From Pseudomonas resinovorans NBRC 106553 (GTDB lineage: Bacteria > Pseudomonadota > Gammaproteobacteria > Pseudomonadales > Pseudomonadaceae), in contig NC_021499.1 in NCBI RefSeq assembly GCF_000412695.1, forward strand, positions 434,001 to 498,000: a stretch of 64,000 bases of DNA, given 5' to 3'. This document shows positions 1-64,000 of the stretch, one piece after another (the stretch's first letter is position 1; each line of letters begins with the position of its first letter). Position numbers and translations under genes: made by a program. The notes below the pieces were generated by a model that was not told the DNA's origin, did no database searches, and saw only the letters and a program-made list of their open reading frames with translations.

Positions 1-831
1 GACTTTCACCGGGTCTTCCTTCTCGAGGATCTTCTCCATCAGCTGGCTTTCCATCGCCACATTGAACTGCAGGTTGTTCAGCAGCTTGCCGACGTTGGCG
101 CAGCGCGCCTCGTAGTCCGGCGGCACCACGGTGTAGACCTTGGCGGCGCCGTAGTCCGGGCCGAACACATCGTCACCACCAGACAGGTAAGTGATGTCGA
201 ACTGGGTGTTCATCGGGTGCGGGGCCCAGCCCAGGAACACCACCGGCTCCTTCTTCTTCACCGCGCGCTGCACCTGCACCAGCATGCCCGCCTCGGAAGA
301 CTCCACCATGCGGAACTCGCCCAGCGCGTACTGGTTGCCCTTGATCATCTTGTCGATCAGCAGGTTGCCGTCGTTGCCCGGCTCGATGCCGTAGATCTTG
401 CCGCCCAGCTGGTCCTTGAACTTGGCGATGTCCTGGAAGCTCTTGAGGCCCGCTTCAGCCGCGTAGGTGGGAACCGCCAGGGTGTACTTGGCGCCTTCCA
501 GGTTCGGCGTCGGCAGCACCTTCACGCCGTTGTCCTTGGTGAAGGGCTCGATCACCGCGTCCATGGAGGGTGCCCAGTAGCCGAGGAAGACGTCGATCTG
601 CTTGTTCTTCACGCCGGTGAAGGCGATGGGTACCGAGGCCATGATCTTGCGCGGGGTGTAGCCCAGTCCCTCGGTCAGCACCATGGCCACGCCGGTGGTC
701 GCGGCGATGTCGGCCCAACCGATCTCGGCGAAGCGCACCTGCTTGCAGCTCTGCGGCTCCTGGGCCCAGGCGCCCTGGGTCAGCGCGCAGGCCAACAAGC
801 CCAGTGCAGCAACACTTTTCATTCTTTTCAT
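1..831 (-). CDS. cbcX: Choline-type ABC transporter substrate-binding protein, 3' end outside window
   Basis: Periplasmic binding protein of the ProX/OpuAC family that delivers a quaternary amine, probably choline, to the CbcWV membrane complex. The protein begins MKRMKSVAAL with a signal peptide ending near residue 24 (GAWA-QEP), followed by family motifs such as FLGYWAPSMD, GKIYGIEPGNDGN and FLGWAPHPMN. The ATG at 831 is chosen over the in-frame one at 822 because GGGAG lies about 7 bases upstream. It is the third gene of a minus-strand operon after cbcV and cbcW, 35 bases after cbcW. The C-terminus runs off the left edge. Family assignment is firm; ligand specificity is inferred from gene order as known for P. 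aeruginosa cbcVWX. Confidence 0.9.
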   Translation of the reverse strand, partial: MKRMKSVAALGLLACALTQGAWAQEPQSCKQVRFAEIGWADIAATTGVAMVLTEGLGYTPRKIMASVPIAFTGVKNKQIDVFLGYWAPSMDAVIEPFTKDNGVKVLPTPNLEGAKYTLAVPTYAAEAGLKSFQDIAKFKDQLGGKIYGIEPGNDGNLLIDKMIKGNQYALGEFRMVESSEAGMLVQVQRAVKKKEPVVFLGWAPHPMNTQFDITYLSGGDDVFGPDYGAAKVYTVVPPDYEARCANVGKLLNNLQFNVAMESQLMEKILEKEDPVKV

Positions 832-866
832 TCGCGACTCCCTGACATTGAAAGATGAAGCGTTAT

Positions 867-1760
867 TTATTGTGGTTGCTGCCGCTGGAACCGCGCACTC
901 AGCCGGCCGAAGGCCTTGCCGCGGGTGGACGTCTGGCGAGTCCCGAAACTTTCGGTGATACGGTCGAGGATGATCGCCAGCAGTACCACCGCCATGCCGC
1001 TTTCGAAGCCGAGGCCAATGTCCAGGCGCTGGATACTGGCGAGCACGTCGTTACCCAGGCCACCGGCACCGACCATCGAAGCGATGATCACCATGGACAG
1101 CGCCATCATGATGGTCTGGTTCACGCCGGCCATGATCGACGGCATGGCATTGGGCAGCTGCACTTTGTATAGCAGTTGCCAGCTGGTGCAGCCGAAGGAT
1201 TGTCCGGCTTCGACGATTTCCTTGTTCACCTGGCGGATGCCGAGGGCGGTGAGGCGCACCGCCGGCGGCATGGCGAAGATCACCGTGGCGATGATGCCGG
1301 GCACGCGACCGAGGCCGAAGAGCATGGCGGCGGGGATCAGGTAGACGAAGGCCGGCATGGTCTGCATGAAGTCGAGTATTGGCCGGATGACGATGGAGAC
1401 GCGCTCGCTCTTGGCCGCCCAGATACCCAGCGGGATGCCGAGCAGCAGGCTGATCAGGGTGGAGGAGAAGGTCAGGCCGAGGGTGACCACGGTCTGTTCC
1501 CAGAAGCCGGTCATCACGATGAGGATCAAGGACACCGCGGTGAAGGCGGCGAACTTGATGCCGATGCGCCAGAAGCCGAGCCCCACGAAGATGGCGATCA
1601 CCAACCAGGTCGGTGGCCAGAGCAGCAGGCGCTCGATCATCTCGGAGAAGCCGCTGACCACGTTGCCGACGCTCTCGAAGGCGCCGCTGTAGTTTTCCAG
1701 CAGGTGCTGGACGACGTCGTTGACCCAGCTGCCCAGATCCAGTTTCTCAGTCATCGTCAT
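867..1760 (-). CDS. cbcW: Choline/betaine/carnitine ABC transporter permease CbcW
   Basis: Inner-membrane permease of the ProW/OpuAB type, 297 aa. Several hydrophobic spans are visible (about residues 45-75, 80-110, 135-160, 205-240 and 250-270). The BPD_transp_1 coupling loop lies around residues 180-215, with the EAGQSFGCTSWQLLYKVQLP stretch. It overlaps the upstream ATPase gene by 4 bases (ATGA), so the two are probably translationally coupled. Three separate substrate-binding proteins in this window could feed the same permease, as described for the Cbc system. The C-terminal tail is polar and Gln-rich. Confidence 0.93.
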   Translation of the reverse strand: MTMTEKLDLGSWVNDVVQHLLENYSGAFESVGNVVSGFSEMIERLLLWPPTWLVIAIFVGLGFWRIGIKFAAFTAVSLILIVMTGFWEQTVVTLGLTFSSTLISLLLGIPLGIWAAKSERVSIVIRPILDFMQTMPAFVYLIPAAMLFGLGRVPGIIATVIFAMPPAVRLTALGIRQVNKEIVEAGQSFGCTSWQLLYKVQLPNAMPSIMAGVNQTIMMALSMVIIASMVGAGGLGNDVLASIQRLDIGLGFESGMAVVLLAIILDRITESFGTRQTSTRGKAFGRLSARFQRQQPQ

Positions 1761-2953
1761 TCTCCCCGCAGGCGGCTCAGCAGGCGGCCTTTGCTGATCG
1801 CGCCGCTATAGCGGCCTGTCTGGTCGACCACCGGGATCGGCCCTTCGTTGATCACCAGGCGCTGGATGACGCTGTCCAGCGGCAGGTCCTCCGGTACCGG
1901 GTCGATGTGCTTGAGCAGGCTCTGCTCCAGGTCCATGGTCTGGCCGCCCTCTACCAGCAGGGCGATCTTCTCCAGGCTGATGGAACCACGGAAGTTGTTC
2001 TTCTCGTCGACGATGAAGGCGTAGTGCTTGTCCATGTTCTGCAGCGTCTGGCACACGGTCTGCGCGTCGGGCGCCTTGCCGTTGTGCACGAACAGCGGAA
2101 CGCTGTCGGACATGAGCTGGCCGGCGGTGAGGTAGCGGCTGGTGTCGACGGTGTTGAAGAAGTTGCGCACGTAGTCGTTGGCCGGGTTCTCGATGATCTC
2201 CTGGGGCGTGCCCACCTGGATCAGCCGGCCGCCTTCCATGATGCCGATGCGCGAGCCGATGCGCATGGCTTCCTCGATATCGTGGGAGACGAAGATGATG
2301 GTGCGGCTGTGCTTCTTCTGCAGGTCCAGCAGCACGTCCTGCATCTCGCGGCGCTTGAGCGGGTCGAGGGCGGAGAAGGCCTCGTCCATGATGATCATCG
2401 ATGGGTCGACCGCCAGGGCGCGGGCCAGGCCCACGCGCTGTTGCATGCCACCCGAGAGCTCGTGGGGATACTTGTGGGCGAAGTTGGCCAGGCCGACCTG
2501 CTCCAGTACTTCCATGGCGCGCTTCTCGCGCTCCTTCTTGCTCTTGCCGGCCACTTCCAGGCCGAAGGACGCATTGTCCAGCACGCTGCGCGAAGGCATC
2601 AGGGCGAAGGACTGGAACACCATGCTCATGTCGCGGCGACGCAGGTCGATCAGTTGCGCCTTGGGCAGCTTGGCGACGTTCTGGCCGTCGATGAACACAT
2701 CGCCGGCGGTGGGTTCGATCAAGCGGTTGATCAGGCGGATCAGGGTGGATTTGCCGGAACCCGACAGGCCCATCAGTACGAAGATCTCGCCCTCATTGAC
2801 GCTGAAGGAGACATCGCTGACGCCGATCACGGCGCCACGCTCGGCAAGGATCTTCTCCTTGCTCCAGCCTTGCTTGAGTAAATCGATTGCTTCTTGTGGC
2901 TGTTGCCCGAAAACCTTGTAGAGGTTTTGAACCACGATCTTTCCAGACTGCAT
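1757..2953 (-). CDS. cbcV: Choline/betaine/carnitine ABC transporter ATPase CbcV
   Basis: Cytoplasmic ATPase (398 aa) energising CbcW. Walker A GLSGSGKST is near residue 63, the Q-loop is in MVFQSFALMP, the ABC signature is LSGGMQQRV, Walker B is MIIMDEAFSALDP and the switch His is in FVSHDIEEA. The last ~120 residues form tandem CBS-like repeats as in ProV/OpuAA, which in that family sense ionic strength or nucleotides. First gene of the cbcVWX operon; its promoter should lie in the 416-base gap upstream. Expression is probably under GbdR, by analogy with P. aeruginosa. Confidence 0.94.
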   Translation of the reverse strand: MQSGKIVVQNLYKVFGQQPQEAIDLLKQGWSKEKILAERGAVIGVSDVSFSVNEGEIFVLMGLSGSGKSTLIRLINRLIEPTAGDVFIDGQNVAKLPKAQLIDLRRRDMSMVFQSFALMPSRSVLDNASFGLEVAGKSKKEREKRAMEVLEQVGLANFAHKYPHELSGGMQQRVGLARALAVDPSMIIMDEAFSALDPLKRREMQDVLLDLQKKHSRTIIFVSHDIEEAMRIGSRIGIMEGGRLIQVGTPQEIIENPANDYVRNFFNTVDTSRYLTAGQLMSDSVPLFVHNGKAPDAQTVCQTLQNMDKHYAFIVDEKNNFRGSISLEKIALLVEGGQTMDLEQSLLKHIDPVPEDLPLDSVIQRLVINEGPIPVVDQTGRYSGAISKGRLLSRLRGE

Positions 2954-3369
2954 GGGATATTTCCCCTTCAGTAGACATCCAGGTCAGCTACACGGAGCCA
3001 GATTGGGCGCTCGACGACGCCCAGCCTGGTGATGCCGACTGTCTTGCCTGTGTGGATAACAATGTTTCGAGAACCTGACAGCCCTCTGGCAGTGTTACGA
3101 AACCCATTCCCTGGGCGGGTTCAGCACCTCGGCCGGAGGTGCGCGTACTTCCGAAATTTCTTATTAGGCCGGCCTCTGCTTCGGGGGGAGGCCGCCGCTT
3201 GTGTTCTTCGGTCCGGAGCTGAGTGCTCGCGGTCTGTCGGTCCACGGGAACCGACAGCGACGAAATCGGGTGTCTCAACGATAAAGCCTTGAGGCCGGGG
3301 CAATTGTCGGTTTACGACGTCCATATGTTGCGCGACGACATGGCCTATGGATATCGCTGAATGCACGCA
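2954..3369. other. Intergenic region upstream of cbcV with two hairpins
   Basis: No credible gene. It should hold the cbcV promoter and the end of the upstream binding-protein transcript. Two perfect inverted repeats are visible: GCACCTC 3124-3130 with GAGGTGC 3136-3142, and GGCCTC 3171-3176 with GAGGCC 3188-3193. In minus-strand sense the second is followed by TAATAAGAAATTTC, so it could be a weak terminator. A perfect DnaA-box match on the reverse strand (TGTGGATAA) is at 3051-3059. Confidence 0.5.
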
Positions 3370-4323
3370 TCACGGCGCTTTGGCCTGGGTCAGGAGGGCG
3401 GGCAGCGGGCCGCCGTCGCGCGCGGTGACACCCTGCAGCCAGGAGGCCAGGACGTCGGGGTTGGCCTTCAACCAGCGCTTGGCTTCGCGTCGCCGATTGG
3501 TGCTCTGATTCAGTATGGCTTCCATCAGGTGGTTCTCCATGGCCAGGCTGAATTTCAGGTTCGTCAGCAGTCGTCCGAGGTTCGGGCACTCCGTGGTCAG
3601 GCCCTTGCGCACGTTGGTGTAGACGGTGGCGCCGCCGTAGTCGGGGCCGAACCAGTCATCCCCGCCAGACAGGTAATGCATCTTCAGCTGGTTGTTCATG
3701 GGGTGGGGTTCCCAGCCCAGGAACACCGCCCATTGCTCCAGGTGCTCGGCGCGTTTGACCTGGGAGAGCATGCCGTTCTCGCTGGACTCTACCAGTTGGA
3801 AGTCGCCGAGGCCCAAGGCGTTCCCCGTGATCATCTTCTGGATCAGCTTGTTGCCGTCGTTGCCGGGCTCGATGCCGTAGATCTTCCCGCCCAGCTGCTG
3901 CTTGAACTTGGCCAGGTCGGCGAAGCTGCGTACGCCGCCATCCCAGGCCGCCTGGTTCACCGCCAGGGTGTACTTGGCGCCGGTGAGGTTGGCGCCAAGG
4001 CTCTCCACCGTGCCTTTTTCCAGGTAGGGGCGGAGGTCGTTTTCCATGCTCGGCATCCAGTTGCCGAGGAACACGTCGATCTTGCCGTCGCCCAGGGCCT
4101 TGTAGGTGTCGGGCACCGACAGGCGCCTGACCTTGGTGATGTAGCCCAGCTCGCTCAGGACATGGCGGGTGACGGCGGTGGTGACGGTGATGTCGCTCCA
4201 GCCCACATCGGCGAAATGCACGGTGGAGCAGCGTTCGGGGTCGGCGGCGAGGGCGGCCTGGGTGGTGCCAAGGGAAACGGCCAGCAGCGTGGCCGCCAAC
4301 AGGGGAGTGGTGGGTCGCGTCAT
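3370..4323 (-). CDS. Additional quaternary-amine substrate-binding protein (orphan, Cbc type)
   Basis: A second ProX/OpuAC-family periplasmic protein, 317 aa, with a signal peptide ending at about residue 27 (AALA-ADPE). It shares the core motifs of CbcX and CaiX (VGWSDITVTTAV, FLGNWMPSMENDL, GKIYGIEPGNDGN, FLGWEPHPMN). It is clearly paralogous to both, but no permease or ATPase travels with it and it is separated from cbcV by 416 bases. The likely role is to present another ligand (betaine, choline or a related amine) to CbcWV. Ligand not determinable from sequence alone. Confidence 0.85.
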   Translation of the reverse strand: MTRPTTPLLAATLLAVSLGTTQAALAADPERCSTVHFADVGWSDITVTTAVTRHVLSELGYITKVRRLSVPDTYKALGDGKIDVFLGNWMPSMENDLRPYLEKGTVESLGANLTGAKYTLAVNQAAWDGGVRSFADLAKFKQQLGGKIYGIEPGNDGNKLIQKMITGNALGLGDFQLVESSENGMLSQVKRAEHLEQWAVFLGWEPHPMNNQLKMHYLSGGDDWFGPDYGGATVYTNVRKGLTTECPNLGRLLTNLKFSLAMENHLMEAILNQSTNRRREAKRWLKANPDVLASWLQGVTARDGGPLPALLTQAKAP

Positions 4324-4671
4324 CGAGGGGGCCGTCCACAGCAGGATTTATTGTCGTTTTCCGGACTCGCGTGGCTGTCGGACTGCTGCAGACCCCGCCC
4401 TCCGGGCGGTGGAATGATGCGGGCCAGACGGATCGCCTGACTACCGATTGGGTCGCAGTCAGAACTTATCTGTCGCGGGCTGTGCGGGGCAATGGGCGGA
4501 GCGGTGCGTGCGTCAGACCGATCGCGAATGAATTCGCTCCTACAAAGTTCCCCCGGCACCTCCTGTGCCGGCGAGGGCGTGTTTGGATACGAGCGAGTCG
4601 GTGTGGGACGTCGCGGTTTCGGTCAAATGCCGATCATGTCCGGCAAGTGTCATCCCTTCCGGAGTTGCCCC
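4324..4671. other. Divergent intergenic region between binding protein and sdaB
   Basis: No gene is supported. The open reading frame of sdaB extends upstream to 4492, but that extension (Cys/Arg/Gly-rich, no family similarity) is rejected. A half copy of dispersed repeat family A (GATCGCGAATGAATTCGCTC onward) occupies 4520-4543. Promoters for both flanking genes should be here; I see no convincing -35/-10 pair. Confidence 0.4.
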
Positions 4672-6048
4672 GTGGCTATCAGCGTGTTCGACCTGTTCAA
4701 GATCGGTATCGGCCCCTCCAGTTCGCATACCGTGGGCCCGATGCGGGCGGCGGCGCAGTTCGCCACGGCGCTGCGCGAGGGTGGGCTGCTGGCGCAGGTG
4801 CGGCGGGTCGAGGTGCGTCTGTACGGCTCGCTGTCGGCCACCGGCGTCGGCCACGGCACCGACCGCGCGACCCTGCTGGGGCTGATGGGCGAATGGCCGG
4901 ACCAGATCGAACCCAAGCAGATCGGTCCGCGCATCCAGGCCCTGCAGGAATGCCGCGAGCTGTTGCTCGGCGGCACGCATCCGGTGCCTTTCGAGTGGCA
5001 ACGCGACCTGCTGCTGCTGGAGGAAAACCTGCCCTATCACCCCAACGCCATGACCCTGATCGTCTTCGGCGAGGCCGGTGAACTGCACCGCGACACCTAC
5101 TACTCCATCGGCGGCGGCTTCGTCGTCGACGAGGCCCAGGCGCAAGCCGGCCAGCTCGACCAGGACAGCACCGTGCTGCCCTACGACTTTTCCAGCGGCG
5201 AGGAACTGCTGCGGCTCTGCCAGCGCCACAACCTGCGCGTCGCCGAGCTGATGCTGGCCAACGAGAAGGCCTGGCGCAGCGAGGCGGAGATCCGCGCCGG
5301 GCTGCTGAAACTCTGGGACGCCATGCAGGAATGCGTGACCAACGGCCTGGGCCAGGAGGGCATCCTGCCCGGCGGGCTGAACGTGCGCCGGCGTGCCGCG
5401 CGGCTGCACCGCAGCCTGCAGGAACTGGGCAAGCCGAACGTCATCGGCAGCACCATGAGCGCCATGGAGTGGGTGAACCTCTACGCCCTGGCAGTGAACG
5501 AGGAAAACGCCGCCGGCGGGCGCATGGTGACCGCGCCCACCAATGGCGCGGCGGGGATCATCCCGGCGGTGCTGCACTACTACATGCGCTTCAACCCCGA
5601 GGCCAGCGAGGACGACGTGGTGAACTTCTTCCTCGGCGCCGCGGCGGTGGGCATCCTGTGCAAGAAGAACGCCTCGATCTCCGGCGCCGAAGTGGGCTGC
5701 CAGGGCGAGGTGGGCTCGGCCTGCGCGATGGCGGCGGCGGGCCTGGCGGAAGTGCTGGGGGCGACTCCCGCGCAGCTGGAGAACGCGGCGGAGATCGGCC
5801 TGGAACACAACCTGGGGCTGACCTGCGACCCGGTGGGCGGGCTGGTGCAGGTGCCCTGCATCGAGCGCAACGCGATCGCCGCGGTGAAGGCGATCAACGC
5901 GGCGCAGATGGCCCTGCGCGGCGACGGCGAACACTTCATCTCGCTGGACCAGGCGATCCGCACCATGCGCGACACCGGCGCCGACATGCACGACAAGTAC
6001 AAGGAAACCTCCCGCGGCGGCCTTGCCGTGAGCGCGGTGGAATGCTGA
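4672..6048 (+). CDS. sdaB: L-serine ammonia-lyase (iron-sulfur dependent)
   Basis: Deaminates L-serine to pyruvate and ammonia, the exit step of betaine-derived glycine/serine into central metabolism. Start is the GTG at 4672 ([20 protein letters not shown]), giving 458 aa, the normal length; GGAG at 4661-4664 is 7 bases upstream. The N-terminal beta domain carries the [12 protein letters not shown] motif; the C-terminal alpha domain has the conserved Cys in [28 protein letters not shown] and a further Cys in [18 protein letters not shown] that would bind the [4Fe-4S] cluster. Lies directly before gbdR. A deleted second copy of this gene lies at 50231-50332. Confidence 0.95.
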
Positions 6049-6213
6049 TCCGCAATCGACCAGCCCGGCCGACGCTGCTCCGCCATGGTGCAGAACGCTT
6101 TTGAAGGTATCGACGACTTTACAGTCGGAATCGGAATTTACAGTCTGTTACTGAAGGTGCTGTCCCGCAGCACGCGGTGACAAGCGCCGCTACCGGCAGT
6201 GCTACCTAAGTCC

Positions 6214-6240
6214 CCAGGGCCCAGAAGACGCGGGCCCTGG
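6214..6240 (+). terminator. Hairpin after sdaB
   Basis: Perfect 9-bp stem CCAGGGCCC (6214-6222) with GGGCCCTGG (6232-6240) and a 9-base loop, 166 bases after the sdaB stop. No U-tract follows, so it may be a factor-assisted terminator or an RNA-stabilising structure rather than a classical intrinsic terminator. Confidence 0.5.
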
Positions 6241-6242
6241 CG

Positions 6243-6264
6243 GTCGCAAACAGAATGATTCTGT
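6243..6264. promoter_or_regulatory. Candidate operator upstream of gbdR
   Basis: GTCGCAAACAG at 6243-6253 runs into the perfect 15-base palindrome ACAGAATGATTCTGT (6250-6264). The first 11 bases match elements before gbcB (41646-41656, one mismatch) and glyA (55884-55894, identical). It is a candidate GbdR-family site allowing autoregulation; the assignment to a particular regulator is inference. Confidence 0.45.
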
Positions 6265-6283
6265 CGCTCATGCCTAGGCCCTA

Positions 6284-6299
6284 TGGCACAGGGTTTGGA
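6284..6299 (+). promoter_or_regulatory. Possible sigma-54 promoter of gbdR
   Basis: TGGCACAGGGTTTGGA has the -24 TGGCAC element and GG to -12 spacing of sigma-54 promoters, but has GG where the -12 element normally has GC. It lies about 150 bases before the gbdR start. NtrC/CbrB-type control of gbdR is known in pseudomonads as I recall, which makes it plausible; no upstream activator site was identified. Confidence 0.35.
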
Positions 6300-6394
6300 T
6301 GTGTTTTGCTGTTTTTGATTGAACAGCCAAACAACTTAGGCACGACCTTTGCGTAGGTTTGGTATCTCCTGGTGATTGCAGTACCGGGCCATAA

Positions 6395-6418
6395 CAAAAA
6401 AGCCTCGAAAACGAGGCT
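6395..6418 (-). terminator. Minus-strand intrinsic terminator inside the gbdR leader
   Basis: AGCCTCG (6401-6407), loop AAAA, CGAGGCT (6412-6418), preceded on the plus strand by six A residues. Read on the minus strand this is a 7-bp stem followed by a T-run, a textbook intrinsic terminator. No minus-strand gene ends here: gbdR lies immediately to the right in plus orientation. It could stop antisense transcription through gbdR. Confidence 0.7.
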
Positions 6419-6449
6419 CCGCTCCGTGCCTAGTCTGAGGGTTTTGCTG

Positions 6450-7553
6450 ATGTCACAGTTCAATCAAGGGGCGCAACCCCAGAACCGTGTTCCCCAGTCC
6501 ATCGGTTTCCTCCTGTTGGACAACTTCACCCTGATTTCCCTGGCGTCCGCGGTGGAACCGCTGCGCATGGCCAACCACCTCTCCGGCCGCGAACTCTACC
6601 GTTGGCACACCCTCAGCCAGGAAGGCCGACCGGTCAGCGCCAGCGACGGCCTGCAGATCACCCCCGACAGCGCCCTGGATAACAGCCCGGCCCTGGATGC
6701 GGTGATCGTCTGTGGCGGTGTCGACATCCAGCACAGCGTCACTCGCGAACACGTGCAATGGCTGCAGCAGCAGGCCCGTCATGGTCGCCAGCTCGGCGCC
6801 GTGTGCACCGGCAGCTGGGCGCTGGCCAAGGCCGGCCTGCTCGACGGCTTCGAGTGCAGCGTGCACTGGGAGTGCCTGGCGGCCATGCAGGAAGCCTTCC
6901 CCCGCGCCGGCATCAGCACCCGGCTGTTCTCCATCGACCGCAACCGCTACACCTCGTCCGGCGGCACCGCGCCGATGGACATGGTGCTGCACCTGATCGC
7001 CCGCGAGCATGGTCGCGAACTGGCCGCGGCGATCTCCGAGATGTTCATCTACGAGCGCATCCGCAACGAGCAGGACCACCAGCGTGTGCCGCTCAAGCAC
7101 ATGCTCGGCACCAACCAGCCGAAGCTGCAGGAAATCGTCGCGCTGATGGAGGCCAACCTGGAGGAGCCCATCGACCTCGACGAGCTGGCTTGCTACGTCG
7201 ACGTCTCGCGTCGCCAGCTGGAGCGCCTGTTCCAGAAGTACCTGCACTGCTCGCCGTCGCGCTATTACCTCAAGCTGCGCCTGATCCGCGCGCGCCAGCT
7301 GCTGAAGCAGACCGCCATGTCCATCATCGAAGTGGCGTCGGTGTGCGGCTTCGTTTCCACCCCGCACTTCTCCAAGTGCTACCGCGAGTACTTCGGCATT
7401 CCGCCTCGTGACGAGCGCGCCGGCCAGAACGCCAACGTGGTCGCCCTGATGCCGGTGCCGGACGAGCTGGTGCGCAACGCACCGTCCACCGCCGGCGTGG
7501 CCCTGAGCCGCGCCCAGGGCGAGTCAACCTTCGCCAGCGTGCGAGTGGTCTGA
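6450..7553 (+). CDS. gbdR: Betaine/dimethylglycine-responsive AraC regulator GbdR
   Basis: Transcription activator of betaine catabolism, 367 aa, matching the known GbdR length. The start is the ATG at 6450 (MSQFNQGAQPQN), with GAGG 9 bases upstream; the longer frame from 6372 is rejected. Residues about 20-190 form a GATase1-like ligand domain with the elbow GAVCTGSWALAKAGLL and the SVHWE and SSGGTAPMDM motifs. Residues about 225-330 form the AraC DNA-binding domain with two helix-turn-helix units (ELACYVDVSRRQLERLFQKY and VASVCGFVSTPHFSKCYREY). It follows sdaB and faces the dgc operon. A paralogue is at 50337-51335. Confidence 0.96.
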   Translation: MSQFNQGAQPQNRVPQSIGFLLLDNFTLISLASAVEPLRMANHLSGRELYRWHTLSQEGRPVSASDGLQITPDSALDNSPALDAVIVCGGVDIQHSVTREHVQWLQQQARHGRQLGAVCTGSWALAKAGLLDGFECSVHWECLAAMQEAFPRAGISTRLFSIDRNRYTSSGGTAPMDMVLHLIAREHGRELAAAISEMFIYERIRNEQDHQRVPLKHMLGTNQPKLQEIVALMEANLEEPIDLDELACYVDVSRRQLERLFQKYLHCSPSRYYLKLRLIRARQLLKQTAMSIIEVASVCGFVSTPHFSKCYREYFGIPPRDERAGQNANVVALMPVPDELVRNAPSTAGVALSRAQGESTFASVRVV

Positions 7554-7560
7554 CGGGAGC

Positions 7561-7600
7561 TGTAGGAGCGATTTCAATCGCGAATGAACTCGCTCCTGCG
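7561..7600. repeat. Dispersed palindrome family A, short copy
   Basis: TGTAGGAGCGATTTCAATCG followed by its complementary arm ending CGCTCCTGCG, with almost no central spacer. Same arm sequences as the longer copies at 16249, 21754, 43806, 46721 and 54478. Confidence 0.75.
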
Positions 7601-7605
7601 ATGAT

Positions 7606-7635
7606 GAGAAAAGGCGCCAATCGGCGCCTTTTCTC
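7606..7635 (+). terminator. gbdR terminator (bidirectional)
   Basis: Perfect 13-bp stem GAGAAAAGGCGCC (7606-7618), loop AATC, GGCGCCTTTTCTC (7623-7635). A-rich on one side and T-rich on the other, so it should work in both directions. It lies 53 bases after the gbdR stop. Confidence 0.9.
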
Positions 7636-7643
7636 GTTCTCGC

Positions 7644-7703
7644 GTAGCCCGGATGAAATCCGGGAAATGCATTGAAGCGCGCCCCGGATTGCATCCGGGC
7701 TAC
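7644..7703. repeat. Dispersed palindrome family B (GTAGCCCGGAT type)
   Basis: Arms GTAGCCCGGAT and ATCCGGGCTAC with internal ATCCGGG/CCCGGAT pairs. Other copies are at 25040-25100 and, truncated, at 63523-63542. Flanked here by two terminator hairpins. Confidence 0.75.
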
Positions 7704-7710
7704 AGGCATG

Positions 7711-7740
7711 AAAAAGGGCGCCGATTGGCGCCCCTTCTTC
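7711..7740 (-). terminator. Terminator of the dgc operon
   Basis: GGGCGCC (7716-7722), loop GATT, GGCGCCC (7727-7733), with AAAAA at 7711-7715 that becomes a T-run on the minus strand. It lies 15 bases beyond the stop of the last dgc-operon gene. Confidence 0.88.
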
Positions 7741-7754
7741 GTTCGGTCAACGGC

Positions 7755-8000
7755 TCAACGTGGCACCAGGGCCGGCAGCAGCGTCCGGGAAATCGCCTCG
7801 CGCACGTTCGGCAGCAAGGTGGCGCTGCCTCCCAGCAGTTCCTCCACCAGACGCCGCAGGGCGACGGCGCGCTCCGGGCTGAGGCCGCTCACGGCTTGTT
7901 CGCAGGCCTGCTCGGCGCTGACCCCCGGTGGGATGCTGAGCCCCAGCGCCACCAGACGCTCGCGGAAATCTTCCTGGTCGATCAGATCGGCATGCATCAT
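7755..8000 (-). CDS. Small conserved-context protein, 81 aa, last gene of the dgc operon
   Basis: Begins MMHADLIDQEDFRERL; the start at 8000 has a perfect AGGAGG 9 bases upstream, so it is very likely translated. It is acidic to neutral, helix-rich, without signal peptide, transmembrane segment or Cys. The middle (SAEQACEQAVSGLSPERAVALRRLVEELLG) looks amphipathic. It lies 31 bases after the ETF beta-like gene and before the operon terminator. I do not recognise the family. The position suggests a role in assembly or control of the dimethylglycine demethylase/ETF system, but that is only context. Confidence 0.75.
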   Translation of the reverse strand: MMHADLIDQEDFRERLVALGLSIPPGVSAEQACEQAVSGLSPERAVALRRLVEELLGGSATLLPNVREAISRTLLPALVPR

Positions 8001-8031
8001 CGCGCTATTCCTCCTAATGGTTGCCGCGCGA

Positions 8032-8811
8032 TCAGCGCAGCACACCTTCTTCCAGCAACAGTTTGAAGATAGCTTCGGCGCCCGCCTGCGGCGAGACGTC
8101 CTTGAGTACCTGGCCACCGCCGCCGGATGCCTTGGCGGTCGCCGCCTTCATCCGCTCGGCGCCGGTTTTCGCCTTGATCACCTTGAGCCGCTTGGGCCGA
8201 GGGCGTGCAGGCTGCAACTGGGCCTCGGCGAACAATACATCCTCCACCAGCTCGACGTCCTCGGCTTCGATGCGACCGCGCCGGGCCGGGCCGAAGGCGC
8301 TCTGGCGCGCGCTCGGTGCGGCGTTGTCGACGCTGGCGACGAAGGGCAGGCGCACCTTCAGGCGGCGGCGCTGGCCCCGTGGCAGGGCCTGGAGAATCTG
8401 GGCCACGCCGTTGTCCACTTTTTCCACTTCGGCCAGGCCAACCACCAGCGGCCAGCCCAGGCGCTCGGCCAGCAGGTAGGGCAGCATGCCGGAGCCTTCA
8501 CCGGTTTCCGCCTGGCTGCCGGTGAGCACCAGTTGGGCGCCGCTTTCGCGGAGGAAGTCGCCGAGCGGGGGCAGGGCGTCGTCCTGCGGGCCCTGCTCGA
8601 GGACGATCAGCTCTTCCAGGCCCATGCCCAGGTAGGCGCGCAGGGCTTCTTCCCGGGGGTTGCCGGCGTGCACCACGCGCAGGAGCGGGCCGGCGAGGCG
8701 CAGGCCGAGCTCCACTGCACGGGCATCCTGGTCGGCGCGGCGCGTGCGACCCGAGGTAGGGTGCGCGCCCACGGAAACCAGGCTGACGATCTTCAATGCG
8801 TCATGCGGCAT
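8032..8811 (-). CDS. Electron transfer flavoprotein beta-like subunit of the dimethylglycine pathway
   Basis: ETF beta (FixA-like) subunit, 259 aa, which together with the adjacent alpha subunit should accept electrons from the DgcA flavoprotein. Recognisable ETF-beta elements are DQDARAVELGLRLAG near the N-terminus, VLTGSQAETGEGSGMLPYLLAERLGWPLV in the middle (the usual DGDTGQVG region is divergent) and LPFVASVDNAAPSARQ. The C-terminal third is longer and more basic (PARPRPKRLKVIKAKTGAERMKA) than in respiratory ETF. Its start overlaps the alpha gene by 11 bases. Confidence 0.87.
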   Translation of the reverse strand: MPHDALKIVSLVSVGAHPTSGRTRRADQDARAVELGLRLAGPLLRVVHAGNPREEALRAYLGMGLEELIVLEQGPQDDALPPLGDFLRESGAQLVLTGSQAETGEGSGMLPYLLAERLGWPLVVGLAEVEKVDNGVAQILQALPRGQRRRLKVRLPFVASVDNAAPSARQSAFGPARRGRIEAEDVELVEDVLFAEAQLQPARPRPKRLKVIKAKTGAERMKAATAKASGGGGQVLKDVSPQAGAEAIFKLLLEEGVLR

Positions 8812-10033
8812 CGCGTGCCCCTCCCTGACGGTATTCGGTGGCCAGCTGGATCAGGGCGGCGAGGATCGCGGCGGAGTCGCCGATCACCGAGAGGTCGGCG
8901 CGTTTGATCATGTCGCAGCCCGGGTCCATGTTCACCGCCACCACCTTGTCGCAGGCACCGATGCCTTGCAGGTGCTGGATGGCGCCGGAAATGCCCACGG
9001 CCAGATAGACCCGCGCGGTGACCCAGGTGCCGGTGGCGCCTACCTGGCGATTGCGCGGCATGTAGCCGTCGTCCACCGCCACGCGGGAGGCGCCTTCGGT
9101 GGCGCCGAGGGCGGCGGCGGCTTGGTGGAACTGGTCCCAGTCCCTGACCCCGTTGCCGCCGGAGAGAATGAACTCCGCCTCGGCCATGGGAATCTGCGCC
9201 GGGTCCACGGCCACCGGGCCGAGGTCCTCGATGCGCGGCAGGCTGTGGGCGATGTTCTCGATGAGCTCCAGCGAGCGGGCTTCATGGCGGGTTTCGCTGA
9301 CCGGCTCGGCGCATTCGGCGGCGGCCAGGATCAGGCGTGGCGCCTTGCGCGCCAGATCCTCGCGGCCGGCACCGGCACGGCCGATGGCCTGCTCGTTGGC
9401 AACCTGCCAGACGCGCGTGGCGGGGCGCTCGCCCAGCTTCGCGGCCAGCCGGCGGCCCAGTTCGCCGCCGCCGGTACGGCTATCGGGGAGCAGCCAGTGG
9501 CGGGGCGCCAGCTGGCTTTCCACGGCGCCGAGCGCGAGCACCCGGGCCTCAGGCGAATAACCGTCGAAGGCGTCGCCGTCGATACGCAGGATGCGGTCGA
9601 CGCCGGCGGTGTCGAAGGTGGTTTCCTTGTCGTCGCCGAAGAGCACGGCGACCACCGCGCCCTCGTTGCCGGCGAGCTTGTTGGCCAGGCCCAGGAGGTC
9701 CTTGTCGTGGCTGGAGAGACGGCCACCGACCATGTCCGGCACCACGCAGATGTGGAAGGCCGGTTGCTCGATGAGGTGCAGCGGCAGTTGCACCACTTCG
9801 GTGGCGCTGCTGCGCTTGCCGACCGTGCCCTGCTGGGTGCCGCTGCGGTCGATGCGCTTGATGCCGTTGGGGCCGATGAAGCCCGCGGCGGCGGCATGGG
9901 GATTCTTGCGGACGACGCCGTTGGGGCCCATCCAGCTCGTCTGACCCTGGGTCTGCATGGCGGCATGCAGGGGGTGCAGGCGGTTGCGGGCGATCCACTC
10001 GGCGCGCGGGTCGCGGCGGATGATGTCGCTCAT
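8801..10033 (-). CDS. Electron transfer flavoprotein alpha-like subunit of the dimethylglycine pathway
   Basis: ETF alpha (FixB-like), 410 aa. The C-terminal FAD domain is clear: NRQVGATGTWVTARVYLAVG, then ISGAIQHLQGI, then KVVAVNMDPGCDMIKRADLSVIGD. An N-terminal extension of about 90 residues, including NGVVRKNPHAAAAGFIGPNG, is not found in ordinary ETF alpha and may be a partner-docking segment. Located after dgcB in the same operon, separated by a 145-base gap that carries a repeat of family D. Role: FAD-dependent electron relay from dimethylglycine oxidation to the quinone pool, probably through DgcB. Confidence 0.88.
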   Translation of the reverse strand: MSDIIRRDPRAEWIARNRLHPLHAAMQTQGQTSWMGPNGVVRKNPHAAAAGFIGPNGIKRIDRSGTQQGTVGKRSSATEVVQLPLHLIEQPAFHICVVPDMVGGRLSSHDKDLLGLANKLAGNEGAVVAVLFGDDKETTFDTAGVDRILRIDGDAFDGYSPEARVLALGAVESQLAPRHWLLPDSRTGGGELGRRLAAKLGERPATRVWQVANEQAIGRAGAGREDLARKAPRLILAAAECAEPVSETRHEARSLELIENIAHSLPRIEDLGPVAVDPAQIPMAEAEFILSGGNGVRDWDQFHQAAAALGATEGASRVAVDDGYMPRNRQVGATGTWVTARVYLAVGISGAIQHLQGIGACDKVVAVNMDPGCDMIKRADLSVIGDSAAILAALIQLATEYRQGGARDAA

Positions 10034-10061
10034 AGAGAAGTCTCCAGGGCTGCACGAACGG

Positions 10062-10155
10062 CCCCCTCTCCCTCCGGGAGAGGGCTGGGGTGAGGGTGGC
10101 GGGCAACTCTGAGGCTTCCCTCACCCCCGGTCCCTCTCCCAGAGGGAGAGGGGAG
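10062..10155. repeat. Dispersed repeat family D (CCCTCTCCC hairpin), copy 1
   Basis: CCCCCTCTCCCTCCGGGAGA GGGCTGGGGTGAGGG, a spacer, then CCCTCACCCC and CCCTCTCCCAGAGGGAGAGG. The two halves are mutually complementary and each contains its own hairpin. The second copy is at 12179-12288; both sit in intergenic gaps inside the dgc operon. Confidence 0.8.
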
Positions 10156-10178
10156 GAAAACGTGCGGACGTCGGATCA

Positions 10179-12137
10179 TCACGCCACCTCCACGGCGGCT
10201 TTAACCGCCGACTGCTTTTTTGCTTCCGCCGGTGCCTCGACCAGTACCTCGGCAACCAGTTCGGCGATGTCCTTGATCTCCGGGCGTGGCGCCACCACGC
10301 CTTCGAGCATCGCGGTGCACTGCGGGCAGCCCACGGCCACCAGCTCGGCGCCGGTTTCCTTGATGTCCACCATGCGCATATCGGGAATCCGCTGCTTGCC
10401 GGGAATGTCGGTGATCGGCGCGCCGCCGCCACCGCCGCAGCAGCGGGAGCGGAAGCCCGAGCGCTGCATTTCCTTCACCTCGATGCCAATGGCCTTGAGT
10501 ACGGCGCGTGGGGCTTCGTATTCGCCGTTGTAGCGGCCCAGGTAGCACGGGTCGTGGTAGGTGACGCTGGCAGCCTTGCTCTGGCCGAGGGTGAGGCTGC
10601 CGCGCTGCACCAGCTCATTGATGAAGGTGCTGTGGTGCAGGACTTCGTAGTTGCCGCCGAGGGCGCCGTACTCGTTCTTCAGCACGTGGAAGCTATGGGG
10701 GTCGCAGCTGACAATGCGCTTGAAGCGGTACTGGCCGAGGGTGGCGATATTGCGCTTGGCCAGCAGCTGGAAGGTGGCTTCGTCACCCAGGCGGCGGGCC
10801 ACGTCACCGCTGTCGCGTTCTTCCAGGCCGAGCACGGCGAAGTCGACCTTGGCGGCTTTCAGCACCTTCACGAAGGCGCGCAGGGTGCGCTGGTTGCGCA
10901 TGTCGAAGGCGCCGTCGCCGACCCAGAACAGTACTTCGGCTTCCTTCTTCTCGCTCATCAGCGGCAGGTTCAGGTCCGCCGCCCAGTTCAGCCGGCCGCC
11001 GGGGGCGAAGCCGCCGGGGTTGTCGGTGGCGATCAGGTTCTCCAGCACCTCGGCACCCTTGTTCGGGGTAGCGCCCTTTTCCAGGGTGAGGTGGCGGCGC
11101 ATGTCGACGATGGCGTCGACGTGCTCGATCATCATCGGGCATTCCTCGACGCAGGCCCGGCAGGTGGTGCAGGACCACAGCGTCTCGGCGGAAACCAGCG
11201 CCTTGCCCTGCAGGGCGACGATCGGCTGGTGCGGGCCGCCGCTGTGTTCACCCAGGGGGATGCCCGGGTAGGGGCTGCCGGCGAACTTGGCGTCGTTGCC
11301 GCCAGCGAGGCCGATGACCATGTCCTGGATCAGCTTCTTCGGGTTCAGCGGCTGGCCGGCGGCGAAGGCCGGGCACACCGCCTCGCACTTGCCGCACTGC
11401 ACGCAGGCGTCGAAGCCGAGCAACTGGTTCCAGGTGAAGTCGGTGGGCTTCTCCACGCCCAGGGGCGCGTGCGGATCGTTCAGGTCCAGTGCCTTGAGGC
11501 CGGTGGAGCGGCCGCCGCCGAAGCGTTCGGCGCGGCGGTGCCAGGCTAGGTGCAGGGCGCCGGCGAAGGCGTGCTTCATCGGGCCGCCCCAGGTCATGCC
11601 GAAGAACAGCTCGGACACGCCCCAGGCCACGCCGATGGCGAGGATGCCGGCCAACAGCCAGCCGCCGAAGCCTTCAGGGAGGATGCCGGCCACCGGCAGG
11701 GTGGCGATGAAGAAACTTGCCGAGAACATCAGCAGGCTCTTCGGCAGGCGCATCCAGGGGCCCTTGGACAGGCGCGCCGGCGGGTTGCGTCGACGCTTGG
11801 CGACGAACAGCGCGCCGACGAACATCAGCACGGTGGCGGCCAGCAGGGCGAAGCCGAGGATGCGGCTGTGCAGGCCGAAGCCGTGCACCAGGATCGCCAG
11901 CAGGGCCGACAGGACGAAGCCGCCGGCGGTGGCCACGTGGGTCTTGGACATGTACTTGTCGCGCTCGACCACATGGTGCAGGTCCACCAGGTAGCGGCGC
12001 GGCATCTTCAGCAGGCCGCCGATCCAGTCGACCTGCGAGGGCCGGCCGCGACGCCACATGAAGAAGCGCTTCGCGGCGCCCAGTACGGCCAGGGCCAGGG
12101 CGGCGAAGAGCAGGATGGGGAGAAGGGTGTTGAGCAT
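10179..12137 (-). CDS. dgcB: Dimethylglycine catabolism iron-sulfur membrane protein DgcB
   Basis: 652 aa. Four or five hydrophobic segments occur in the first ~190 residues. A ferredoxin-like domain (CVQCGKCEAVCP and CTTCRACVEECP motifs, two [4Fe-4S] clusters) follows around residues 240-350, then two CCG domains (heterodisulfide-reductase type, HDPCYLGRYN and RCCGGGGGAP motifs). It probably passes electrons from DgcA/ETF to membrane quinone. The start at 12137 (MLNTLLPILL) has AGGAG 8 bases upstream; a longer frame from 12170 lacks a better site. Essential with dgcA for dimethylglycine use in P. aeruginosa. Confidence 0.94.
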   Translation of the reverse strand: MLNTLLPILLFAALALAVLGAAKRFFMWRRGRPSQVDWIGGLLKMPRRYLVDLHHVVERDKYMSKTHVATAGGFVLSALLAILVHGFGLHSRILGFALLAATVLMFVGALFVAKRRRNPPARLSKGPWMRLPKSLLMFSASFFIATLPVAGILPEGFGGWLLAGILAIGVAWGVSELFFGMTWGGPMKHAFAGALHLAWHRRAERFGGGRSTGLKALDLNDPHAPLGVEKPTDFTWNQLLGFDACVQCGKCEAVCPAFAAGQPLNPKKLIQDMVIGLAGGNDAKFAGSPYPGIPLGEHSGGPHQPIVALQGKALVSAETLWSCTTCRACVEECPMMIEHVDAIVDMRRHLTLEKGATPNKGAEVLENLIATDNPGGFAPGGRLNWAADLNLPLMSEKKEAEVLFWVGDGAFDMRNQRTLRAFVKVLKAAKVDFAVLGLEERDSGDVARRLGDEATFQLLAKRNIATLGQYRFKRIVSCDPHSFHVLKNEYGALGGNYEVLHHSTFINELVQRGSLTLGQSKAASVTYHDPCYLGRYNGEYEAPRAVLKAIGIEVKEMQRSGFRSRCCGGGGGAPITDIPGKQRIPDMRMVDIKETGAELVAVGCPQCTAMLEGVVAPRPEIKDIAELVAEVLVEAPAEAKKQSAVKAAVEVA

Positions 12138-12178
12138 TGTTGGTCTCCTAACGGGACCTGGAAGCGGCACGGGTGGCT

Positions 12179-12288
12179 CCCTCTCCCTTCGGGAGAGGGC
12201 TGGGGTGAGGGGAGCAGGGCGTCACTGGAAGTTCGTGCCGGCTGTTGCCTCCCTCACCCCCGGCCCCTCTCCCACGGGGAGAGGGGAG
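12179..12288. repeat. Dispersed repeat family D, copy 2
   Basis: CCCTCTCCCTTCGGGAGAGG GCTGGGGTGAGG, a spacer, then CCCTCACCCCCGGCCCCTCTCCCACGG GGAGAGGGGAG, ending seven bases before the dgcA stop position. Same orientation as copy 1. As RNA it would form a long GC-rich stem between dgcA and dgcB. Confidence 0.8.
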
Positions 12289-12294
12289 CGCTCG

Positions 12295-14355
12295 TCAGAA
12301 GTCCTTGCACAACCGCAGGGCGTCGTAGATCGCCGCGTGCACGTTACGCGGGGCCCCACAGTCGCCGATGCGGAACAGCAGGTAGCCGTCGCCGGGCTGG
12401 CTCAGGCAGGGCTGCGGCTTGATCGCGAACAGGGCGTCGACGTCGATCTGGCCCTTGTTGCGCGAGCCTTCCTTGAGGGCGTAGTACAGGCTCTCGTCGG
12501 GGCGCACGCCGTTCTCGATGACGATCTGGTCCACCACGCGTTCCTCGCGGGCGCCGGTGTATTCGTTCTCCAGCACCGCCACCACCTTGTCGCCCTCGCG
12601 GTAGACCTTCTCCAGCATCAGGTCGCCGGTCATGATCACTTCCTTGGGATACATGCTGCGGTAGTAGGTGGGGAAGGTGGTGCCGCCCATGGCGACGCCC
12701 GGCTTGATGTCGTCGGTGACGATCTCGACCTGGGCACCCTTTTCCGACAGGTAGTCCGCCGCCGACATGCCGCCGAACTCGCAGATGGTGTCGTACACCA
12801 GTACGTTCTTGCCGGGCTCGACCTTGCCTTCGAGGATGTCCCAGGCGCTCACCACCAGGCCTTCCGCCGCGCCCCAGTGCTCGTTCTGCTCGATGAAGGG
12901 GTGGCCGCCGTTGGCCAGGACGACGACGTCCGGGCGCAGGTCGAGGATGGTCTCCGGATCGGCCGCGGTGCCCAGGCGCAGATCGATGCCGAGGCGGGCG
13001 ATCTCCAGCTGGTACCAGCGGGTGATGCCGGCGATCTGATCACGTTGCGGCGCCTTGGCGGCGATGGTGATCTGGCCGCCGAGCTGGTCCTTCTTCTCGA
13101 ACAGGGTCACGTCGTGGCCGCGCTCGGCCGCCACGCGCGCCGCTTCCATGCCGGCCGGGCCGCCACCGATCACCACGACCTTGCGCTTGACGCCGGTGGT
13201 CTTCTCGATGATGTGCGGCAGGCCCATGTACTCGCGGGTGGTGGCGGCGTTCTGGATGCAGAGCACGTCCAGGCCCTGGTACTGGCGGTCGATGCAGTAG
13301 TTGGCGCCGACGCACTGCTTGATCTGGTCCACCTGGCCCATCTTGATCTTGGCGATCAGGTGCGGGTCGGCGATGTGGGCGCGGGTCATGCCGACCATGT
13401 CCACGTAGCCGCCTTCGAGGATGCGGGTGGCCTGGTTCGGGTCCTTGATGTTCTGCGCGTGCAGCACCGGCACGTTGACCACTTCCTTGATGCCGGCCGC
13501 CAGGTGCAGGAAGGGCTCCGGCGGGAAGCTCATGTTGGGGATCACGTTGGCCAGGGTGTTGTGGGTGTCGGCGCCGGAGCCGACCACGCCGATGAAGTCG
13601 AGCATGCCGGTATCGCTGTAGTACTTGGCGATCTGCTTCATGTCTTCGTGGGACAGGCCGTCCGGGTGGAACTCGTCACCGGAGATGCGCAGGCCGACGC
13701 AGAAGTCGTCACCCACTTCGGCACGCACGGCTTTCAGCACTTCCAGGCCGAACTTCATGCGGCCCTCGAAGCTGCCGCCCCATTCGTCGGTACGCTTGTT
13801 GACGCGCGGGCTCCAGAACTGGTCGATCATGTGCTGGTGCACGGCGGACAGTTCGACACCGTCCAGGCCGCCGGCCTTGGCCCGGCGCGCGGCCTGGGCG
13901 AAGTCACCGATCACGCGCCAGATCTCTTCCACTTCGATGGTCTTGCAGGTCGCGCGGTGCACCGGCTCGCGGATGCCCGACGGCGACATCAGGGTCGGCC
14001 AGTTGAAGCCGTCCCAGCGGGAGCGGCGGCCCATGTGGGTAATCTGGATCATGATCTTGGCGCCGTGCTTGTGCATGGCGTCGGCCAGATTCTGGAAGTG
14101 CGGGATGATGCGGTCGGTGGACAGGTTCACCGAGCTCCACCACTCCTGGGGGCTGTCGCTGGAGACCACGGAGGATCCCCCGCAGATGGCCAGGCCGATG
14201 CCGCCCTTGGCTTTCTCCTCGTAGTACTTCACGTAGCGTTCGGTGGTCATGCCGCCATCGGTGGCGATCACCTCGGCGTGGGCGGTGGAGAGCACGCGGT
14301 TGCGGATGGTCAGCTTGCCGATCTGGATCGGCTGGAACATTGCTTCGAAAGCCAT
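12295..14355 (-). CDS. dgcA: Dimethylglycine demethylase flavoprotein DgcA
   Basis: Oxidatively demethylates dimethylglycine to sarcosine. 686 aa with trimethylamine-dehydrogenase-like architecture: an Old Yellow Enzyme FMN barrel (about 1-340), an iron-sulfur segment (about 348-366), then FAD/NAD-type domains (VVVIGGGPAGMEAA at about 393). In the iron-sulfur segment only C348, C354 and C366 are present; the position expected for the second Cys (351) is Ala (CVGANYC). Whether a cluster is bound is therefore uncertain. It sits 15 bases after the 176-aa gene. GbdR control is expected from the P. aeruginosa regulon. Confidence 0.95.
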   Translation of the reverse strand: MAFEAMFQPIQIGKLTIRNRVLSTAHAEVIATDGGMTTERYVKYYEEKAKGGIGLAICGGSSVVSSDSPQEWWSSVNLSTDRIIPHFQNLADAMHKHGAKIMIQITHMGRRSRWDGFNWPTLMSPSGIREPVHRATCKTIEVEEIWRVIGDFAQAARRAKAGGLDGVELSAVHQHMIDQFWSPRVNKRTDEWGGSFEGRMKFGLEVLKAVRAEVGDDFCVGLRISGDEFHPDGLSHEDMKQIAKYYSDTGMLDFIGVVGSGADTHNTLANVIPNMSFPPEPFLHLAAGIKEVVNVPVLHAQNIKDPNQATRILEGGYVDMVGMTRAHIADPHLIAKIKMGQVDQIKQCVGANYCIDRQYQGLDVLCIQNAATTREYMGLPHIIEKTTGVKRKVVVIGGGPAGMEAARVAAERGHDVTLFEKKDQLGGQITIAAKAPQRDQIAGITRWYQLEIARLGIDLRLGTAADPETILDLRPDVVVLANGGHPFIEQNEHWGAAEGLVVSAWDILEGKVEPGKNVLVYDTICEFGGMSAADYLSEKGAQVEIVTDDIKPGVAMGGTTFPTYYRSMYPKEVIMTGDLMLEKVYREGDKVVAVLENEYTGAREERVVDQIVIENGVRPDESLYYALKEGSRNKGQIDVDALFAIKPQPCLSQPGDGYLLFRIGDCGAPRNVHAAIYDALRLCKDF

Positions 14356-14370
14356 GATGCGCGCTCCGAC

Positions 14371-14901
14371 TTACAGAGGTTTGACGGTGAACAGGCCATC
14401 GTCGTGGCCTTCTTCCGAGCCGCCGTAGACCTGCTCGGCGACGGTACGAACGCTGCTGCCGCGGGCCTGGAGGATCTGGTCCATGGCGCCGGCGAACCAG
14501 CCGGTGAACATGTAGTCGACCTTGCGGCCCACCTTGCCGTACACGTAGACGAAGGCGGAGTGCTTCAGGCGCACCTGGGCGGTGCCCTTGTCGAGGTCGA
14601 TCGCTTCGATCTGGAACAGGCCCCAGCCGCGCTGGGACAGGCGCTTCATGTAGTGCTCGAACACCGCCACACCTTCCAGGCCGTGGCATTCGGCTTCCTT
14701 CTCGCACCAGTGCCAGGCGGACTTGTAGCCGGCCTTGTAGAGGATCTCGGCGTAGCGCTCCGGGCCCAGCTCGGCTTCGATGCCCATGTGGTTGTTGACG
14801 AAGAAGTGACGGGGCACGTACAGCATCGGCAGGGCGTCGGTGGTCCAGACACCGGTTTCGCTGTCGACTTCGATGGGCAGTTCGGGGGCGTGTTTGGCCA
14901 T
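14371..14901 (-). CDS. Conserved 176-aa protein of the dgc operon (DUF5943-like)
   Basis: Begins MAKHAPELPIEVDSETG; GGAG lies about 9 bases before the start at 14901. It is soluble, without signal peptide, with several Trp, Tyr and His residues (NNHMGIEAEL, SAWHWCEKEAECHG, FVYVYGKVGRKVDYM, FTGWFAGAMDQIL) that suggest a V4R/heme-NO-like alpha-beta fold; this fold is an impression, not a search result. Fifteen bases upstream of dgcA and clearly cotranscribed. A homologue accompanies dgcA in P. aeruginosa. Possible roles are ligand binding or cofactor delivery for DgcA; function unknown. Confidence 0.82.
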   Translation of the reverse strand: MAKHAPELPIEVDSETGVWTTDALPMLYVPRHFFVNNHMGIEAELGPERYAEILYKAGYKSAWHWCEKEAECHGLEGVAVFEHYMKRLSQRGWGLFQIEAIDLDKGTAQVRLKHSAFVYVYGKVGRKVDYMFTGWFAGAMDQILQARGSSVRTVAEQVYGGSEEGHDDGLFTVKPL

Positions 14902-14946
14902 GTTGTTCAAGCTCCGGAATTCGATTCGCAATGGGGCTGGCCTGTC

Positions 14947-15074
14947 CGTAGGTTGGCGCTGAGCTTGCGAAGCCCAACACCCGGTTCGGAGAACCGGCCA
15001 GCGGCGTTCTGATGAAATCGTGGGAGCGCTGCGCGCTCCTTGTTGGGCTTCGCTGCGCTCTGCACCAACCTACG
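14947..15074. repeat. Dispersed palindrome family C (GTAGGTTGGCGC type), copy 1
   Basis: Left arm CGTAGGTTGGCGCTGAGCTT then GCGAAGCCCAAC; right arm GTTGGGCTTCGCTGCGCTCT then GCACCAACCTACG. Fills the gap between the M19 peptidase gene and the 176-aa gene. Other copies are at 24957-25024 and 62520-62627. Confidence 0.8.
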
Positions 15075-15088
15075 TCGGGGGCTTGGGG

Positions 15089-16066
15089 CTATTCGCCCCA
15101 GACATCCTTCAACACGCGGACCCAGTTCTCGCCCATGACCTTGCGCACCACGCGCTCGGGCATGCCGCGCTTGAGCAGGGTCTCGGTGAGGTTGGGGAAC
15201 TCGCCCACGGTGCGGATGCCCAGCGGGTTGACGATCTTGCCGAAGTTGGTCAGGCGGCGGGCGTAACCCTTGTCGTGGGTCAGCCACTCGAAGAAGTCCT
15301 GGCCATGGCCCTGGGTGAAGTCGGTGCCGATGCCGATGGCGTCTTCACCAACGAGGTTCATCACGTACTCGATGGCCTCGGCGTAGTCGTCGATGGTCGA
15401 ATCGATGCCCTTGGCGAGGAAGGGGGCGAACATGGTCACGCCGACGAAACCGCCGTGGTCGGCGATGAACTTCAGTTCTTCATCGGACTTGTTGCGCGGG
15501 TGTTCCTTCAGGCCGGACGGCAGGCAGTGGGAGTAGCAGACCGGTTTCTTCGATTCGAGGATGACTTCCTCGGATGTCTTGGAGCCCACGTGGGAGAGGT
15601 CGCACATGACGCCGACGCGGTTCATCTCGGCGACGATCTCGCGACCGAAGCCGGACAGGCCGCCGTCGCGCTCGTAGCAGCCGGTGCCGACCAGGTTCTG
15701 GGTGTTGTAGCACATCTGCACAATGCCCACGCCGAGCTGCTTGAACACCTCGACATAGCCGATCTGGTCCTCGAACGCATGGGCGTTCTGGAAGCCGAAG
15801 AGGATGCCGGTCTTGCCCTGCTCCTTGGCCTTGCGGATGTCGGCGGTGGTGCGCACCGGGATCACCAGGTCGCTGTTCTCGCGGATCAGCTTGCTGCTGG
15901 CGGCGATGTTGTTCACCGTCGCCTGGAAGCCTTCCCAGACCGATACGGTGCAGTTGGCCGCGGTCAGCCCGCCCTTGCGCATGTCTTCGAAGAGTTCACG
16001 GTTCCATTTGGCAATGATCAGACCGTCGATGACGATGCTGTCGGCGTGCAGTTCGGCTGGGCTCAT
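15089..16066 (-). CDS. M19 (renal dipeptidase) family protein with altered metal site
   Basis: 325 aa, cytoplasmic, of the membrane-dipeptidase fold. It retains the C-terminal metal-ligand segments CDLSHVG (H159), VCYSHC (H180) and GIGTDFTQG (D249). The N-terminal HxD pair of the family is replaced by D14-G15-L16-I17-I18, and the bridging Glu by Gln (Q93 in GFQNAHAF). A normal binuclear zinc centre therefore looks unlikely; it could be a mononuclear or non-peptidase member. First gene of the minus-strand dgc operon; its homologue is in the GbdR regulon in P. aeruginosa. Substrate unknown. Confidence 0.85.
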   Translation of the reverse strand: MSPAELHADSIVIDGLIIAKWNRELFEDMRKGGLTAANCTVSVWEGFQATVNNIAASSKLIRENSDLVIPVRTTADIRKAKEQGKTGILFGFQNAHAFEDQIGYVEVFKQLGVGIVQMCYNTQNLVGTGCYERDGGLSGFGREIVAEMNRVGVMCDLSHVGSKTSEEVILESKKPVCYSHCLPSGLKEHPRNKSDEELKFIADHGGFVGVTMFAPFLAKGIDSTIDDYAEAIEYVMNLVGEDAIGIGTDFTQGHGQDFFEWLTHDKGYARRLTNFGKIVNPLGIRTVGEFPNLTETLLKRGMPERVVRKVMGENWVRVLKDVWGE

Positions 16067-16605
16067 CAGGCTGTCCCCTGTTATCCATGCGCCGAATCTT
16101 CTGCCGGCGCTTTGAGGGGAGCATATCCCCGGGGGATTCGGCGCTATCGCGCAAAAGCGACCGGGGTATTTCCGAAAGCGTCAAGCCGGTCGCGAATGGG
16201 CATGCGGGGTTCGGAAGGGTGATTTCGGGGGGGGCTTGGCGGGGCTCTTGTGGGGGCGATTTCAATCGCCAAGCGGGCCGCGGGTCCGCCATGCGGCGTC
16301 GAGGAGGGCAACTCCGTTGCCCTTGGCGAATGAATTCGTCCCTACTGGCCTATGCAGACTGAACCGCAGGTCCGCCTCCCATCGACCTCCTCTGCGCACC
16401 GCCTATAAAGGTAGGTACGGCACCGCCCAGGCCCCGGGTCGGTTTCAGGATGCGAAGGGTCGCTGAGGTGCAATTGCCGGACGGCGAGGATGGCAAGCTC
16501 GCCGAATGCCCCGACACGCGCGCGCAGACGCTCGGCCGGGACCCGCAGCCGAAGACCTCCGGACTACTGGCCAACAGCGTGGTCCGCGAAGCAGAGGAAC
16601 GCTGT
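16067..16605. other. Divergent intergenic region, dgc operon and fds operon
   Basis: Carries the dgc-operon promoter to the left and the fds promoter to the right. An inverted repeat, GCGACCGG (16157-16164) and CCGGTCGC (16186-16193), centred about 110 bases upstream of the M19 gene, is a candidate operator. A full family A repeat occupies 16249-16345. The fdsG reading frame stays open upstream to 16450, but the product there is not fds-like and is not called. Confidence 0.5.
16249..16345. repeat. Dispersed palindrome family A, copy 2
   Basis: Starts TGTGGGGGCGATTTCAATCG and ends GGCGAATGAATTCGTCCCTA C, with a GC-rich core containing the GCGGGTCCGC and GAGGGCAACTCC inner palindromes. Confidence 0.8.
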
Positions 16606-17088
16606 ATGCCTGATGAGACGCTTCACCTGCCACTGATCCACAGCGTGCTGGAACGCGAGAAGGACACCCCCGGTGCCCTGCTGCCGATCCTGCATGCCAT
16701 CCAGGATGGCGCCGGGTACATCCCCGACCTCGCCATCGCCGAGATCGCCCATGCCCTCAACCTCAGCCTGGCCGAGGTGCGCGGGGTGATCAGCTTCTAC
16801 CACGATTTCCGCACCACGCCGCCGGCGCGCCACACCCTGCGCCTGTGCCGCGCCGAATCCTGCCAGAGCATGGGCGCCGAGCGCCTGGCCGCGCAGTTGC
16901 GCGAGCAGCTGGAGCTGGACGATCACGGCACCAGCGCCGACGGCCAGATCAGCCTGCGGCCGGTCTACTGCCTGGGGGCCTGCGCCTGCTCGCCGGCACT
17001 GGAACTGGACGGCCGTTTGCATGCCCGACTCACTCCCGAGCACCTGCGTGACCTGGTGAACGGCTGCCTGGAGGAAGGCTCATGCTGA
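16606..17088 (+). CDS. fdsG: NAD-dependent formate dehydrogenase gamma subunit
   Basis: 160 aa, thioredoxin-like [2Fe-2S] subunit related to NuoE. Cluster ligands are in LCRAESCQSMG and YCLGACACSPA. The start at 16606 (MPDETLHLPL) is supported by GAGGA about 7 bases upstream. Part of a cytoplasmic molybdenum formate dehydrogenase that oxidises formate to CO2 with reduction of NAD. First gene of fdsGBAD, overlapping fdsB by 7 bases. In this location it would drain formate produced from betaine methyl groups by FdhA and PurU. Confidence 0.93.
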   Translation: MPDETLHLPLIHSVLEREKDTPGALLPILHAIQDGAGYIPDLAIAEIAHALNLSLAEVRGVISFYHDFRTTPPARHTLRLCRAESCQSMGAERLAAQLREQLELDDHGTSADGQISLRPVYCLGACACSPALELDGRLHARLTPEHLRDLVNGCLEEGSC

Positions 17089-18641
17089 GGCTGTGCATTC
17101 CCTGCGATTCGGTGGCCCGCGCCGTGGGCGCTGATGAGGTCGCCGACAGCCTGCTGCGCGAGGCCGAACGCCGGCAGCTGCCGATCGAGCTGTTGCGCAC
17201 CAGTTCCCGTGGGCTCTACTGGCTGGAGCCGCTGCTGGAGCTGGAAGGCCCCGAGGGGCGCCTGGGCTTCGGCCCGCTGACGGCGGCGGACGTGCCGTCC
17301 GTGCTGGATGCCCTTGCGGGCAATGCCGGCAGCCATCCACTGGCCCTGGGGCCGGTGGAGGAAATTCCCTACCTGAAGAGCCAGCAGCGCCTGCTCTTCG
17401 CCCGCGCCGGCATCACCCGCCCGCTGTCCCTGGAGGACTATCGGGCCCGTGGCGGCTTCGAGGGCCTGGACCGCGCCATCGCCCTGGGCGGCGAGGCAAC
17501 CGTCGCCGCGGTGCTGGATTCCGGTCTGCGTGGCCGGGGCGGCGCGGCCTTCCCGGCGGGTATCAAGTGGCGCACGGTGCGCGAGGCCGGCGCCGGGCAG
17601 AAATACGTGGTGTGCAACGCCGACGAAGGCGACTCCGGCACCTTCGCCGACCGCATGCTGATGGAGGGCGACCCCTTCCTGCTGATCGAGGGCATGGCCA
17701 TTGCCGGGCTCGCCGTCGGTGCCAGCATGGGCTACGTCTATGTGCGCTCCGAGTACCCGGACGCCATCGACACCCTGAACCAGGCCCTGCGCATCGCGCG
17801 GGAGGCCGGCTACCTCGGCGCCAATGCGGGCGGCAGTGGTCGGGCCTTCGACCTGGACGTACGGGTCGGCGCCGGCGCCTATATCTGCGGTGAAGAAACC
17901 GCCCTGCTGGACTCCCTCGAGGGCAAGCGCGGCACCGTCCGCGCCAAGCCGCCGCTGCCGGCGCTGCAAGGCCTGTTCGGCCTTCCAACCCTGGTGCACA
18001 ACGTGCTCACCCTGGCCTCGGTGCCAATCATCCTGGCGCGGGGCGCGCAGTTCTACCGCGACTTCGGCATGGGCCGCTCCCTGGGCACCATGCCCTTCCA
18101 GCTGGCCGGCAATATCCGCCACGGCGGCCTGGTGGAGCGCGCCTTCGGCCTGACCCTGCGGGAACTGGTGGAAGGCTATGGCGGCGGTACCGCCAGCGGC
18201 CGCCCGCTGAAGGCCGCGCAAGTGGGTGGCCCCCTGGGCGCCTGGGTGCCGCCCGCACAGTTCGATACACCTTTGGACTACGAGGCGTTCGCCGCCATGG
18301 GCGCGATGCTCGGCCACGGCGGCGTGGTGGTGGCCGACGACAGCCTGGACATGGCGCGCATGGCCCGTTTCGCCCTGCAGTTCTGCGCCGAGGAATCCTG
18401 CGGCAAGTGCACGCCGTGCCGGATCGGCTCCACCCGTGGCGTGGAAGTGGTGGACCGGCTGATCGCCTCCACCAACGCCGCCGCCCGCGAGGAGCAGGCC
18501 GAGCTGCTCAGGGACCTCTGCGACACCCTGCAGTCCGGCTCGCTCTGCGCCCTGGGCGGGATGACCTCGTACCCGGTGGCCAGCGCCCTCAAGCATTTCC
18601 CCGCCGACTTCGGTCTGCAGACCTCGGAGGCCGACCAATGA
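17082..18641 (+). CDS. fdsB: NAD-dependent formate dehydrogenase beta subunit
   Basis: 519 aa, NuoF-like. A short N-terminal thioredoxin-like domain (about 1-110) precedes the FMN/NADH module (GLRGRGGAAFPAGIKW, CNADEGDSGTFADR, ICGEETALLDSLEG). The C-terminal [4Fe-4S] motif is ESCGKCTPCRIGSTRG plus a distal Cys in SGSLCALGG. It transfers electrons from the alpha subunit to NAD. Overlaps fdsG by 7 and fdsA by 4 bases, indicating translational coupling. Confidence 0.95.
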   Translation: MLRLCIPCDSVARAVGADEVADSLLREAERRQLPIELLRTSSRGLYWLEPLLELEGPEGRLGFGPLTAADVPSVLDALAGNAGSHPLALGPVEEIPYLKSQQRLLFARAGITRPLSLEDYRARGGFEGLDRAIALGGEATVAAVLDSGLRGRGGAAFPAGIKWRTVREAGAGQKYVVCNADEGDSGTFADRMLMEGDPFLLIEGMAIAGLAVGASMGYVYVRSEYPDAIDTLNQALRIAREAGYLGANAGGSGRAFDLDVRVGAGAYICGEETALLDSLEGKRGTVRAKPPLPALQGLFGLPTLVHNVLTLASVPIILARGAQFYRDFGMGRSLGTMPFQLAGNIRHGGLVERAFGLTLRELVEGYGGGTASGRPLKAAQVGGPLGAWVPPAQFDTPLDYEAFAAMGAMLGHGGVVVADDSLDMARMARFALQFCAEESCGKCTPCRIGSTRGVEVVDRLIASTNAAAREEQAELLRDLCDTLQSGSLCALGGMTSYPVASALKHFPADFGLQTSEADQ

Positions 18642-21514
18642 TCAATCTCTTCGACCCCGCCAGCGACATCGACCTCGGCACCCCGGCCCGCGACAGCGAG
18701 GTGCAGGTCAGCCTGAGCATCGACGGCCGCGAGATCAGCGTGCCGGCGGGCACCTCGGTGATGCGTGCCGCCGCGCTGCTCGGCACCACCATCCCCAAAC
18801 TTTGCGCCACCGACAGCCTGGAGCCCTTCGGCTCCTGCCGCATGTGCCTGGTGGAGATCGACGGTATGCGCGGCTACCCGGCCTCCTGCACCACGCCCGT
18901 GACCGAAGGTATGGTGGTCCACACCCAGACGCCGAAGCTGGCCACCCTGCGGCGCAACGTCATGGAGCTGTACATCTCCGACCACCCGCTGGACTGCCTG
19001 ACCTGCTCGGCCAACGGCAACTGCGAGCTGCAGACCGTGGCCGGCCAGGTGGGCCTGCGGGAGGTGCGCTACGGCTTTGACGGCGCCAACCACCTGGCCG
19101 AGGCCAAGGACGTTTCCAACCCCTATTTCGACTACGACCCGAGCAAGTGCATCGTCTGCAACCGCTGCGTGCGCGCCTGCGAGGAAACCCAGGGCACCTT
19201 CGCCCTGACCATCAGCGGGCGCGGCTTCGATTCGCGGGTCAGTGCCGCCGGCGGCGAGGATTTCCTCGACTCCGAATGCGTGTCCTGCGGCGCCTGCGTG
19301 CAGGCCTGCCCGACCGCCACCCTGATGGAAAAGAGCGTGGTGGAAATGGGCCAGCCGGAGCGCAGCGTAATCACCACCTGTGCCTACTGCGGGGTGGGTT
19401 GCTCGTTCCGCGCCGAGATGAAGGGCGACCAGCTGGTACGCATGGTCCCGGACAAGAACGGCCAGGCCAACCACGGCCATTCCTGCGTCAAGGGCCGCTT
19501 CGCCTGGGGCTACGCCACCCACCCGGACCGCATCACCAAGCCGATGATCCGCAAGCACCTCTCGGACCCCTGGCAGGAAGTCAGCTGGGACGAGGCGGTG
19601 AACTACGCGGCCAGCGAGTTCCGTCGCATCCAGCTCAAGTACGGGCGCGACTCCATCGGCGGCATCACCTCCAGTCGCTGCACCAACGAAGAGACCTATC
19701 TGGTGCAGAAGCTGGTGCGCGCCGGCTTCGGCAACAACAACGTCGACACCTGTGCGCGGGTCTGCCACTCGCCCACCGGCTACGGCCTGAAACAGACCCT
19801 GGGCGAATCCGCCGGCACCCAGAGCTTCGACTCGGTGATGCAGGCCGACGTGGTCCTGGTGATAGGCGCCAACCCCACCGACGCCCACCCGGTGTTCGGC
19901 TCCCAGCTCAAGCGCCGGCTGCGCCAGGGCGCGCGACTGATCGTCATCGACCCTCGGCGCATCGACCTGGTGGACTCCCCCCACGCCCGCGCCGAGTTGC
20001 ACCTGGCGCTGCGCCCGGGCACCAACGTGGCCATGCTCAACGCCCTGGCCCACGTCATCGTCAGCGAAGGCCTGGTCAACCAGGACTTCGTCGACGCCCG
20101 CTGCGAGGCTGCCGATTTCGCCCGCTGGCGCGATTTCGTCGGCCTGCCGGAGAACGCCCCGGAAGTGCTGGGCCCGGTCTGCGGCGTGCCCGCCGAGCAG
20201 ATCCGCGCCGCCGCCCGGCTCTACGCCACCGGCGGCAATGCGGCGATCTACTACGGCCTGGGTGTCACCGAGCACAGCCAGGGCAGCACCGCCGTTATGG
20301 GTATCGCCAACCTCGCCATGGTCACTGGCAACATTGGTCGCGAAGGGGTGGGGGTGAACCCGCTGCGCGGGCAGAACAACGTCCAGGGCTCCTGCGACAT
20401 GGGCTCCTTCCCCCACGAGCTGCCCGGCTATCGGCATATCTCCAACGAGGCGGTGCGCCACCAGTTCGAGCAGGCCTGGGGCGTGACCCTGCAGCCCGAT
20501 CCGGGCCTGCGTATCCCCAACATGTTCGAGGCGGCCCTGGGCGGCACCTTCAAGGCGCTCTACTGCCAGGGCGAGGACATCGCCCAGAGCGATCCCAACA
20601 CCCAGCACGTCACCGCTGCGTTGTCGGCGATGGAGTGCGTGGTGGTGCAGGACATCTTCCTCAACGAAACCGCCAAGTTCGCCCATGTGTTCCTGCCGGG
20701 CAGTTCCTTCCTCGAGAAGGACGGCACCTTCACCAACGCCGAGCGCCGCATCTCCCGCGTGCGCAAGGTGATGGACCCGCTGGGCGGCAAGGCCGACTGG
20801 GAAGCCACCGTGGCGCTGGCCAATGCCCTGGGTTACCGGATGGACTACAAGCACCCGTCCGAGATCATGGACGAGATCGCCCGCCTGACACCAACCTTCA
20901 CCCGCGTCAGCTACGCCGAACTGGACCGACATGGCAGCCTGCAGTGGCCCTGCAACGATGCCGCGCCGGACGGCACGCCGACCATGCATATCGAGGAGTT
21001 CGCCCGTGGCAAGGGCCGCTTCATGCTCACCGGCTACGTGCCCACCGAAGAGAAGGTCAACAACCGCTACCCACTGCTGCTGACCACCGGCCGCATCCTC
21101 AGCCAGTACAACGTCGGCGCCCAGACCCGGCGCACCGACAACGTCGCCTGGCACGACGAGGACCGACTGGAGATCCACCCGACCGATGCCGAAAGCCGTG
21201 GAATCAGCGAGGGCGACTGGGTAGGCGTGGGCAGCCGCGCCGGACAGACCGTGCTGCGCGCCAGGGTCAGCGAACGGGTGGCGCCGGGCGTGGTGTACAC
21301 CACCTTCCACTTCCCCGAGTCGGGGGCCAACGTGATCACCACCGACAACTCCGACTGGGCCACCAACTGCCCGGAATACAAGGTCACGGCGGTGGAAGTC
21401 GCACGGGTCTACCAGCCGTCGGAGTGGCAGAAGCGCTATCAGGCATTCAGTGACGAACAGCGGCGATTGCTCAAGGAACGTCGCAGGACCGAAAAAGCGG
21501 AGGTACGCCGATGA
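18638..21514 (+). CDS. fdsA: NAD-dependent formate dehydrogenase alpha (catalytic) subunit
   Basis: 958 aa from the ATG at 18638 (MINLFDPASD), overlapping fdsB by 4 bases. Domains in order: N-terminal [2Fe-2S] (about 20-100, GSCRMCLVEIDG), a NuoG-like His/Cys cluster (HPLDCLTCSANGNCELQ), a two-[4Fe-4S] ferredoxin (CIVCNRCVRACE, CVSCGACVQACP), the FeS-molybdopterin domain (CAYCGVGCSF) and the molybdopterin guanine dinucleotide domains. The Mo ligand is the second Cys in CARVCHSPTGYG, an ordinary Cys codon and not selenocysteine. No fdhD/fdsC chaperone gene is adjacent, so the sulfurtransferase must be elsewhere. Confidence 0.95.
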   Translation: MINLFDPASDIDLGTPARDSEVQVSLSIDGREISVPAGTSVMRAAALLGTTIPKLCATDSLEPFGSCRMCLVEIDGMRGYPASCTTPVTEGMVVHTQTPKLATLRRNVMELYISDHPLDCLTCSANGNCELQTVAGQVGLREVRYGFDGANHLAEAKDVSNPYFDYDPSKCIVCNRCVRACEETQGTFALTISGRGFDSRVSAAGGEDFLDSECVSCGACVQACPTATLMEKSVVEMGQPERSVITTCAYCGVGCSFRAEMKGDQLVRMVPDKNGQANHGHSCVKGRFAWGYATHPDRITKPMIRKHLSDPWQEVSWDEAVNYAASEFRRIQLKYGRDSIGGITSSRCTNEETYLVQKLVRAGFGNNNVDTCARVCHSPTGYGLKQTLGESAGTQSFDSVMQADVVLVIGANPTDAHPVFGSQLKRRLRQGARLIVIDPRRIDLVDSPHARAELHLALRPGTNVAMLNALAHVIVSEGLVNQDFVDARCEAADFARWRDFVGLPENAPEVLGPVCGVPAEQIRAAARLYATGGNAAIYYGLGVTEHSQGSTAVMGIANLAMVTGNIGREGVGVNPLRGQNNVQGSCDMGSFPHELPGYRHISNEAVRHQFEQAWGVTLQPDPGLRIPNMFEAALGGTFKALYCQGEDIAQSDPNTQHVTAALSAMECVVVQDIFLNETAKFAHVFLPGSSFLEKDGTFTNAERRISRVRKVMDPLGGKADWEATVALANALGYRMDYKHPSEIMDEIARLTPTFTRVSYAELDRHGSLQWPCNDAAPDGTPTMHIEEFARGKGRFMLTGYVPTEEKVNNRYPLLLTTGRILSQYNVGAQTRRTDNVAWHDEDRLEIHPTDAESRGISEGDWVGVGSRAGQTVLRARVSERVAPGVVYTTFHFPESGANVITTDNSDWATNCPEYKVTAVEVARVYQPSEWQKRYQAFSDEQRRLLKERRRTEKAEVRR

Positions 21515-21732
21515 GCACCGAGAACCTGATCAAGATGGCCAACCAGATCGCCCAGTTCTTCGCCTCCGAGCCGGACAAGGAACAGGCCGTGAAGGGCGTG
21601 CGCCAGCACCTGCAGAGCTTCTGGACGCCGGCCATGCGCATCGAGCTGATGGCCTGGCAGGTCGAGCAGCGCGGCGCCGCCTTGCACCCCCTGGTGCGGG
21701 AGGCGCTGACCGAGCAGGGAAGGGCGGTGTAG
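21511..21732 (+). CDS. fdsD: Formate dehydrogenase delta subunit
   Basis: 73 aa (MSTENLIKMANQIAQFFASE), the small helical subunit found only with soluble NAD-linked formate dehydrogenases; it is thought to aid assembly. Overlaps fdsA by 4 bases. Length and the PDKEQAV...HLQSFWTPAMR pattern fit the family well. Confidence 0.92.
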   Translation: MSTENLIKMANQIAQFFASEPDKEQAVKGVRQHLQSFWTPAMRIELMAWQVEQRGAALHPLVREALTEQGRAV

Positions 21733-21753
21733 GTCCTTGTGGGGGCTTCTCCT

Positions 21754-21850
21754 TGTGGGGGCGAATTCATTCGCCAAGGGCGGCGCAGCTGCCCCCTGCA
21801 AGGTCGCCGGGCAGACCTGCGGTCTGCTTGGCGAATGAATTCGCCCCTAC
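21754..21850. repeat. Dispersed palindrome family A, copy 3
   Basis: Starts TGTGGGGGCGAATTCATTCG and ends GGCGAATGAATTCGCCCCTA C. A truncated left end (CCTTGTGGGGGCTTCT) precedes it at 21735-21750. It fills the gap between fdsD and the convergent cdhR; the last bases overlap the cdhR stop codon. Confidence 0.82.
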
Positions 21851-22818
21851 GGGGTTGTCCGCTGGGCCGGCTCCTGGTCCGGATGCTCATGCCGGTCCTG
21901 GCTCGGGCAGTTGGCGAAGCGCGCCCGGTAGGCGCGGGAGAAGTAGGACGAGGACTCGAAGCCGCAGGCCAGGGCCACTTCCAGCACGCTCATGTCGGTC
22001 TGGCGCAATAGCTGGCGGCCCTTCTCCAGGCGCAGGCCGAGGTAGAAATTCGACGGCGTTTCCTTCAGGTGCAGACGGAACAGCCGCTCCAGCTGGCGCG
22101 GGGTGACGCTCACCCGCGCGGCCAGTTCCTTTGACGAGAGTGGCGTCTCGCTGTGCCGCTGCATCTCGCCGATCACCTGCCCCAACTTCTTGTTATGGAC
22201 GTTGAATCGACTGGCGATCTGCATGCGCTGGTGGTCCTGGCGGGTGCGGATGCGGCCCAGCACGAACTGCTCGGACACCTGCAGGGCCAGGGCCTCGCCG
22301 TGGCTCCTGGCGATCAGGGTGAGCATCAGGTCGAGGCTGGCGGTACCGCCGGCACTGGTGATGCGCCGGTCGTCGATCTCGAAGAGTTCCTGGGTGGCGT
22401 TGAGCGTCGGATAGCGCTCGTGGAAGGCCTCCAGGGCTTCCCAGTGCAAGGTCAGGCGCTGCCGGGAAAGCAGCTCGGCTTCGGCCAGCACGAAGCTGCC
22501 GGTGTCGATGCCGCCCAGCTGCAGGCCATCGCGTTCAGCGCGACCCAGCCAATGCGCCAGGCGCGGGCTGAAGCTGGCCAACGGGTCGAATCCCGCCACC
22601 ACGAACAGGCAGTCACCTTCGGCCGGCGCGTCCAGTCCGCCGTCGACGTTCAGCGACATGCCGTTGCTGCCCGCCACGGGACCACCATCCAGGCTCAGCA
22701 GGCGCCAGCGATAGAGTTCCCCGCGAAATCGATTGGCCACCCGCAGGGGTTCCACCGCCGACATCAACCCCATCATCGAGAAGCCCGGAAGAAGGAGAAA
22801 GCTGAAGGTCTGTGACAT
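21847..22818 (-). CDS. cdhR: Carnitine-responsive AraC regulator CdhR
   Basis: 323 aa from the ATG at 22818 (MSQTFSFLLLPG). GATase1-like N-terminal domain with GGIDTGSFVLAEAELL, TLHWE and SAGGTASLDLML; C-terminal AraC domain (ELAARVSVTPRQLERLFRLH and VALACGFESSSYFSRAYRAR). Divergent from caiX-cdhCAB with a 224-base shared promoter region, the arrangement expected for the carnitine activator of P. aeruginosa. The HTH differs from GbdR, so separate operators are expected. Confidence 0.92.
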   Translation of the reverse strand: MSQTFSFLLLPGFSMMGLMSAVEPLRVANRFRGELYRWRLLSLDGGPVAGSNGMSLNVDGGLDAPAEGDCLFVVAGFDPLASFSPRLAHWLGRAERDGLQLGGIDTGSFVLAEAELLSRQRLTLHWEALEAFHERYPTLNATQELFEIDDRRITSAGGTASLDLMLTLIARSHGEALALQVSEQFVLGRIRTRQDHQRMQIASRFNVHNKKLGQVIGEMQRHSETPLSSKELAARVSVTPRQLERLFRLHLKETPSNFYLGLRLEKGRQLLRQTDMSVLEVALACGFESSSYFSRAYRARFANCPSQDRHEHPDQEPAQRTTP

Positions 22819-23042
22819 GTGCACTTTCCGCGAGGGGGGTGAGTCACTAAAAGACAATGGCGATGCGAGTGCAAGAAAGGAGGTCGTTCCTGTTCAACAG
22901 GTAGTCGCTTTAGTTCGAATCGACCGGCTCCGCGCTGCGTAATTTGTCTCCATCGGGTTGTCGTGGTGCCCGAGAACGGAAGGAGTCGCCCCCGGCTCCT
23001 GAAAACAAATACATGAACCGTTTGGCCGCAAGGGGAGCATCA
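22819..23042. promoter_or_regulatory. Divergent cdhR/caiX promoter region
   Basis: Short gap holding promoters for both directions. GGAGTCGCCCCCGGCTCC (22980-22997 region) forms a hairpin in the caiX leader. TGGCGATGCGAGTGCA at about 22858-22873 has GG-N10-GC spacing and might be a weak sigma-54 site. The CdhR operator was not pinned down. Confidence 0.4.
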
Positions 23043-23981
23043 ATGAAACGTCTTACCGCATTCGCTGGTTGCTGTTTGTTCGCCCTCTCTACTTCCGCCG
23101 CGCTCGCCGCCGACGACGCCAGTTGCCAGAAGATCCGCGTGGGTCTGGTGGGTTGGACCGATGTGGTCGCCACCACCGCCGTTGCCAACGAATTGCTCGG
23201 CAGCCTGGGCTACCAGACCACCCAGACCCAGGCGTCGCAGCAGATCATTTTCGCCGGCATCCAGAAGAAACAGGTCGATGTATTCCTCGGCTACTGGAAG
23301 CCGATCATGGACGACAACATCAAGCCCTTCATCGAGTCGAAATCGGTCAGGGTGGCCGCCGAGCCTTCGCTCAACGACGCCGTGGCCGTCCTCGCCGTGC
23401 CCAGCTACACCGCCGAGCAGGGCCTGCGTACCTTCGCCGACATCGCCAAGTTCAAGGACCAGCTCGACGGCAAGATCTACGGTATCGAGTCCGGTTCCGG
23501 CGCCAACATCGCCATCCAGAAGATGATCGACACCAACCAGTTCGGCCTCGGCGAGTTCAAGCTGGTGGAGTCCAGCGAGGCGGCCATGCTCACGGCGGTC
23601 AAGCGCGCGGTGAAGAACAACAAGCCGGTGGTGTTCTTCGGCTGGAAGCCGCACCCGATGAACATCCAGATGCCCATCACCTACCTCAGCGGCAGTGAGG
23701 ATGTGTTCGGCCCCAATGACGGCGCCGCCACGGTTTCCGTCGTTACCGCGCCGGACTTCGCCCAACGCTGCCCCAACGCCGACCGGCTGCTGTCCAACCT
23801 GCGCTTTTCCAGCGACCAGGAAGCCCAGCTGATGCAGCCGATCATGGACCGCGAAGACCCGGCCAAGGTCGCCCGCGAATGGCTCAAGGCCAATCCGGAA
23901 GTGGTCAAGGGCTGGCTCGCCGGGGTCACCACCTTCGACGGCAAGAACGGCGTCGAAAGCGCCTTCGCCTCACTGAAGTAA
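23043..23981 (+). CDS. caiX: Carnitine substrate-binding protein CaiX
   Basis: 312 aa from the ATG at 23043 (MKRLTAFAGC), with AAGGGGAG 6 bases upstream; the start 33 bases earlier is less well supported. Signal peptide ends at about residue 22 (AALA-ADDA). ProX/OpuAC fold with GYWKPIMDDNIKPF, GKIYGIESGSGANIAIQKM and FFGWKPHPMNIQMP motifs. Delivers carnitine to the CbcWV transporter encoded at the left end. First gene of the carnitine operon. Confidence 0.92.
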   Translation: MKRLTAFAGCCLFALSTSAALAADDASCQKIRVGLVGWTDVVATTAVANELLGSLGYQTTQTQASQQIIFAGIQKKQVDVFLGYWKPIMDDNIKPFIESKSVRVAAEPSLNDAVAVLAVPSYTAEQGLRTFADIAKFKDQLDGKIYGIESGSGANIAIQKMIDTNQFGLGEFKLVESSEAAMLTAVKRAVKNNKPVVFFGWKPHPMNIQMPITYLSGSEDVFGPNDGAATVSVVTAPDFAQRCPNADRLLSNLRFSSDQEAQLMQPIMDREDPAKVAREWLKANPEVVKGWLAGVTTFDGKNGVESAFASLK

Positions 23982-24053
23982 TCACACGCAACACAGGGTG
24001 CGCGGGTATCCCCGCGCACGGCTTCCGATCGCCTCGCAGAAGGATGAAATACC

Positions 24054-24941
24054 GTGAACCATGAAGTCATAGTCACCTGTGCCGTCACCGGCGCCGGCGA
24101 TACCGTCGGCAAGCATCCGGCCATTCCCGTCACCCCGAAGGAAATCGCCGCCGCCGCCATCGAGGCGGCGAAGGCCGGCGCCACCGTCGCCCACTGCCAT
24201 GTACGCGACCCGAAAACCGGCAAGCCCAGCCGCGACGTGGCCCTGTACCGCGAGCTGGTGGAGCGCATCCGCGAGAGCGACACCGACATCATCATCAACC
24301 TCACCGCAGGCATGGGCGGCGACCTGGAGATCGGCAAGGGCGAGCAGCCCCTGGAGTTCGGCACCGGCACCGACCTGGTGGGACCGCTGGAGCGCCTGGC
24401 CCATGTCGAGGAACTGTTGCCGGAAATCTGCACCCTGGACTGCGGCACCCTGAACTTCGGCGATGGCGACTTCATCTACGTCTCCACCCCGGCCCAGCTG
24501 CGCGCCGGCGCCAAACGCATCACCGAGCTGGGGGTGAAGGCCGAGCTGGAAATCTTCGACACCGGCCATCTCTGGTTCGCCAAGCAGATGCTCAAGGAGG
24601 GCCTGCTGGAAGACCCGCTGATCCAGATCTGCCTGGGGATTCCGTGGGGCGCGCCGGCCGATACCACCACCATGAAGGCCATGGCCGACAACCTGCCGCC
24701 CGGCATCACCTGGGCCGGTTTCGGCATCGGCCGCTCGCAGATGCCCATGGTGGCCCAGGCCATGCTGCTGGGCGGCAACGTGCGGGTGGGGCTGGAGGAC
24801 AACATCTGGCTCGACCGGGGCGTACACGCCAGCAACGGCCAGCTTGTGGAGCGGGCCATCGAGATCATAGAGCGCCTCGGCGGCCGTGCCCTGAGCCCGG
24901 CCGAGGGCCGCGAAAAGATGAAGCTCAAGCGTCGTGGCTGA
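24054..24941 (+). CDS. cdhC: 3-dehydrocarnitine:acetyl-CoA transferring cleavage enzyme (BKACE family)
   Basis: 295 aa from the GTG at 24054 ([10 protein letters not shown]), with AGAAGG upstream. Beta-keto acid cleavage enzyme family: the metal site is formed by HCHVRD near residue 45 and a later His-x-His-like region, with [16 protein letters not shown] and GMGGDLEIG segments. Reacts 3-dehydrocarnitine with acetyl-CoA to give betainyl-CoA and acetoacetate. It lies 72 bases after caiX, before cdhA and cdhB. Confidence 0.92.
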
Positions 24942-24956
24942 GCCCTGTCATGCAAC

Positions 24957-25024
24957 CGTAGGTTGGCGCTGAGCGCCGCGAAGCCCAACGCGTTGTTGGG
25001 TTCCGTTCCTCTACCCAACCTACG
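24957..25024. repeat. Dispersed palindrome family C, copy 2
   Basis: Left arm CGTAGGTTGGCGCTGAGCGC then GCGAAGCCCAACGCG; right arm GTTGGGTTCC... ACCCAACCTACG. Lies inside the carnitine operon between cdhC and cdhA. Confidence 0.8.
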
Positions 25025-25039
25025 GATCGACGTAGTGAC

Positions 25040-25100
25040 GTAGCCCGGATGTAATCCGGGAGCGAATCCGATGCCATTTCCCGGATTGCATCCGGGCTAC
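25040..25100. repeat. Dispersed palindrome family B, copy 2
   Basis: GTAGCCCGGATGTAATCCGG G, spacer, CCCGGATTGCATCCGGGCTA C. Immediately follows the family C element, so the cdhC-cdhA gap is built of two adjacent palindromic repeats. Confidence 0.8.
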
Positions 25101-25117
25101 AGAACCAGGAGTTCCCG

Positions 25118-26083
25118 ATGTCCTTCGTTACCCAGATCAAGACCTTCGCCGCCCTCGGCAGCGGCGTCATCGGCAGCGGCTGGATCGCCCGCGCCCTGGC
25201 CCACGGCCTCGACGTGATCGCCTGGGACCCGGCGCCCGGCGCCGAAGCCGCCCTGCGCGCGCGCATCGCCAACGCCTGGCCGGCGCTGCAGAAGCAGGGC
25301 CTCGCGCCCGGCGCCTCGCAGGATCGCCTGCGCTTCGTCGAAACCATCGAGGAATGCGTGCGTGATGCCGACTTCGTCCAGGAAAGCGCGCCGGAGCGCC
25401 TCGACCTCAAGCTCGACCTGCACGCGAAGATCAGCGCGGCGGCGCGCCCCAACGTGATCATCGGCTCCAGCACCTCGGGCCTGCTGCCCAGCGAGTTCTA
25501 CGCCGACGCCGTCCACCCCGAACGCTGCGTGGTGGGACACCCGTTCAACCCGGTGTACCTGTTGCCGCTGGTGGAAGTGGTGGGGGGCGAAAAGACCGCG
25601 CCGGAAGCGGTGCAGGCGGCCATCGAGGTCTACACCGCGCTGGGCATGCGTCCTTTGCACGTGCGCAAGGAAGTGCCCGGTTTCATTGCCGACCGCCTGC
25701 TCGAAGCGCTCTGGCGCGAGGCGTTGCACCTGGTCAACGACGGCGTGGCCACCACCGGCGAAATCGACGATGCGATCCGCTTCGGCGCCGGGTTGCGCTG
25801 GTCCTTCATGGGTACCTTCCTCACCTATACACTGGCGGGCGGCAACGCCGGGATGCGCCACTTCATGGCCCAGTTCGGTCCGGCCCTGCAACTGCCCTGG
25901 ACCTATCTGCCGGCCCCGGAACTGACCGACAGCCTGATCGACAGCGTGGTGGAGGGCACCGCCGAGCAGCAGGGTTCGCGCAGCATCGCCGAGCTGGAGC
26001 GCTATCGTGACGACTGCCTGATGGCGGTACTTGGCGCCATAAAGGAGACCAAGGCCAAGCACGGCTTCGCCTTCGCCGACTGA
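25118..26083 (+). CDS. cdhA: L-carnitine 3-dehydrogenase
   Basis: 321 aa, 3-hydroxyacyl-CoA-dehydrogenase fold. N-terminal NAD-binding motif is [19 protein letters not shown] (residues about 12-30); catalytic His and context are in [20 protein letters not shown] and [18 protein letters not shown]. Oxidises L-carnitine to 3-dehydrocarnitine. CAGGAG precedes the start by 7 bases. The acylated product then goes to CdhC and CdhB. Confidence 0.94.
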
Positions 26084-26097
26084 CCCCTTCGTCGGGC

Positions 26098-26138
26098 CCC
26101 GGGCTCGGCGCCAACCTGTGGGAGAGCCCGGGTTGGCG
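26098..26138 (+). other. Overlapping inverted repeats between cdhA and cdhB
   Basis: Hairpin 1 pairs CCCGGGCTC (26098-26106) with GAGCCCGGG (26124-26132). Hairpin 2 pairs CGCCAACC (26109-26116) with GGTTGGCG (26131-26138). The 5' arm of the second lies in the loop of the first, so they compete or, with two bases given up, could form an H-type pseudoknot. The GGTTGGCGTTGAGC end looks like a degenerate family C repeat. Confidence 0.5.
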
Positions 26139-26176
26139 TTGAGCGGGAGCCTGATTTCCCCTCTCGGAGTCCATCG

Positions 26177-26653
26177 ATGTCCAGCGCCATGACCACCTAC
26201 CGCACCGCCATCCAGCCCGAGTGGGTGGACTACAACGGCCACTTGCGGGATGCCTATTACCTGCTGTTGTTCAGCTATGCCACGGATGCGCTGATGGACG
26301 AGATCGGCCTCGATGAAGCGGGCCGCGCGGCCACCGGCCACACCCTCTACACGCTGGAGTGCCATCTCAATTACCTGGCGGAGGTGAAGCTGGGTGCCGA
26401 GGTGGAAGTGCGTACCCAGCTGCTGGGGTTCGACGCCAAGCGTCTGCATATCCACCACAGCCTGCACTATCCGGGTGAGATCGCCGAACTCGCGGCCAGC
26501 GAGCAGATGCTGATGAACATCGACAGCCTGCAGGGCCGCTCGGCGCCTTTCGCCGAACCCGTGCTCGGCTGCATCCGGCGGCTGGCCGAGGACCAGGCCG
26601 AGCTGCCGCCGCCGGCGCACGTCGGCAGGGTGATCACCCTGCCACGGCGCTGA
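26177..26653 (+). CDS. cdhB: Betainyl-CoA thioesterase
   Basis: 158 aa hot-dog fold thioesterase with VDYNGHLRDAYYLLLFSYATDALMD at the active-site helix (Asn-Gly-His then Asp). Hydrolyses betainyl-CoA to glycine betaine, feeding GbcAB. Last gene of the carnitine operon. Its stop codon is directly adjacent, without any gap, to the stop of the convergent response regulator. Confidence 0.9.
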   Translation: MSSAMTTYRTAIQPEWVDYNGHLRDAYYLLLFSYATDALMDEIGLDEAGRAATGHTLYTLECHLNYLAEVKLGAEVEVRTQLLGFDAKRLHIHHSLHYPGEIAELAASEQMLMNIDSLQGRSAPFAEPVLGCIRRLAEDQAELPPPAHVGRVITLPRR

Positions 26654-27286
26654 TCAGGAGGGCAGTACGTAGCGGCGGGCGAAGTCGATCAGGTCCACCG
26701 GGTTGCGGGTCTTCAGCTTGTCCATCAAGCGGGATTTGTAAGTGCTCACCGTCTTGTGGCTGATGAACAGCTGCTTGGCGATTTCCTGGTTGTTCTTGCC
26801 GTTGGCTAGGTTCTGCAGGACCGCCAGCTCGCGGTCCGACAGACTATCCAGCAATCGGCTGTCGCCGCTGCTATCGCCCGGTTGCGCGGCAGACGACAGG
26901 TGCACGGAGTTGGGGAACAGGCTGTAGCCCGAGAGCACCGAGCGCACCGCCGAAACCAGGCTGACGGCCTGCTCCTGCTTGGACAGGTAGCCGCTCACGC
27001 CCGCTTGCAGGCAGCGGTTGGCGTAGAGCGAGGCCGGCAGCGAGGTCAGCACCAGCAGCTTGAGGTTGGGGTCCATGCTGGTCAGCCGGCCGACGACTTC
27101 CAGGCCGTCGAGCTTGGGAATGGCGATGTCGAGAATCACCAGGTCCGGACGCAGGCTACGGGCCAGGCTCAGACCCTCCACGCCGCTCTCGGTTTCCCCG
27201 ACTATGTCGTAGCCTTCGCGCTCCAGCAGGACGCGAGTGGCGAAGCGAATCATGGGTTGGTTGTCGATCAACAGGACTTTGCTCAT
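26654..27286 (-). CDS. RocA/BvgA-type response regulator 1
   Basis: 210 aa: receiver (1-120, phosphoacceptor D53 in VILDIAIPKLDG, Lys in GYLSKQ) and LuxR/FixJ HTH (DSLSDRELAVLQNLANGKNNQEIAKQLFISHKTVSTYKSRLM). The acidic pocket, normally Asp-Asp, reads D8-N9 (LLIDNQP), which could weaken Mg binding and phosphorylation. Convergent with cdhB and divergent from the hybrid sensor gene. Paralogous to the regulator at 32753-33388. Likely partner of the sensor in controlling the fimbrial genes. Confidence 0.88.
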   Translation of the reverse strand: MSKVLLIDNQPMIRFATRVLLEREGYDIVGETESGVEGLSLARSLRPDLVILDIAIPKLDGLEVVGRLTSMDPNLKLLVLTSLPASLYANRCLQAGVSGYLSKQEQAVSLVSAVRSVLSGYSLFPNSVHLSSAAQPGDSSGDSRLLDSLSDRELAVLQNLANGKNNQEIAKQLFISHKTVSTYKSRLMDKLKTRNPVDLIDFARRYVLPS

Positions 27287-27705
27287 CCGTTGGTTCTCCT
27301 AAGCAGGGTTCCCAATGATGCGTAGGGCGTTTTCGCCCCACAAAGATGCCGTTGGGAGTGGTGGTTGATTAAGTACCCGACGGCGATAAGAGGGGCTCCT
27401 CCCGATATATTCCGCTTCGCCCGAAAAACTCCGTTCGGAGTGGCGAGGCGAAATTCCAGACCTACTTTCGTTGCTGTGGCTGCCATTCTTGTCCAGGACA
27501 ATTCGGCGAGCCGGAGAGGCAACTTTCAACTTTGGAAAAAGCCGGTTGGTCGGTTGGGAAGTTGGAGCATCAATAGTTAGCGCCGAAGTTAGGCGCTGAG
27601 TATATTCGTGCTGGAGACTTCGAATGAGCGGCTGGGAAGTTTCCTACATGCTATGTAGGCATAGGCCACGTCCAGGGAAAAGGACTGGCCATACAAGGAG
27701 CTCCG
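27287..27705. promoter_or_regulatory. Divergent promoter region, response regulator 1 and hybrid sensor
   Basis: AT-richer than the flanking genes. A strong inverted repeat, CCTACAT (27643-27649), GCT, ATGTAGG (27653-27659), lies 47 bases before the sensor start and extends outward as TTCCTACAT...ATGTAGGCA. It resembles the inverted TTCCTACA/TGTAGGAA site of EvgA and the TTTCCTA element of BvgA (from memory). A small ACTCCG/CGGAGT hairpin is near 27429-27442. Confidence 0.55.
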
Positions 27706-30700
27706 ATGATGTGCTTCATGCAGTGTTCACCGCAGTGGTACGAAGGTCGGCCGATAGCCAGGGGTTTTCGATCCGTGGCGCTGCTGATCTGCGTCGTGTT
27801 GCTTGTAGGCCTGTTCGCTCCTCGTTCCTTCGCCGTCGATCGCGTGCAGTCCTTGACCCTGTTCAGCCAGTTGCGCGTCGACCAGGCGCCGATGGTCCTC
27901 GACGAGGCGGACTGGCGCTGGCTGCGGGACAAGGGCGAGCTGACCATGGGGGTGATCGCCCAGGATGACGCGCCCCTCGAACTGATCCAGCGGGACGGCG
28001 CCTTCGAAGGCATAGTCGCCGACGTCACCAGCCTGGTGGCCCAGCATCTGGGCATGCGCGTCCGGCTGTTGCTCTACCCCGACGAGCCAGCACTGCTGGC
28101 CGCGTTGCAGGCCCGCGAGGTGGACCTGATCATCGGCAACGGCATGCGCGGCGCCGACCTGCCGCTGTGGCGCAGCCGGCCCCTGGCCCCGGACCGCCTG
28201 GGGCTGTTCCGCGCCTTCGAACGGTCGGACGCAACCCCGGCGGATCTGTCCGGGGTCTCCATCGCGGTGCCGCCGGGCTACCGCTCGCTGGTGCAGGAGC
28301 GCTATCCGGCGGCGCAGCTGATCGAGGCCCTGTCGCTGAACGAGGCCCTGTCCATGGTCGCCTTCGGCGACGCCGACCTGATGGTTGGCGGCCTGTTGCC
28401 GGTCTACTACCGACTCAACCAGATGTTCCATGGGCTGGTGCGCTTCGATCGTCCGCTGGTGGATGCGGACGCCAGCACCGCATTCATCCTGCGGGACGAC
28501 GAGCCGGTGCTGGCGCGGGCCATCGACACCGCAATGGCGGCCATCGGCCCTAGCTGGCTGGAGGAAATCAGCCAGCGCTGGGTGGGTGTCGGCGCGATGC
28601 CGGTGGGCGCTGCCTTGCAGCTGTCGCCGGCGGAAGTGAGCTGGATCCGGCAGAACCCCGTGGTGCGCCTGGTGGTGGAAGACGACATGGCGCCCCTGGC
28701 GTTCTTCGACCAGCACGGGCGCTTTCGCGGGCTGGCGGCCGACCTGCTGGAGATGCTGACCCTGAAGACCGGCCTGCGCTTCGAAACCAGCAGCCGGGGC
28801 GGCGGTTTCGCCGGACAGATCGAGAGCCTGCGCAGCGGCCAGGCGGACCTGGCGATCCTAGCCCCCGGGGAGGGGCGCGAGCAGCACCTGCGCTTCTCCC
28901 GGCCCATCGCCAGCACCTCCACCGTCCTGGTGGGGCGCGTGGATGGCGACGCCAGATCGGACCTGTCGCTGGAGAACATGAGCGGCCTGCGGATCGCCAT
29001 CGGCCGTGGTTACGTTGCGCGCGACGCGATACTCGCGGCCTACCCGGGCGTCGAGCTGGTGGAAGCCGGCTCGGCCCTGGATGCCCTGAATCGAGTGGTC
29101 GATGGCGGCGCCGACTTCGCCCTGATTTCGCTGCAGGGCGCGCGCTATTACATTCCCCGGCTATTCCACCAGCAACTCGAAATCGCCAAGGTCGCGCCGA
29201 TGGGCCCGACCACCGCGAACTTCGCCATGCGCCGTGGCGATGTCGAGCTGCAGTCGATCCTCGACAAGGCCCTGGCCAGCCTGCGGCCGGAAGACCTCAC
29301 CGCCATCACCAACCGCTGGCGCGGTGCGCCGGCCATGAGCCCGCAGACCTGGCGCGACTACGATGTGCTGATCCAGCGGGTGGTCGCCGGTGCCCTGCTG
29401 GCGGTGGCCCTGGTGCTGGCCTGGGTCTACCTGCTGCTGCGCCAGATCCGCTCGCGCAAGCGCGCCGAACGGCAGCTGGCCGACGAGCTGCGCTTTGTCG
29501 AAACCCTTACCGACAGCATGCCGCCGCCGCTCTTCGTGAGGGATGTGGATGGGCGCCTGCTGTCGGCCAACCGCAGCTACCTGGAGGCGCTGGGCCTGTC
29601 CCTGGACGAGGTGCGCGGTCGCACTGCGCCGGAGCTTCCGGCGGGCGTCTTCGAGGCGGCCCCCGAGTTCCATGAGCTCTACCTGCGGGCCATGGCCGAT
29701 GGGCGGATGATCCAGCAGGTGCGGCCGATCCGCCTGCGCGGACGCGAATGCTGGGTCGACCTGTGGATCCAGCCCTTCAAGGATGCGGCGGGCGACACCC
29801 GGGGCGTGGTCTGCGGCTGGCTCGACATCACCGAGCACCGTCACCTGGTGGACGAGCTGGAAACCGCGAAGAACCTCGCCGACGAGGCCAGCCGCGCCAA
29901 GTCCACCTTCCTCGCCACCATGAGCCACGAGATCCGCACACCCATGAACGCGGTGATCGGCATCCTCGAACTGGCCCTCAAGCGCGCGGTCGACGCCCCC
30001 ATCGACCGCGCCAGCATCGAACTGGCCTACAGCTCGGCGCGGGGCCTGCTGGAGCTGATCGGCGACATCCTCGACATCGCCCGCATCGAGGCGGGTCGCC
30101 TCACCCTGGCGCCGCGCCGTACCAGCCTGCGTGAACTGGTGGAATCGGTGGCACGGGTGTTCGACGGGCTGGCGCGGCAGAAGGGCCTCAGCCTGGAGCT
30201 GGAGATCGATGCCGGCGTCCATGGCGATGTTCTGGCCGATGGCATGCGGCTCAAGCAGATACTCGCCAACCTGGTGAGCAACGCGATCAAGTTCACCGAG
30301 TCCGGCCATGTGCGCCTGGCGGTGGCGGCCGATGAGGCGGAGGCTGGTGCACTGCTGGTGCGCTTTGCGGTCGAGGACACGGGCATCGGCATTTCCGTCG
30401 ACGACCAGCAACGCCTGTTCCGCCCGTTCGTCCAGGTGCCGCGCGACCAGCAGCAGAGCGTGGGCACCGGGCTCGGCCTGGTGATCAGCCGTTCGCTGTG
30501 CGAAATGATGGGGGGACGCCTCGACCTGGACAGTGCTCCCGGCCGTGGTACGCGGGTCAGCGTGGAGTTGCGGCTGCAGCGCCTGGAACCGCTGCCCCAC
30601 GAACCACGCGTCGACGTCGCAGCCGAAGCGGCGGTACGGCGACTGCGAGTGCTGGTGGTGGATGACCATCCGGTGAATCGGCAGATCCTGGCCCAGCAGC

Positions 30701-31398
30701 TGGGCTTTCTAGGCCACGACGTGGAAGAGGCCGGTGACGGTGTCGCGGCCCTGGCGCTCTGGCGCGCCGGACATTTCGATGCGCTGGTCAGCGACTGCCA
30801 CATGCCGCGCATGAACGGCGCCGACCTCACCCGGGCCATTCGTGCCGAGGAACGCGAGCGGGGCCTGGCGCCGACCTTGATCCTCGGCCTGACCGCCGAC
30901 GCCCAGCCGGAGCAGGTCAACCGCGCCATCGAGGCCGGCATGGACGATTGCCTGGTCAAGCCCATCGGGCTGGACATCCTGGCCGAGCGGATCAACCAGA
31001 AGGCGGCGCAGCCGTTGCCGGCGACGCCCGCGCGGGAGAGCGTCGACGCGGGCCTGCCCGGGGTGTTCGATCTTGCGCCCCTGGGGCCGCTCACGGGGGG
31101 CGATCCGCAGCTGGTGCGCAACCTGCTGGAAGAGTTGCGCAGCACCAATCGGCGCGATCTCGCGCAGCTGGATGCGTTGCAGCAAGGCGATGACCGGTTG
31201 GCGCTCTCGGAGCTGTCCCATCGCCTGAAAGGCGCCGGTCGGGTGATCCGCGCCAGCGGCCTGATCGCCGCCTGCGAGCAGCTCGAGGCGCTATGCCGGA
31301 CGGCGGCGCCGCTGGACGTCGGTGTAGAGGCTGTGCGCCAGGCGATCCAGGAGCTGGAGGGGGCGCTGGCGGATTACCTGGAACCGGCCGCTCAATGA
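27706..31398 (+). CDS. Unorthodox hybrid sensor kinase, RocS/BvgS/EvgS type
   Basis: 1230 aa. Hydrophobic N-terminal segment (about 23-43), two tandem periplasmic SBP_bac_3 (Venus flytrap) domains (about 75-300 and 310-545), one transmembrane helix (about 557-580), PAS domain (about 600-715), HisKA with phosphoacceptor H741 (MSHEIRTPMNAVIG), HATPase (NLVSNAIKF, GTGLGLVIS), receiver (D1030 in ALVSDCHMP) and HPt (H1172 in HRLKGAGR). Such sensors relay phosphate to RocA/BvgA-type regulators. AAGGAG precedes the start. Its 3' end overlaps the convergent EAL-protein gene by 7 bases. The signal sensed is unknown. Confidence 0.93.
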   Translation: MMCFMQCSPQWYEGRPIARGFRSVALLICVVLLVGLFAPRSFAVDRVQSLTLFSQLRVDQAPMVLDEADWRWLRDKGELTMGVIAQDDAPLELIQRDGAFEGIVADVTSLVAQHLGMRVRLLLYPDEPALLAALQAREVDLIIGNGMRGADLPLWRSRPLAPDRLGLFRAFERSDATPADLSGVSIAVPPGYRSLVQERYPAAQLIEALSLNEALSMVAFGDADLMVGGLLPVYYRLNQMFHGLVRFDRPLVDADASTAFILRDDEPVLARAIDTAMAAIGPSWLEEISQRWVGVGAMPVGAALQLSPAEVSWIRQNPVVRLVVEDDMAPLAFFDQHGRFRGLAADLLEMLTLKTGLRFETSSRGGGFAGQIESLRSGQADLAILAPGEGREQHLRFSRPIASTSTVLVGRVDGDARSDLSLENMSGLRIAIGRGYVARDAILAAYPGVELVEAGSALDALNRVVDGGADFALISLQGARYYIPRLFHQQLEIAKVAPMGPTTANFAMRRGDVELQSILDKALASLRPEDLTAITNRWRGAPAMSPQTWRDYDVLIQRVVAGALLAVALVLAWVYLLLRQIRSRKRAERQLADELRFVETLTDSMPPPLFVRDVDGRLLSANRSYLEALGLSLDEVRGRTAPELPAGVFEAAPEFHELYLRAMADGRMIQQVRPIRLRGRECWVDLWIQPFKDAAGDTRGVVCGWLDITEHRHLVDELETAKNLADEASRAKSTFLATMSHEIRTPMNAVIGILELALKRAVDAPIDRASIELAYSSARGLLELIGDILDIARIEAGRLTLAPRRTSLRELVESVARVFDGLARQKGLSLELEIDAGVHGDVLADGMRLKQILANLVSNAIKFTESGHVRLAVAADEAEAGALLVRFAVEDTGIGISVDDQQRLFRPFVQVPRDQQQSVGTGLGLVISRSLCEMMGGRLDLDSAPGRGTRVSVELRLQRLEPLPHEPRVDVAAEAAVRRLRVLVVDDHPVNRQILAQQLGFLGHDVEEAGDGVAALALWRAGHFDALVSDCHMPRMNGADLTRAIRAEERERGLAPTLILGLTADAQPEQVNRAIEAGMDDCLVKPIGLDILAERINQKAAQPLPATPARESVDAGLPGVFDLAPLGPLTGGDPQLVRNLLEELRSTNRRDLAQLDALQQGDDRLALSELSHRLKGAGRVIRASGLIAACEQLEALCRTAAPLDVGVEAVRQAIQELEGALADYLEPAAQ

Positions 31399-32588
31399 GG
31401 TGGCAGCGGGTCACCTGCCGCCAGCATCGCGCGGAACGCCTCGCCATCCAGTGGGCGGGCGAACAGGAAGCCCTGGGCGACCTCGCAGCCCAGCGCCAGG
31501 AGCCGGGAGCGTTGCGCTTCGGTTTCCACCCCTTCCACCACCAGGGAAAGTCCCAGCGCCTGGCTCAGGGCGACGGTGTTGCCGATGATGGTGCCGCTGC
31601 GTGGCTGGCTCTCCAGGCGCCGGACGAAGTTCGCGTCCAGCTTCAACTGGCTGAACGGCAGTTCGCACAGGCGATCCAGGGACGAGTAGCCGGCGCCGTA
31701 GTCGTCCATGGCCAGGCCGCAGCCAAGTAGGCGCAGGCGGACCAGGGTTTCCAGGCTGCTGGCCGGCGCTTGTAGCAGGCCGGTTTCCGTCAGTTCGAAG
31801 GTCAGTCCGTCGCCGCGCAGGCCGGCCTGGTCCAGGGCAGCGCTGATTCGTTCGGCGAAGTCGGTTGCGGCCAGTTGCTCGGCTTGAAGGTTGAAGGCGA
31901 GGTTCAGCTTGCGCCCCTGGTGCGCCAGCTCCCGTTGCAGGTCCAGGCCCTGTCCCAGCAATTGCCAGAACAGCGCATCGATCAGCCCATGGGCCTGCAT
32001 CTGCGGCAGGAACTGCGAAGGCGGCAGCAGCCCCCGCCGGGGATGCCGCCAGCGCGCCAGCACCTCGGCACCCTCCAACTGCTGGTTGCTCATGCTCACC
32101 TTGGGCTGGAAGTGGGCCTCGAATTCACCCTTGCCGAGGCCTTCACGGATTTCCTCCGGCGACGGTGGCGCTGCACTGTCCTGTGCTTCGCTTGGGGGGG
32201 CCGGTCGGGGCCTGTAGGTTCCCAGCAAACGGGCGGCGCGTTCGATGTCGAAGGGCTTGCCGAGGTCGCCCAGGCAGTCCAGGTCCAGGCAGCGGATCAT
32301 GTCCAGGGTGGCGCGGCGCAAGCTGGGTTCGACCGCGCTGCTGAGTATCGCGCCCTGCACCAGGCCGGCCTCGCTGGCATGGCGGAGGAAGGCCAGGCCA
32401 TCCAGGCCGGACATGCGCAGGTCGCACAGGGCGACGTCGACCGGGCCCTGCTCTTCGAGCAGGCGCAGGGCGGCGGCACCGTCCTGCGCTTCGAGGATGC
32501 GTACCAGGCCCAGCTTGCGCAGGGCGGTTACGGCGACCAGGCGCTGGAAGGAGTCGTCTTCCAGGACCAGAATGCTGAGGTTCTTCAT
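31392..32588 (-). CDS. RocR-like response regulator with EAL phosphodiesterase domain
   Basis: 398 aa from the ATG at 32588 (MKNLSILVLEDD); a GTG one codon earlier is possible and the Shine-Dalgarno is weak. Receiver with D56 (LCDLRMSGLDG), then an EAL domain (about 150-390). The signature reads E175-V-L, and N233, E265, E268, D295, D296, K316, E352 and Q372 are all present, matching the catalytic positions of P. aeruginosa RocR in numbering. Active c-di-GMP hydrolysis is therefore expected. In the Roc system RocR competes with RocA for the sensor phosphate and lowers fimbrial output. Confidence 0.92.
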   Translation of the reverse strand: MKNLSILVLEDDSFQRLVAVTALRKLGLVRILEAQDGAAALRLLEEQGPVDVALCDLRMSGLDGLAFLRHASEAGLVQGAILSSAVEPSLRRATLDMIRCLDLDCLGDLGKPFDIERAARLLGTYRPRPAPPSEAQDSAAPPSPEEIREGLGKGEFEAHFQPKVSMSNQQLEGAEVLARWRHPRRGLLPPSQFLPQMQAHGLIDALFWQLLGQGLDLQRELAHQGRKLNLAFNLQAEQLAATDFAERISAALDQAGLRGDGLTFELTETGLLQAPASSLETLVRLRLLGCGLAMDDYGAGYSSLDRLCELPFSQLKLDANFVRRLESQPRSGTIIGNTVALSQALGLSLVVEGVETEAQRSRLLALGCEVAQGFLFARPLDGEAFRAMLAAGDPLPPH

Positions 32589-32752
32589 CACGATTCGTCT
32601 GGGGGGGAGGGGTGGAGGCCACGTTACGCACGCAAGGTTGTTTCCTCTAGACGATGCTTCAGGCTTGCTTGTAGGAATATTCATCGGATATGAATTCAGG
32701 GCATGCCGGCCCCACTTTCGAGCCGTGCTGCCCCCCTGACGCAGAGGTGTGC
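32589..32752. promoter_or_regulatory. Divergent promoter region, EAL protein and response regulator 2
   Basis: Contains TTTCCTC (32641-32647) and TGTAGGAATATTC (32670-32682), half-sites similar to the palindromes before the sensor and the fimbrial operon. Suggests autoregulation by a RocA-like protein; not proven. Confidence 0.4.
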
Positions 32753-33388
32753 ATGAGAAGTGCGCTGATAGTTGACGATCACCCGGTCATCCGCATGGCG
32801 GTTCGCATGTTGCTGGAGCGCAACGGCCTGGAGGTCGTGGGCGAGGCGGACAACGGCGTGGATGCGCTGCAACTGGTTCGCGACCATGAGCCGGACCTGG
32901 TCATCCTGGATATCGGCATTCCCCGCCTGGACGGACTCAACGTGATCTCCCGCATCCAGGCGATGGGGCTCGACAGCAACGTATTGGTACTCACCTCGCA
33001 GCCGGCGGAGAGTTACTCCCAGCGTTGCTTCCAGGCGGGTGCCAAGGGCTTCGTCAGCAAGGAGGAGGACCTGGAGAACCTGGTGACCGCGATCAACGCG
33101 ATCAAGGCCGGTTTCACCCTGTTCCCCCGGGGATCGCTGGTGGGCGGCCAGGCGCCGGCCCAGAGCGAACAGGAACTGGTAGGAAGGCTGTCCAACCAGG
33201 AACTGATGGTCTTGCAGTACCTTGCCTCCGGCCTGTCGAACAAGGAGATCGCCGAACGCATGCTGCTCAGCAACAAGACCGTGAGCACCTACAAGAGCCG
33301 CATCCAGCAGAAGCTCAACCTGGAGTCGCTGCTGGACCTGATCGAGTTCGCCCGGCGCAACGCCCTGGTTGCACGGGAGGAAAGCTGA
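32753..33388 (+). CDS. RocA/BvgA-type response regulator 2
   Basis: 211 aa from the ATG at 32753 (MRSALIVDDHP). Receiver with intact acidic pair D8-D9, phosphoacceptor D53 (VILDIGIPRLDG), Lys in GFVSKEE; C-terminal LuxR HTH (GRLSNQELMVLQYLASGLSNKEIAERMLLSNKTVSTYKSRI). The probable direct target of the hybrid sensor and activator of the fimbrial operon, by analogy with RocA1 and cupC. Upstream frame from 32690 rejected because the receiver starts at 32753. Confidence 0.9.
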   Translation: MRSALIVDDHPVIRMAVRMLLERNGLEVVGEADNGVDALQLVRDHEPDLVILDIGIPRLDGLNVISRIQAMGLDSNVLVLTSQPAESYSQRCFQAGAKGFVSKEEDLENLVTAINAIKAGFTLFPRGSLVGGQAPAQSEQELVGRLSNQELMVLQYLASGLSNKEIAERMLLSNKTVSTYKSRIQQKLNLESLLDLIEFARRNALVAREES

Positions 33389-33401
33389 AGCAGGCTGCGG
33401 G

Positions 33402-34130
33402 TCAGGGGTTCGGCTCGAGTTCCTGTTCGTGGCGGACCAGCGCACCGTGGTCGGTTATCCACAGGACCAGGGCCCTGGGCTGGCGGGGCGGCGAGGCCAG
33501 GTCGGCCACGGGGAAGTCCTGGCTGGCGAAGGGCGCCACCGTGCCCGCGCCCGCCGCATAGTGGCGCCCTGCGTCCTGCAGGTGCACTTCATTGAATGAC
33601 AGGTGATAGGCGCTGGCATTGCTGGCCCGCAGCACATAGCCGTTGCCCGTACGCAGCAGGCGCCAGTCGAGCTGTTCGATAGCCGTTTCAGCACTGCCAG
33701 GCAGGCCGGCGGGGCGGTAGAAGAGCTTCAGGCGGCTGCGCACCGCCACCTGCTCGGCGTCCTTTTCCGTGCCTTCCAGCGGCGGCACATCCAGCAGGTT
33801 GATCCAGAACAGCGACTCGCGGTCGGCCGGCAGTTCGGTGCCGGTGAAGAGTACGCGCACCTGCTGGTTCTGCCCGACGGCGGCCAGGTACATGGGGGGC
33901 ATCACCAGAAAGGGTGCGTCGTCGTCTTCGGGGCGGGATTCGAGGTTGCCCCGGTCGACCCAGAGCCGCACCAGGGCCGGTCGCTCACCGCCGTTGCGCG
34001 CGCTGATGCTGATGCTGGCCTGGCCTGCGGGGTAGATGAAACGGGTGCTGTTCAGCACCACATCGGCCTGGGCTTGTCCGCTCAGGGCGACGGCCAGGCC
34101 CACTAAGGCTACGGAAATGTACTTGCTCAT
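33402..34130 (-). CDS. Periplasmic fimbrial chaperone 2
   Basis: 242 aa PapD-family chaperone. Signal peptide ends at about residue 22 (AQA-DVVL). Subunit-anchoring residues are present: Arg in LNSTRFIYPAG and Lys in RSRLKLFYRPAGLPG; the second domain ends in HEQELEPNP. Its promoter should be in the 399-base gap shared with the divergent small fimbrin-like gene; it is cut off from the usher gene by that gene. Confidence 0.93.
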   Translation of the reverse strand: MSKYISVALVGLAVALSGQAQADVVLNSTRFIYPAGQASISISARNGGERPALVRLWVDRGNLESRPEDDDAPFLVMPPMYLAAVGQNQQVRVLFTGTELPADRESLFWINLLDVPPLEGTEKDAEQVAVRSRLKLFYRPAGLPGSAETAIEQLDWRLLRTGNGYVLRASNASAYHLSFNEVHLQDAGRHYAAGAGTVAPFASQDFPVADLASPPRQPRALVLWITDHGALVRHEQELEPNP

Positions 34131-34529
34131 GGAGGCTTCCTTGCTGACTTCGGTCCGCCGCCGGCGCTGTCCTGGGGGAGCGCCAAGGGCGGTGACGAGA
34201 TCCTAATCAGCCTCGGCCTAGTCGAGCAGGCGCTGGCCTTGATCGGCGGCGTAGGAAAGGTCCGGAGAAGAAAAGCGGTCAGTTCGGCATGGCCAGGTAC
34301 GAGGAAAAAAGGTCAAGCGTCTCCCTTATCGGGGAGAAAAGATAGATCGGAAACTTCTGTTAGCAGCCCCTTTGTGCGGCAGGTCAAAGGTTGAGTCGGA
34401 AACCTCCGAAAACTGTCTTCTTCCTTCATACGCCCAGCGTATTCCTACGGAAAAAACGGAAGCCCACAAACCTACCAAGTCAGACGCTTCTGATTTTTAC
34501 TCAACTCAAATCACTGAGGAGGGTTGGCC
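34131..34529. promoter_or_regulatory. Divergent AT-richer region, chaperone 2 and small fimbrin-like gene
   Basis: No gene seen. Composition is clearly lower in GC than neighbours. TCGGAAACTTC (34348-34358 region) and TCGGAAACCTCCG (34397-34409 region) form a near-direct repeat. ATTCCTAC (34441-34448) matches the half-site found near the sensor. No remnant of an adhesin gene is recognisable. Confidence 0.45.
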
Positions 34530-34847
34530 ATGAGGAAGCTTCTGGTTTCTATGTCGATGTTTCTCGCTGTTGTGTCAGGGAATGGTTATGCCGACGGCAA
34601 GTTCGTAAGTCATGGTGTCATCCGCTTTACCGGCAGCATCGTCAAGTCACCGTGCCCGCAAGGTTCGGCAGCCTGGTTGAGCCATGCAGGCCGTAGCCAG
34701 GGGCTCAGCCCTGCCAGTGCCGGCGACCTGCCCGAGCTGCGCAACAACTGCGCGGGGGTAGTGGAAACCCAGTCGGTCAGCTTCCAGCCGTTGAGTGGCA
34801 CGAAGCAGGGGGCGAAGGGCGGTGTGGTCACGGTGGTGTACAACTAA
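34530..34847 (+). CDS. Small secreted fimbrin-like protein, 105 aa
   Basis: Starts MRKLLVSMSMFLAVVSGNGY with a signal peptide cut near residue 21; GAGGAGGG is 8 bases upstream. The mature N-terminus (HGVIRFTGSIVKSPC) is a classical type 1 pilin start: donor-strand-like GxIxFxGxI followed by the first Cys of the pilin disulfide, with a second Cys in LRNNCAG. It is shorter than a full pilin (about 160-180 aa) but ends VVTVVYN, like a pilin final strand. Orientation is opposite to the operon. It may be a minor or terminating subunit. Confidence 0.75.
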   Translation: MRKLLVSMSMFLAVVSGNGYADGKFVSHGVIRFTGSIVKSPCPQGSAAWLSHAGRSQGLSPASAGDLPELRNNCAGVVETQSVSFQPLSGTKQGAKGGVVTVVYN

Positions 34848-34857
34848 GCTTTTACCG

Positions 34858-34880
34858 GGCCGGCTCCGGGTGAGCCGGCC
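34858..34880. terminator. Hairpin between small fimbrin-like gene and usher
   Basis: Perfect 9-bp stem GGCCGGCTC (34858-34866), loop CGGGT, GAGCCGGCC (34872-34880). Lies between two convergent stop codons, so it probably terminates both directions, although no long U-run follows. Confidence 0.65.
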
Positions 34881-34891
34881 TTGGGCGTCGC

Positions 34892-37381
34892 TCAGAGCGT
34901 CTGGCACATGGCCTGGTAACGCTCGTAGGAGAGCTCCTTGTTCACCGGCGGCAAGTCGTAGTTCACCGCGCAACTGCTGCCATCCCAGCGCACTTCCACG
35001 CGCCCCTTGTCCGGTACGCCGAACACCAGCAGACGCGACAGGTTGTCGATCATGCCGAGGGTCTTGCCGTTCTCGTCGAAGGCCTGGGCGCCGAAGGGAA
35101 TCTTCTTGCCGTTGTCCAGGGTCAGCTCGAACTGCAGGCGGCGGCCGGTGACGGCATTGAAGCTGGTCTTGACCACGGAACCACGAGTCGGCACCACCAC
35201 CTGGCTGGTTTGTTCGATCTCGACGTCGTTGCCCATGGTGCCGGTGTTCAGGTTCATCCAGTTGTGGCGATAGGGCTGCACATAGGGCACCACGGCGTAG
35301 CCGTTGCGGTCGGTGCGTATCGCGGCGTAGTTGTCCACACCGACGCCACGGGTGTCTGGCACTTCCACCAGGGCGAACGTCTCGCCCACCGGCGGGCCGA
35401 AGGTCATGCCACCACTGTGCAAAACCACGGAGCCGGCGCTGCTCAGGCTCATCGTCTTGCTGTCGCGGCCCTGGCTGTAGTTGGCGTTGAGTCGGGCGGT
35501 GGGGGTGTCCCAGCCCAGGCCGACGCTGCCCGAGGAACCACTGTCGTCGTTGTGGCTGCCCTGGACCGAGTAGTTGAGCGTACGTTGATCATCCAGGTAG
35601 CCGGAGGTGCCGGCCTGGACGCTGGAGCTGCCCCGGTCTGAGGTCACCGCGCTGGCGAAGACCCGCTGCGAGGTGCGGCCGAGCGGCATGCTGATGGATG
35701 CCGTGAACTGGGTGTCGGTCTGGGCGCCGGTGCCGGACTCGCGGGTCTTGGACATGGCCAGGCTATAGCTGAGGTCGCGGAAGCTGTTGCTGTAGCCCAG
35801 CTGCCAGCGACGGCTGTTGCTCCCTCGGTTCCAGTAGCTGGTTTCGCCCAGGCCGACATACAGCGAGCCGCGGTTGCCCAGGGTCTGGTTGATGGTCATG
35901 TCGAAGCTGCTTTTCTGGCGGCCGGTGAAGGCACCGAGGCTCTGCAGGTCAGCTACGTGCTGGTTGAGGGTACGGTAGCCCTCGGTGGAGTAGCGATAGC
36001 CCACCATGGTGAAGGTGGTGTCCGTCTTGGCCAGGGTCTTGGAGTACAGGAAGCGCACGCTCTGGCCGGTGGTCTTGCCTTCGCGGGGGGTATCCGACTG
36101 GCTGTTGGTGACGTCCACCGACATGCCGCCGATACGGGTGTTGAGGCCCGCGCCAACGTTCACCGCGTGGTATTTCTCGGCCGTGAGCAGGCCGCCGTAG
36201 CCGGTGAAGTTGTCGGTGACGCCATAGACCGCCGTGCCCTGTACCAGATTGGGGGACGCCTGTCCGTCGATGTCCACCTTGCCCGCCGCCAGGTTGTAGC
36301 GCAGTGAGCCGCGTCGGGTCATTACCGGCAGGTAGGAGAAGGACTGGGTGAAGCTGCGCTCGCGGCCGTCGGCCTCGATGATGCGGATGTCCAGGTCGCC
36401 GTTGGAGCCACTCGGGTAGATGTCGGTGATCTCGAAGGCGCCGGGGGTCACCGTGGTCGAGTAGATCACGTAGCCGTTCTGGCGCACCTCCACCGTCGCG
36501 TTGGTCTCGGCGATGCCGCGAACCACGGGGGCGTAGCCCACCTCGCTGTCCGGGCGCATGGCCAGGTCGGAGTTGAGCTGCACACCGCGCATGCGCACGC
36601 TATCGAAGATATCCCCACGGCTGAAGAGTTCGCCGGCGGCCAGGGTGCCCTTGAGGGCACGGATGTCCCGCTCGACGAAGGTGCGGTTGCTGCGCCAGCG
36701 GCTGTCCATGTCGGTGCCGCCGGTCATCGCCGAATCGTTGCGCAGGCGCCAGCCCAGCAGGTTGAAGCCGCTGCGCAGGCCCAGGTAGCGGTAGTCGCGA
36801 CGATCGCCGTTGTTCTCGTTGCGGTTGAAGTTGGCCTGGTAGTCGGTGAACAGGGTGGTGATGCCGTCATCCCACAGGGAGGGGTCGACATAACCACGGG
36901 CGTTACGTTGCACATAGGCCTGGGGGACACTGACGAGCAGGGCCAGGTTGTTGACGTCGAACTCCACCGAGGAGCCCTGAACCAGGCCGACAAGATCTAC
37001 CGGCGAGTACTCGTCCAGGCCGATGGGCAGGATGTTTTCCTTGAGCAGCCGAGGCACGTCCACGCCGAGGCTGGTGAGCAGGCCCAGTTGCAGCAGCGGG
37101 CGCACCTCGGCGCTCTCACCCTGGGGGATGAATTCGATGTCCTGGCGGCGGATCAGGGTGCCGTTGGGGTAGACGTCCACGCCGTAGGTACCCGGGGGTA
37201 CCGAGTTGCCCTGTTCGAAATACTTGAGCTCTACCGGCGCACCACCGCCATTGTTCAACAACAGCGAGTTGAACTCGACGCCGTCGGCGTAAGCCGGCTG
37301 CGCCAAACACATGGCGATGATGCAGGCGGACCCGGAGCAGGCCGTAAGTATGAACTTCGAATGGTCGGTAAAAATACTCAT
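34892..37381 (-). CDS. Outer-membrane fimbrial usher
   Basis: 829 aa FimD/PapC-family usher. Signal peptide (about 1-33, AYA-DGVE), N-terminal chaperone-binding domain (FNSLLLNNG...), plug and 24-strand barrel with typical segments (YSTTVTPGAFEITDIYPSG, RYNLAAGKVD), and C-terminal domains with a Cys pair (SSCAVNYDLP, AMCQTL). Secretes and assembles pilin subunits brought by the chaperones. Second after the chaperone in the minus-strand fimbrial operon, 95 bases downstream. Confidence 0.95.
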   Translation of the reverse strand: MSIFTDHSKFILTACSGSACIIAMCLAQPAYADGVEFNSLLLNNGGGAPVELKYFEQGNSVPPGTYGVDVYPNGTLIRRQDIEFIPQGESAEVRPLLQLGLLTSLGVDVPRLLKENILPIGLDEYSPVDLVGLVQGSSVEFDVNNLALLVSVPQAYVQRNARGYVDPSLWDDGITTLFTDYQANFNRNENNGDRRDYRYLGLRSGFNLLGWRLRNDSAMTGGTDMDSRWRSNRTFVERDIRALKGTLAAGELFSRGDIFDSVRMRGVQLNSDLAMRPDSEVGYAPVVRGIAETNATVEVRQNGYVIYSTTVTPGAFEITDIYPSGSNGDLDIRIIEADGRERSFTQSFSYLPVMTRRGSLRYNLAAGKVDIDGQASPNLVQGTAVYGVTDNFTGYGGLLTAEKYHAVNVGAGLNTRIGGMSVDVTNSQSDTPREGKTTGQSVRFLYSKTLAKTDTTFTMVGYRYSTEGYRTLNQHVADLQSLGAFTGRQKSSFDMTINQTLGNRGSLYVGLGETSYWNRGSNSRRWQLGYSNSFRDLSYSLAMSKTRESGTGAQTDTQFTASISMPLGRTSQRVFASAVTSDRGSSSVQAGTSGYLDDQRTLNYSVQGSHNDDSGSSGSVGLGWDTPTARLNANYSQGRDSKTMSLSSAGSVVLHSGGMTFGPPVGETFALVEVPDTRGVGVDNYAAIRTDRNGYAVVPYVQPYRHNWMNLNTGTMGNDVEIEQTSQVVVPTRGSVVKTSFNAVTGRRLQFELTLDNGKKIPFGAQAFDENGKTLGMIDNLSRLLVFGVPDKGRVEVRWDGSSCAVNYDLPPVNKELSYERYQAMCQTL

Positions 37382-37476
37382 GCAACTCTTCTCGGCGCGG
37401 TCTGCCCGCCTGGGTGAAAATCAATCCATATGAATCTACGAATCGCCTGCAAAGTGCCGCCGCTTGATACGGAGCG

Positions 37477-38193
37477 TTAAGGAGCAAGATCGCTGCTGTG
37501 TTTGTCGTTGCCGCCGTAGTCGTTGATGCTTTCGAACTCGACCTTGGCGCCGGCCGCGCTACCGCTCAGACCTTTCACTGCAAAGCGCTGGCTCTTGCCC
37601 GGCGCCACCAGATCGTCGGCCTCGACGCTGTGGTTCCTGCCGCCGCTGACTAGCCTCACGCTGCCCAGAGACACGTGGTACGCCGTCGGGTTACTGACCT
37701 CGAGGCTGCTCTGGCCGCCCTGGTTCACCAGTCGCCACTTCAGGGCCTGGGGGGCGTCTTCCGGCTTGCCCTGGAGCCCGGCCGGCCGGTAGAAGAACTT
37801 GATCCGCTGGCGCAGGGCGATCTGCAGGGTGTTGTCATCCTTGGCCTTCTGCGGGATCTCCTGGACGTTGAGGCGGAACAGGCTCTCCTTGTCCGTTGGC
37901 AGGCCCTCGCCGTAGAAGAGGATCCGCAGCGCTTGCTGCTTGTTGCCGTTCAGGCGGCTGAGCGGCGGGGTGATGGCGAAGGGCACGTCCTTTCCGTCGG
38001 CGCTTTCGCTCTCGAGCCAGGACTGGATCATCAGATCGTCCGTGGTCGGGTTCTTGACGATGATGGAGGCTTCCTTGGCGGGAGCCTGAAGGATGACGCG
38101 GGTACCGCTCAGGGTGATGGCGGCGCTGGCCAGGCCGGAAGCGAGCAGCAGGAAGCCGCCCAAGACGAGCTTGGAAGTGTTCTTGAACTCCAT
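37477..38193 (-). CDS. Periplasmic fimbrial chaperone 1
   Basis: 238 aa PapD-family protein. Signal peptide ends at about residue 24 (ASA-AITL). Arg in LSGTRVILQAP and Lys in RQRIKFFYRPAGLQG are the subunit C-terminus anchors. Lies 53 bases downstream of the major subunit gene and upstream of the usher. Presumably serves the major subunit, whereas chaperone 2 may serve another subunit. Confidence 0.94.
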   Translation of the reverse strand: MEFKNTSKLVLGGFLLLASGLASAAITLSGTRVILQAPAKEASIIVKNPTTDDLMIQSWLESESADGKDVPFAITPPLSRLNGNKQQALRILFYGEGLPTDKESLFRLNVQEIPQKAKDDNTLQIALRQRIKFFYRPAGLQGKPEDAPQALKWRLVNQGGQSSLEVSNPTAYHVSLGSVRLVSGGRNHSVEADDLVAPGKSQRFAVKGLSGSAAGAKVEFESINDYGGNDKHSSDLAP

Positions 38194-38246
38194 AAGGGGA
38201 CTCGCTGAGAAAGCGAAGGGGGGCGGACCCCCCTTGCGCGATGGGC

Positions 38247-38855
38247 TTACCGGTAGGTCAGGGTGAACGGCAGGGTGCCGTTGGCAGTACCGGGAGTGAC
38301 GTTGCCGATGGCGCCGCTGGCGACGTAGGCGGCACGCAGGGCCAGGTTGGCGGTGTAGGCGGGGTTATCTTCGTCGCCGCCGTTGACCAGTTCGGATTCG
38401 AATACGTCGCCGGAGTTGGCCAGGTTGATGCGGGTGCCGTTGATGTGGAACAGGCCGATGCCTACGCCTTCAGCGGTGCCGGTGGTGCGCAGCAGTTCGT
38501 TGTTGTTGGCGTCCAGACCGGAGCCGGAGATGGCGTCGAAGCGCAGCGCGACGTGGGTCAGGCCGGTGCCGGTGGCGCCGCAGTCCAGGTTCAGGTTGAT
38601 GGTACGGCCAGCGGCGATGCCACCGTTCTGAGTGCCATTAAGGGAGTCGATGCTGACGGTGCCCATTTGTACGTCGATGACTTGCGAGCCACGATCACCG
38701 GTTACACCGGTACCGGTGCCGCCAGTGATGTTGCAGGAAGCGGCGGTGATTTCACCGGTGAAGTTGATGGTGCCGTCGGCAGCCATGGCGGAGTTGGCTA
38801 CCAGAGCAGCAACGGAGGCAGCCAGAAGGGTCTTGATGGAAGTGGAGAAGTTCAT
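38247..38855 (-). CDS. Major fimbrial subunit
   Basis: 202 aa from the ATG at 38855 (MNFSTSIKTL); the longer frame from 38888 is rejected because the signal peptide starts at 38855. Signal peptide cut near residue 25 (AMA-ADGT). Pilin features: N-terminal donor strand GTINFTGEITAASC, Cys pair (C about 40 and DCGATGTG), C-terminal strand GTLPFTLTYR with the penultimate Tyr recognised by chaperones. First gene of the fimbrial operon. Confidence 0.95.
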   Translation of the reverse strand: MNFSTSIKTLLAASVAALVANSAMAADGTINFTGEITAASCNITGGTGTGVTGDRGSQVIDVQMGTVSIDSLNGTQNGGIAAGRTINLNLDCGATGTGLTHVALRFDAISGSGLDANNNELLRTTGTAEGVGIGLFHINGTRINLANSGDVFESELVNGGDEDNPAYTANLALRAAYVASGAIGNVTPGTANGTLPFTLTYR

Positions 38856-38974
38856 TTCATGATTCCAGTAAGGGTTTGGTTGACTCATAAAAATGAGTTC
38901 GCAAAGTCTAAAGAGCTGAGAATCTGCGGCAATCAGATGCCAACTTGGTCACAAAGGAGTCTTTGCCTAGGCGC

Positions 38975-38994
38975 TTGTAGGATGGTTCCCACAA
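38975..38994. promoter_or_regulatory. Inverted repeat upstream of the fimbrial operon
   Basis: TTGTAGGA (38975-38982), TGGT, TCCCACAA (38987-38994): 7 of 8 positions complementary. It lies about 120 bases upstream of the major subunit start and resembles the GTAGGA-type half-sites near the sensor and response regulator 2. Candidate RocA-like operator. Confidence 0.5.
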
Positions 38995-39004
38995 AGTGAT
39001 CCAA

Positions 39005-39109
39005 GGAACTTTCCAGATATCGGGCTTAAGTTTTCTGAAATGCTGTTTTTCGCAATTTCAGGAACTTTCCGGGTTGGATAGTTCGCGGGATATTTGGTGG
39101 GATAGTTCG
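39005..39109. promoter_or_regulatory. Tandem direct repeats upstream of the fimbrial operon
   Basis: GGAACTTTCC occurs at 39005-39014 and 39061-39070; GGATAGTTCG at 39076-39085 and 39100-39109 (24 bases apart). CTGAAAT (39035-39041) pairs with ATTTCAG (39055-39061). The stretch is AT-rich compared with the rest of the window, as expected for a regulated fimbrial promoter. Confidence 0.45.
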
Positions 39110-39867
39110 GTGCAAGTTGGGTGCTGGGCACTCTTTGCATCCGGGGGCTGGTGCTGTTCAGGGGTGTGGGCGGGGAGGACGGGGGACGCCGGGGCAGAAA
39201 GGGTTCTTCACGGCGTATCGGGGGAGGCCTGTTCGTACTGGATTGGCAATCTGGTGTGGAGTTTTGGTGTCCAGCTCATTTCTGAGCGTGCTGCTGGTAT
39301 CTGTTTCGCCTTCCCGGGCGACTTCCTTTTACAGTCGACGGAGTGCCGCCCACCTCAAAGGAAGCAAAACGCTTGCCCCGACATCCGGCCCCGGCTGCGC
39401 CGGTGTTCCCTCCCTGCATCGTCGCTCCGGAGGCCCGCCGCGAAGGGCCATCCATGGCCCTGCGCGGCTCTCGCGGCATCCATGCCGCTCGTCCTCCTGA
39501 CTCGCTGCGCTCGCCCTTCGGGCCAGCCTTCGGCTGTTACTTCGCTTCGCTCCGTTTCACAACGATTCCGCTCGGCCTGCTGAAGGGGCGGTTTGCGCGG
39601 CTTCGACTTCTCTGCCCGGTTTCAGATTGGTTTGGGCATCAGGACTGCCTGGTGCTCGTCGGTGCGCGTCCCCCCCCTCGCCCGCATGCGGGGTGAAGAG
39701 GCATGCCTTCGGAAGCACCGCTTCCGGTGCCGATGAACGACTGAGCGCGAAGCGATCAGGCTGGGGCGCAGGGCGGGGGCTGGGGGAGAGGGTGGTGAGA
39801 GGGCTCTTACACTGGATCGCCAATCCGGCATGAGCCCATGCCTTACCCCGGCGCTCCGCGAAGAAGC
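39110..39867. other. Long intergenic stretch without recognisable gene
   Basis: No reading frame has a family-like product or a good ribosome binding site. The part 39340-39560 is rich in short palindromes (GGCCATCCATGGCC, GGCATCCATGCC, CTTCGGGCCAGCCTTCGG) and looks like a structured intergenic repeat. TACTGGATTGGCAATCTGG (39236-39254) and TACACTGGATCGCCAATCCG (39808-39827) are similar blocks bounding it. Confidence 0.4.
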
Positions 39868-39905
39868 AAAAAAAGCCCCCAGCGGGGCCGACATCCCGTG
39901 GGGGC
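39868..39905 (-). terminator. Terminator of the gbcA transcript
   Basis: GCCCCC (39875-39880) and GGGGGC (39900-39905) with seven A residues at 39868-39874, i.e. a stem followed by a T-run on the minus strand. It lies 29 bases beyond the 27-aa reading frame, which places that frame inside the gbcA transcript. Confidence 0.85.
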
Positions 39906-39933
39906 GAGGGTGGTCCTGTGGGGGACCTCAGTG

Positions 39934-40017
39934 TTAGCGGTCGGACCAGGCTTTGAGCAGTGTCGCGGCCAGGCCGTAGAGGGTCAGGAGTATGGCGAAG
40001 CCGAGACATGCGGACAT
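39934..40017 (-). CDS. 27-aa single-span membrane peptide downstream of gbcA
   Basis: Reading frame MSACLGFAILLTLYGLAATL then LKAWSDR: one hydrophobic helix (residues about 4-21) with a short positively charged end. It lies 60 bases after gbcA and before its terminator. Upstream GGGGGAA is a weak ribosome binding site about 7 bases from the ATG. Too short for standard gene callers. Codons are ordinary for this genome. Possible role: membrane anchor or modulator for the GbcAB monooxygenase or a transporter; purely contextual. Confidence 0.5.
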   Translation of the reverse strand: MSACLGFAILLTLYGLAATLLKAWSDR

Positions 40018-40034
40018 GGCGGTTCCCCCGGCCG

Positions 40035-40060
40035 CGCGGGGTCGACCTGGTCGCCCCGCG
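40035..40060 (-). other. Stable hairpin between gbcA and the 27-aa frame
   Basis: CGCGGGG (40035-40041) with CCCCGCG (40054-40060) and further TCGACC/GGTCG complementarity inside. No U-run follows, so it is more likely an mRNA 3'-stabilising or attenuating structure than the terminator. Confidence 0.55.
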
Positions 40061-40077
40061 AAGCCACGAACGATGCG

Positions 40078-41367
40078 TTACTCGTTGACCTGGCGCAGTT
40101 TGGTGGCCGGGGTTTCCCCCAGGTTGTTGAGCAGGCGCTCGCTGTACCAGTCGAGGAAGTTGATCACGCCGAACTCGTAGGTCTTGGAGTAGGGGCCTGG
40201 CTGGTAGGCGGTGGAGTTGATGCCGCGCTGGTTCTCTTCGGCCAGGCGACGGTCCTGGTCGTTGGTGGCGTCCCAGACTTCGCGCAGGCGGGCCACGTCG
40301 TAGTCCACCCCCTCCACGGCGTCCTTGTGCACCAGCCACTTGGTGGTGACCACGGTTTCCTGGGCGCTGATGGGCCACACGGTGAAGACGATCAGGTGGT
40401 CGCCCATGCAGTGGTTCCAGGAGTGCGGCAGGTGGAGGATGCGCATGGAGCCCAGGTCCGGGTTCTTGATGCGGCCCATGAGTTTCTTGCTGCCCTGCTT
40501 GCCATCCATGGTCATGGACACGGTGCCGTCGAGCAGCGGCATGCGCACGATGCGGTTGCGCAGGCCGAAGCTGGCGTGGGCGTAGGGGATCTTCTCCTCG
40601 TCCCAGGCCTTGGTGCAGGCGGCCACCTGGTCCTTGAACGCCTGGCTGGCGCGCGGGTCGGTCACGTCGTCCCACTCCAGCAGGGTCTTCAGCAGTTCCG
40701 GGTGCGAACCGTTGCAGTGGTAGCACTCGCGGTTGTTCTCCAGCACCAGCTTCCAGTTGGCGGCTTCCCGGATGGTGGTCTGCACCGCCACCTTGGTGTT
40801 CTCCATGTCGTAGGGCTCCATGTAATGGGCCAGGGTGGAGAGGAAGTCGTCGATGGCCGGCGGGTTCTCCGCCAGGGAAATGAAGATGTAGCCGCCGGCG
40901 GTCTTCACCTTCACCGGTTTCAGGTTGTAGTCCTTGAGGTCGAAATCGGCGCCCATCTCGGTGCCGGCGAACAGCAGGCGGCCGTCCAGCTCGTAGGTCC
41001 ACTGGTGGTAGGGGCAGACCAGCTTGGCGACCTTGCCCTTCTCGCTGACGCACAGGCGCGAGCCACGGTGGCGGCAGACGTTGTGGAAGGCATGGACCTG
41101 GCCCTCGGCGCCACGGATGACGATGACCGGGTTGTCGCCGATCTGCAGGGTCAGGTAGTTGCCCTTGGCGGGGATTTCGCAGGTCATGCCGGCGATCAGC
41201 CATTCCTTGTGGAAGATCTCCTGCATGTCGATCTGGAACAGGCGTTCGTCGTTATAGAAAGGCTGCGGCAGGGAGAAGCTGTGATCGCGTTCGCGGAGCA
41301 TGTCGGCCGTGGCCTTGCGTGCGGGATCGAGCGGATCGCCCAGGCTCAGTTTGGAAGTGACGTCCAT
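40078..41367 (-). CDS. gbcA: Glycine betaine monooxygenase, Rieske oxygenase subunit
   Basis: 429 aa Rieske non-heme iron oxygenase. Rieske ligands are in CRHRGSRLC (Cys-x-His) and CPYHQW (Cys-x2-His); the mononuclear iron site follows in the NNRECYHCNGSHPEL region with a distal Asp near VINFLDWYSE. Hydroxylates a methyl of glycine betaine, giving dimethylglycine plus formaldehyde, with electrons from GbcB. Divergent from gbcB with a 362-base shared promoter region, as in P. aeruginosa where GbdR activates both. Confidence 0.96.
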   Translation of the reverse strand: MDVTSKLSLGDPLDPARKATADMLRERDHSFSLPQPFYNDERLFQIDMQEIFHKEWLIAGMTCEIPAKGNYLTLQIGDNPVIVIRGAEGQVHAFHNVCRHRGSRLCVSEKGKVAKLVCPYHQWTYELDGRLLFAGTEMGADFDLKDYNLKPVKVKTAGGYIFISLAENPPAIDDFLSTLAHYMEPYDMENTKVAVQTTIREAANWKLVLENNRECYHCNGSHPELLKTLLEWDDVTDPRASQAFKDQVAACTKAWDEEKIPYAHASFGLRNRIVRMPLLDGTVSMTMDGKQGSKKLMGRIKNPDLGSMRILHLPHSWNHCMGDHLIVFTVWPISAQETVVTTKWLVHKDAVEGVDYDVARLREVWDATNDQDRRLAEENQRGINSTAYQPGPYSKTYEFGVINFLDWYSERLLNNLGETPATKLRQVNE

Positions 41368-41729
41368 CGGTTACTCCTCAATGGCTGGTCGCGCTGGCGA
41401 CCGCCGCAAATAAGTGGCTGTTCGGTTGTCACGCAAGGCGGCGTGGCCTGCCCTCGATTCTCGCCTGCCGATTTGGCGGCCCTGCTGCGGGTACGAGGGT
41501 GGTTCGCTCGACTGCCTTATGGTTCGGCTGGAGCTGAGTGTGCTGGCGCGCAGAGGTAAGACCTTATCCACGGGCGACATGGGGGCGTCCGTTTCCGACG
41601 CGGGAGGCCCGGTGGTTGCTGGCAGGTCGCGATAAGCATGTGAATGTCGCAGACAGGTAAATGGGCCGTTTTTGCGTTATTCAGAATCCGCCGTACATAA
41701 GCCGATATCCGGCCGCGCGGAGCAGCGTC
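41368..41729. promoter_or_regulatory. Divergent gbcA/gbcB promoter region
   Basis: No gene. GTCGCAGACAGGTAAATGGG at 41646-41665 matches 17 of 20 bases of an element before glyA (55884-55903) and its first 11 bases match the gbdR upstream site. It lies 64 bases before the gbcB start. GbdR or a sister regulator is the likely ligand; this assignment is inference. Confidence 0.55.
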
Positions 41730-42833
41730 ATGACCAACAACTTCCTCAATCCGATCACGACCCAGACCTGGAGCAATGGCCGGCACCTGGTTCGCTGCGT
41801 CAAGGCGATCCAGGAAACCTGGGACGTGCGCACCTTCTGCTTCATGGCCGACGCGCCCATGGTGTTCTTCTTCAAGCCGGGGCAGTTCGTGACCCTCGAG
41901 CTGGAGATCGACGGCCAGCCGATCATGCGTTCCTACACCATCTCCAGTTCGCCCTCGGTGCCCTACAGCTTCTCCCTGACCATCAAGCGCGTGCCCGGCG
42001 GCAAGGTCTCCAACTGGCTGCACGACAACCTCAAGGAAGGCGACGTGATCCCGGTGCACGGGCCGGTGGGGCTGTTCAACGCCATCGACTTCCCAGCCGA
42101 CAAGGTGCTGTTCCTCTCCGGCGGCGTCGGCATCACCCCGGTGATGTCCATGGCGCGCTGGTTCTTCGATACCAATGGCGCGGTGGACATGATCTTCGTC
42201 CACAGCGCGCGCACGCCCAAGGACATCATCTATCACCGCGAACTGCGCCACATGGCCTCGCGCATCGAGAACTTCAAGCTGCACCTGATCTGCGAGAAGT
42301 ACGAGATCGGCGAAACCTGGTCCGGCTACCGTGGCTACCTGAGCCGCGCGATGCTCGACCTGATGGCCGGCGACTTCATGGAGCGGGAAATCTTCTGCTG
42401 CGGCCCTACGCCCTACATGTCGGCGGTCCGGCGCCTGCTGGAAGCGGCCGGCTTCGACATGAAGCGCTACCACGAGGAAGCCTTCGGCCCGACCCCGCCG
42501 GAAATCCGCGAAGAGGTGAAGGAGCACGCCGCCGAGGCAGCCGAAGCCGCAGCCGAGGTGCCCAAGGGCGACATGAGCCTGGTGGAGTTCACCGGTACCG
42601 GCAAGAGCATCCGCGTGTCTCCCGGCGAGACCGTGCACTCGGCCGCCGCCAAGCTCGGCCTGCACATTCCCAAGGCTTGCGGCATGGGCATCTGCGGCAC
42701 CTGCAAGGTGATGAAGACCGCCGGCGAAGTGGAGATGGAGCACAACGGCGGGATCACCGACGAGGATGTGGCCGAGGGTTACATCCTGTCCTGCTGCAGC
42801 GTTCCCAAGGGCGACGTGGCAATCGATTACTGA
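41730..42833 (+). CDS. gbcB: Glycine betaine monooxygenase reductase subunit
   Basis: 367 aa from the ATG at 41730 (MTNNFLNPIT). Ferredoxin-NADP reductase-like module: FAD motif MRSYTISSSPS, NAD-binding FLSGGVGITPVMSM and the FCCGPTPYM end; an Ala/Glu-rich linker (about 265-285) connects to a plant-type [2Fe-2S] ferredoxin (CGMGICGTCKV with a distal Cys in LSCCSV). Supplies electrons to GbcA. Confidence 0.95.
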   Translation: MTNNFLNPITTQTWSNGRHLVRCVKAIQETWDVRTFCFMADAPMVFFFKPGQFVTLELEIDGQPIMRSYTISSSPSVPYSFSLTIKRVPGGKVSNWLHDNLKEGDVIPVHGPVGLFNAIDFPADKVLFLSGGVGITPVMSMARWFFDTNGAVDMIFVHSARTPKDIIYHRELRHMASRIENFKLHLICEKYEIGETWSGYRGYLSRAMLDLMAGDFMEREIFCCGPTPYMSAVRRLLEAAGFDMKRYHEEAFGPTPPEIREEVKEHAAEAAEAAAEVPKGDMSLVEFTGTGKSIRVSPGETVHSAAAKLGLHIPKACGMGICGTCKVMKTAGEVEMEHNGGITDEDVAEGYILSCCSVPKGDVAIDY

Positions 42834-42885
42834 TGGTTTTCTGATCAATCCCGGCCAGCCCACGCCAGCCGTGGGCTGCCGCCAT

Positions 42886-43030
42886 CTATCCACAGCTTGT
42901 GGATGCAGCGGTGCACAGTAGCTGTGTGCAACTTGCTGAAATCGCTGAAAAAATCACCAATCCTCGGCGGCCCCCGAAGGCCCTGGGCCGGCGCCAGGGG
43001 CAAACAGCTTATCCACAGGCTGGTCCACTG
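42886..43030. repeat. Repeat family E (DnaA-box-like), copy 1
   Basis: Order of blocks: CTATCCACAGCTTGTGGAT, then TGCACAGTAGCTGTGTGCAA, CTTGCTGAAATCGCTGAAAA, a GC-rich hairpin, and ACAGCTTATCCACAGGCTGG ending TCCACTG. It contains one perfect TTATCCACA (43009-43017) and several one-mismatch DnaA boxes. Lies between gbcB and the glutathione transferase gene. Confidence 0.7.
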
Positions 43031-43122
43031 TAAGTGGGGGCAACCCCGCTATGCTTGAGCGGATGATTTTCGCCGGCGTGTGCGCTGCGCCGGTTCATGC
43101 GACCTGCCAGAGGAGCCTTGAA

Positions 43123-43728
43123 ATGAAACTCTTCCATTCCCCCGGAGCCTGTTCCCTCGCCCCGCACATAGTCCTGCGTGAGATCGGCCGGCCTTTCACC
43201 CTGGTGAAAGTCGACCTGGCCGCCCACAAGACGACGGACGGCGACGACTATTACCGCACCAATCCCAAGGGCTACGTGCCCCTGCTGGAGCTGGACAGCG
43301 GCCAGGTGCTGAGCGAGGGGCCGGTGATCTGCCAGTACCTCTGCGACCTGGCCGGGCGTACCGACCTGATGCCGGCCGCCGGCGAGATGGCCCGCTATCG
43401 GGTCATGGAATGGCAGGCGTTCATCGGCACCGAAGTGCACAAGAGCCTGGGGGCGCTGTTCAACCCCGCGCTGGACGACCAGGCCAAGGCCACCTACGCC
43501 GGCATGGCCAAGCGCCGCCTGCAGTGGGTGTCGGAGCAGCTGCGTGGCCGCCAGTACCTCACCGGCGACGACTTCACCGCGGCGGATGCCTATCTCTTCA
43601 CCGTGGCGAACTGGACGGGCTTCGTGAAGATGGATATCGCCGACTGTCCGGAGCTCCAGGCCTTCCAGGCGCGAGTGGCGGCGCGCCCGGCGGTGCAGGC
43701 GGCGTTGAAGGCGGAAGGGCTGGTCTGA
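43123..43728 (+). CDS. Beta-class glutathione S-transferase
   Basis: 201 aa from the ATG at 43123 (MKLFHSPGACSLAPHIVLRE) with AGAGGAG upstream. The catalytic-type Cys10 of bacterial beta-class enzymes is present, and the cis-Pro motif is in KGYVPLLELDSG. C-terminal helical domain is complete (FTAADAYLFTVANW N-capping box). Cytosolic detoxification or thiol transfer role. Nothing ties it directly to betaine breakdown, although a role in handling formaldehyde-linked stress is conceivable. Confidence 0.9.
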   Translation: MKLFHSPGACSLAPHIVLREIGRPFTLVKVDLAAHKTTDGDDYYRTNPKGYVPLLELDSGQVLSEGPVICQYLCDLAGRTDLMPAAGEMARYRVMEWQAFIGTEVHKSLGALFNPALDDQAKATYAGMAKRRLQWVSEQLRGRQYLTGDDFTAADAYLFTVANWTGFVKMDIADCPELQAFQARVAARPAVQAALKAEGLV

Positions 43729-43805
43729 CACGCAGCGAGGACCGCATGGGTATCGCTCCGCTCAACCCGTCCTACGGCTGAGGATTCCCATGGCGCATCC
43801 AGCCT

Positions 43806-43896
43806 TGTAGGAGCGATTTCAATCGCGATCGGCCCGCGTAGCGGGCCTCGGTAGGGCGGACCTGCGGTCCGCATTCGCGAATGAATTCGCTCCTAC
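43806..43896. repeat. Dispersed palindrome family A, copy 4
   Basis: TGTAGGAGCGATTTCAATCG at the left, GCGAATGAATTCGCTCCTAC at the right, core with GCCCGCGTAGCGGGC and GCGGACCTGCGGTCCGC palindromes. Between the convergent glutathione transferase and EF-G-like genes. Confidence 0.85.
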
Positions 43897-43931
43897 GGAT
43901 ATCCGGGGGCCAGGCAAATCGCCGCGCGCCC

Positions 43932-45977
43932 TCAATCCTCTTCCTGTTCCGCCTTGTATGCGCCCTTCAGTCGTTGCTGCACGTCCTGCGGTGCGGCGGC
44001 GTAGTGGCTGAGGACCATGTTGAAGGCGCCATGGCCGGCGGTGATGGCCTTCAGCCGGCCGGCGTAGCCGTCCAGCTCGGCCAGGGGCGCCTGGCCGTGG
44101 ACCAGCGCCATGCCCTGGGACAGGGATTCGGTGCCGGTGACCTGGCCGCGCCGGCCGATGAGGTCGGTGGTGATGTCGCCCAGGTTGGTTTCCGGGGTGG
44201 TCACCTCCACCGTGACCACCGGCTCCAGCACGACTTCGCCCGCGGCGCGCAGGGCTTCGAGCATGGCCTTGCGACCGGCGGCCTGGAAGGCGATGTCCTT
44301 GGAGTCCACCGGGTGGTGCTTGCCGTCGTAGACGGTGACCTTGAGGTCTTCCACCGGCAGGCCCGCCAGGGGCCCGCAGGCGAGCACCGAGCGCACGCCC
44401 TTTTCCACCGAGACGATGAACTGTGAGGGGATCACGCCGCCCTTCACCTCATCGGCGAAGGCGAAGCCGGCTCCGCGCGGTTGCGGCTCGATGCGCAGGA
44501 ACACCTCGCCGAACTGGCCGGCGCCGCCGGTCTGCTTCTTGTGTCGGCTGTGGCCCTCGGCCGGGCGGGTGATGGCTTCGCGGTAGGGCACCTTTGGGGG
44601 GCGGGTTTCCACCTCCAGCTTGTAGCTGCCGGTGATGCGATCCAGCAGGTAGCGCAGATGCAGTTCACCCATGCCGCGCAGCACGGTTTCCTGGGTGGAG
44701 GCCTGGTAATCGAGTTTCACGCAGGGGTCTTCGGCCTGCAGGCGCCCAAGCACTTCGGCGATGCGCTGCTCGTCGCCACGGCGCTTGGCCTCGATGGCCA
44801 GGCCCTGCATGGGCGAGGGAAAGTCCAGGGGCTTGAGGTGAATCTGGTCCTCGTCGTGGGAGTCGTGCAGCACCGAGTCGAACTCCACCTCGTCCACCTT
44901 GGTCAGGGCGCCGAAGTCGCCGGGGATCAAGCGGGTCACCTCTTCGTGACGCTTGCCCTGCAGGCGCAGCAGGTGACCGAGCTTGAACGGCTTGCGGCCG
45001 TCGCCGACATACAGCTGCATGTCCCGCACCAGGGTGCCCTGATGCACGCGGAAGACACCGAGCTTGCCCACGAAGGGGTCGATCACCACCTTGAACACAT
45101 GGGCCAGGACATGCTGCTGCGGGTCCGGCCGGGAGCGGAACGCGCGGGCCTGTTCGCCTTCGCCCTTGAGGAAGAGCGGCGGGTTGCCTTCGGTGGGGTT
45201 GGGCGCGAGATGCGCGAGGATATCCAGCAGCTCGGCCACCCCGGCGCCGGTTCGCGACGACGTGAAACAGAGGGGGATCAGGTGGCCCTCGCGCAGCGCC
45301 CGCTCGAAAGGCTCGTGCAGCTCCTCCGGGGCGATCTCGCCTTGCTCCAGGTAGCGCGCCATCAGTTCTTCGTCCACCTCCACCACCTGGTCCACCAGGG
45401 CCTGGTGGGCTTCCTCGACGGACGAGAAGTCGGCTTCTCCGGCCGGGTTGAAGAAGCAGTCCACCACCCGGCTCGCGTTGTCGGCCGGCAGGTTCAGAGG
45501 CAGCACTTCCTTGCCGAAGGCTTCACGCAGGCTGGCCAGCAGGGCGGGGAGGTCGACGCGCTCGGCGTCGATCTTGTTCACCACCAGCATCCGGCACAGG
45601 CCGCGCTCGGCTGCCATGTTCATCATGCGCCGGGTGGTCAGTTCGATGCCGTTCTGCGCATTGACCACCACCAGCGCGGTTTCCACGGCGGCCAGGGCGG
45701 CGATGGACTGGCCGATGAAATCCGGGTAGCCGGGGGTATCGATCAGGTTCAGCTCGGCGCCGGCATGGCTGCAGTGGGCCAGCGCCGAGGCGAGGGAGTG
45801 GCGGTACTCGCGCTCCAGGGGATCGAAGTCGCACACCGTGTCTCCACGCTCCAGGCTGCCGGCCACGGGAATGGCGCCGCTGCACTGCAGCAACGCTTCG
45901 GTCAGGCTGGTCTTGCCACTGTCGCCATGGCCGACCAGGGCGACCGTCCGAATGGATTCCACCGAGTAGTTCGCCAT
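43932..45977 (-). CDS. EF-G-like translational GTPase (EF-G2 type)
   Basis: 681 aa from the ATG at 45977 (MANYSVESIRT), with GAGG 5 bases upstream. G1 GHGDSGKTS, G3 DTPG and G4 NKID are intact, and the EF-G domains II-V are all present (GFAFADEVKGGVIPSQFI is domain IV/V-like). The switch I motif that reads RGITI in canonical EF-G is YRHSLAS here, so GTP hydrolysis or ribosome coupling may differ. Family members of this type are found beside housekeeping fusA in many bacteria, with unclear role. Flanked by large repeat-rich gaps. Confidence 0.88.
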   Translation of the reverse strand: MANYSVESIRTVALVGHGDSGKTSLTEALLQCSGAIPVAGSLERGDTVCDFDPLEREYRHSLASALAHCSHAGAELNLIDTPGYPDFIGQSIAALAAVETALVVVNAQNGIELTTRRMMNMAAERGLCRMLVVNKIDAERVDLPALLASLREAFGKEVLPLNLPADNASRVVDCFFNPAGEADFSSVEEAHQALVDQVVEVDEELMARYLEQGEIAPEELHEPFERALREGHLIPLCFTSSRTGAGVAELLDILAHLAPNPTEGNPPLFLKGEGEQARAFRSRPDPQQHVLAHVFKVVIDPFVGKLGVFRVHQGTLVRDMQLYVGDGRKPFKLGHLLRLQGKRHEEVTRLIPGDFGALTKVDEVEFDSVLHDSHDEDQIHLKPLDFPSPMQGLAIEAKRRGDEQRIAEVLGRLQAEDPCVKLDYQASTQETVLRGMGELHLRYLLDRITGSYKLEVETRPPKVPYREAITRPAEGHSRHKKQTGGAGQFGEVFLRIEPQPRGAGFAFADEVKGGVIPSQFIVSVEKGVRSVLACGPLAGLPVEDLKVTVYDGKHHPVDSKDIAFQAAGRKAMLEALRAAGEVVLEPVVTVEVTTPETNLGDITTDLIGRRGQVTGTESLSQGMALVHGQAPLAELDGYAGRLKAITAGHGAFNMVLSHYAAAPQDVQQRLKGAYKAEQEED

Positions 45978-46051
45978 GAGTACCTCCGCGCGCTGGGTGT
46001 TTCCAGTATAGGCAGGCTCCCCCCGACTGCCCCGGGCACCGGAGTAATAGC

Positions 46052-46155
46052 GCAACTTGTTGAAAACGCTCAGAAAACGTACGGCATCTGGAAAGCCGCG
46101 CCAGCCGTGCTGCGCAGAGTGCTCTGTACAGCTTGTCCACAGAGGCTTCCACCGG
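46052..46155. repeat. Repeat family E, copy 2 (right part only)
   Basis: CAACTTGTTGAAAACGCTCA GAAAA, a GC-rich centre, then TACAGCTTGTCCACAGAGGC TTCCACCGG. Lacks the left TCCACAGCTTGTG block found in copies 1 and 3. Confidence 0.65.
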
Positions 46156-46523
46156 CTTTGTGAGTAAAGTCGTGGTTTTCCACTGGTGATTAGGGGTGTG
46201 GCAGGCGTTCTATGGCTGGAATGGTCTTTGATCGATGAATGATCGCTGCCCTGTACACGCCGTATTTACTGGTCTGCATGGTGTTATCCAGGGATTTTCC
46301 ACAGGGATGTGCACGGTATTTGTGCGCAAGTTTTTGGCGAGCGGGCTTCCAGATCCATGAAATCGCCTGGAGGCCACGAATTACGCGGATTCGTTCATAC
46401 AGGGCTGCCAACAGCTTGTGCACAGACTTACCCACAGGTAGTAGGCTTGATTTCCCTGTTGGAGGGGTTGATCAATAAGTGATCAATGGTCTGCGTCTTT
46501 AGTGAGACTAAGGCTGCGCTGTC

Positions 46524-46678
46524 TTTTCCACAGCTTGTGTACCTTTCGTTGCACAGAATCTGTGTGGAATAAAAGCCAAGTTGTTGAAAAAGATCAGAAA
46601 ATATCCAGATGGCGGAGAGCCGCGCAGGCCGTGGCCCGCAGCCGTGGCTCTACAGTTTGTCCACAGATTGGTCCACGG
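46524..46678. repeat. Repeat family E, copy 3
   Basis: TTTTCCACAGCTTGTGTACC, then TTGCACAGAATCTGTGTGGA, AAGTTGTTGAAAAAGATCAG AAAA, a GC-rich hairpin, and CAGTTTGTCCACAGATTGGT CCACGG. Same block order as copy 1. Confidence 0.7.
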
Positions 46679-46720
46679 AAAACGGGGGTAAGGCGGGAAG
46701 GGGGAGATACTTGCTGGACT

Positions 46721-46811
46721 TGTAGGGGCGATTTCAATCGCCATGCAGGCCGCCGGCTTGCCGTTCCAAGGGGGCAGCTGCGCTGCCCTTGGCGAATGAA
46801 TTCGCCCCTAC
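46721..46811. repeat. Dispersed palindrome family A, copy 5
   Basis: TGTAGGGGCGATTTCAATCG at the left, GGCGAATGAATTCGCCCCTA C at the right, with a GGGCAGCTGCGCTGCCC inner palindrome. Lies 27 bases before the ltaA stop. Confidence 0.85.
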
Positions 46812-46838
46812 AGGGGAATACGAAGGAGGGTTATGGGG

Positions 46839-47879
46839 TCAGGCTCCCATGGCCGCGCGGATATCCACCGCCAGCTCACGTACACGGTCCATCTCGGTGT
46901 CCCAGGAGCACATGAAGCGCGCGCCGCCGGCGCCGATGAAGGTGTAGAAGCGCCAGCCCTTGGCGCGCAGGTAGTCCAGGGCCGGTTCCGACATCTGCAG
47001 GAACACGCCGTTGGCTTCCACCGGGAACATCAGGCTGACGCCGGGCACGTCGGCCACCAGCTCGGCCAGCAGTTGTGCACAGGCGTTGGCGTGCTTGCCG
47101 TAATGCAGCCAGGCCTCGTCCTGCAACAGCCCGACCCAGGGCGCGGCGAGGAAGCGCATCTTCGAGGCCAACTGGCCGGCCTGCTTGCAGCGGTAGTCGA
47201 AGTCTTCCGCCAGATCTCGGTTGAAGAACAGGATGGCCTCGCCCACCGCCATGCCGTTCTTGGTGCCGCCGAAGCAGAGCACATCCACACCGGCCTTCCA
47301 GGTCAGTTCGGCGGGGGAGCAGCCGAGGAAGGCGCAGGCGTTGGAGAAGCGCGCGCCGTCCATGTGCAGGTTCAGGCCGAGTTCCTTGCACACCTGGCTG
47401 ATGGCGCGGACTTCGTCGGGACGGTAGACGGTGCCCACCTCGGTGGCCTGGGTCAGCGTCACCACCCGGGGTTTGGGGTAGTGGATGTCCTGGCGCTTGA
47501 GGGCGATCTCGCGTATCGCCTCGGCGGTCAGCTTGCCGTCCTGGGTCTTGGCCAGCAGCAGCTTGGAACCGTTGGAGAAGAACTCCGGCGCGCCGCACTC
47601 GTCGGTCTCGACGTGGGCGGTCTCGGAGCAGATCACGCTGTGGTAGCTCTGGCACAGCGAAGCCAGCGCGAGGGAGTTGGCGGCGGTGCCGTTGAAGGCG
47701 AAGAACACTTCGCAGTCGGTCTCGAACAACCGGCGGAAGTGGTCGGCGGCACGGGCCGTCCACTGGTCGTCGCCGTAGGCGCGCTCGTGGCCGCGATTGG
47801 CCTCGGCCATCGCCGCCCAGGCTTCCGGGCAGATTCCGGAGTAATTGTCGCTGGCAAATTGCTGGGTCTGGTCAGTCAT
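46839..47879 (-). CDS. ltaA: Low-specificity L-threonine aldolase
   Basis: 346 aa PLP enzyme that interconverts threonine and glycine plus acetaldehyde, so it consumes or supplies glycine beside the betaine route. Family motifs: FASDNYSGICPEAW at the start, FNGTAANSLAL, LHMDGARFSNA (Asp binding the PLP ring) and the Schiff-base Lys in FGGTKNGMAVGEA. Complete length. A homologue lies in the same neighbourhood in P. aeruginosa. Confidence 0.94.
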   Translation of the reverse strand: MTDQTQQFASDNYSGICPEAWAAMAEANRGHERAYGDDQWTARAADHFRRLFETDCEVFFAFNGTAANSLALASLCQSYHSVICSETAHVETDECGAPEFFSNGSKLLLAKTQDGKLTAEAIREIALKRQDIHYPKPRVVTLTQATEVGTVYRPDEVRAISQVCKELGLNLHMDGARFSNACAFLGCSPAELTWKAGVDVLCFGGTKNGMAVGEAILFFNRDLAEDFDYRCKQAGQLASKMRFLAAPWVGLLQDEAWLHYGKHANACAQLLAELVADVPGVSLMFPVEANGVFLQMSEPALDYLRAKGWRFYTFIGAGGARFMCSWDTEMDRVRELAVDIRAAMGA

Positions 47880-48070
47880 GTCCTATCCTTCTATCCATTC
47901 GTCTGTAGTCACAGACGCATGGGGCTAACTTTACGCCAGGTTTTATCCACTGGATTCGCCTGAGGCGACATCCTTTTCTGTCCTCGGCACCTGGTCGAAT
48001 AGAGGGAACCCGATACCCGGAGCCGATTTCAAATCCCAAGTGTGCGACCCATCCGCAAGGAGATACCGAC

Positions 48071-48373
48071 ATGCGTTGCAAGACCCTGACCACCCTTCTT
48101 GTTTCCGCCGTGATCAGCCTGCCGGCCATTGCGGCACAGTGGCCCGCCGGCGAGCGCGAGCGCTTCGTTCAGGACTGCAAATCCGCGACCCAGGCCAAGA
48201 TCGAGGAGGACAACCTCGAGCGCTACTGCGGCTGCGCCGCCGACAAGGTGGGCAATGACCTGAGCGATGCCGAACTGCAGAAACTGGCGGGGCAGAAGAC
48301 GCCGCTCCCCGAGTCGCTGCAAAAGCGCCTGGAAGCGGTTTCCAAGTCCTGTCTGAGCCAGCTGAACGACTGA
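48071..48373 (+). CDS. Small secreted Cys-containing protein, 100 aa
   Basis: Perfect ribosome binding site (AAGGAG) 8 bases before the ATG. Signal peptide MRCKTLTTLLVSAVISLPAI with cleavage after about residue 22 (AIAA-QWP). The mature part has Cys residues at about 36, 53, 55 and 94 in a helical pattern (DCKSATQAKIEEDNLERYCGCAADKV), suggesting disulfide-stabilised helices. Similar short periplasmic proteins are common in pseudomonads; no function known to me. Confidence 0.82.
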   Translation: MRCKTLTTLLVSAVISLPAIAAQWPAGERERFVQDCKSATQAKIEEDNLERYCGCAADKVGNDLSDAELQKLAGQKTPLPESLQKRLEAVSKSCLSQLND

Positions 48374-48422
48374 CCCCTCCCGGGTGATCGCAGCCCCCGC
48401 CGGGGCTGCGTCACCGTTCTCG

Positions 48423-48851
48423 CTATTCCCTTGCTTCTGCTGCCCGCCAGGCGTCGATCCGCTCGCGGATATCGGCGGGAAAGGCGCGGGCCCTGCGCGC
48501 CAGGGTATCCAGGTGCACGCCTACCAGGGTGGTGACGGCGGCGATCTCGCCGGTTTCGTCGTTGCGCATCTCGTGGCGGAACTCGATGGACTTGTCCTTC
48601 AGCTCCAGCACCCGTGAATGAATGGACAGCACATCGCCGGCGTGCAATTCGCGGCGGTACTCGATCCGCTGCTCCACCGCCGCCATCCCGGCGCCCTCCG
48701 CCCGCAGCCGCGACGGCGCGAGGCCCAGCAGGCTGAACAACTGCCAGGTGGCCTCGTCGAACTTGCCGACGTACCACATCACGTTCATATGGCCCATATG
48801 GTCGCAGTGCCAGGGATAGACCGCGCCACGGTAGGTCAGTGTGTCGTTCAT
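48423..48851 (-). CDS. 4HBT-type acyl-CoA thioesterase
   Basis: 142 aa hot-dog thioesterase: WHCDHMGHMNVMWYVGKFDEATWQLF has the catalytic Asp-His-x-Gly-His pattern of the FcbC/YbgC subfamily. One base separates it from the following hydrolase gene, so the two are cotranscribed with the hydrolase first. It is not the carnitine-pathway enzyme CdhB. Substrate unknown. Confidence 0.87.
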   Translation of the reverse strand: MNDTLTYRGAVYPWHCDHMGHMNVMWYVGKFDEATWQLFSLLGLAPSRLRAEGAGMAAVEQRIEYRRELHAGDVLSIHSRVLELKDKSIEFRHEMRNDETGEIAAVTTLVGVHLDTLARRARAFPADIRERIDAWRAAEARE

Positions 48852-48852
48852 T

Positions 48853-49752
48853 TCAGGCTACCTCCCGGAAGCTTTGGTTGAAGTCCGCCAGCACCTGGGG
48901 GAACTGGTTGATGACGATGGACAGGTGCCCTTCCTGGGGATAAGTGCGCAGGTTCGCCCATGGCAGGTGCGCATGCAGGAACTGCCCCATGGCGGGTGGG
49001 ACGTGGCGGTCGAGGCTGCTCTGGTAGAGATGCACCGGAACCTGTATGTCCTCAAGGGCGAAGCGCCGAGGCCTGGCGATCAGCGCCGCCTCCGTGCAGG
49101 CGCCGCGTACGCCCTGGCGATAGGCCTCGGCAAGGAAGCTCGCGAAGCCTTCCGCCAGTGCCGGGTTGTCCGCCAGCGCGCGACGGTCGGGTTCTGCCAG
49201 GAGGCTTGCCAGGGTCTTCAGCGCCCGCTCCGGATAGCGTCGCAGCAGCCAGCGGTCCAACCCCAGCAGGGGGCTGGCAAGGGTTGGGTGGAGTCGGGCG
49301 AGGCCGAACATCAGGCGCAGTGCCGGCAACTGCTCGCGGCGCAGCGCGGGGATATCCATCGGTCCCATGCCGGCCAGCAGCCCGACATAGTCCAGGCGTG
49401 CGCCCAATTGGTGGGCGCAGGCCAGGGCGTAGGGGCCGCCGCAGGACACACCGACCACGCCGAAGCGCCGGTGGCCCAGGGTATCCGCCATGAAGCCCAG
49501 GTCCGCGGCCCAGTCGAGGATGCTGCGGCTGGCTTGATAATCGGAGTAGCCGAAGCCCGGCCGCTCCGCCGCCACCAGGCAGACCCCGGCGGCCAGGGCC
49601 TGCTCGTGATGCAGCGCAGCCTGCAGGCGGCTGCCGGGGAAGCCGTGGAAGTAGTACAGCGGACGCCCCGTGACGGCGCCGTAGAGCTGGTAGGCCAGGA
49701 GTCGGCCGTCGGGCAATCGCAGTTGCCGAGGTGTGCTGTCGGGTCCTTGCAT
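48853..49752 (-). CDS. Alpha/beta hydrolase
   Basis: 299 aa. Oxyanion segment YYFHGFPGSRLQ, nucleophile elbow VGVSCGGPYAL (Ser), and a probable catalytic His in YPQEGHLSIVI near the C-terminus; the acid is probably the Asp in SSLDRHVPP. No signal peptide. Upstream gene of a two-gene operon with the thioesterase. Its upstream region leads to the 478-base gap with a family E repeat. Confidence 0.87.
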   Translation of the reverse strand: MQGPDSTPRQLRLPDGRLLAYQLYGAVTGRPLYYFHGFPGSRLQAALHHEQALAAGVCLVAAERPGFGYSDYQASRSILDWAADLGFMADTLGHRRFGVVGVSCGGPYALACAHQLGARLDYVGLLAGMGPMDIPALRREQLPALRLMFGLARLHPTLASPLLGLDRWLLRRYPERALKTLASLLAEPDRRALADNPALAEGFASFLAEAYRQGVRGACTEAALIARPRRFALEDIQVPVHLYQSSLDRHVPPAMGQFLHAHLPWANLRTYPQEGHLSIVINQFPQVLADFNQSFREVA

Positions 49753-50230
49753 GGTGGTCTCTGCGTGACCGGGTGGTTAGCCCTGGTTCTGGGTTGGTCA
49801 GTATTTGAGCGTCGACAGTTATACCAACAGCCCCGGCCTCGCACGACGAGGGTTACAAAAATTAATCGAATGTTTAATTTAATGCTGGGCTTGTACGCTT
49901 TTTGATCGGTTCGGCGGGGGCCGCCCCGCATCCTTGCTTCAGGCTGGCATCCACACCTTATCCACAACTCGCTGCACAGATTCTGGGGGCAGCCGTTTCG
50001 GCAAGTGACTGAAAGGGCACAGGAAATGATCAATCGGCGGCACGCTGCGCAGCGTCTGGGGCCGGGCCAAGGCTCTACAGCTTATCGACAACATGATCCC
50101 CGGCTTTTGTGGGTGAGCCCGGTGGACAGGTGCATTTTCGGGTCGGATTCGGACAGATTCCTCCGCCACCGGATCGGGACAATCGGCTGCAAGGCGCTTT
50201 CCCGGGCGCAATCGCAGTCGAGGAACCGGC
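49753..50230. promoter_or_regulatory. Divergent region between hydrolase and sdaB remnant
   Basis: The stretch at 49850-49890 is AT-rich and probably holds the promoter of the hydrolase. A family E repeat covers about 49958-50103. ACAATCGGCTGCAA (50179-50192) matches 13 of 14 bases of ACAATCGGCCGCAA before glyA (55921-55934), a shared element of possible regulatory meaning. Transcription of the remnant and the gbdR paralogue should start here. Confidence 0.45.
49958..50103. repeat. Repeat family E, copy 4
   Basis: TTATCCACAACTCGCTGCAC AGATTCTGG, CAAGTGACTGAAAGGGCACA GGAAA, a GC-rich hairpin CACGCTGCGCAGCGT, and CTCTACAGCTTATCGACAAC. More diverged than copies 1 and 3, with one perfect TTATCCACA (49958-49966). 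Confidence 0.6.
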
Positions 50231-50332
50231 ATGGCCATCAGCGTGTTCGACCTGTTCAAGATCGGTATCGGCCCTTCGAGCTCACAGACCGTGGGCCCGA
50301 TGCGGGCGGTGGCGAGCGCGGTGGAGTGCTGA
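50231..50332 (+). pseudogene. sdaB remnant: 27 N-terminal codons joined to the last codons of sdaB
   Basis: Frame [20 protein letters not shown] then [17 protein letters not shown]. The first part is colinear with SdaB residues 1-26 (H19 changed to Q) and the last with its C-terminus (SAVEC-stop), so about 420 codons have been lost by an in-frame internal deletion. An intact ribosome binding site (GAGGA, 6 bases) remains. The stop is 4 bases from the ATG of the gbdR paralogue, whose own Shine-Dalgarno (GGAG) lies within the last codons. It may act as a leader peptide that couples translation. Confidence 0.9.
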
Positions 50333-50336
50333 CGCC

Positions 50337-51335
50337 ATGACCGCCTACCAAGCCCTCGTACCACCTCGGCAGTGCCTGGAGTCCATCGGCTTCCTGCTGC
50401 TGGATGACTTCAGCCTGTTCGCTCTGGCGGGCGCCCTGGAACCCCTGCGCCTGGCCAATCAGCTGTCCGGCCAGAGCCTCTACCGCTGGCGCACCCTGAC
50501 CCTCGACGGCGCCCCGGTGCGCGCCGCTAACGGCATGCAGGTGGCGCCCGACGACGCGCTCGCCGAGGCGCCGGATGCGCTGATCCTCTGCGGCGGCGAC
50601 GGCCCCGGCTGCGACGTGCCCCCGCGCCTGCCGGAACGCCTGCGAGAGTTGGCCGGCCAAGGCGTGCACCTGGGCGCCCTCGGCTCGGCCTCCCGGGTGC
50701 TGGCCGAGGCCGGCTTGCTGCAAGGCTACGAATGCAGCCCGGCCTGGGCCTGCAGGGTCGAGCTGCGTGAGCGCTTCCCCGGCATCGCCCTGAGCTCCCA
50801 GCCCTATGTGCTGGACCGCGACCGCTACACCGCCGTCGGCGGTAGCGCATCCCTGGAACTGATGCTGCAACTGATCGGCTGCAACCAGGGCCCGGCGTTG
50901 CTCGGCGCCATCAGCGAGACCCTGGCCTTCGGCCAGTTGCGCAGCGAACCCTCGCCACCTCGGCTGACCCTGGCGTCGGCCCTGGCCAGCGCGCAGCCGA
51001 AGTTGCAGGAGGTGATCGCGCTGATGGAGGCGAACCTGGAAGAGCCCATCGACCTGGACGAGCTGGCGAGCTTCATCGAACTGTCGCGACGTCAGTTGGA
51101 GCGGCTGTTCCAGAAATACCTGCGCTGCTCGCCGTCGCGCTATTACCTCAAGCTGCGCCTGTTGCGTGCCCGCCAACTGCTGCGCCAGACCGCGTTGCCG
51201 GTGGTGCAGGTGGCCTTCGGCTGCGGCTTCCTCTCGGCGCAGAACTTCTCCAAGTGCTACCGCGAGCATTTCGGCATCCCGCCCAGCAACGAGCGGCTGG
51301 ACAAGCCCCGGCTCTGCCGCGCCGCCATGCACTGA
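50337..51335 (+). CDS. GbdR paralogue, AraC/GATase1-like regulator
   Basis: 332 aa from the ATG at 50337 (MTAYQALVPP); the frame open upstream to 50109 is not real. The C-terminal AraC domain is nearly the same as in GbdR (LMEANLEEPIDLDELASF, SRRQLERLFQKYLRCSPSRY). The ligand domain is diverged: the elbow reads GALGSASRVLAEAGLL instead of GAVCTGSWALAKAGLL, and the SVHWE motif is SPAWA. A changed ligand but similar DNA target is suggested. Placed before creatinase with a strong terminator between; probable regulator of creatine or sarcosine use. Confidence 0.9.
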   Translation: MTAYQALVPPRQCLESIGFLLLDDFSLFALAGALEPLRLANQLSGQSLYRWRTLTLDGAPVRAANGMQVAPDDALAEAPDALILCGGDGPGCDVPPRLPERLRELAGQGVHLGALGSASRVLAEAGLLQGYECSPAWACRVELRERFPGIALSSQPYVLDRDRYTAVGGSASLELMLQLIGCNQGPALLGAISETLAFGQLRSEPSPPRLTLASALASAQPKLQEVIALMEANLEEPIDLDELASFIELSRRQLERLFQKYLRCSPSRYYLKLRLLRARQLLRQTALPVVQVAFGCGFLSAQNFSKCYREHFGIPPSNERLDKPRLCRAAMH

Positions 51336-51353
51336 CAACCCTTGGCACCACTT

Positions 51354-51397
51354 CGGGCCCGCCCGTGCCTGGCAGCACGGTCCGGGCCCGTTTTTTT
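51354..51397 (+). terminator. Terminator of the gbdR paralogue
   Basis: CGGGCCCG (51354-51361), CCGTGC and GCACGG inner stem, CGGGCCCG (51383-51390), then TTTTTTT (51391-51397). Strong intrinsic terminator, so the creatinase gene has its own promoter in 51398-51577. Confidence 0.93.
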
Positions 51398-51577
51398 GTT
51401 GTGTCGGTTGGCTATTTCCTTGCAGGGGCGAATCCTCGTTCCGGCCACCCCAGCGGATCTGACCAACTTCGGGTCGGATACGTACAAAAAACGCCCCGGA
51501 CCTTCTGTTGCAATGCAATCCAACGGCCCGCCAATCCGGTGTGTCGAGTCAGTGGAAAACAACAAGGGTCCACCGCC

Positions 51578-52789
51578 ATGCAAATGCCCAAGACGCTCCG
51601 CATCCGTAACGGCGAGAAGGTCAAAGCCACCTTCTCCGCCCAGGAATACGCCAATCGCCAAGCCAGGCTGCGTGCCCATCTGGCGGCGGAGAACATCGAC
51701 GCCGCGATCTTCACCTCCTACCACAACATCAACTACTACTCCGACTTCCTCTACTGCTCCTTCGGCCGCCCCTACGCCCTGGTGGTGACCCAGGACGACG
51801 TGATCAGCATCAGCGCCAACATCGACGGCGGCCAGCCCTGGCGCCGCACCCAGGGCACCGACAACATCGTCTACACCGACTGGCAGCGCGACAACTACTT
51901 CGTCGCCATCCAGCAGGCACTGCCCCGCGCCCGCCGCATCGGTATCGAGGCGGACCACCTGAACCTGCAGAACCGCGACAAGCTGGCCGCCCGCTACCCC
52001 GAGGCCGAGCTGGTGGACGTGGCCGCCGCCTGCATGCGCATGCGCATGATCAAGTCCGCCGAGGAGCATGTGATGATCCGCCACGGTGCGCGCATCGCCG
52101 ACATCGGCGGCGCGGCGGTGGTGGAAGCCCTGCGCGACCAGGTGCCGGAGTACGAAGTGGCGCTGCACGCCACCCAGGCCATGGTCCGCGCCATCGCCGA
52201 CACCTTCGAGGACGTCGAGCTGATGGACACCTGGACCTGGTTCCAGTCCGGCATCAACACCGACGGCGCGCACAACCCGGTGACCACCCGCAAGGTGAAC
52301 AAGGGCGACATCCTCAGCCTCAACTGCTTCCCGATGATCGCCGGCTACTACACCGCACTGGAGCGCACCCTGTTCCTCGACCATTGCTCGGACGACCACC
52401 TGCGCCTGTGGCAGGTCAACGTCGAGGTGCACGAGGCCGGCCTGAAGCTGATCAAGCCCGGCGCGCGCTGCAGCGACATCGCCCGCGAGCTCAACGAGAT
52501 CTTCCTCAAGCACGACCTGCTGCAATACCGCACCTTCGGTTATGGCCACTCCTTCGGCACCCTCAGCCACTACTACGGCCGCGAGGCCGGGCTGGAACTG
52601 CGGGAGGACATCGACACCGTGCTGGAACCGGGCATGGTGGTTTCCATCGAGCCGATGATCATGCTGCCGGAAGGCCTGCCGGGCGCCGGTGGCTACCGCG
52701 AGCACGACATCCTCATCGTCAACGAGAACGGCGCGGAGAACATCACCAAGTTCCCCTACGGCCCGGAGAAAAACATCATCCGCAAATGA
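51578..52789 (+). CDS. Creatinase (creatine amidinohydrolase)
   Basis: 403 aa, the exact length of P. putida creatinase, from the ATG at 51578 (MQMPKTLRIR). Hydrolyses creatine to sarcosine and urea. The pita-bread (M24) fold residues reported for creatinase all fall at the same positions: R64, H232 (DGAHNPVTT), E262, R335 and E358. No metal-binding pentad of true M24 peptidases is needed or seen. The sarcosine formed would go to SoxBDAG 4 kb away. No urease or urea carrier is in view. Confidence 0.93.
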   Translation: MQMPKTLRIRNGEKVKATFSAQEYANRQARLRAHLAAENIDAAIFTSYHNINYYSDFLYCSFGRPYALVVTQDDVISISANIDGGQPWRRTQGTDNIVYTDWQRDNYFVAIQQALPRARRIGIEADHLNLQNRDKLAARYPEAELVDVAAACMRMRMIKSAEEHVMIRHGARIADIGGAAVVEALRDQVPEYEVALHATQAMVRAIADTFEDVELMDTWTWFQSGINTDGAHNPVTTRKVNKGDILSLNCFPMIAGYYTALERTLFLDHCSDDHLRLWQVNVEVHEAGLKLIKPGARCSDIARELNEIFLKHDLLQYRTFGYGHSFGTLSHYYGREAGLELREDIDTVLEPGMVVSIEPMIMLPEGLPGAGGYREHDILIVNENGAENITKFPYGPEKNIIRK

Positions 52790-52799
52790 TCCACCCCAC

Positions 52800-52829
52800 G
52801 CCCGCGCAGAGCCGACCTCCTGCGCGGGC
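52800..52829 (+). terminator. Hairpin after creatinase
   Basis: Perfect 10-bp stem GCCCGCGCAG (52800-52809) with CTGCGCGGGC (52820-52829), loop AGCCGACCTC. No clear U-run. May partly separate creatinase from the transporter gene 241 bases further on. Confidence 0.6.
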
Positions 52830-53070
52830 CGTGGTCCAGACGCACATGCACAACAACAAGATTCGACGCGCGGCAATCACGGGGCCAAGGCCCCGCGCAC
52901 GCGCCGCACTTTGACTACCCGCTGCCGCACTTTCACTACATAACAACAGAGGTACAGGCAATGGTCAGGTTTGTTTCAGAAGCGCTCCTTCGCGGGGCGG
53001 CCGACTCAGTGTGTTCCAACGTTCCCGTCCATACTCAACGCAGCCCCCTGGGCGCCGTGGGAGGTGCCCG

Positions 53071-54408
53071 ATGAGCACGTCCAACCAGACCCTGGCCTAT
53101 GGCCAGGCCGGCAGCCAGATGGCCAGCAGCGATCGCAGCACCCTCCGCCGCGCGGCAACCGCCAGCTTCATGGGCAACTTCGTCGAGTGGTTCGACTACG
53201 CGTCCTATGGCTACCTGGCCGCGATCATCGCGGTGGTGTTCTTCCCGGCGACGGACAAGACCACGGGGCTGCTGGCGGCCTTCGCGGTGTTCGCCATCTC
53301 GTTCATCGTCCGCCCCATCGGAGGCATCGTCTGGGGCCATATCGGCGACCGTTACGGCCGGCGTAACGCCCTGTCCCTGTCCATCCTCATCATGTCCGGC
53401 GCCACCTTCTGCATCGCGCTGCTGCCCACCTACGCCCAGGTGGGCATGCTGGCGCCGCTACTGTTACTGCTGATCCGCCTGGTGCAGGGCTTCTCGGCGT
53501 CCGGCGAGTACGCCGGTGCCACGGCCTTCCTGGCCGAGTACGCCCCGGACCACAAGCGCGGCTTCTACACCTGCCTGGTGCCGGCCAGTACGGCGGCGGG
53601 CTTGCTGTTCGGCTCCTTGCTGGTGGCGCTGCTCTACAACCTGCTGGACGAGTCGCAACTGCACGACTGGGGCTGGCGTTTGCCCTTCCTGCTGGCGGCG
53701 CCCCTGGGGCTGATCGGCCGTTACATCCGCCTGCACCTGGAGGACACGCCGAAATTCCGCGAAATGGCCCATGCCCTGGAAAGCCGCAGCGAGCACCAGC
53801 AGGTGCCCGTACGCGAGCTGTTCGCGGCCCACCGGGGCAAGGTGCTGGCCGCCATCTGCGCCACCAGCCTCAATGCCGTGGCCTTCTACCTGATCCTCAG
53901 TTACATGCCCACCTACCTGTCCAGTGAAATGGGCATGAGCGAAACCGACTCCTTCCTGGCGTCCACCGTTTCGCTGGCCACCTACATCGGCTTCATCTTC
54001 ATGATGGGGATGCTGTCGGACAGGTACGGCCGCAAGACCATGCTGATCCTCGCCTCGCTGCTGTTCATCGGCCTGACCTTCCCGCTGTTCGGCCTGCTCG
54101 ACGGCCAGGGGTTCATGGTGATCCTGCTGATCCAGATCGCCTTCGGCCTGATGTTGGCGATGAACGACGGCACCTTGCCGTGCTACCTCGCCGAGATCTT
54201 CCCGACCCGGGTGCGCTACAGCGGTTTCGCCTTCAGCTTCAACACGGCCCAGGCGCTGTTCGGCGGCACCGCGCCCTTCGTGGCGACCTGGCTGATCAGC
54301 CAGACGGGGGACAAGATGGCACCTTCCTGGCTGCTCATCGGCGCTGCGGTGGTGGCGCTGTTCGCGGTGATCCTGGTGAAGGGCGTCGATCGACGATTGG
54401 CTGACTGA
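53071..54408 (+). CDS. MHS-family major facilitator transporter
   Basis: 445 aa with 12 hydrophobic segments. Metabolite:H+ symporter signatures: N-terminal FMGNFVEWFDYASYGYLA, the DRYGRR loops (GHIGDRYGRRNALS and LSDRYGRKTML) and RLVQGFSASGEYAGATAFLAEYAP. The start at 53071 has GGGAGG 7 bases upstream. Same direction as creatinase, so creatine (or a related zwitterion such as betaine, as for other members) is the likely substrate; not shown by sequence. Confidence 0.88.
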   Translation: MSTSNQTLAYGQAGSQMASSDRSTLRRAATASFMGNFVEWFDYASYGYLAAIIAVVFFPATDKTTGLLAAFAVFAISFIVRPIGGIVWGHIGDRYGRRNALSLSILIMSGATFCIALLPTYAQVGMLAPLLLLLIRLVQGFSASGEYAGATAFLAEYAPDHKRGFYTCLVPASTAAGLLFGSLLVALLYNLLDESQLHDWGWRLPFLLAAPLGLIGRYIRLHLEDTPKFREMAHALESRSEHQQVPVRELFAAHRGKVLAAICATSLNAVAFYLILSYMPTYLSSEMGMSETDSFLASTVSLATYIGFIFMMGMLSDRYGRKTMLILASLLFIGLTFPLFGLLDGQGFMVILLIQIAFGLMLAMNDGTLPCYLAEIFPTRVRYSGFAFSFNTAQALFGGTAPFVATWLISQTGDKMAPSWLLIGAAVVALFAVILVKGVDRRLAD

Positions 54409-54435
54409 CGACCGACACCCGATCGCTCACACAGC

Positions 54436-54464
54436 AACGCCGCCCCCGGAAGGAGGGCGGCGTT
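54436..54464. terminator. Terminator after the MHS transporter
   Basis: Perfect 10-bp stem AACGCCGCCC (54436-54445) with GGGCGGCGTT (54455-54464) and a 9-base loop. Between convergent genes, probably bidirectional. Confidence 0.8.
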
Positions 54465-54477
54465 GAACTGTCTCTGT

Positions 54478-54573
54478 TGTGGGGGCGAATTCATTCGCCA
54501 AGGGCAGCGAAGCTGCCCCTCGGACTTCCTGGGGCAGACCTGCGGTCTGCTTGGCGAATGAATTCGCCCCCAC
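54478..54573. repeat. Dispersed palindrome family A, copy 6
   Basis: TGTGGGGGCGAATTCATTCG at the left, GGCGAATGAATTCGCCCCCA C at the right; core GGGCAGACCTGCGGTCTGC shared with copy 3. Adjacent to the terminator of the transporter gene. Confidence 0.85.
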
Positions 54574-54608
54574 AGAAAAGCCGTTCCGCAGAAGGGCAGC
54601 CCTACAGG

Positions 54609-55628
54609 TCAGGCATGCAGCGGACGCTGCTTGCGCTCCCCGCGCGGCGAGTGGCCGAAGAAGCGGCTGTAGCACTTGGAGAAGTGCGCCGGCGAGGCGA
54701 AGCCGCAGGCCAGGGCGATGTCGCGGACCTGGGACTCGCTCCTGAGCAGCAGGTCGCGGGCGCGGTTCAGGCGCAGCTCCAGGTAGTACTGGCTCGGCGT
54801 GCGCTCCAGGTACTTGTGGAACAGGCGTTCCAGCTGGCGCACCGACACCTCGTTGAGCTGGGCCAATTCTTCCAGTTCCAGGGGCTCTTCCAGGTTCGCT
54901 TCCATGATCGCGACTATCTGGCTCAGCTTCGGTTGGGCGTGGCCGAGCTTTTGCCGCAGGGGCACCCGTTGCTGCTCGCGGGCGCCGCGCATGCGGTCGC
55001 AGAGCAGCAGCTCCGCGGCGCGGGTGGCGATCTCCACGCCGCCCGGCTCGCGGGCGACCAGCTGCAGGGTCATGTCCATGGCGGCCGTTCCCCCTGAACA
55101 GGTGTAGCGATCGCGGTCCAGCTCGAACAGCTGGTTGGAGATGATGATGCCGGGGAACTTGTCCTTCACCTGCTCGATATCTTCCCAGTGCAGGGTGCAG
55201 CGGTAGCCCTTGAGCAGGTCGGCGCTGGCCAGCAGGTGGCTGCCGCTGCAGATCCCGCCAAGGGGCACGCCCAGGCCGGCGAGACGGCGCACCCAGCGCA
55301 GCAGGTTGCGGTCGTTGCGGGCCGGGATGGGGTTGGCGCCGACGACGAATAGGGTATCCAGCTCGGGGGCGTCGTGGATGGAATAGTCCGGCACCACGCG
55401 CATGCCGTTGCTGGCCTGCACCGGCTCGTGGTCAACGGCGATCAGGCAGGAGCGATAAAGCGGGCGCTTGGCGGCCAGGTTGGCCATGCGCAGGGTTTCC
55501 ATGGCCGCGGCGCAGCCGATGGTGTTGAAGTTCGGGATCAGCAGGAATCCGAAGGTCTTCACGCCGGCGTGCCGGGCCTGGCCGGGTGTTTCGTCGACGG
55601 GCGGTGCCACAAGGTTCGCAACAGCCAT
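54609..55628 (-). CDS. SouR-like AraC regulator of sarcosine metabolism
   Basis: 339 aa from the ATG at 55628 (MAVANLVAPP), GAGGAA about 8 bases upstream. GATase1-like N-terminal domain (GGICSGSHLLASADLL, TLHWED, CSGGTAAMDMTL) and AraC domain (ELAQLNEVSVRQLERLFHKY, IALACGFASPAHFSKCYSRF). Divergent from glyA-soxBDAG, which makes it a natural sarcosine sensor. SouR of P. aeruginosa, as I recall, has the same function but sits elsewhere; orthology not verified, so no gene symbol is given. Confidence 0.85.
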   Translation of the reverse strand: MAVANLVAPPVDETPGQARHAGVKTFGFLLIPNFNTIGCAAAMETLRMANLAAKRPLYRSCLIAVDHEPVQASNGMRVVPDYSIHDAPELDTLFVVGANPIPARNDRNLLRWVRRLAGLGVPLGGICSGSHLLASADLLKGYRCTLHWEDIEQVKDKFPGIIISNQLFELDRDRYTCSGGTAAMDMTLQLVAREPGGVEIATRAAELLLCDRMRGAREQQRVPLRQKLGHAQPKLSQIVAIMEANLEEPLELEELAQLNEVSVRQLERLFHKYLERTPSQYYLELRLNRARDLLLRSESQVRDIALACGFASPAHFSKCYSRFFGHSPRGERKQRPLHA

Positions 55629-56008
55629 CTGGTTCTTCCTCCACTGCATCGACTGTCGTTTTTGGGTATAGGCGGGTGAGGCGGAAGTCGACGTGCAGCT
55701 CAGTCTTTTTATTGTTCTGTGGCGCGGACCCGAGCCCGCGCAGAGGTCCAGCTTACACCCATTCCCGCCCCGATCAGTGGCGTCCTCGCGCCGCTTTGGA
55801 AGTCTCCGATAGGCGCGGGACAGGGGGGCTTGGGCAATAAGGACGATTTACTTCGGTGCCTGGGTAGGTTTGGGCATTTACACGTCGCAAACAGGCAAAC
55901 GGGGTGTCGGCCTATTTCGCACAATCGGCCGCAACAGGCCATCGGTACGTGTGGTGCCGGGCCCCCAAAACAACAGTGACGACACCGGGCTGTCGCAGGA
56001 GATCATCG
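55629..56008. promoter_or_regulatory. Divergent souR-like/glyA promoter region
   Basis: 380 bases without gene. GTCGCAAACAGGCAAACGGG (55884-55903) is a 17/20 match to the element before gbcB; ACAATCGGCCGCAA (55921-55934) recurs before the gbdR paralogue. GCGCGGACC...GCCCGCGC around 55730-55745 forms a small hairpin. Confidence 0.5.
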
Positions 56009-57262
56009 ATGTTCAACAAGCACGACCAGATCCAGGGTTACGACGACGAACTCTTCAGTGCCATTCAGGAAGAAGAGCATCGCCAGGAAGACCACATCGA
56101 ACTGATCGCCTCGGAAAACTACACCAGCAAGCGCGTGATGGAGGCCCAGGGCAGCGGCCTCACCAACAAGTACGCCGAAGGCTACCCGGGCAAGCGCTAC
56201 TACGGCGGCTGCGAGTTCGTCGACAAGGTGGAGCAGTTGGCCATCGACCGCGCCAAGCAGCTGTTCGGCGCCGACTACGCCAACGTGCAGCCGCACTCCG
56301 GCTCCCAGGCCAACAGCGCCGTGTACCTCGCCCTGCTCAACGCCGGTGACACCATCCTCGGCATGAGCCTGGCCCACGGCGGCCACCTGACCCACGGCGC
56401 CAAGGTGAGCTCCTCCGGCAAGCTGTACAACGCCGTGCAGTACGGCCTGGACACCGCCACCGGCCTGATCGACTACGACGAAGTGGAGCGCCTGGCCGTC
56501 GAGCACAAGCCGAAGATGATCGTCGCCGGCTTCTCCGCCTACTCCAAGACCCTCGACTTCCCGCGCTTCCGCGCCATCGCCGACAAGGTGGGTGCGCTGC
56601 TGTTCGTCGACATGGCCCACGTCGCCGGCCTGGTGGCCGCCGGCCTGTACCCGAACCCGCTGCCCTACGCCGACGTGGTCACCACCACCACCCACAAGAC
56701 CCTGCGCGGTCCCCGTGGCGGCCTGATCCTGGCCAAGGCCAACGAGGAGATCGAGAAGAAGCTCAACTCCGCCGTGTTCCCCGGTGCCCAGGGTGGCCCG
56801 CTGATGCACGTGATCGCGGCCAAGGCGGTGTGCTTCAAGGAAGCCCTGGAGCCCGGCTTCAAGGACTACCAGGCCCAGGTCATCAAGAACGCCCAGGCCA
56901 TGGCCAAGGTGTTCATCGAGCGTGGCTACGACGTGGTTTCCGGCGGCACCGACAACCACCTGTTCCTGGTCAGCCTGATCAAGCAGGGCAAGACCGGCAA
57001 AGAGGCGGACGCCGCCCTCGGCCGCGCCGGCATCACCGTGAACAAGAACGCCGTGCCCAACGACCCGCAGTCGCCCTTCGTCACCTCCGGCGTGCGCATC
57101 GGCACCCCGGCCATCACCAGCCGCGGCTTCAAGGAAGCCCAGAGCCTGGAACTGGCCGGCTGGATCTGCGACATCCTCGACCACCTCGGCGATGCCGACG
57201 TCGAAGCGCAGGTGGCCAAGCAGGTCGCCGGCCTCTGCGCCGACTTCCCCGTCTACCGCTAA
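56009..57262 (+). CDS. glyA: Serine hydroxymethyltransferase
   Basis: 417 aa, full length, from the ATG at 56009 ([10 protein letters not shown]) with GCAGGAG upstream. Joins glycine with 5,10-methylene-tetrahydrofolate, the products of sarcosine oxidase, to make serine. Key motifs: [17 protein letters not shown] Lys in [15 protein letters not shown], and the His-Thr-x4-PRGG surroundings. First gene of glyA-soxBDAG, 15 bases before soxB. It is the betaine-pathway copy; a housekeeping copy is expected elsewhere. Confidence 0.96.
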
Positions 57263-57277
57263 TCCAGGAGTCCGACC

Positions 57278-58528
57278 ATGCAACGCTATTCCGGCTTCGG
57301 TCTGTTCAAGCACTCCCTCAGCCATCATGAAAACTGGCAACGCATGTGGCGAAACCCGACGCCGAAGCCGGTCTATGACGTGATCATCGTCGGCGGCGGC
57401 GGCCACGGCCTGGCCACCGCCTATTACCTGGCCAAGGAATTCGGCGTGAAGAACGTCGCGGTGGTGGAGAAGGGCTGGCTGGGCGGCGGCAACACCGCGC
57501 GCAACACCACCATCGTCCGCTCCAACTACCTGTGGGACGAGGCGGCGCAGCTGTACGAGCACGCCATGAAACTCTGGGAAGGCCTGTCCCAGGACCTGAA
57601 CTACAACGTCATGTTCTCCCAGCGTGGCGTCTACAACCTCTGCCACACCCTGCAGGACATGCGTGACTCGGCGCGCCGGGTCAACGCCAACCGCCTCAAC
57701 GGCGTGGATGGCGAGCTGCTGGACGCCAAGCAGGTAGCCGAGGAGATCCCCTACCTCGACTGCAGCAAGAACACCCGCTACCCGATCATGGGTTCCACCG
57801 TGCAGCGTCGCGGCGGCGTGGCCCGTCACGATGCCGTGGCCTGGGGCTATGCCCGCGCCGCCGACGCCCTGGGCGTGGACCTCCTGCAGAACACCGAAGT
57901 GATCGGCTTCCGCAAGCAGGACGGCGCGGTGATCGGTGTCGAAACCAACCGTGGCTTCATCGGCGCCAAGCGCGTCGGCGTGGTCACCGCCGGCAACTCC
58001 GGGCACATGGCCAAGCTGGCCGGCTTCCGCCTGCCGCTGGAATCCCACCCGCTGCAGGCCCTGGTGTCCGAGCCGATCAAGCCGGTCATCCATAGCGTGA
58101 TCATGTCCAACGCCGTGCATGGCTACATCAGCCAGTCGGACAAGGGCGACCTGGTCATCGGCGCCGGCATCGACGGCTACAACGGCTACGGGCAGCGTGG
58201 CTCCTACGGCACCATCGAGCACACCCTGCAGGCCATCGTGGAGATGTTCCCGGTGCTCTCCCGCGTGCGCATGAACCGCCAGTGGGGCGGCATCGTCGAC
58301 ACCACCCCGGACGCCTGCCCGATCATCGCCAAGACCCCGGTGAAGAACCTGTTCTTCAACTGCGGCTGGGGCACCGGCGGCTTCAAGGCCACCCCCGGCT
58401 CGGGCCACGTCTTCGCGGCGAGCCTGGCGCGCGGCGAGATGCACCCGCTGGCCCAGCCCTTCTCCATCGAACGTTTCCACAACGGCGCACTGATCGACGA
58501 GCACGGCGCCGCTGCCGTGGCTCACTAA
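57278..58528 (+). CDS. soxB: Sarcosine oxidase beta subunit
   Basis: 416 aa. N-terminal FAD/NAD(P)-binding [21 protein letters not shown]; covalent-FMN region [13 protein letters not shown] (His at about residue 184); glycine-oxidase-like fold with [17 protein letters not shown] near the C-terminus. Catalytic flavin subunit of the heterotetrameric oxidase that demethylates sarcosine, transferring the methyl as methylene-THF in the alpha subunit or as formaldehyde. Confidence 0.96.
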
Positions 58529-58539
58529 GGAGACCCGCC

Positions 58540-58866
58540 ATGCTGCATATCTTCTGCCCTCATTGCGGGGAGCTGCGCTCCGAAGAGGAATTCCACGCCA
58601 AGGGCCAGGCGCACATCCCGCGCCCCCTGGACCCCAACAGCTGCACCGACGAAGAGTGGGGCGACTACATCTTCTTCCGCGACAACCCGCGCGGCATCCA
58701 CCACGAGCTGTGGGTGCACTCGGCGGGCTGCCGCCAGTACTTCAACGCCACGCGCCACACCGTGAGCTACGAGATCCTCGAAACCTACAAGATCGGTGAG
58801 AAGCCCAGCGTCACCGAAGCCACCGTCGGCGAGAAGAAAGCCGCGACCGCAGGAGTAACGGCATGA
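58540..58866 (+). CDS. soxD: Sarcosine oxidase delta subunit
   Basis: 108 aa from the ATG at 58540 (MLHIFCPHCG). Zinc-binding CPHCGELRSEEEFH plus HSAGCRQYF supply the four ligands. Small structural subunit. 11 bases after soxB and overlapping soxA by 4 bases. The longer frame from 58282 is inside soxB in another frame and is rejected. Confidence 0.94.
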   Translation: MLHIFCPHCGELRSEEEFHAKGQAHIPRPLDPNSCTDEEWGDYIFFRDNPRGIHHELWVHSAGCRQYFNATRHTVSYEILETYKIGEKPSVTEATVGEKKAATAGVTA

Positions 58867-61800
58867 GCCAGGTCAACCGTCTTCCCAAGGGCGGCCGCGT
58901 CGATCGCAGCCAGCCGCTGACCTTCACCTTCAACGGCCAGAACTACCAGGGCTATGCGGGCGACACCCTGGCCGCCGCCCTGCTGGCCAACGGCGTCGAC
59001 ATCATCGGCCGCAGCTTCAAGTACTCCCGTCCGCGCGGCATCGTCGCCGCCGGCGCGGAAGAGCCCAACGCCGTGCTGCAGATCGGCTCCAGCGAAAGCA
59101 CCCAGGTGCCCAACGTGCGCGCCACCCAGCAGGCCCTCTACGCGGGCCTGGCGGCCGCCAGCACCAATGGCTGGCCGAGCGTGGACAACGACCTGATGGG
59201 CATCCTCGGCAAGGTCGGCGGCGGCATGATGCCGCCCGGGTTCTACTACAAGACCTTCATGTACCCGCAGAACCTCTGGCTGACCTACGAGAAGTACATC
59301 CGCAAGGCCGCCGGCCTCGGCCGTGCGCCCACCGAAGTCGACCCGGACATCTACGACCACCTGAACCAGCACTGCGACGTGCTGGTGGTCGGTGCCGGCC
59401 CCGCGGGCCTCGCCGCCGCACTGGCCGCCGGCCGCAGCGGCGCCCGGGTGATCCTCGCCGACGAGCAGGAAGAATTCGGCGGCAGCCTGCTGGATACCCG
59501 CGAAACCCTGGACGGCAAGCCCGCCGCCGAGTGGGCCGCCAGGGCCATCGCCGAGCTGCAGTCCATGGCGGAGGTGACCCTGCTGCCGCGCGCCACGGTG
59601 AACGGCTACCACGACCACAACTTCCTCACCATCCACCAGCGCCTGACCGACCACCTGGGCGAAGTCGCCCCCCGTGGCCAGGCTCGCCATCGTGTCCACC
59701 GCGTCCGCGCCAAGCGCGTGGTGCTGGCCGCCGGCGCCCACGAGCGTCCGCTGGTGTATTCCAACAACGACGTGCCGGGCAACATGCTCGCCGGCGCCGT
59801 GTCCACCTACGTCAACCGCTACGGCGTGGCGCCGGGTCGCCAACTGGTGTTGTCCACCAGCAACGACTACGCCTACCGCGTGGTGCTGGACTGGCTCGAC
59901 GCCGGGCAGCAAGTGGTGGCCGTGGCCGACGCCCGCAGCAACCCCCGTGGTGCCTGGGTGGAAGAAGCCCGCGCCCGTGGCGTGCGCATCCTCACCGGCA
60001 GCGCCGTGGTCGAGGCCCGTGGCAGCAAGCGGGTCACCGGTGCGCGGATCTGCGCCATCGACCTGAAGAACCACAAGGTCACCAGCCCCGGCGAAGTGGT
60101 GGACTGCGACCTGATCGTCAGCTCCGGCGGCTACAGCCCGGTGGTGCACCTGGCCTCGCACCTGGGCGGCAAGCCGACCTGGCGTGAAGACATCCTCGCC
60201 TTCGTCCCCGGTGAAGGCTTCCAGAAGCGTATCTGCGCCGGCGCCGTGAATGGCGTGTTCGGCCTCGGTGACGCCCTGGCCGATGGCTTCGAGGCGGGCG
60301 CCAAGGCCGCCGCCGAAGCCGGCTACAAGGCGGTCGAAGGCAACCTGCCGAAGACCCAGAAACGCAATGAGGAAGCCGCGGTGGCGCTGTTCCAGGTGCC
60401 CCACGACAAGTCCACCTCCCGTGCGCCGAAGCAATTCGTCGACCTGCAGAATGACGTCACCTCCGCCGGTATCGAGCTGGCCACCCGCGAGGGCTTCGAG
60501 TCGGTCGAGCACGTCAAGCGCTACACCGCGCTGGGCTTCGGTACTGACCAGGGCAAGCTGGGCAACATCAACGGCCTGGCCATCGCCGCCCGTTCGATGG
60601 GCATCAGCATCGCCCAGATGGGCACCACCATGTTCCGCCCGAACTACACCCCGGTGACCTTCGGCGCCGTCGCCGGCCGCCACTGCGGTGCGCTGTTCGA
60701 GCCCAAGCGCTACACCGCCATGCACCGCTGGCACCTGGAGCAGGGCGCGGAGTTCGAGGACGTCGGCCAGTGGAAGCGCCCCTGGTACTTCCCCAAGCGC
60801 GGCGAGGACCTGCACGCCGCCGTGGCCCGCGAATGCAAGGCCGTGCGTGACAGCGTGGGCATTCTCGACGCCTCCACCCTGGGCAAGATCGACATCCAGG
60901 GCCCGGACGCCCGCGAGTTCCTCAACCGCGTCTACACCAACGCCTGGACCAAGCTGGACGTGGGCAAGGCCCGCTACGGCCTGATGTGCAAGGAAGACGG
61001 CATGGTCTTCGACGACGGCGTGACCGCCTGCATCGGCGACAACCACTTCGTCATGACCACCACCACCGGCGGTGCCGCCCGCGTGATGGAATGGCTGGAG
61101 ATCTACCACCAGACCGAATGGCCGGAGCTGAAGGTGTACTTCACCTCGGTCACCGACCACTGGGCCACCATGACCCTGTCCGGTCCCAACAGCCGCAAGC
61201 TGCTGGCCGAGGTCACCGACATCGACCTGGACAAGGACGCCTTCCCCTTCATGAGCTGGAAGGAAGGCCTGGTGGGCGGCGTGCCGGCGCGGGTGTTCCG
61301 CATCTCCTTCACCGGTGAGCTGAGCTACGAAGTCAACGTGCAGGCCGACTACGCCCTGGGCGTGTGGGAGAAGGTCGTCGAGGCGGGCAAGAAGTACAAC
61401 CTGACCCCCTACGGCACCGAGACCATGCACGTGCTGCGGGCCGAGAAGGGCTTCATCATCGTCGGCCAGGACACCGACGGCTCGGTGACCCCGGACGACC
61501 TCAACATGGGTTGGGCGGTGGGCCGCAACAAGGCCTTCTCCTTCATCGGCTGGCGCGGCATGAACCGCGAGGACTGCCTGCGCGACGACCGCAAGCAGCT
61601 GGTGGGCCTGAAACCCATCGACCCGAACCTGGTACTGCCGGAAGGCGCCCAGCTGGTGTTCGATCCGAAGCAGTCCATCCCGATGAAGATGGTCGGCCAC
61701 GTCACCTCCAGCTACATGAGTGCCTCCATGGGCTATTCCTTCGCCCTGGCCGTGGTCAAGGGTGGCCTCAAGCGCATCGGCGAACGCGTCTTCGCACCGC

Positions 61801-61880
61801 TGGCCGATGGCAGCGTGATCGAAGCCGAAATCTGCAGCTCCGTGTTCTATGACCCGAAAGGGGACCGCCAGAATGTCTAA
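58863..61880 (+). CDS. soxA: Sarcosine oxidase alpha subunit
   Basis: 1005 aa. N-terminal Fer2_4-like domain, NAD-binding LVVGAGPAGLAAALAAGRSGA (about residue 175), disulfide-reductase-like FAD/NAD module, and a C-terminal GcvT-like aminomethyltransferase domain (about 610-1000) that binds tetrahydrofolate. Channels the imine from SoxB to THF. Ends overlapping soxG by 8 bases. Confidence 0.96.
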   Translation: MSQVNRLPKGGRVDRSQPLTFTFNGQNYQGYAGDTLAAALLANGVDIIGRSFKYSRPRGIVAAGAEEPNAVLQIGSSESTQVPNVRATQQALYAGLAAASTNGWPSVDNDLMGILGKVGGGMMPPGFYYKTFMYPQNLWLTYEKYIRKAAGLGRAPTEVDPDIYDHLNQHCDVLVVGAGPAGLAAALAAGRSGARVILADEQEEFGGSLLDTRETLDGKPAAEWAARAIAELQSMAEVTLLPRATVNGYHDHNFLTIHQRLTDHLGEVAPRGQARHRVHRVRAKRVVLAAGAHERPLVYSNNDVPGNMLAGAVSTYVNRYGVAPGRQLVLSTSNDYAYRVVLDWLDAGQQVVAVADARSNPRGAWVEEARARGVRILTGSAVVEARGSKRVTGARICAIDLKNHKVTSPGEVVDCDLIVSSGGYSPVVHLASHLGGKPTWREDILAFVPGEGFQKRICAGAVNGVFGLGDALADGFEAGAKAAAEAGYKAVEGNLPKTQKRNEEAAVALFQVPHDKSTSRAPKQFVDLQNDVTSAGIELATREGFESVEHVKRYTALGFGTDQGKLGNINGLAIAARSMGISIAQMGTTMFRPNYTPVTFGAVAGRHCGALFEPKRYTAMHRWHLEQGAEFEDVGQWKRPWYFPKRGEDLHAAVARECKAVRDSVGILDASTLGKIDIQGPDAREFLNRVYTNAWTKLDVGKARYGLMCKEDGMVFDDGVTACIGDNHFVMTTTTGGAARVMEWLEIYHQTEWPELKVYFTSVTDHWATMTLSGPNSRKLLAEVTDIDLDKDAFPFMSWKEGLVGGVPARVFRISFTGELSYEVNVQADYALGVWEKVVEAGKKYNLTPYGTETMHVLRAEKGFIIVGQDTDGSVTPDDLNMGWAVGRNKAFSFIGWRGMNREDCLRDDRKQLVGLKPIDPNLVLPEGAQLVFDPKQSIPMKMVGHVTSSYMSASMGYSFALAVVKGGLKRIGERVFAPLADGSVIEAEICSSVFYDPKGDRQNV

Positions 61881-62502
61881 CGTGAACGTCTACAAACAGC
61901 GTCCCGACGCCGCCCATGCCGAATCGCCGCTGTTCCATGCCGGCCTCGACGAACTGGCGCGCAAGGGCAAGAGCAGCGCGGGCGTGGTCCTGCGCGAGAA
62001 GAAACTCCTCGGCCACCTGGTGATCCGTGGTGACGCCAAGGACGCGGCCTTCGCCGGCGGCGTGCACAGCGCCCTCGGCCTGGAGCTGCCGGTGGCCCTG
62101 ACCCTGGTGGCCAGCGGCGACACCTCGCTGCAGTGGCTGGGGCCGGACGAGTGGCTGCTGATCGTTCCGGGCGGCACCGAGTTCGAGGTCGAGCAGCGCC
62201 TGCGCAAGGCCCTGGATGGCCAGCACATCTCGGTGGTCAACGTCAGCGGCGGCCAGACCATTCTCGAGCTCTCCGGGGCCAAGGCCCGCGAGGTGCTGAT
62301 GAAGTCCACCTCCTACGACGTGCACCCGAGCAACTTCCCGGTGGGCAAGGCCGTGGGCAGCAACTTCGCCAAGTCGCAGCTGGTGATCCGCCACACCGGC
62401 GAGGAAACCTGGGAGCTGCTGGTACGCCGCAGCTTCGCCGACTACATCTGGCTCTGGCTGCAGGACGCCAGCGCCGAGTACGGGTTGGCGGTGAAGGCCT
62501 GA
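61873..62502 (+). CDS. soxG: Sarcosine oxidase gamma subunit
   Basis: 209 aa from the ATG at 61873 (MSNVNVYKQR), overlapping soxA. GcvT-like fold without catalytic role (LQWLGPDEWLLIVPGG, SGAKAREVLMKSTSYDVHP). Completes the heterotetramer. Last gene before a family C repeat. Confidence 0.94.
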   Translation: MSNVNVYKQRPDAAHAESPLFHAGLDELARKGKSSAGVVLREKKLLGHLVIRGDAKDAAFAGGVHSALGLELPVALTLVASGDTSLQWLGPDEWLLIVPGGTEFEVEQRLRKALDGQHISVVNVSGGQTILELSGAKAREVLMKSTSYDVHPSNFPVGKAVGSNFAKSQLVIRHTGEETWELLVRRSFADYIWLWLQDASAEYGLAVKA

Positions 62503-62519
62503 TCGGCACGGGGCCCCTG

Positions 62520-62627
62520 GTAGGTTGGCGCAGAGCGGAGCGAAGCCCAACGATACCGGCCCCGGAAGGACCTCAGGGAGCGCCATGCGCTCCTTGTTGG
62601 GCTTCGCAAGCTCAGCACCAACCTACG
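62520..62627. repeat. Dispersed palindrome family C, copy 3
   Basis: Left arm GTAGGTTGGCGCAGAGCGGA GCGAAGCCCAACG, right arm CTTGTTGGGCTTCGCAAGCT CAGCACCAACCTACG. Lies between soxG and purU. Confidence 0.82.
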
Positions 62628-62650
62628 TTGTTGCGCCCCTGGAGATCGAG

Positions 62651-63514
62651 ATGAGCCGCACACCCGATACCTGGATCCTCACCGCCCACTGCCCGAGCGT
62701 GCTCGGCACGGTGGACGCGGTGACGCGCTTCCTCTTCGAGCAGCATTGCTACGTCACCGAGCACCATTCCTTCGATGACCGGCTGTCCTCGCGCTTCTTC
62801 ATCCGCGTCGAGTTCCGCCAGCCGGACGGTTTCGACGAGCAGGCCTTCCGCGCCGGCCTCGCCGAGCGCCTGGCGCCCTTCGACATGGACGTGGAGCTGA
62901 CCCCACCGGGCTATCGCGCCAAGGTGGTGCTGATGGTCTCCAAGGCCGACCACTGCCTGAACGATCTGCTCTATCGCCAACGCATCGGCCAACTGGCCAT
63001 GGACGTGGTGGCGGTGGTGTCCAACCACCCGGACCTGGAACCCCTGGCCCGCTGGCACGGGATTCCCTACCACCATTTCCCCCTCGACCCCAATGACAAG
63101 CCGGCCCAGGAGCGCCGGGTGCTGCAGGTGATCGAGGTGAGCGGCGCCGAACTGGTGGTGCTCGCCCGCTACATGCAGGTGCTCTCGCCCGAGCTGTGCA
63201 AGCGCCTCGATGGCTGGGCGATCAACATCCACCACTCCCTGCTGCCCGGCTTCAAGGGCGCCAAGCCCTACCACCAGGCCTACCAGAAGGGCGTCAAGCT
63301 GGTGGGCGCGACGGCGCATTACATCAATAACGACCTGGACGAAGGCCCGATCATCGCCCAGGGCGTCGAGTCGGTGGACCACGCCCACTACCCCGAAGAC
63401 CTGATCGCCAAGGGTCGTGACATCGAGTGCCTGACCCTGGCCAAGGCCGTGGGCTACCACATCGAGCGACGGGTGTTCCTCAACGCCAACCGTACGGTGG
63501 TGCTCAACGCCTGA
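62651..63514 (+). CDS. purU: Formyltetrahydrofolate deformylase
   Basis: 287 aa from the ATG at 62651 (MSRTPDTWIL). N-terminal ACT domain, then a formyltransferase-like domain with NIHHSLLPGFKGAKPYHQAY and GATAHYINNDLDEGPII, including the catalytic Asn, His and Asp. Releases formate from 10-formyl-THF so folate C1 units from sarcosine can be cleared. Cotranscribed with the sox genes. Confidence 0.94.
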   Translation: MSRTPDTWILTAHCPSVLGTVDAVTRFLFEQHCYVTEHHSFDDRLSSRFFIRVEFRQPDGFDEQAFRAGLAERLAPFDMDVELTPPGYRAKVVLMVSKADHCLNDLLYRQRIGQLAMDVVAVVSNHPDLEPLARWHGIPYHHFPLDPNDKPAQERRVLQVIEVSGAELVVLARYMQVLSPELCKRLDGWAINIHHSLLPGFKGAKPYHQAYQKGVKLVGATAHYINNDLDEGPIIAQGVESVDHAHYPEDLIAKGRDIECLTLAKAVGYHIERRVFLNANRTVVLNA

Positions 63515-63690
63515 GTGCCACTCCCCGGATTGCATCCGGGCTGCTTCGGTGCGCATGGCGCACCCTATTTCACGGAACCCGCCCTGCCAGGTTTCACCGG
63601 CGGTGTCCGGCAACAGACGCAAGCTCCAGTACAAGGCCGCGTGGCCGAAGGTCGCGCCTTTGTGTTCACAACAACAACGGAGAATTACGC
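63515..63690 (+). promoter_or_regulatory. Gap with family B fragment and fdhA leader
   Basis: CCCGGATTGCATCCGGG (63524-63540) is a truncated family B repeat and could act as a terminator-like hairpin after purU. A likely fdhA ribosome binding site, ACGGAG, precedes the ATG at 63691. Confidence 0.45.
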
Positions 63691-64000
63691 ATGTCTGGTA
63701 ATCGTGGTGTCGTTTATCTCGGTTCGGGCAAGGTCGAAGTGCAGAAGATCGACTATCCGAAGATGCAGGACCCCCGCGGCAAGAAGATCGAACACGGGGT
63801 GATCCTGAAAGTCGTTTCCACCAACATCTGCGGTTCCGACCAGCACATGGTGCGTGGTCGTACCACCGCCCAGGTCGGCCTGGTGCTCGGCCACGAGATC
63901 ACCGGCGAGGTGATCGAGAAGGGCAGCGACGTGGAAAACCTGAAGATCGGCGACCTGGTTTCCGTGCCGTTCAACGTGGCCTGCGGCCGTTGCCGTTCCT
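63691..64000 (+). CDS. fdhA: Glutathione-independent formaldehyde dehydrogenase, 5' part
   Basis: The first 103 codons (MSGNRGVVYLGSGKVEVQKI) of a zinc-containing medium-chain dehydrogenase; the catalytic-zinc Cys is in STNICGSDQHM and the His is in LGHEITGEV, with the start of the structural-zinc region (ACGRCRS) at the window edge. Oxidises the formaldehyde released by GbcAB and Sox to formate with NAD. The rest of the gene is outside the window. Confidence 0.92.
   Translation, partial: MSGNRGVVYLGSGKVEVQKIDYPKMQDPRGKKIEHGVILKVVSTNICGSDQHMVRGRTTAQVGLVLGHEITGEVIEKGSDVENLKIGDLVSVPFNVACGRCRS

Follow-up and report, generated by a model that had tools for sequence, protein, structure and literature searches.

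A 33-codon frame upstream of a CahR-like regulator gene in Pseudomonas resinovorans CA10 reads as the remnant of a second sdaB gene

We analysed a stretch of 64,000 nt from the chromosome of P. resinovorans CA10 (NBRC 106553; NC_021499.1, positions 434,001 to 498,000; hereafter the window), in which a frame of 33 codons plus stop (50231..50332, + strand) is the derived remnant, left by an internal deletion, of a second sdaB gene (copy B). The explanation that we favour, and hold to be likely, is an old duplication followed by one in-frame deletion in the CA10 branch, which left a stub with inherited, passive coupling to the next gene and a peptide without function. Comparison of the sequences establishes that the deletion took place and is derived, that the spacing is inherited and that intact relatives exist.

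The intact sdaB of the window, copy A (458 aa; 4672..6048, + strand), lies 5' of gbdR (367 aa; 6450..7553, + strand), both identified by domain scan. The stub lies 5' of another regulator gene (332 aa; 50337..51335, + strand), whose product carries a DJ-1/PfpI domain and an AraC helix-turn-helix, as expected of a GATase-1-like AraC regulator. Domains and identity mark this gene as a gbdR paralogue, and its position 5' of a creatinase-like gene, creA (403 aa; 51578..52789, + strand; Pfam Creatinase_N and Peptidase_M24), makes it CahR-like. The original prediction, made from the letters of the window, held that the two ends of sdaB are fused in frame before this regulator, and the alignments bear this out. 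In a whole-genome search the stub DNA matched the window sdaB (4672-6048) at 92% over 83 nt (E 1.7e-27), and the 33-aa product matched Pfam SDH_beta (E 1.8e-12). Only 26 of the 155 SDH_beta positions are left in the stub, and SDH_alpha, which spans residues 186-452 of the intact protein, has no match in it, indicating that most of the enzyme has been lost. In all, copy B has gone from 1377 nt to 102 nt, so that 1275 nt (425 codons) are missing.

The final 18 nt of the stub (AGCGCGGTGGAGTGCTGA) are those of an sdaB 3' end; they differ at one position from copy A of the window and at none from the second copy of genome G010. By itself, this tail does not match the window sdaB significantly (19 nt, E 0.53). 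Its assignment is nevertheless secure because of its place, since a 32-nt segment made up of the tail and the regulator start matches the same junction in G010 at 97% (E 2.8e-8). On the simplest reading, the stub would consist of sdaB codons 1-28 (50231..50314), with H19Q and A27V relative to the other copies, joined to the last five codons and the stop (50315..50332), which by tail comparison are of the B type (AVEC, with GTGGAG). The prediction had counted 26 retained N-terminal codons; 28 are kept, with codon 27 changed from GCG to GTG before the terminal SAVEC and stop. Two deletions without a substitution at the junction would be less parsimonious than one deletion plus one substitution, and because such a junction is possible the breakpoint is placed only to within a few bases. 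The signals around the stub are as predicted. Its stop lies 4 nt 5' of the regulator ATG (50337), the sdaB 3' end contains GGAG (50323..50326), a plausible Shine-Dalgarno of the regulator, and GAGGAA (50220..50225), the putative ribosome-binding site of copy B, is kept 5' of the stub.

The remnant reading depends on what relatives have at this position, and there we found an intact sdaB orthologue. Eighteen genomes of the genus were examined, CA10 included; 11 have the 50337-51335 regulator as distinct from gbdR itself, and seven have no such regulator. In nine of the ten congeners with the regulator, copy B lies directly 5' of it: whole in G003, G010 and G011, whole in G014 and G016 but for a few initial codons beyond the contig end, and as a 3' part reaching to the contig edge in G005, G006, G012 and G001. 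The tenth, G002, has the GGTCGGATTCGGACA block and no sdaB sequence between it and the regulator. The short frame itself occurs in CA10 only, that is, in one of the 11 genomes with the regulator. The gap between the sdaB stop and the regulator ATG is 4 nt in eight of the nine congeners with a B tail, and the same fraction of visible tails contains GTGGAG; in G001 the gap is 13 nt and the tail has GTCGAG, with GGGGGG after the stop. Because they are present in eight of nine congeners, the 4-nt gap and the regulator Shine-Dalgarno of CA10 come from the intact operon. GGGGAA or GAGGAA precedes all nine congener B copies at the same position, and creA follows the regulator in 11/11 genomes (in G012 up to the contig edge).

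In a midpoint-rooted tree of a 20-kb region around rpoB, of which about 17 kb was used, CA10 grouped with G010, G011, G006 and G015 (SH-aLRT 82 for the grouping). This tree replaced one of rpoB alone, which was dropped with 4/15 inner branches well supported. Three of the four genomes in the clade beside CA10 have copy B (G010, G011, and G006 at contig edges), and G015 is without such a regulator. We also observed that the regulator paralogue is only 264 aa long in G003, G005, G010, G011, G006 and G012 (loci L187, L189, L193, L195, L200 and L204). About 70 residues, part of the DJ-1/PfpI domain, are gone at a shared place, and the helix-turn-helix part is well conserved (domains scanned in G010); these genomes still have sdaB copy B and creA. 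The scattering of the shortened regulator on the species tree hints at exchange between species or repeated deletion. A tree of the regulator C-terminal part, tried as a test of a single origin, was too weak, with 2/8 inner branches well supported.

Outside the genus, a search of 398 family genomes (the 18 of the genus included) used a regulator cut-off of E 1e-112 or better, which also excludes the six shortened regulators of the genus. Twelve genomes passed, seven of them from outside the genus. sdaB stands 5' of the regulator in six of these seven; it is complete in G088, G095, G102, G170 and G307, and the G026 locus ends within it. It may be missing in G154, because about 100 nt upstream are seen there and the best sdaB in that genome reaches only 64%. 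Partial sdaB sequences at contig edges also precede the regulator in L039, P. borbori L040 and P. benzenivorans L041; P. laurentiana L042 has the regulator and creA, with no sdaB within 6 kb upstream. A further 75 loci, with a weaker regulator match (at most 57%) and no creA, are read as gbdR. The copy B tail is AIEC in four of five cases outside the genus and some 30 nt separate sdaB from the regulator in G088, so that the tight joint with its GTGGAG tail looks genus-specific. The gene order sdaB-regulator-creA is common to other genera; on these comparisons the intact module is the old state and the CA10 stub the derived one.

The 92% identity of the stub 5' end to the local sdaB would also fit a recent sdaB-gbdR duplication in this strain, followed by deletion. 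We consider this very improbable, given that the two regulators of the window are only 53% identical, that the sdaB-regulator-creA order is shared with other genera, and that copy B sits at the same place in congeners with a start codon of its own. The start is GTG in 17/17 A copies and ATG in 9/9 B copies; contig-edge copies were assigned to B from the block upstream of them, which left their partners as A. The module duplication and subsequent deletion that had been predicted are thus upheld by the second sdaB at the same place in relatives; the regulator divergence points to a duplication older than the sdaB similarity suggests.

The A and B copies of sdaB are 97.9-99.7% identical within a genome (five genomes compared; in G014 and G016, where both copies touch contig edges, near-identity may partly reflect the assembler). 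Across species, identity is 86.9-95.1% inside the main group and 82.7-85.8% from that group to G004, G008 and G017. Synonymous divergence (dS) is 0.007-0.069 within those five congener genomes and 0.14-0.35 between them. In other genera, dS between A and B is 0.015 in G088 and 0.166 in G307, the last exchange being older in G307 by this measure; G003, G010, G011, G088 and G307 are free of the contig-edge caveat. In the sdaB tree all seven A/B pairs, including two from other genera and, with that caveat, G014 and G016, group by genome (100/100). The copies lie 43-46 kb apart in the four long-contig genus genomes (G003, G010, G011 and, counting the stub, CA10), 1.47 Mb apart in G088 and 1.95 Mb apart in G307. 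In G003, G010 and G011 the high A/B match begins at base 2 of the start codon and ends with the stop or one base later, and beyond the sdaB reading frame only separate matches of 70-81% were found, in the regulator genes. The tails also differ by copy, AIEC in 12/13 A copies and AVEC in 5/5 B copies compared. A fresh duplication in each genome is excluded, because the place of copy B is fixed and start codons and tails are copy-specific. Gene conversion seems the natural explanation for the likeness of A and B, and the sdaB copies would look young because it keeps them alike. The loci concerned are the window gene at 4672-6048 and copy B in L187, L193, L195, L206 and L210, together with the pairs L265/L269 and L266/L270. 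In CA10, copy A ends in the B-type AVEC tail (6028-6048), unlike 12/12 other A copies compared, which points to overwriting of this end by copy B at a time before the deletion.

Concerted evolution by gene conversion is known from the tuf genes and reportedly also shapes duplicated rRNA operons; there, as here, a copy resembles its partner in the genome more closely than its counterparts in other species. The sdaB case differs in that it concerns a catabolic enzyme gene, in that homology ends at the reading frame, and in that start codons and tails remain copy-specific.

Near-identical copies can collapse during assembly, and contigs do break inside sdaB copies in several draft genomes of the genus, so we weighed whether the deletion is such an artefact. 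The CA10 chromosome is one contig of 6,285,863 bases, published as complete (PMC3735057); 4 kb from the second contig of this genome (198,965 bases) matches plasmid pCAR1 at 100%. A collapse would create neither the four private substitutions of the stub nor a tail one base off copy A. Because of these substitutions and the single 6.29-Mb contig, we regard misassembly as exceedingly unlikely.

The original prediction further proposed that the stub was retained as a selected leader or coupling frame, the translation of which would open the regulator start and set the amount of regulator. Several features speak for such a role: the ribosome-binding site is good, the fusion is in frame, the stop is 4 nt away from the regulator ATG, and the stub contains the Shine-Dalgarno of the regulator. 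In addition, the two start regions can pair, and the regulator AUG is predicted to be almost fully paired in the long leader (50200-50396; unpaired probability 0.02). We nevertheless consider a selected leader unlikely. The intact operon already has this spacing and this Shine-Dalgarno, and in G002 an unchanged regulator start, ATGACCGCCTA, occurs without any such frame, an observation that the prediction had itself named as evidence against a leader. In a local segment from -60 to +60 the AUG is predicted to be 93% unpaired, so that the prediction of accessibility depends on the stretch chosen (2% versus 93%). The whole leader folded no better than its shuffles (z 0.18; 106/200 shuffles as stable). 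Pairing of the stub start with the regulator start (-24.2 kcal/mol) was equalled by 106/2000 shuffles and was similar in three intact relatives (-21.8 to -23.8 kcal/mol), in which 1.4 kb separates the two sites. The idea that the start of the stub sequesters the regulator start was rejected as not beyond chance.

The coding sequence of the stub gave the same picture. Compared with 26 other sdaB 5' ends of the genus, it has four private changes, two synonymous in addition to H19Q and A27V, and His19 is invariant in all 26 others. When four random substitutions were simulated, the frame stayed open in 76% of cases, or in 50% if one change in ten was an indel. That two of the four changes alter the amino acid is within chance (expected fraction 0.72, P 0.31) and does not prove relaxed constraint. 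Among the 11 genomes with the regulator, we found no short frame kept in relatives with amino-acid constraint. Selection as a leader is therefore unsupported: G002 does without the frame, His19 has not been kept, and neither the open frame nor the fold is out of the ordinary. A variant of this idea would have conversion keep the interiors of the two copies alike and selection hold the ends of copy B, the stub then being a minimal coupling leader that replaces the enzyme gene in setting regulator translation. Its basis is that the CA10 deletion removed the interior and kept both B ends, the ATG start and the GTGGAG tail; we think it improbable. Ribosomes on the stub may still help to start the regulator in CA10, as ribosomes leaving the intact sdaB may have done. 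Against our preferred reading, an old duplication followed by decay of copy B, we counted that the deletion preserved the frame, which a random deletion does one time in three, and that both B-specific ends are kept. We also counted that sdaB before this type of regulator is absent in G002 and in P. laurentiana L042 (within 6 kb) and doubtful in G154.

The upstream region of the old unit is likewise retained. A pattern search gave a putative GbdR/CahR-type regulator site, the GGTCGGATTCGGACA block (50141..50155, + strand), 5' of the copy B/regulator unit; this pattern lies 5' of sdaB-B or the regulator in 8/11 genus genomes, CA10 included, with near variants in G001, G003 and G006. A second candidate site, GGTCGGATACGTACA (51472-51486), precedes creA, and its pattern is present in 11/11 genus genomes. 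When seven loci from outside the genus were scanned for both blocks, the creA type was found in three and neither in four, these being short loci with little upstream DNA. A scan of 49750-51650 gave neither a consensus sigma-70 promoter nor a terminator; shuffled sequences yield 0.2 and 1.4, respectively. The word TTATCCACA, which we take to be a DnaA-box word, occurs at 49958-49966, 5' of the unit, and is also found upstream in G002. The window holds three other copies, at 3051 (- strand), 33455 and 43009.

CahR regulates creatine use in Pseudomonas, and a CahR-regulated creatine utilisation system was reportedly described in P. putida KT2440 by Hinkel et al. in 2022. We liken the window regulator to CahR by type and position, as it is of the AraC/GATase-1 type and lies 5' of a creatinase-like gene. 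The sdaB-gbdR neighbourhood of Pseudomonas (e.g., P. aeruginosa PA7, L052) likewise has sdaB 5' of a GATase-1/AraC regulator. There, sdaB is intact and lies hundreds of bases from gbdR, whereas copy B of CA10 is tightly joined to its regulator and gutted. The likeness extends to GGTCGC-type half-sites in related regulators: those of CdhR are said to resemble GbdR sites (PMC5806209). Titles and the starts of abstracts, mostly from outside subscription journals, yielded no account of an sdaB gene preceding a regulator of this kind or of the loss of that gene in CA10, and no treatment of this stub or of sdaB gene conversion.

Taken together, an old duplication would have given two modules, sdaB-gbdR and sdaB-(creatine-type regulator)-creA. 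In the branch leading to P. resinovorans CA10, a carbazole-degrading soil bacterium, one in-frame deletion of 1275 nt would then have taken the interior of the second sdaB. The second enzyme copy is lost, with copy A and two more distant paralogues (62-63% identical) remaining in CA10. At the site of copy B, CA10 retains the former upstream region, the start of sdaB together with its ribosome-binding site, and a final 18 nt that are probably useful because the regulator has its ribosome-binding site there. The stub probably continues to be translated, into a peptide that presumably has no function of its own. Ribosomes would end 4 nt before the regulator start, as in the intact operon, and any coupling would for that reason be inherited and passive.

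What might pass for a leader peptide in CA10 is thus most probably left over from a deletion; it has the look of a gene in ordinary decay, not of a leader built for the purpose. A good ribosome-binding site, a neatly placed stop and spacing suited to coupling do not by themselves make a short frame a working leader, because a gutted gene can pass on all three. Concerted evolution seems to link the two sdaB copies as far as the ends of the reading frame, where their homology stops, and in CA10 one of the pair would have dropped out of this exchange.
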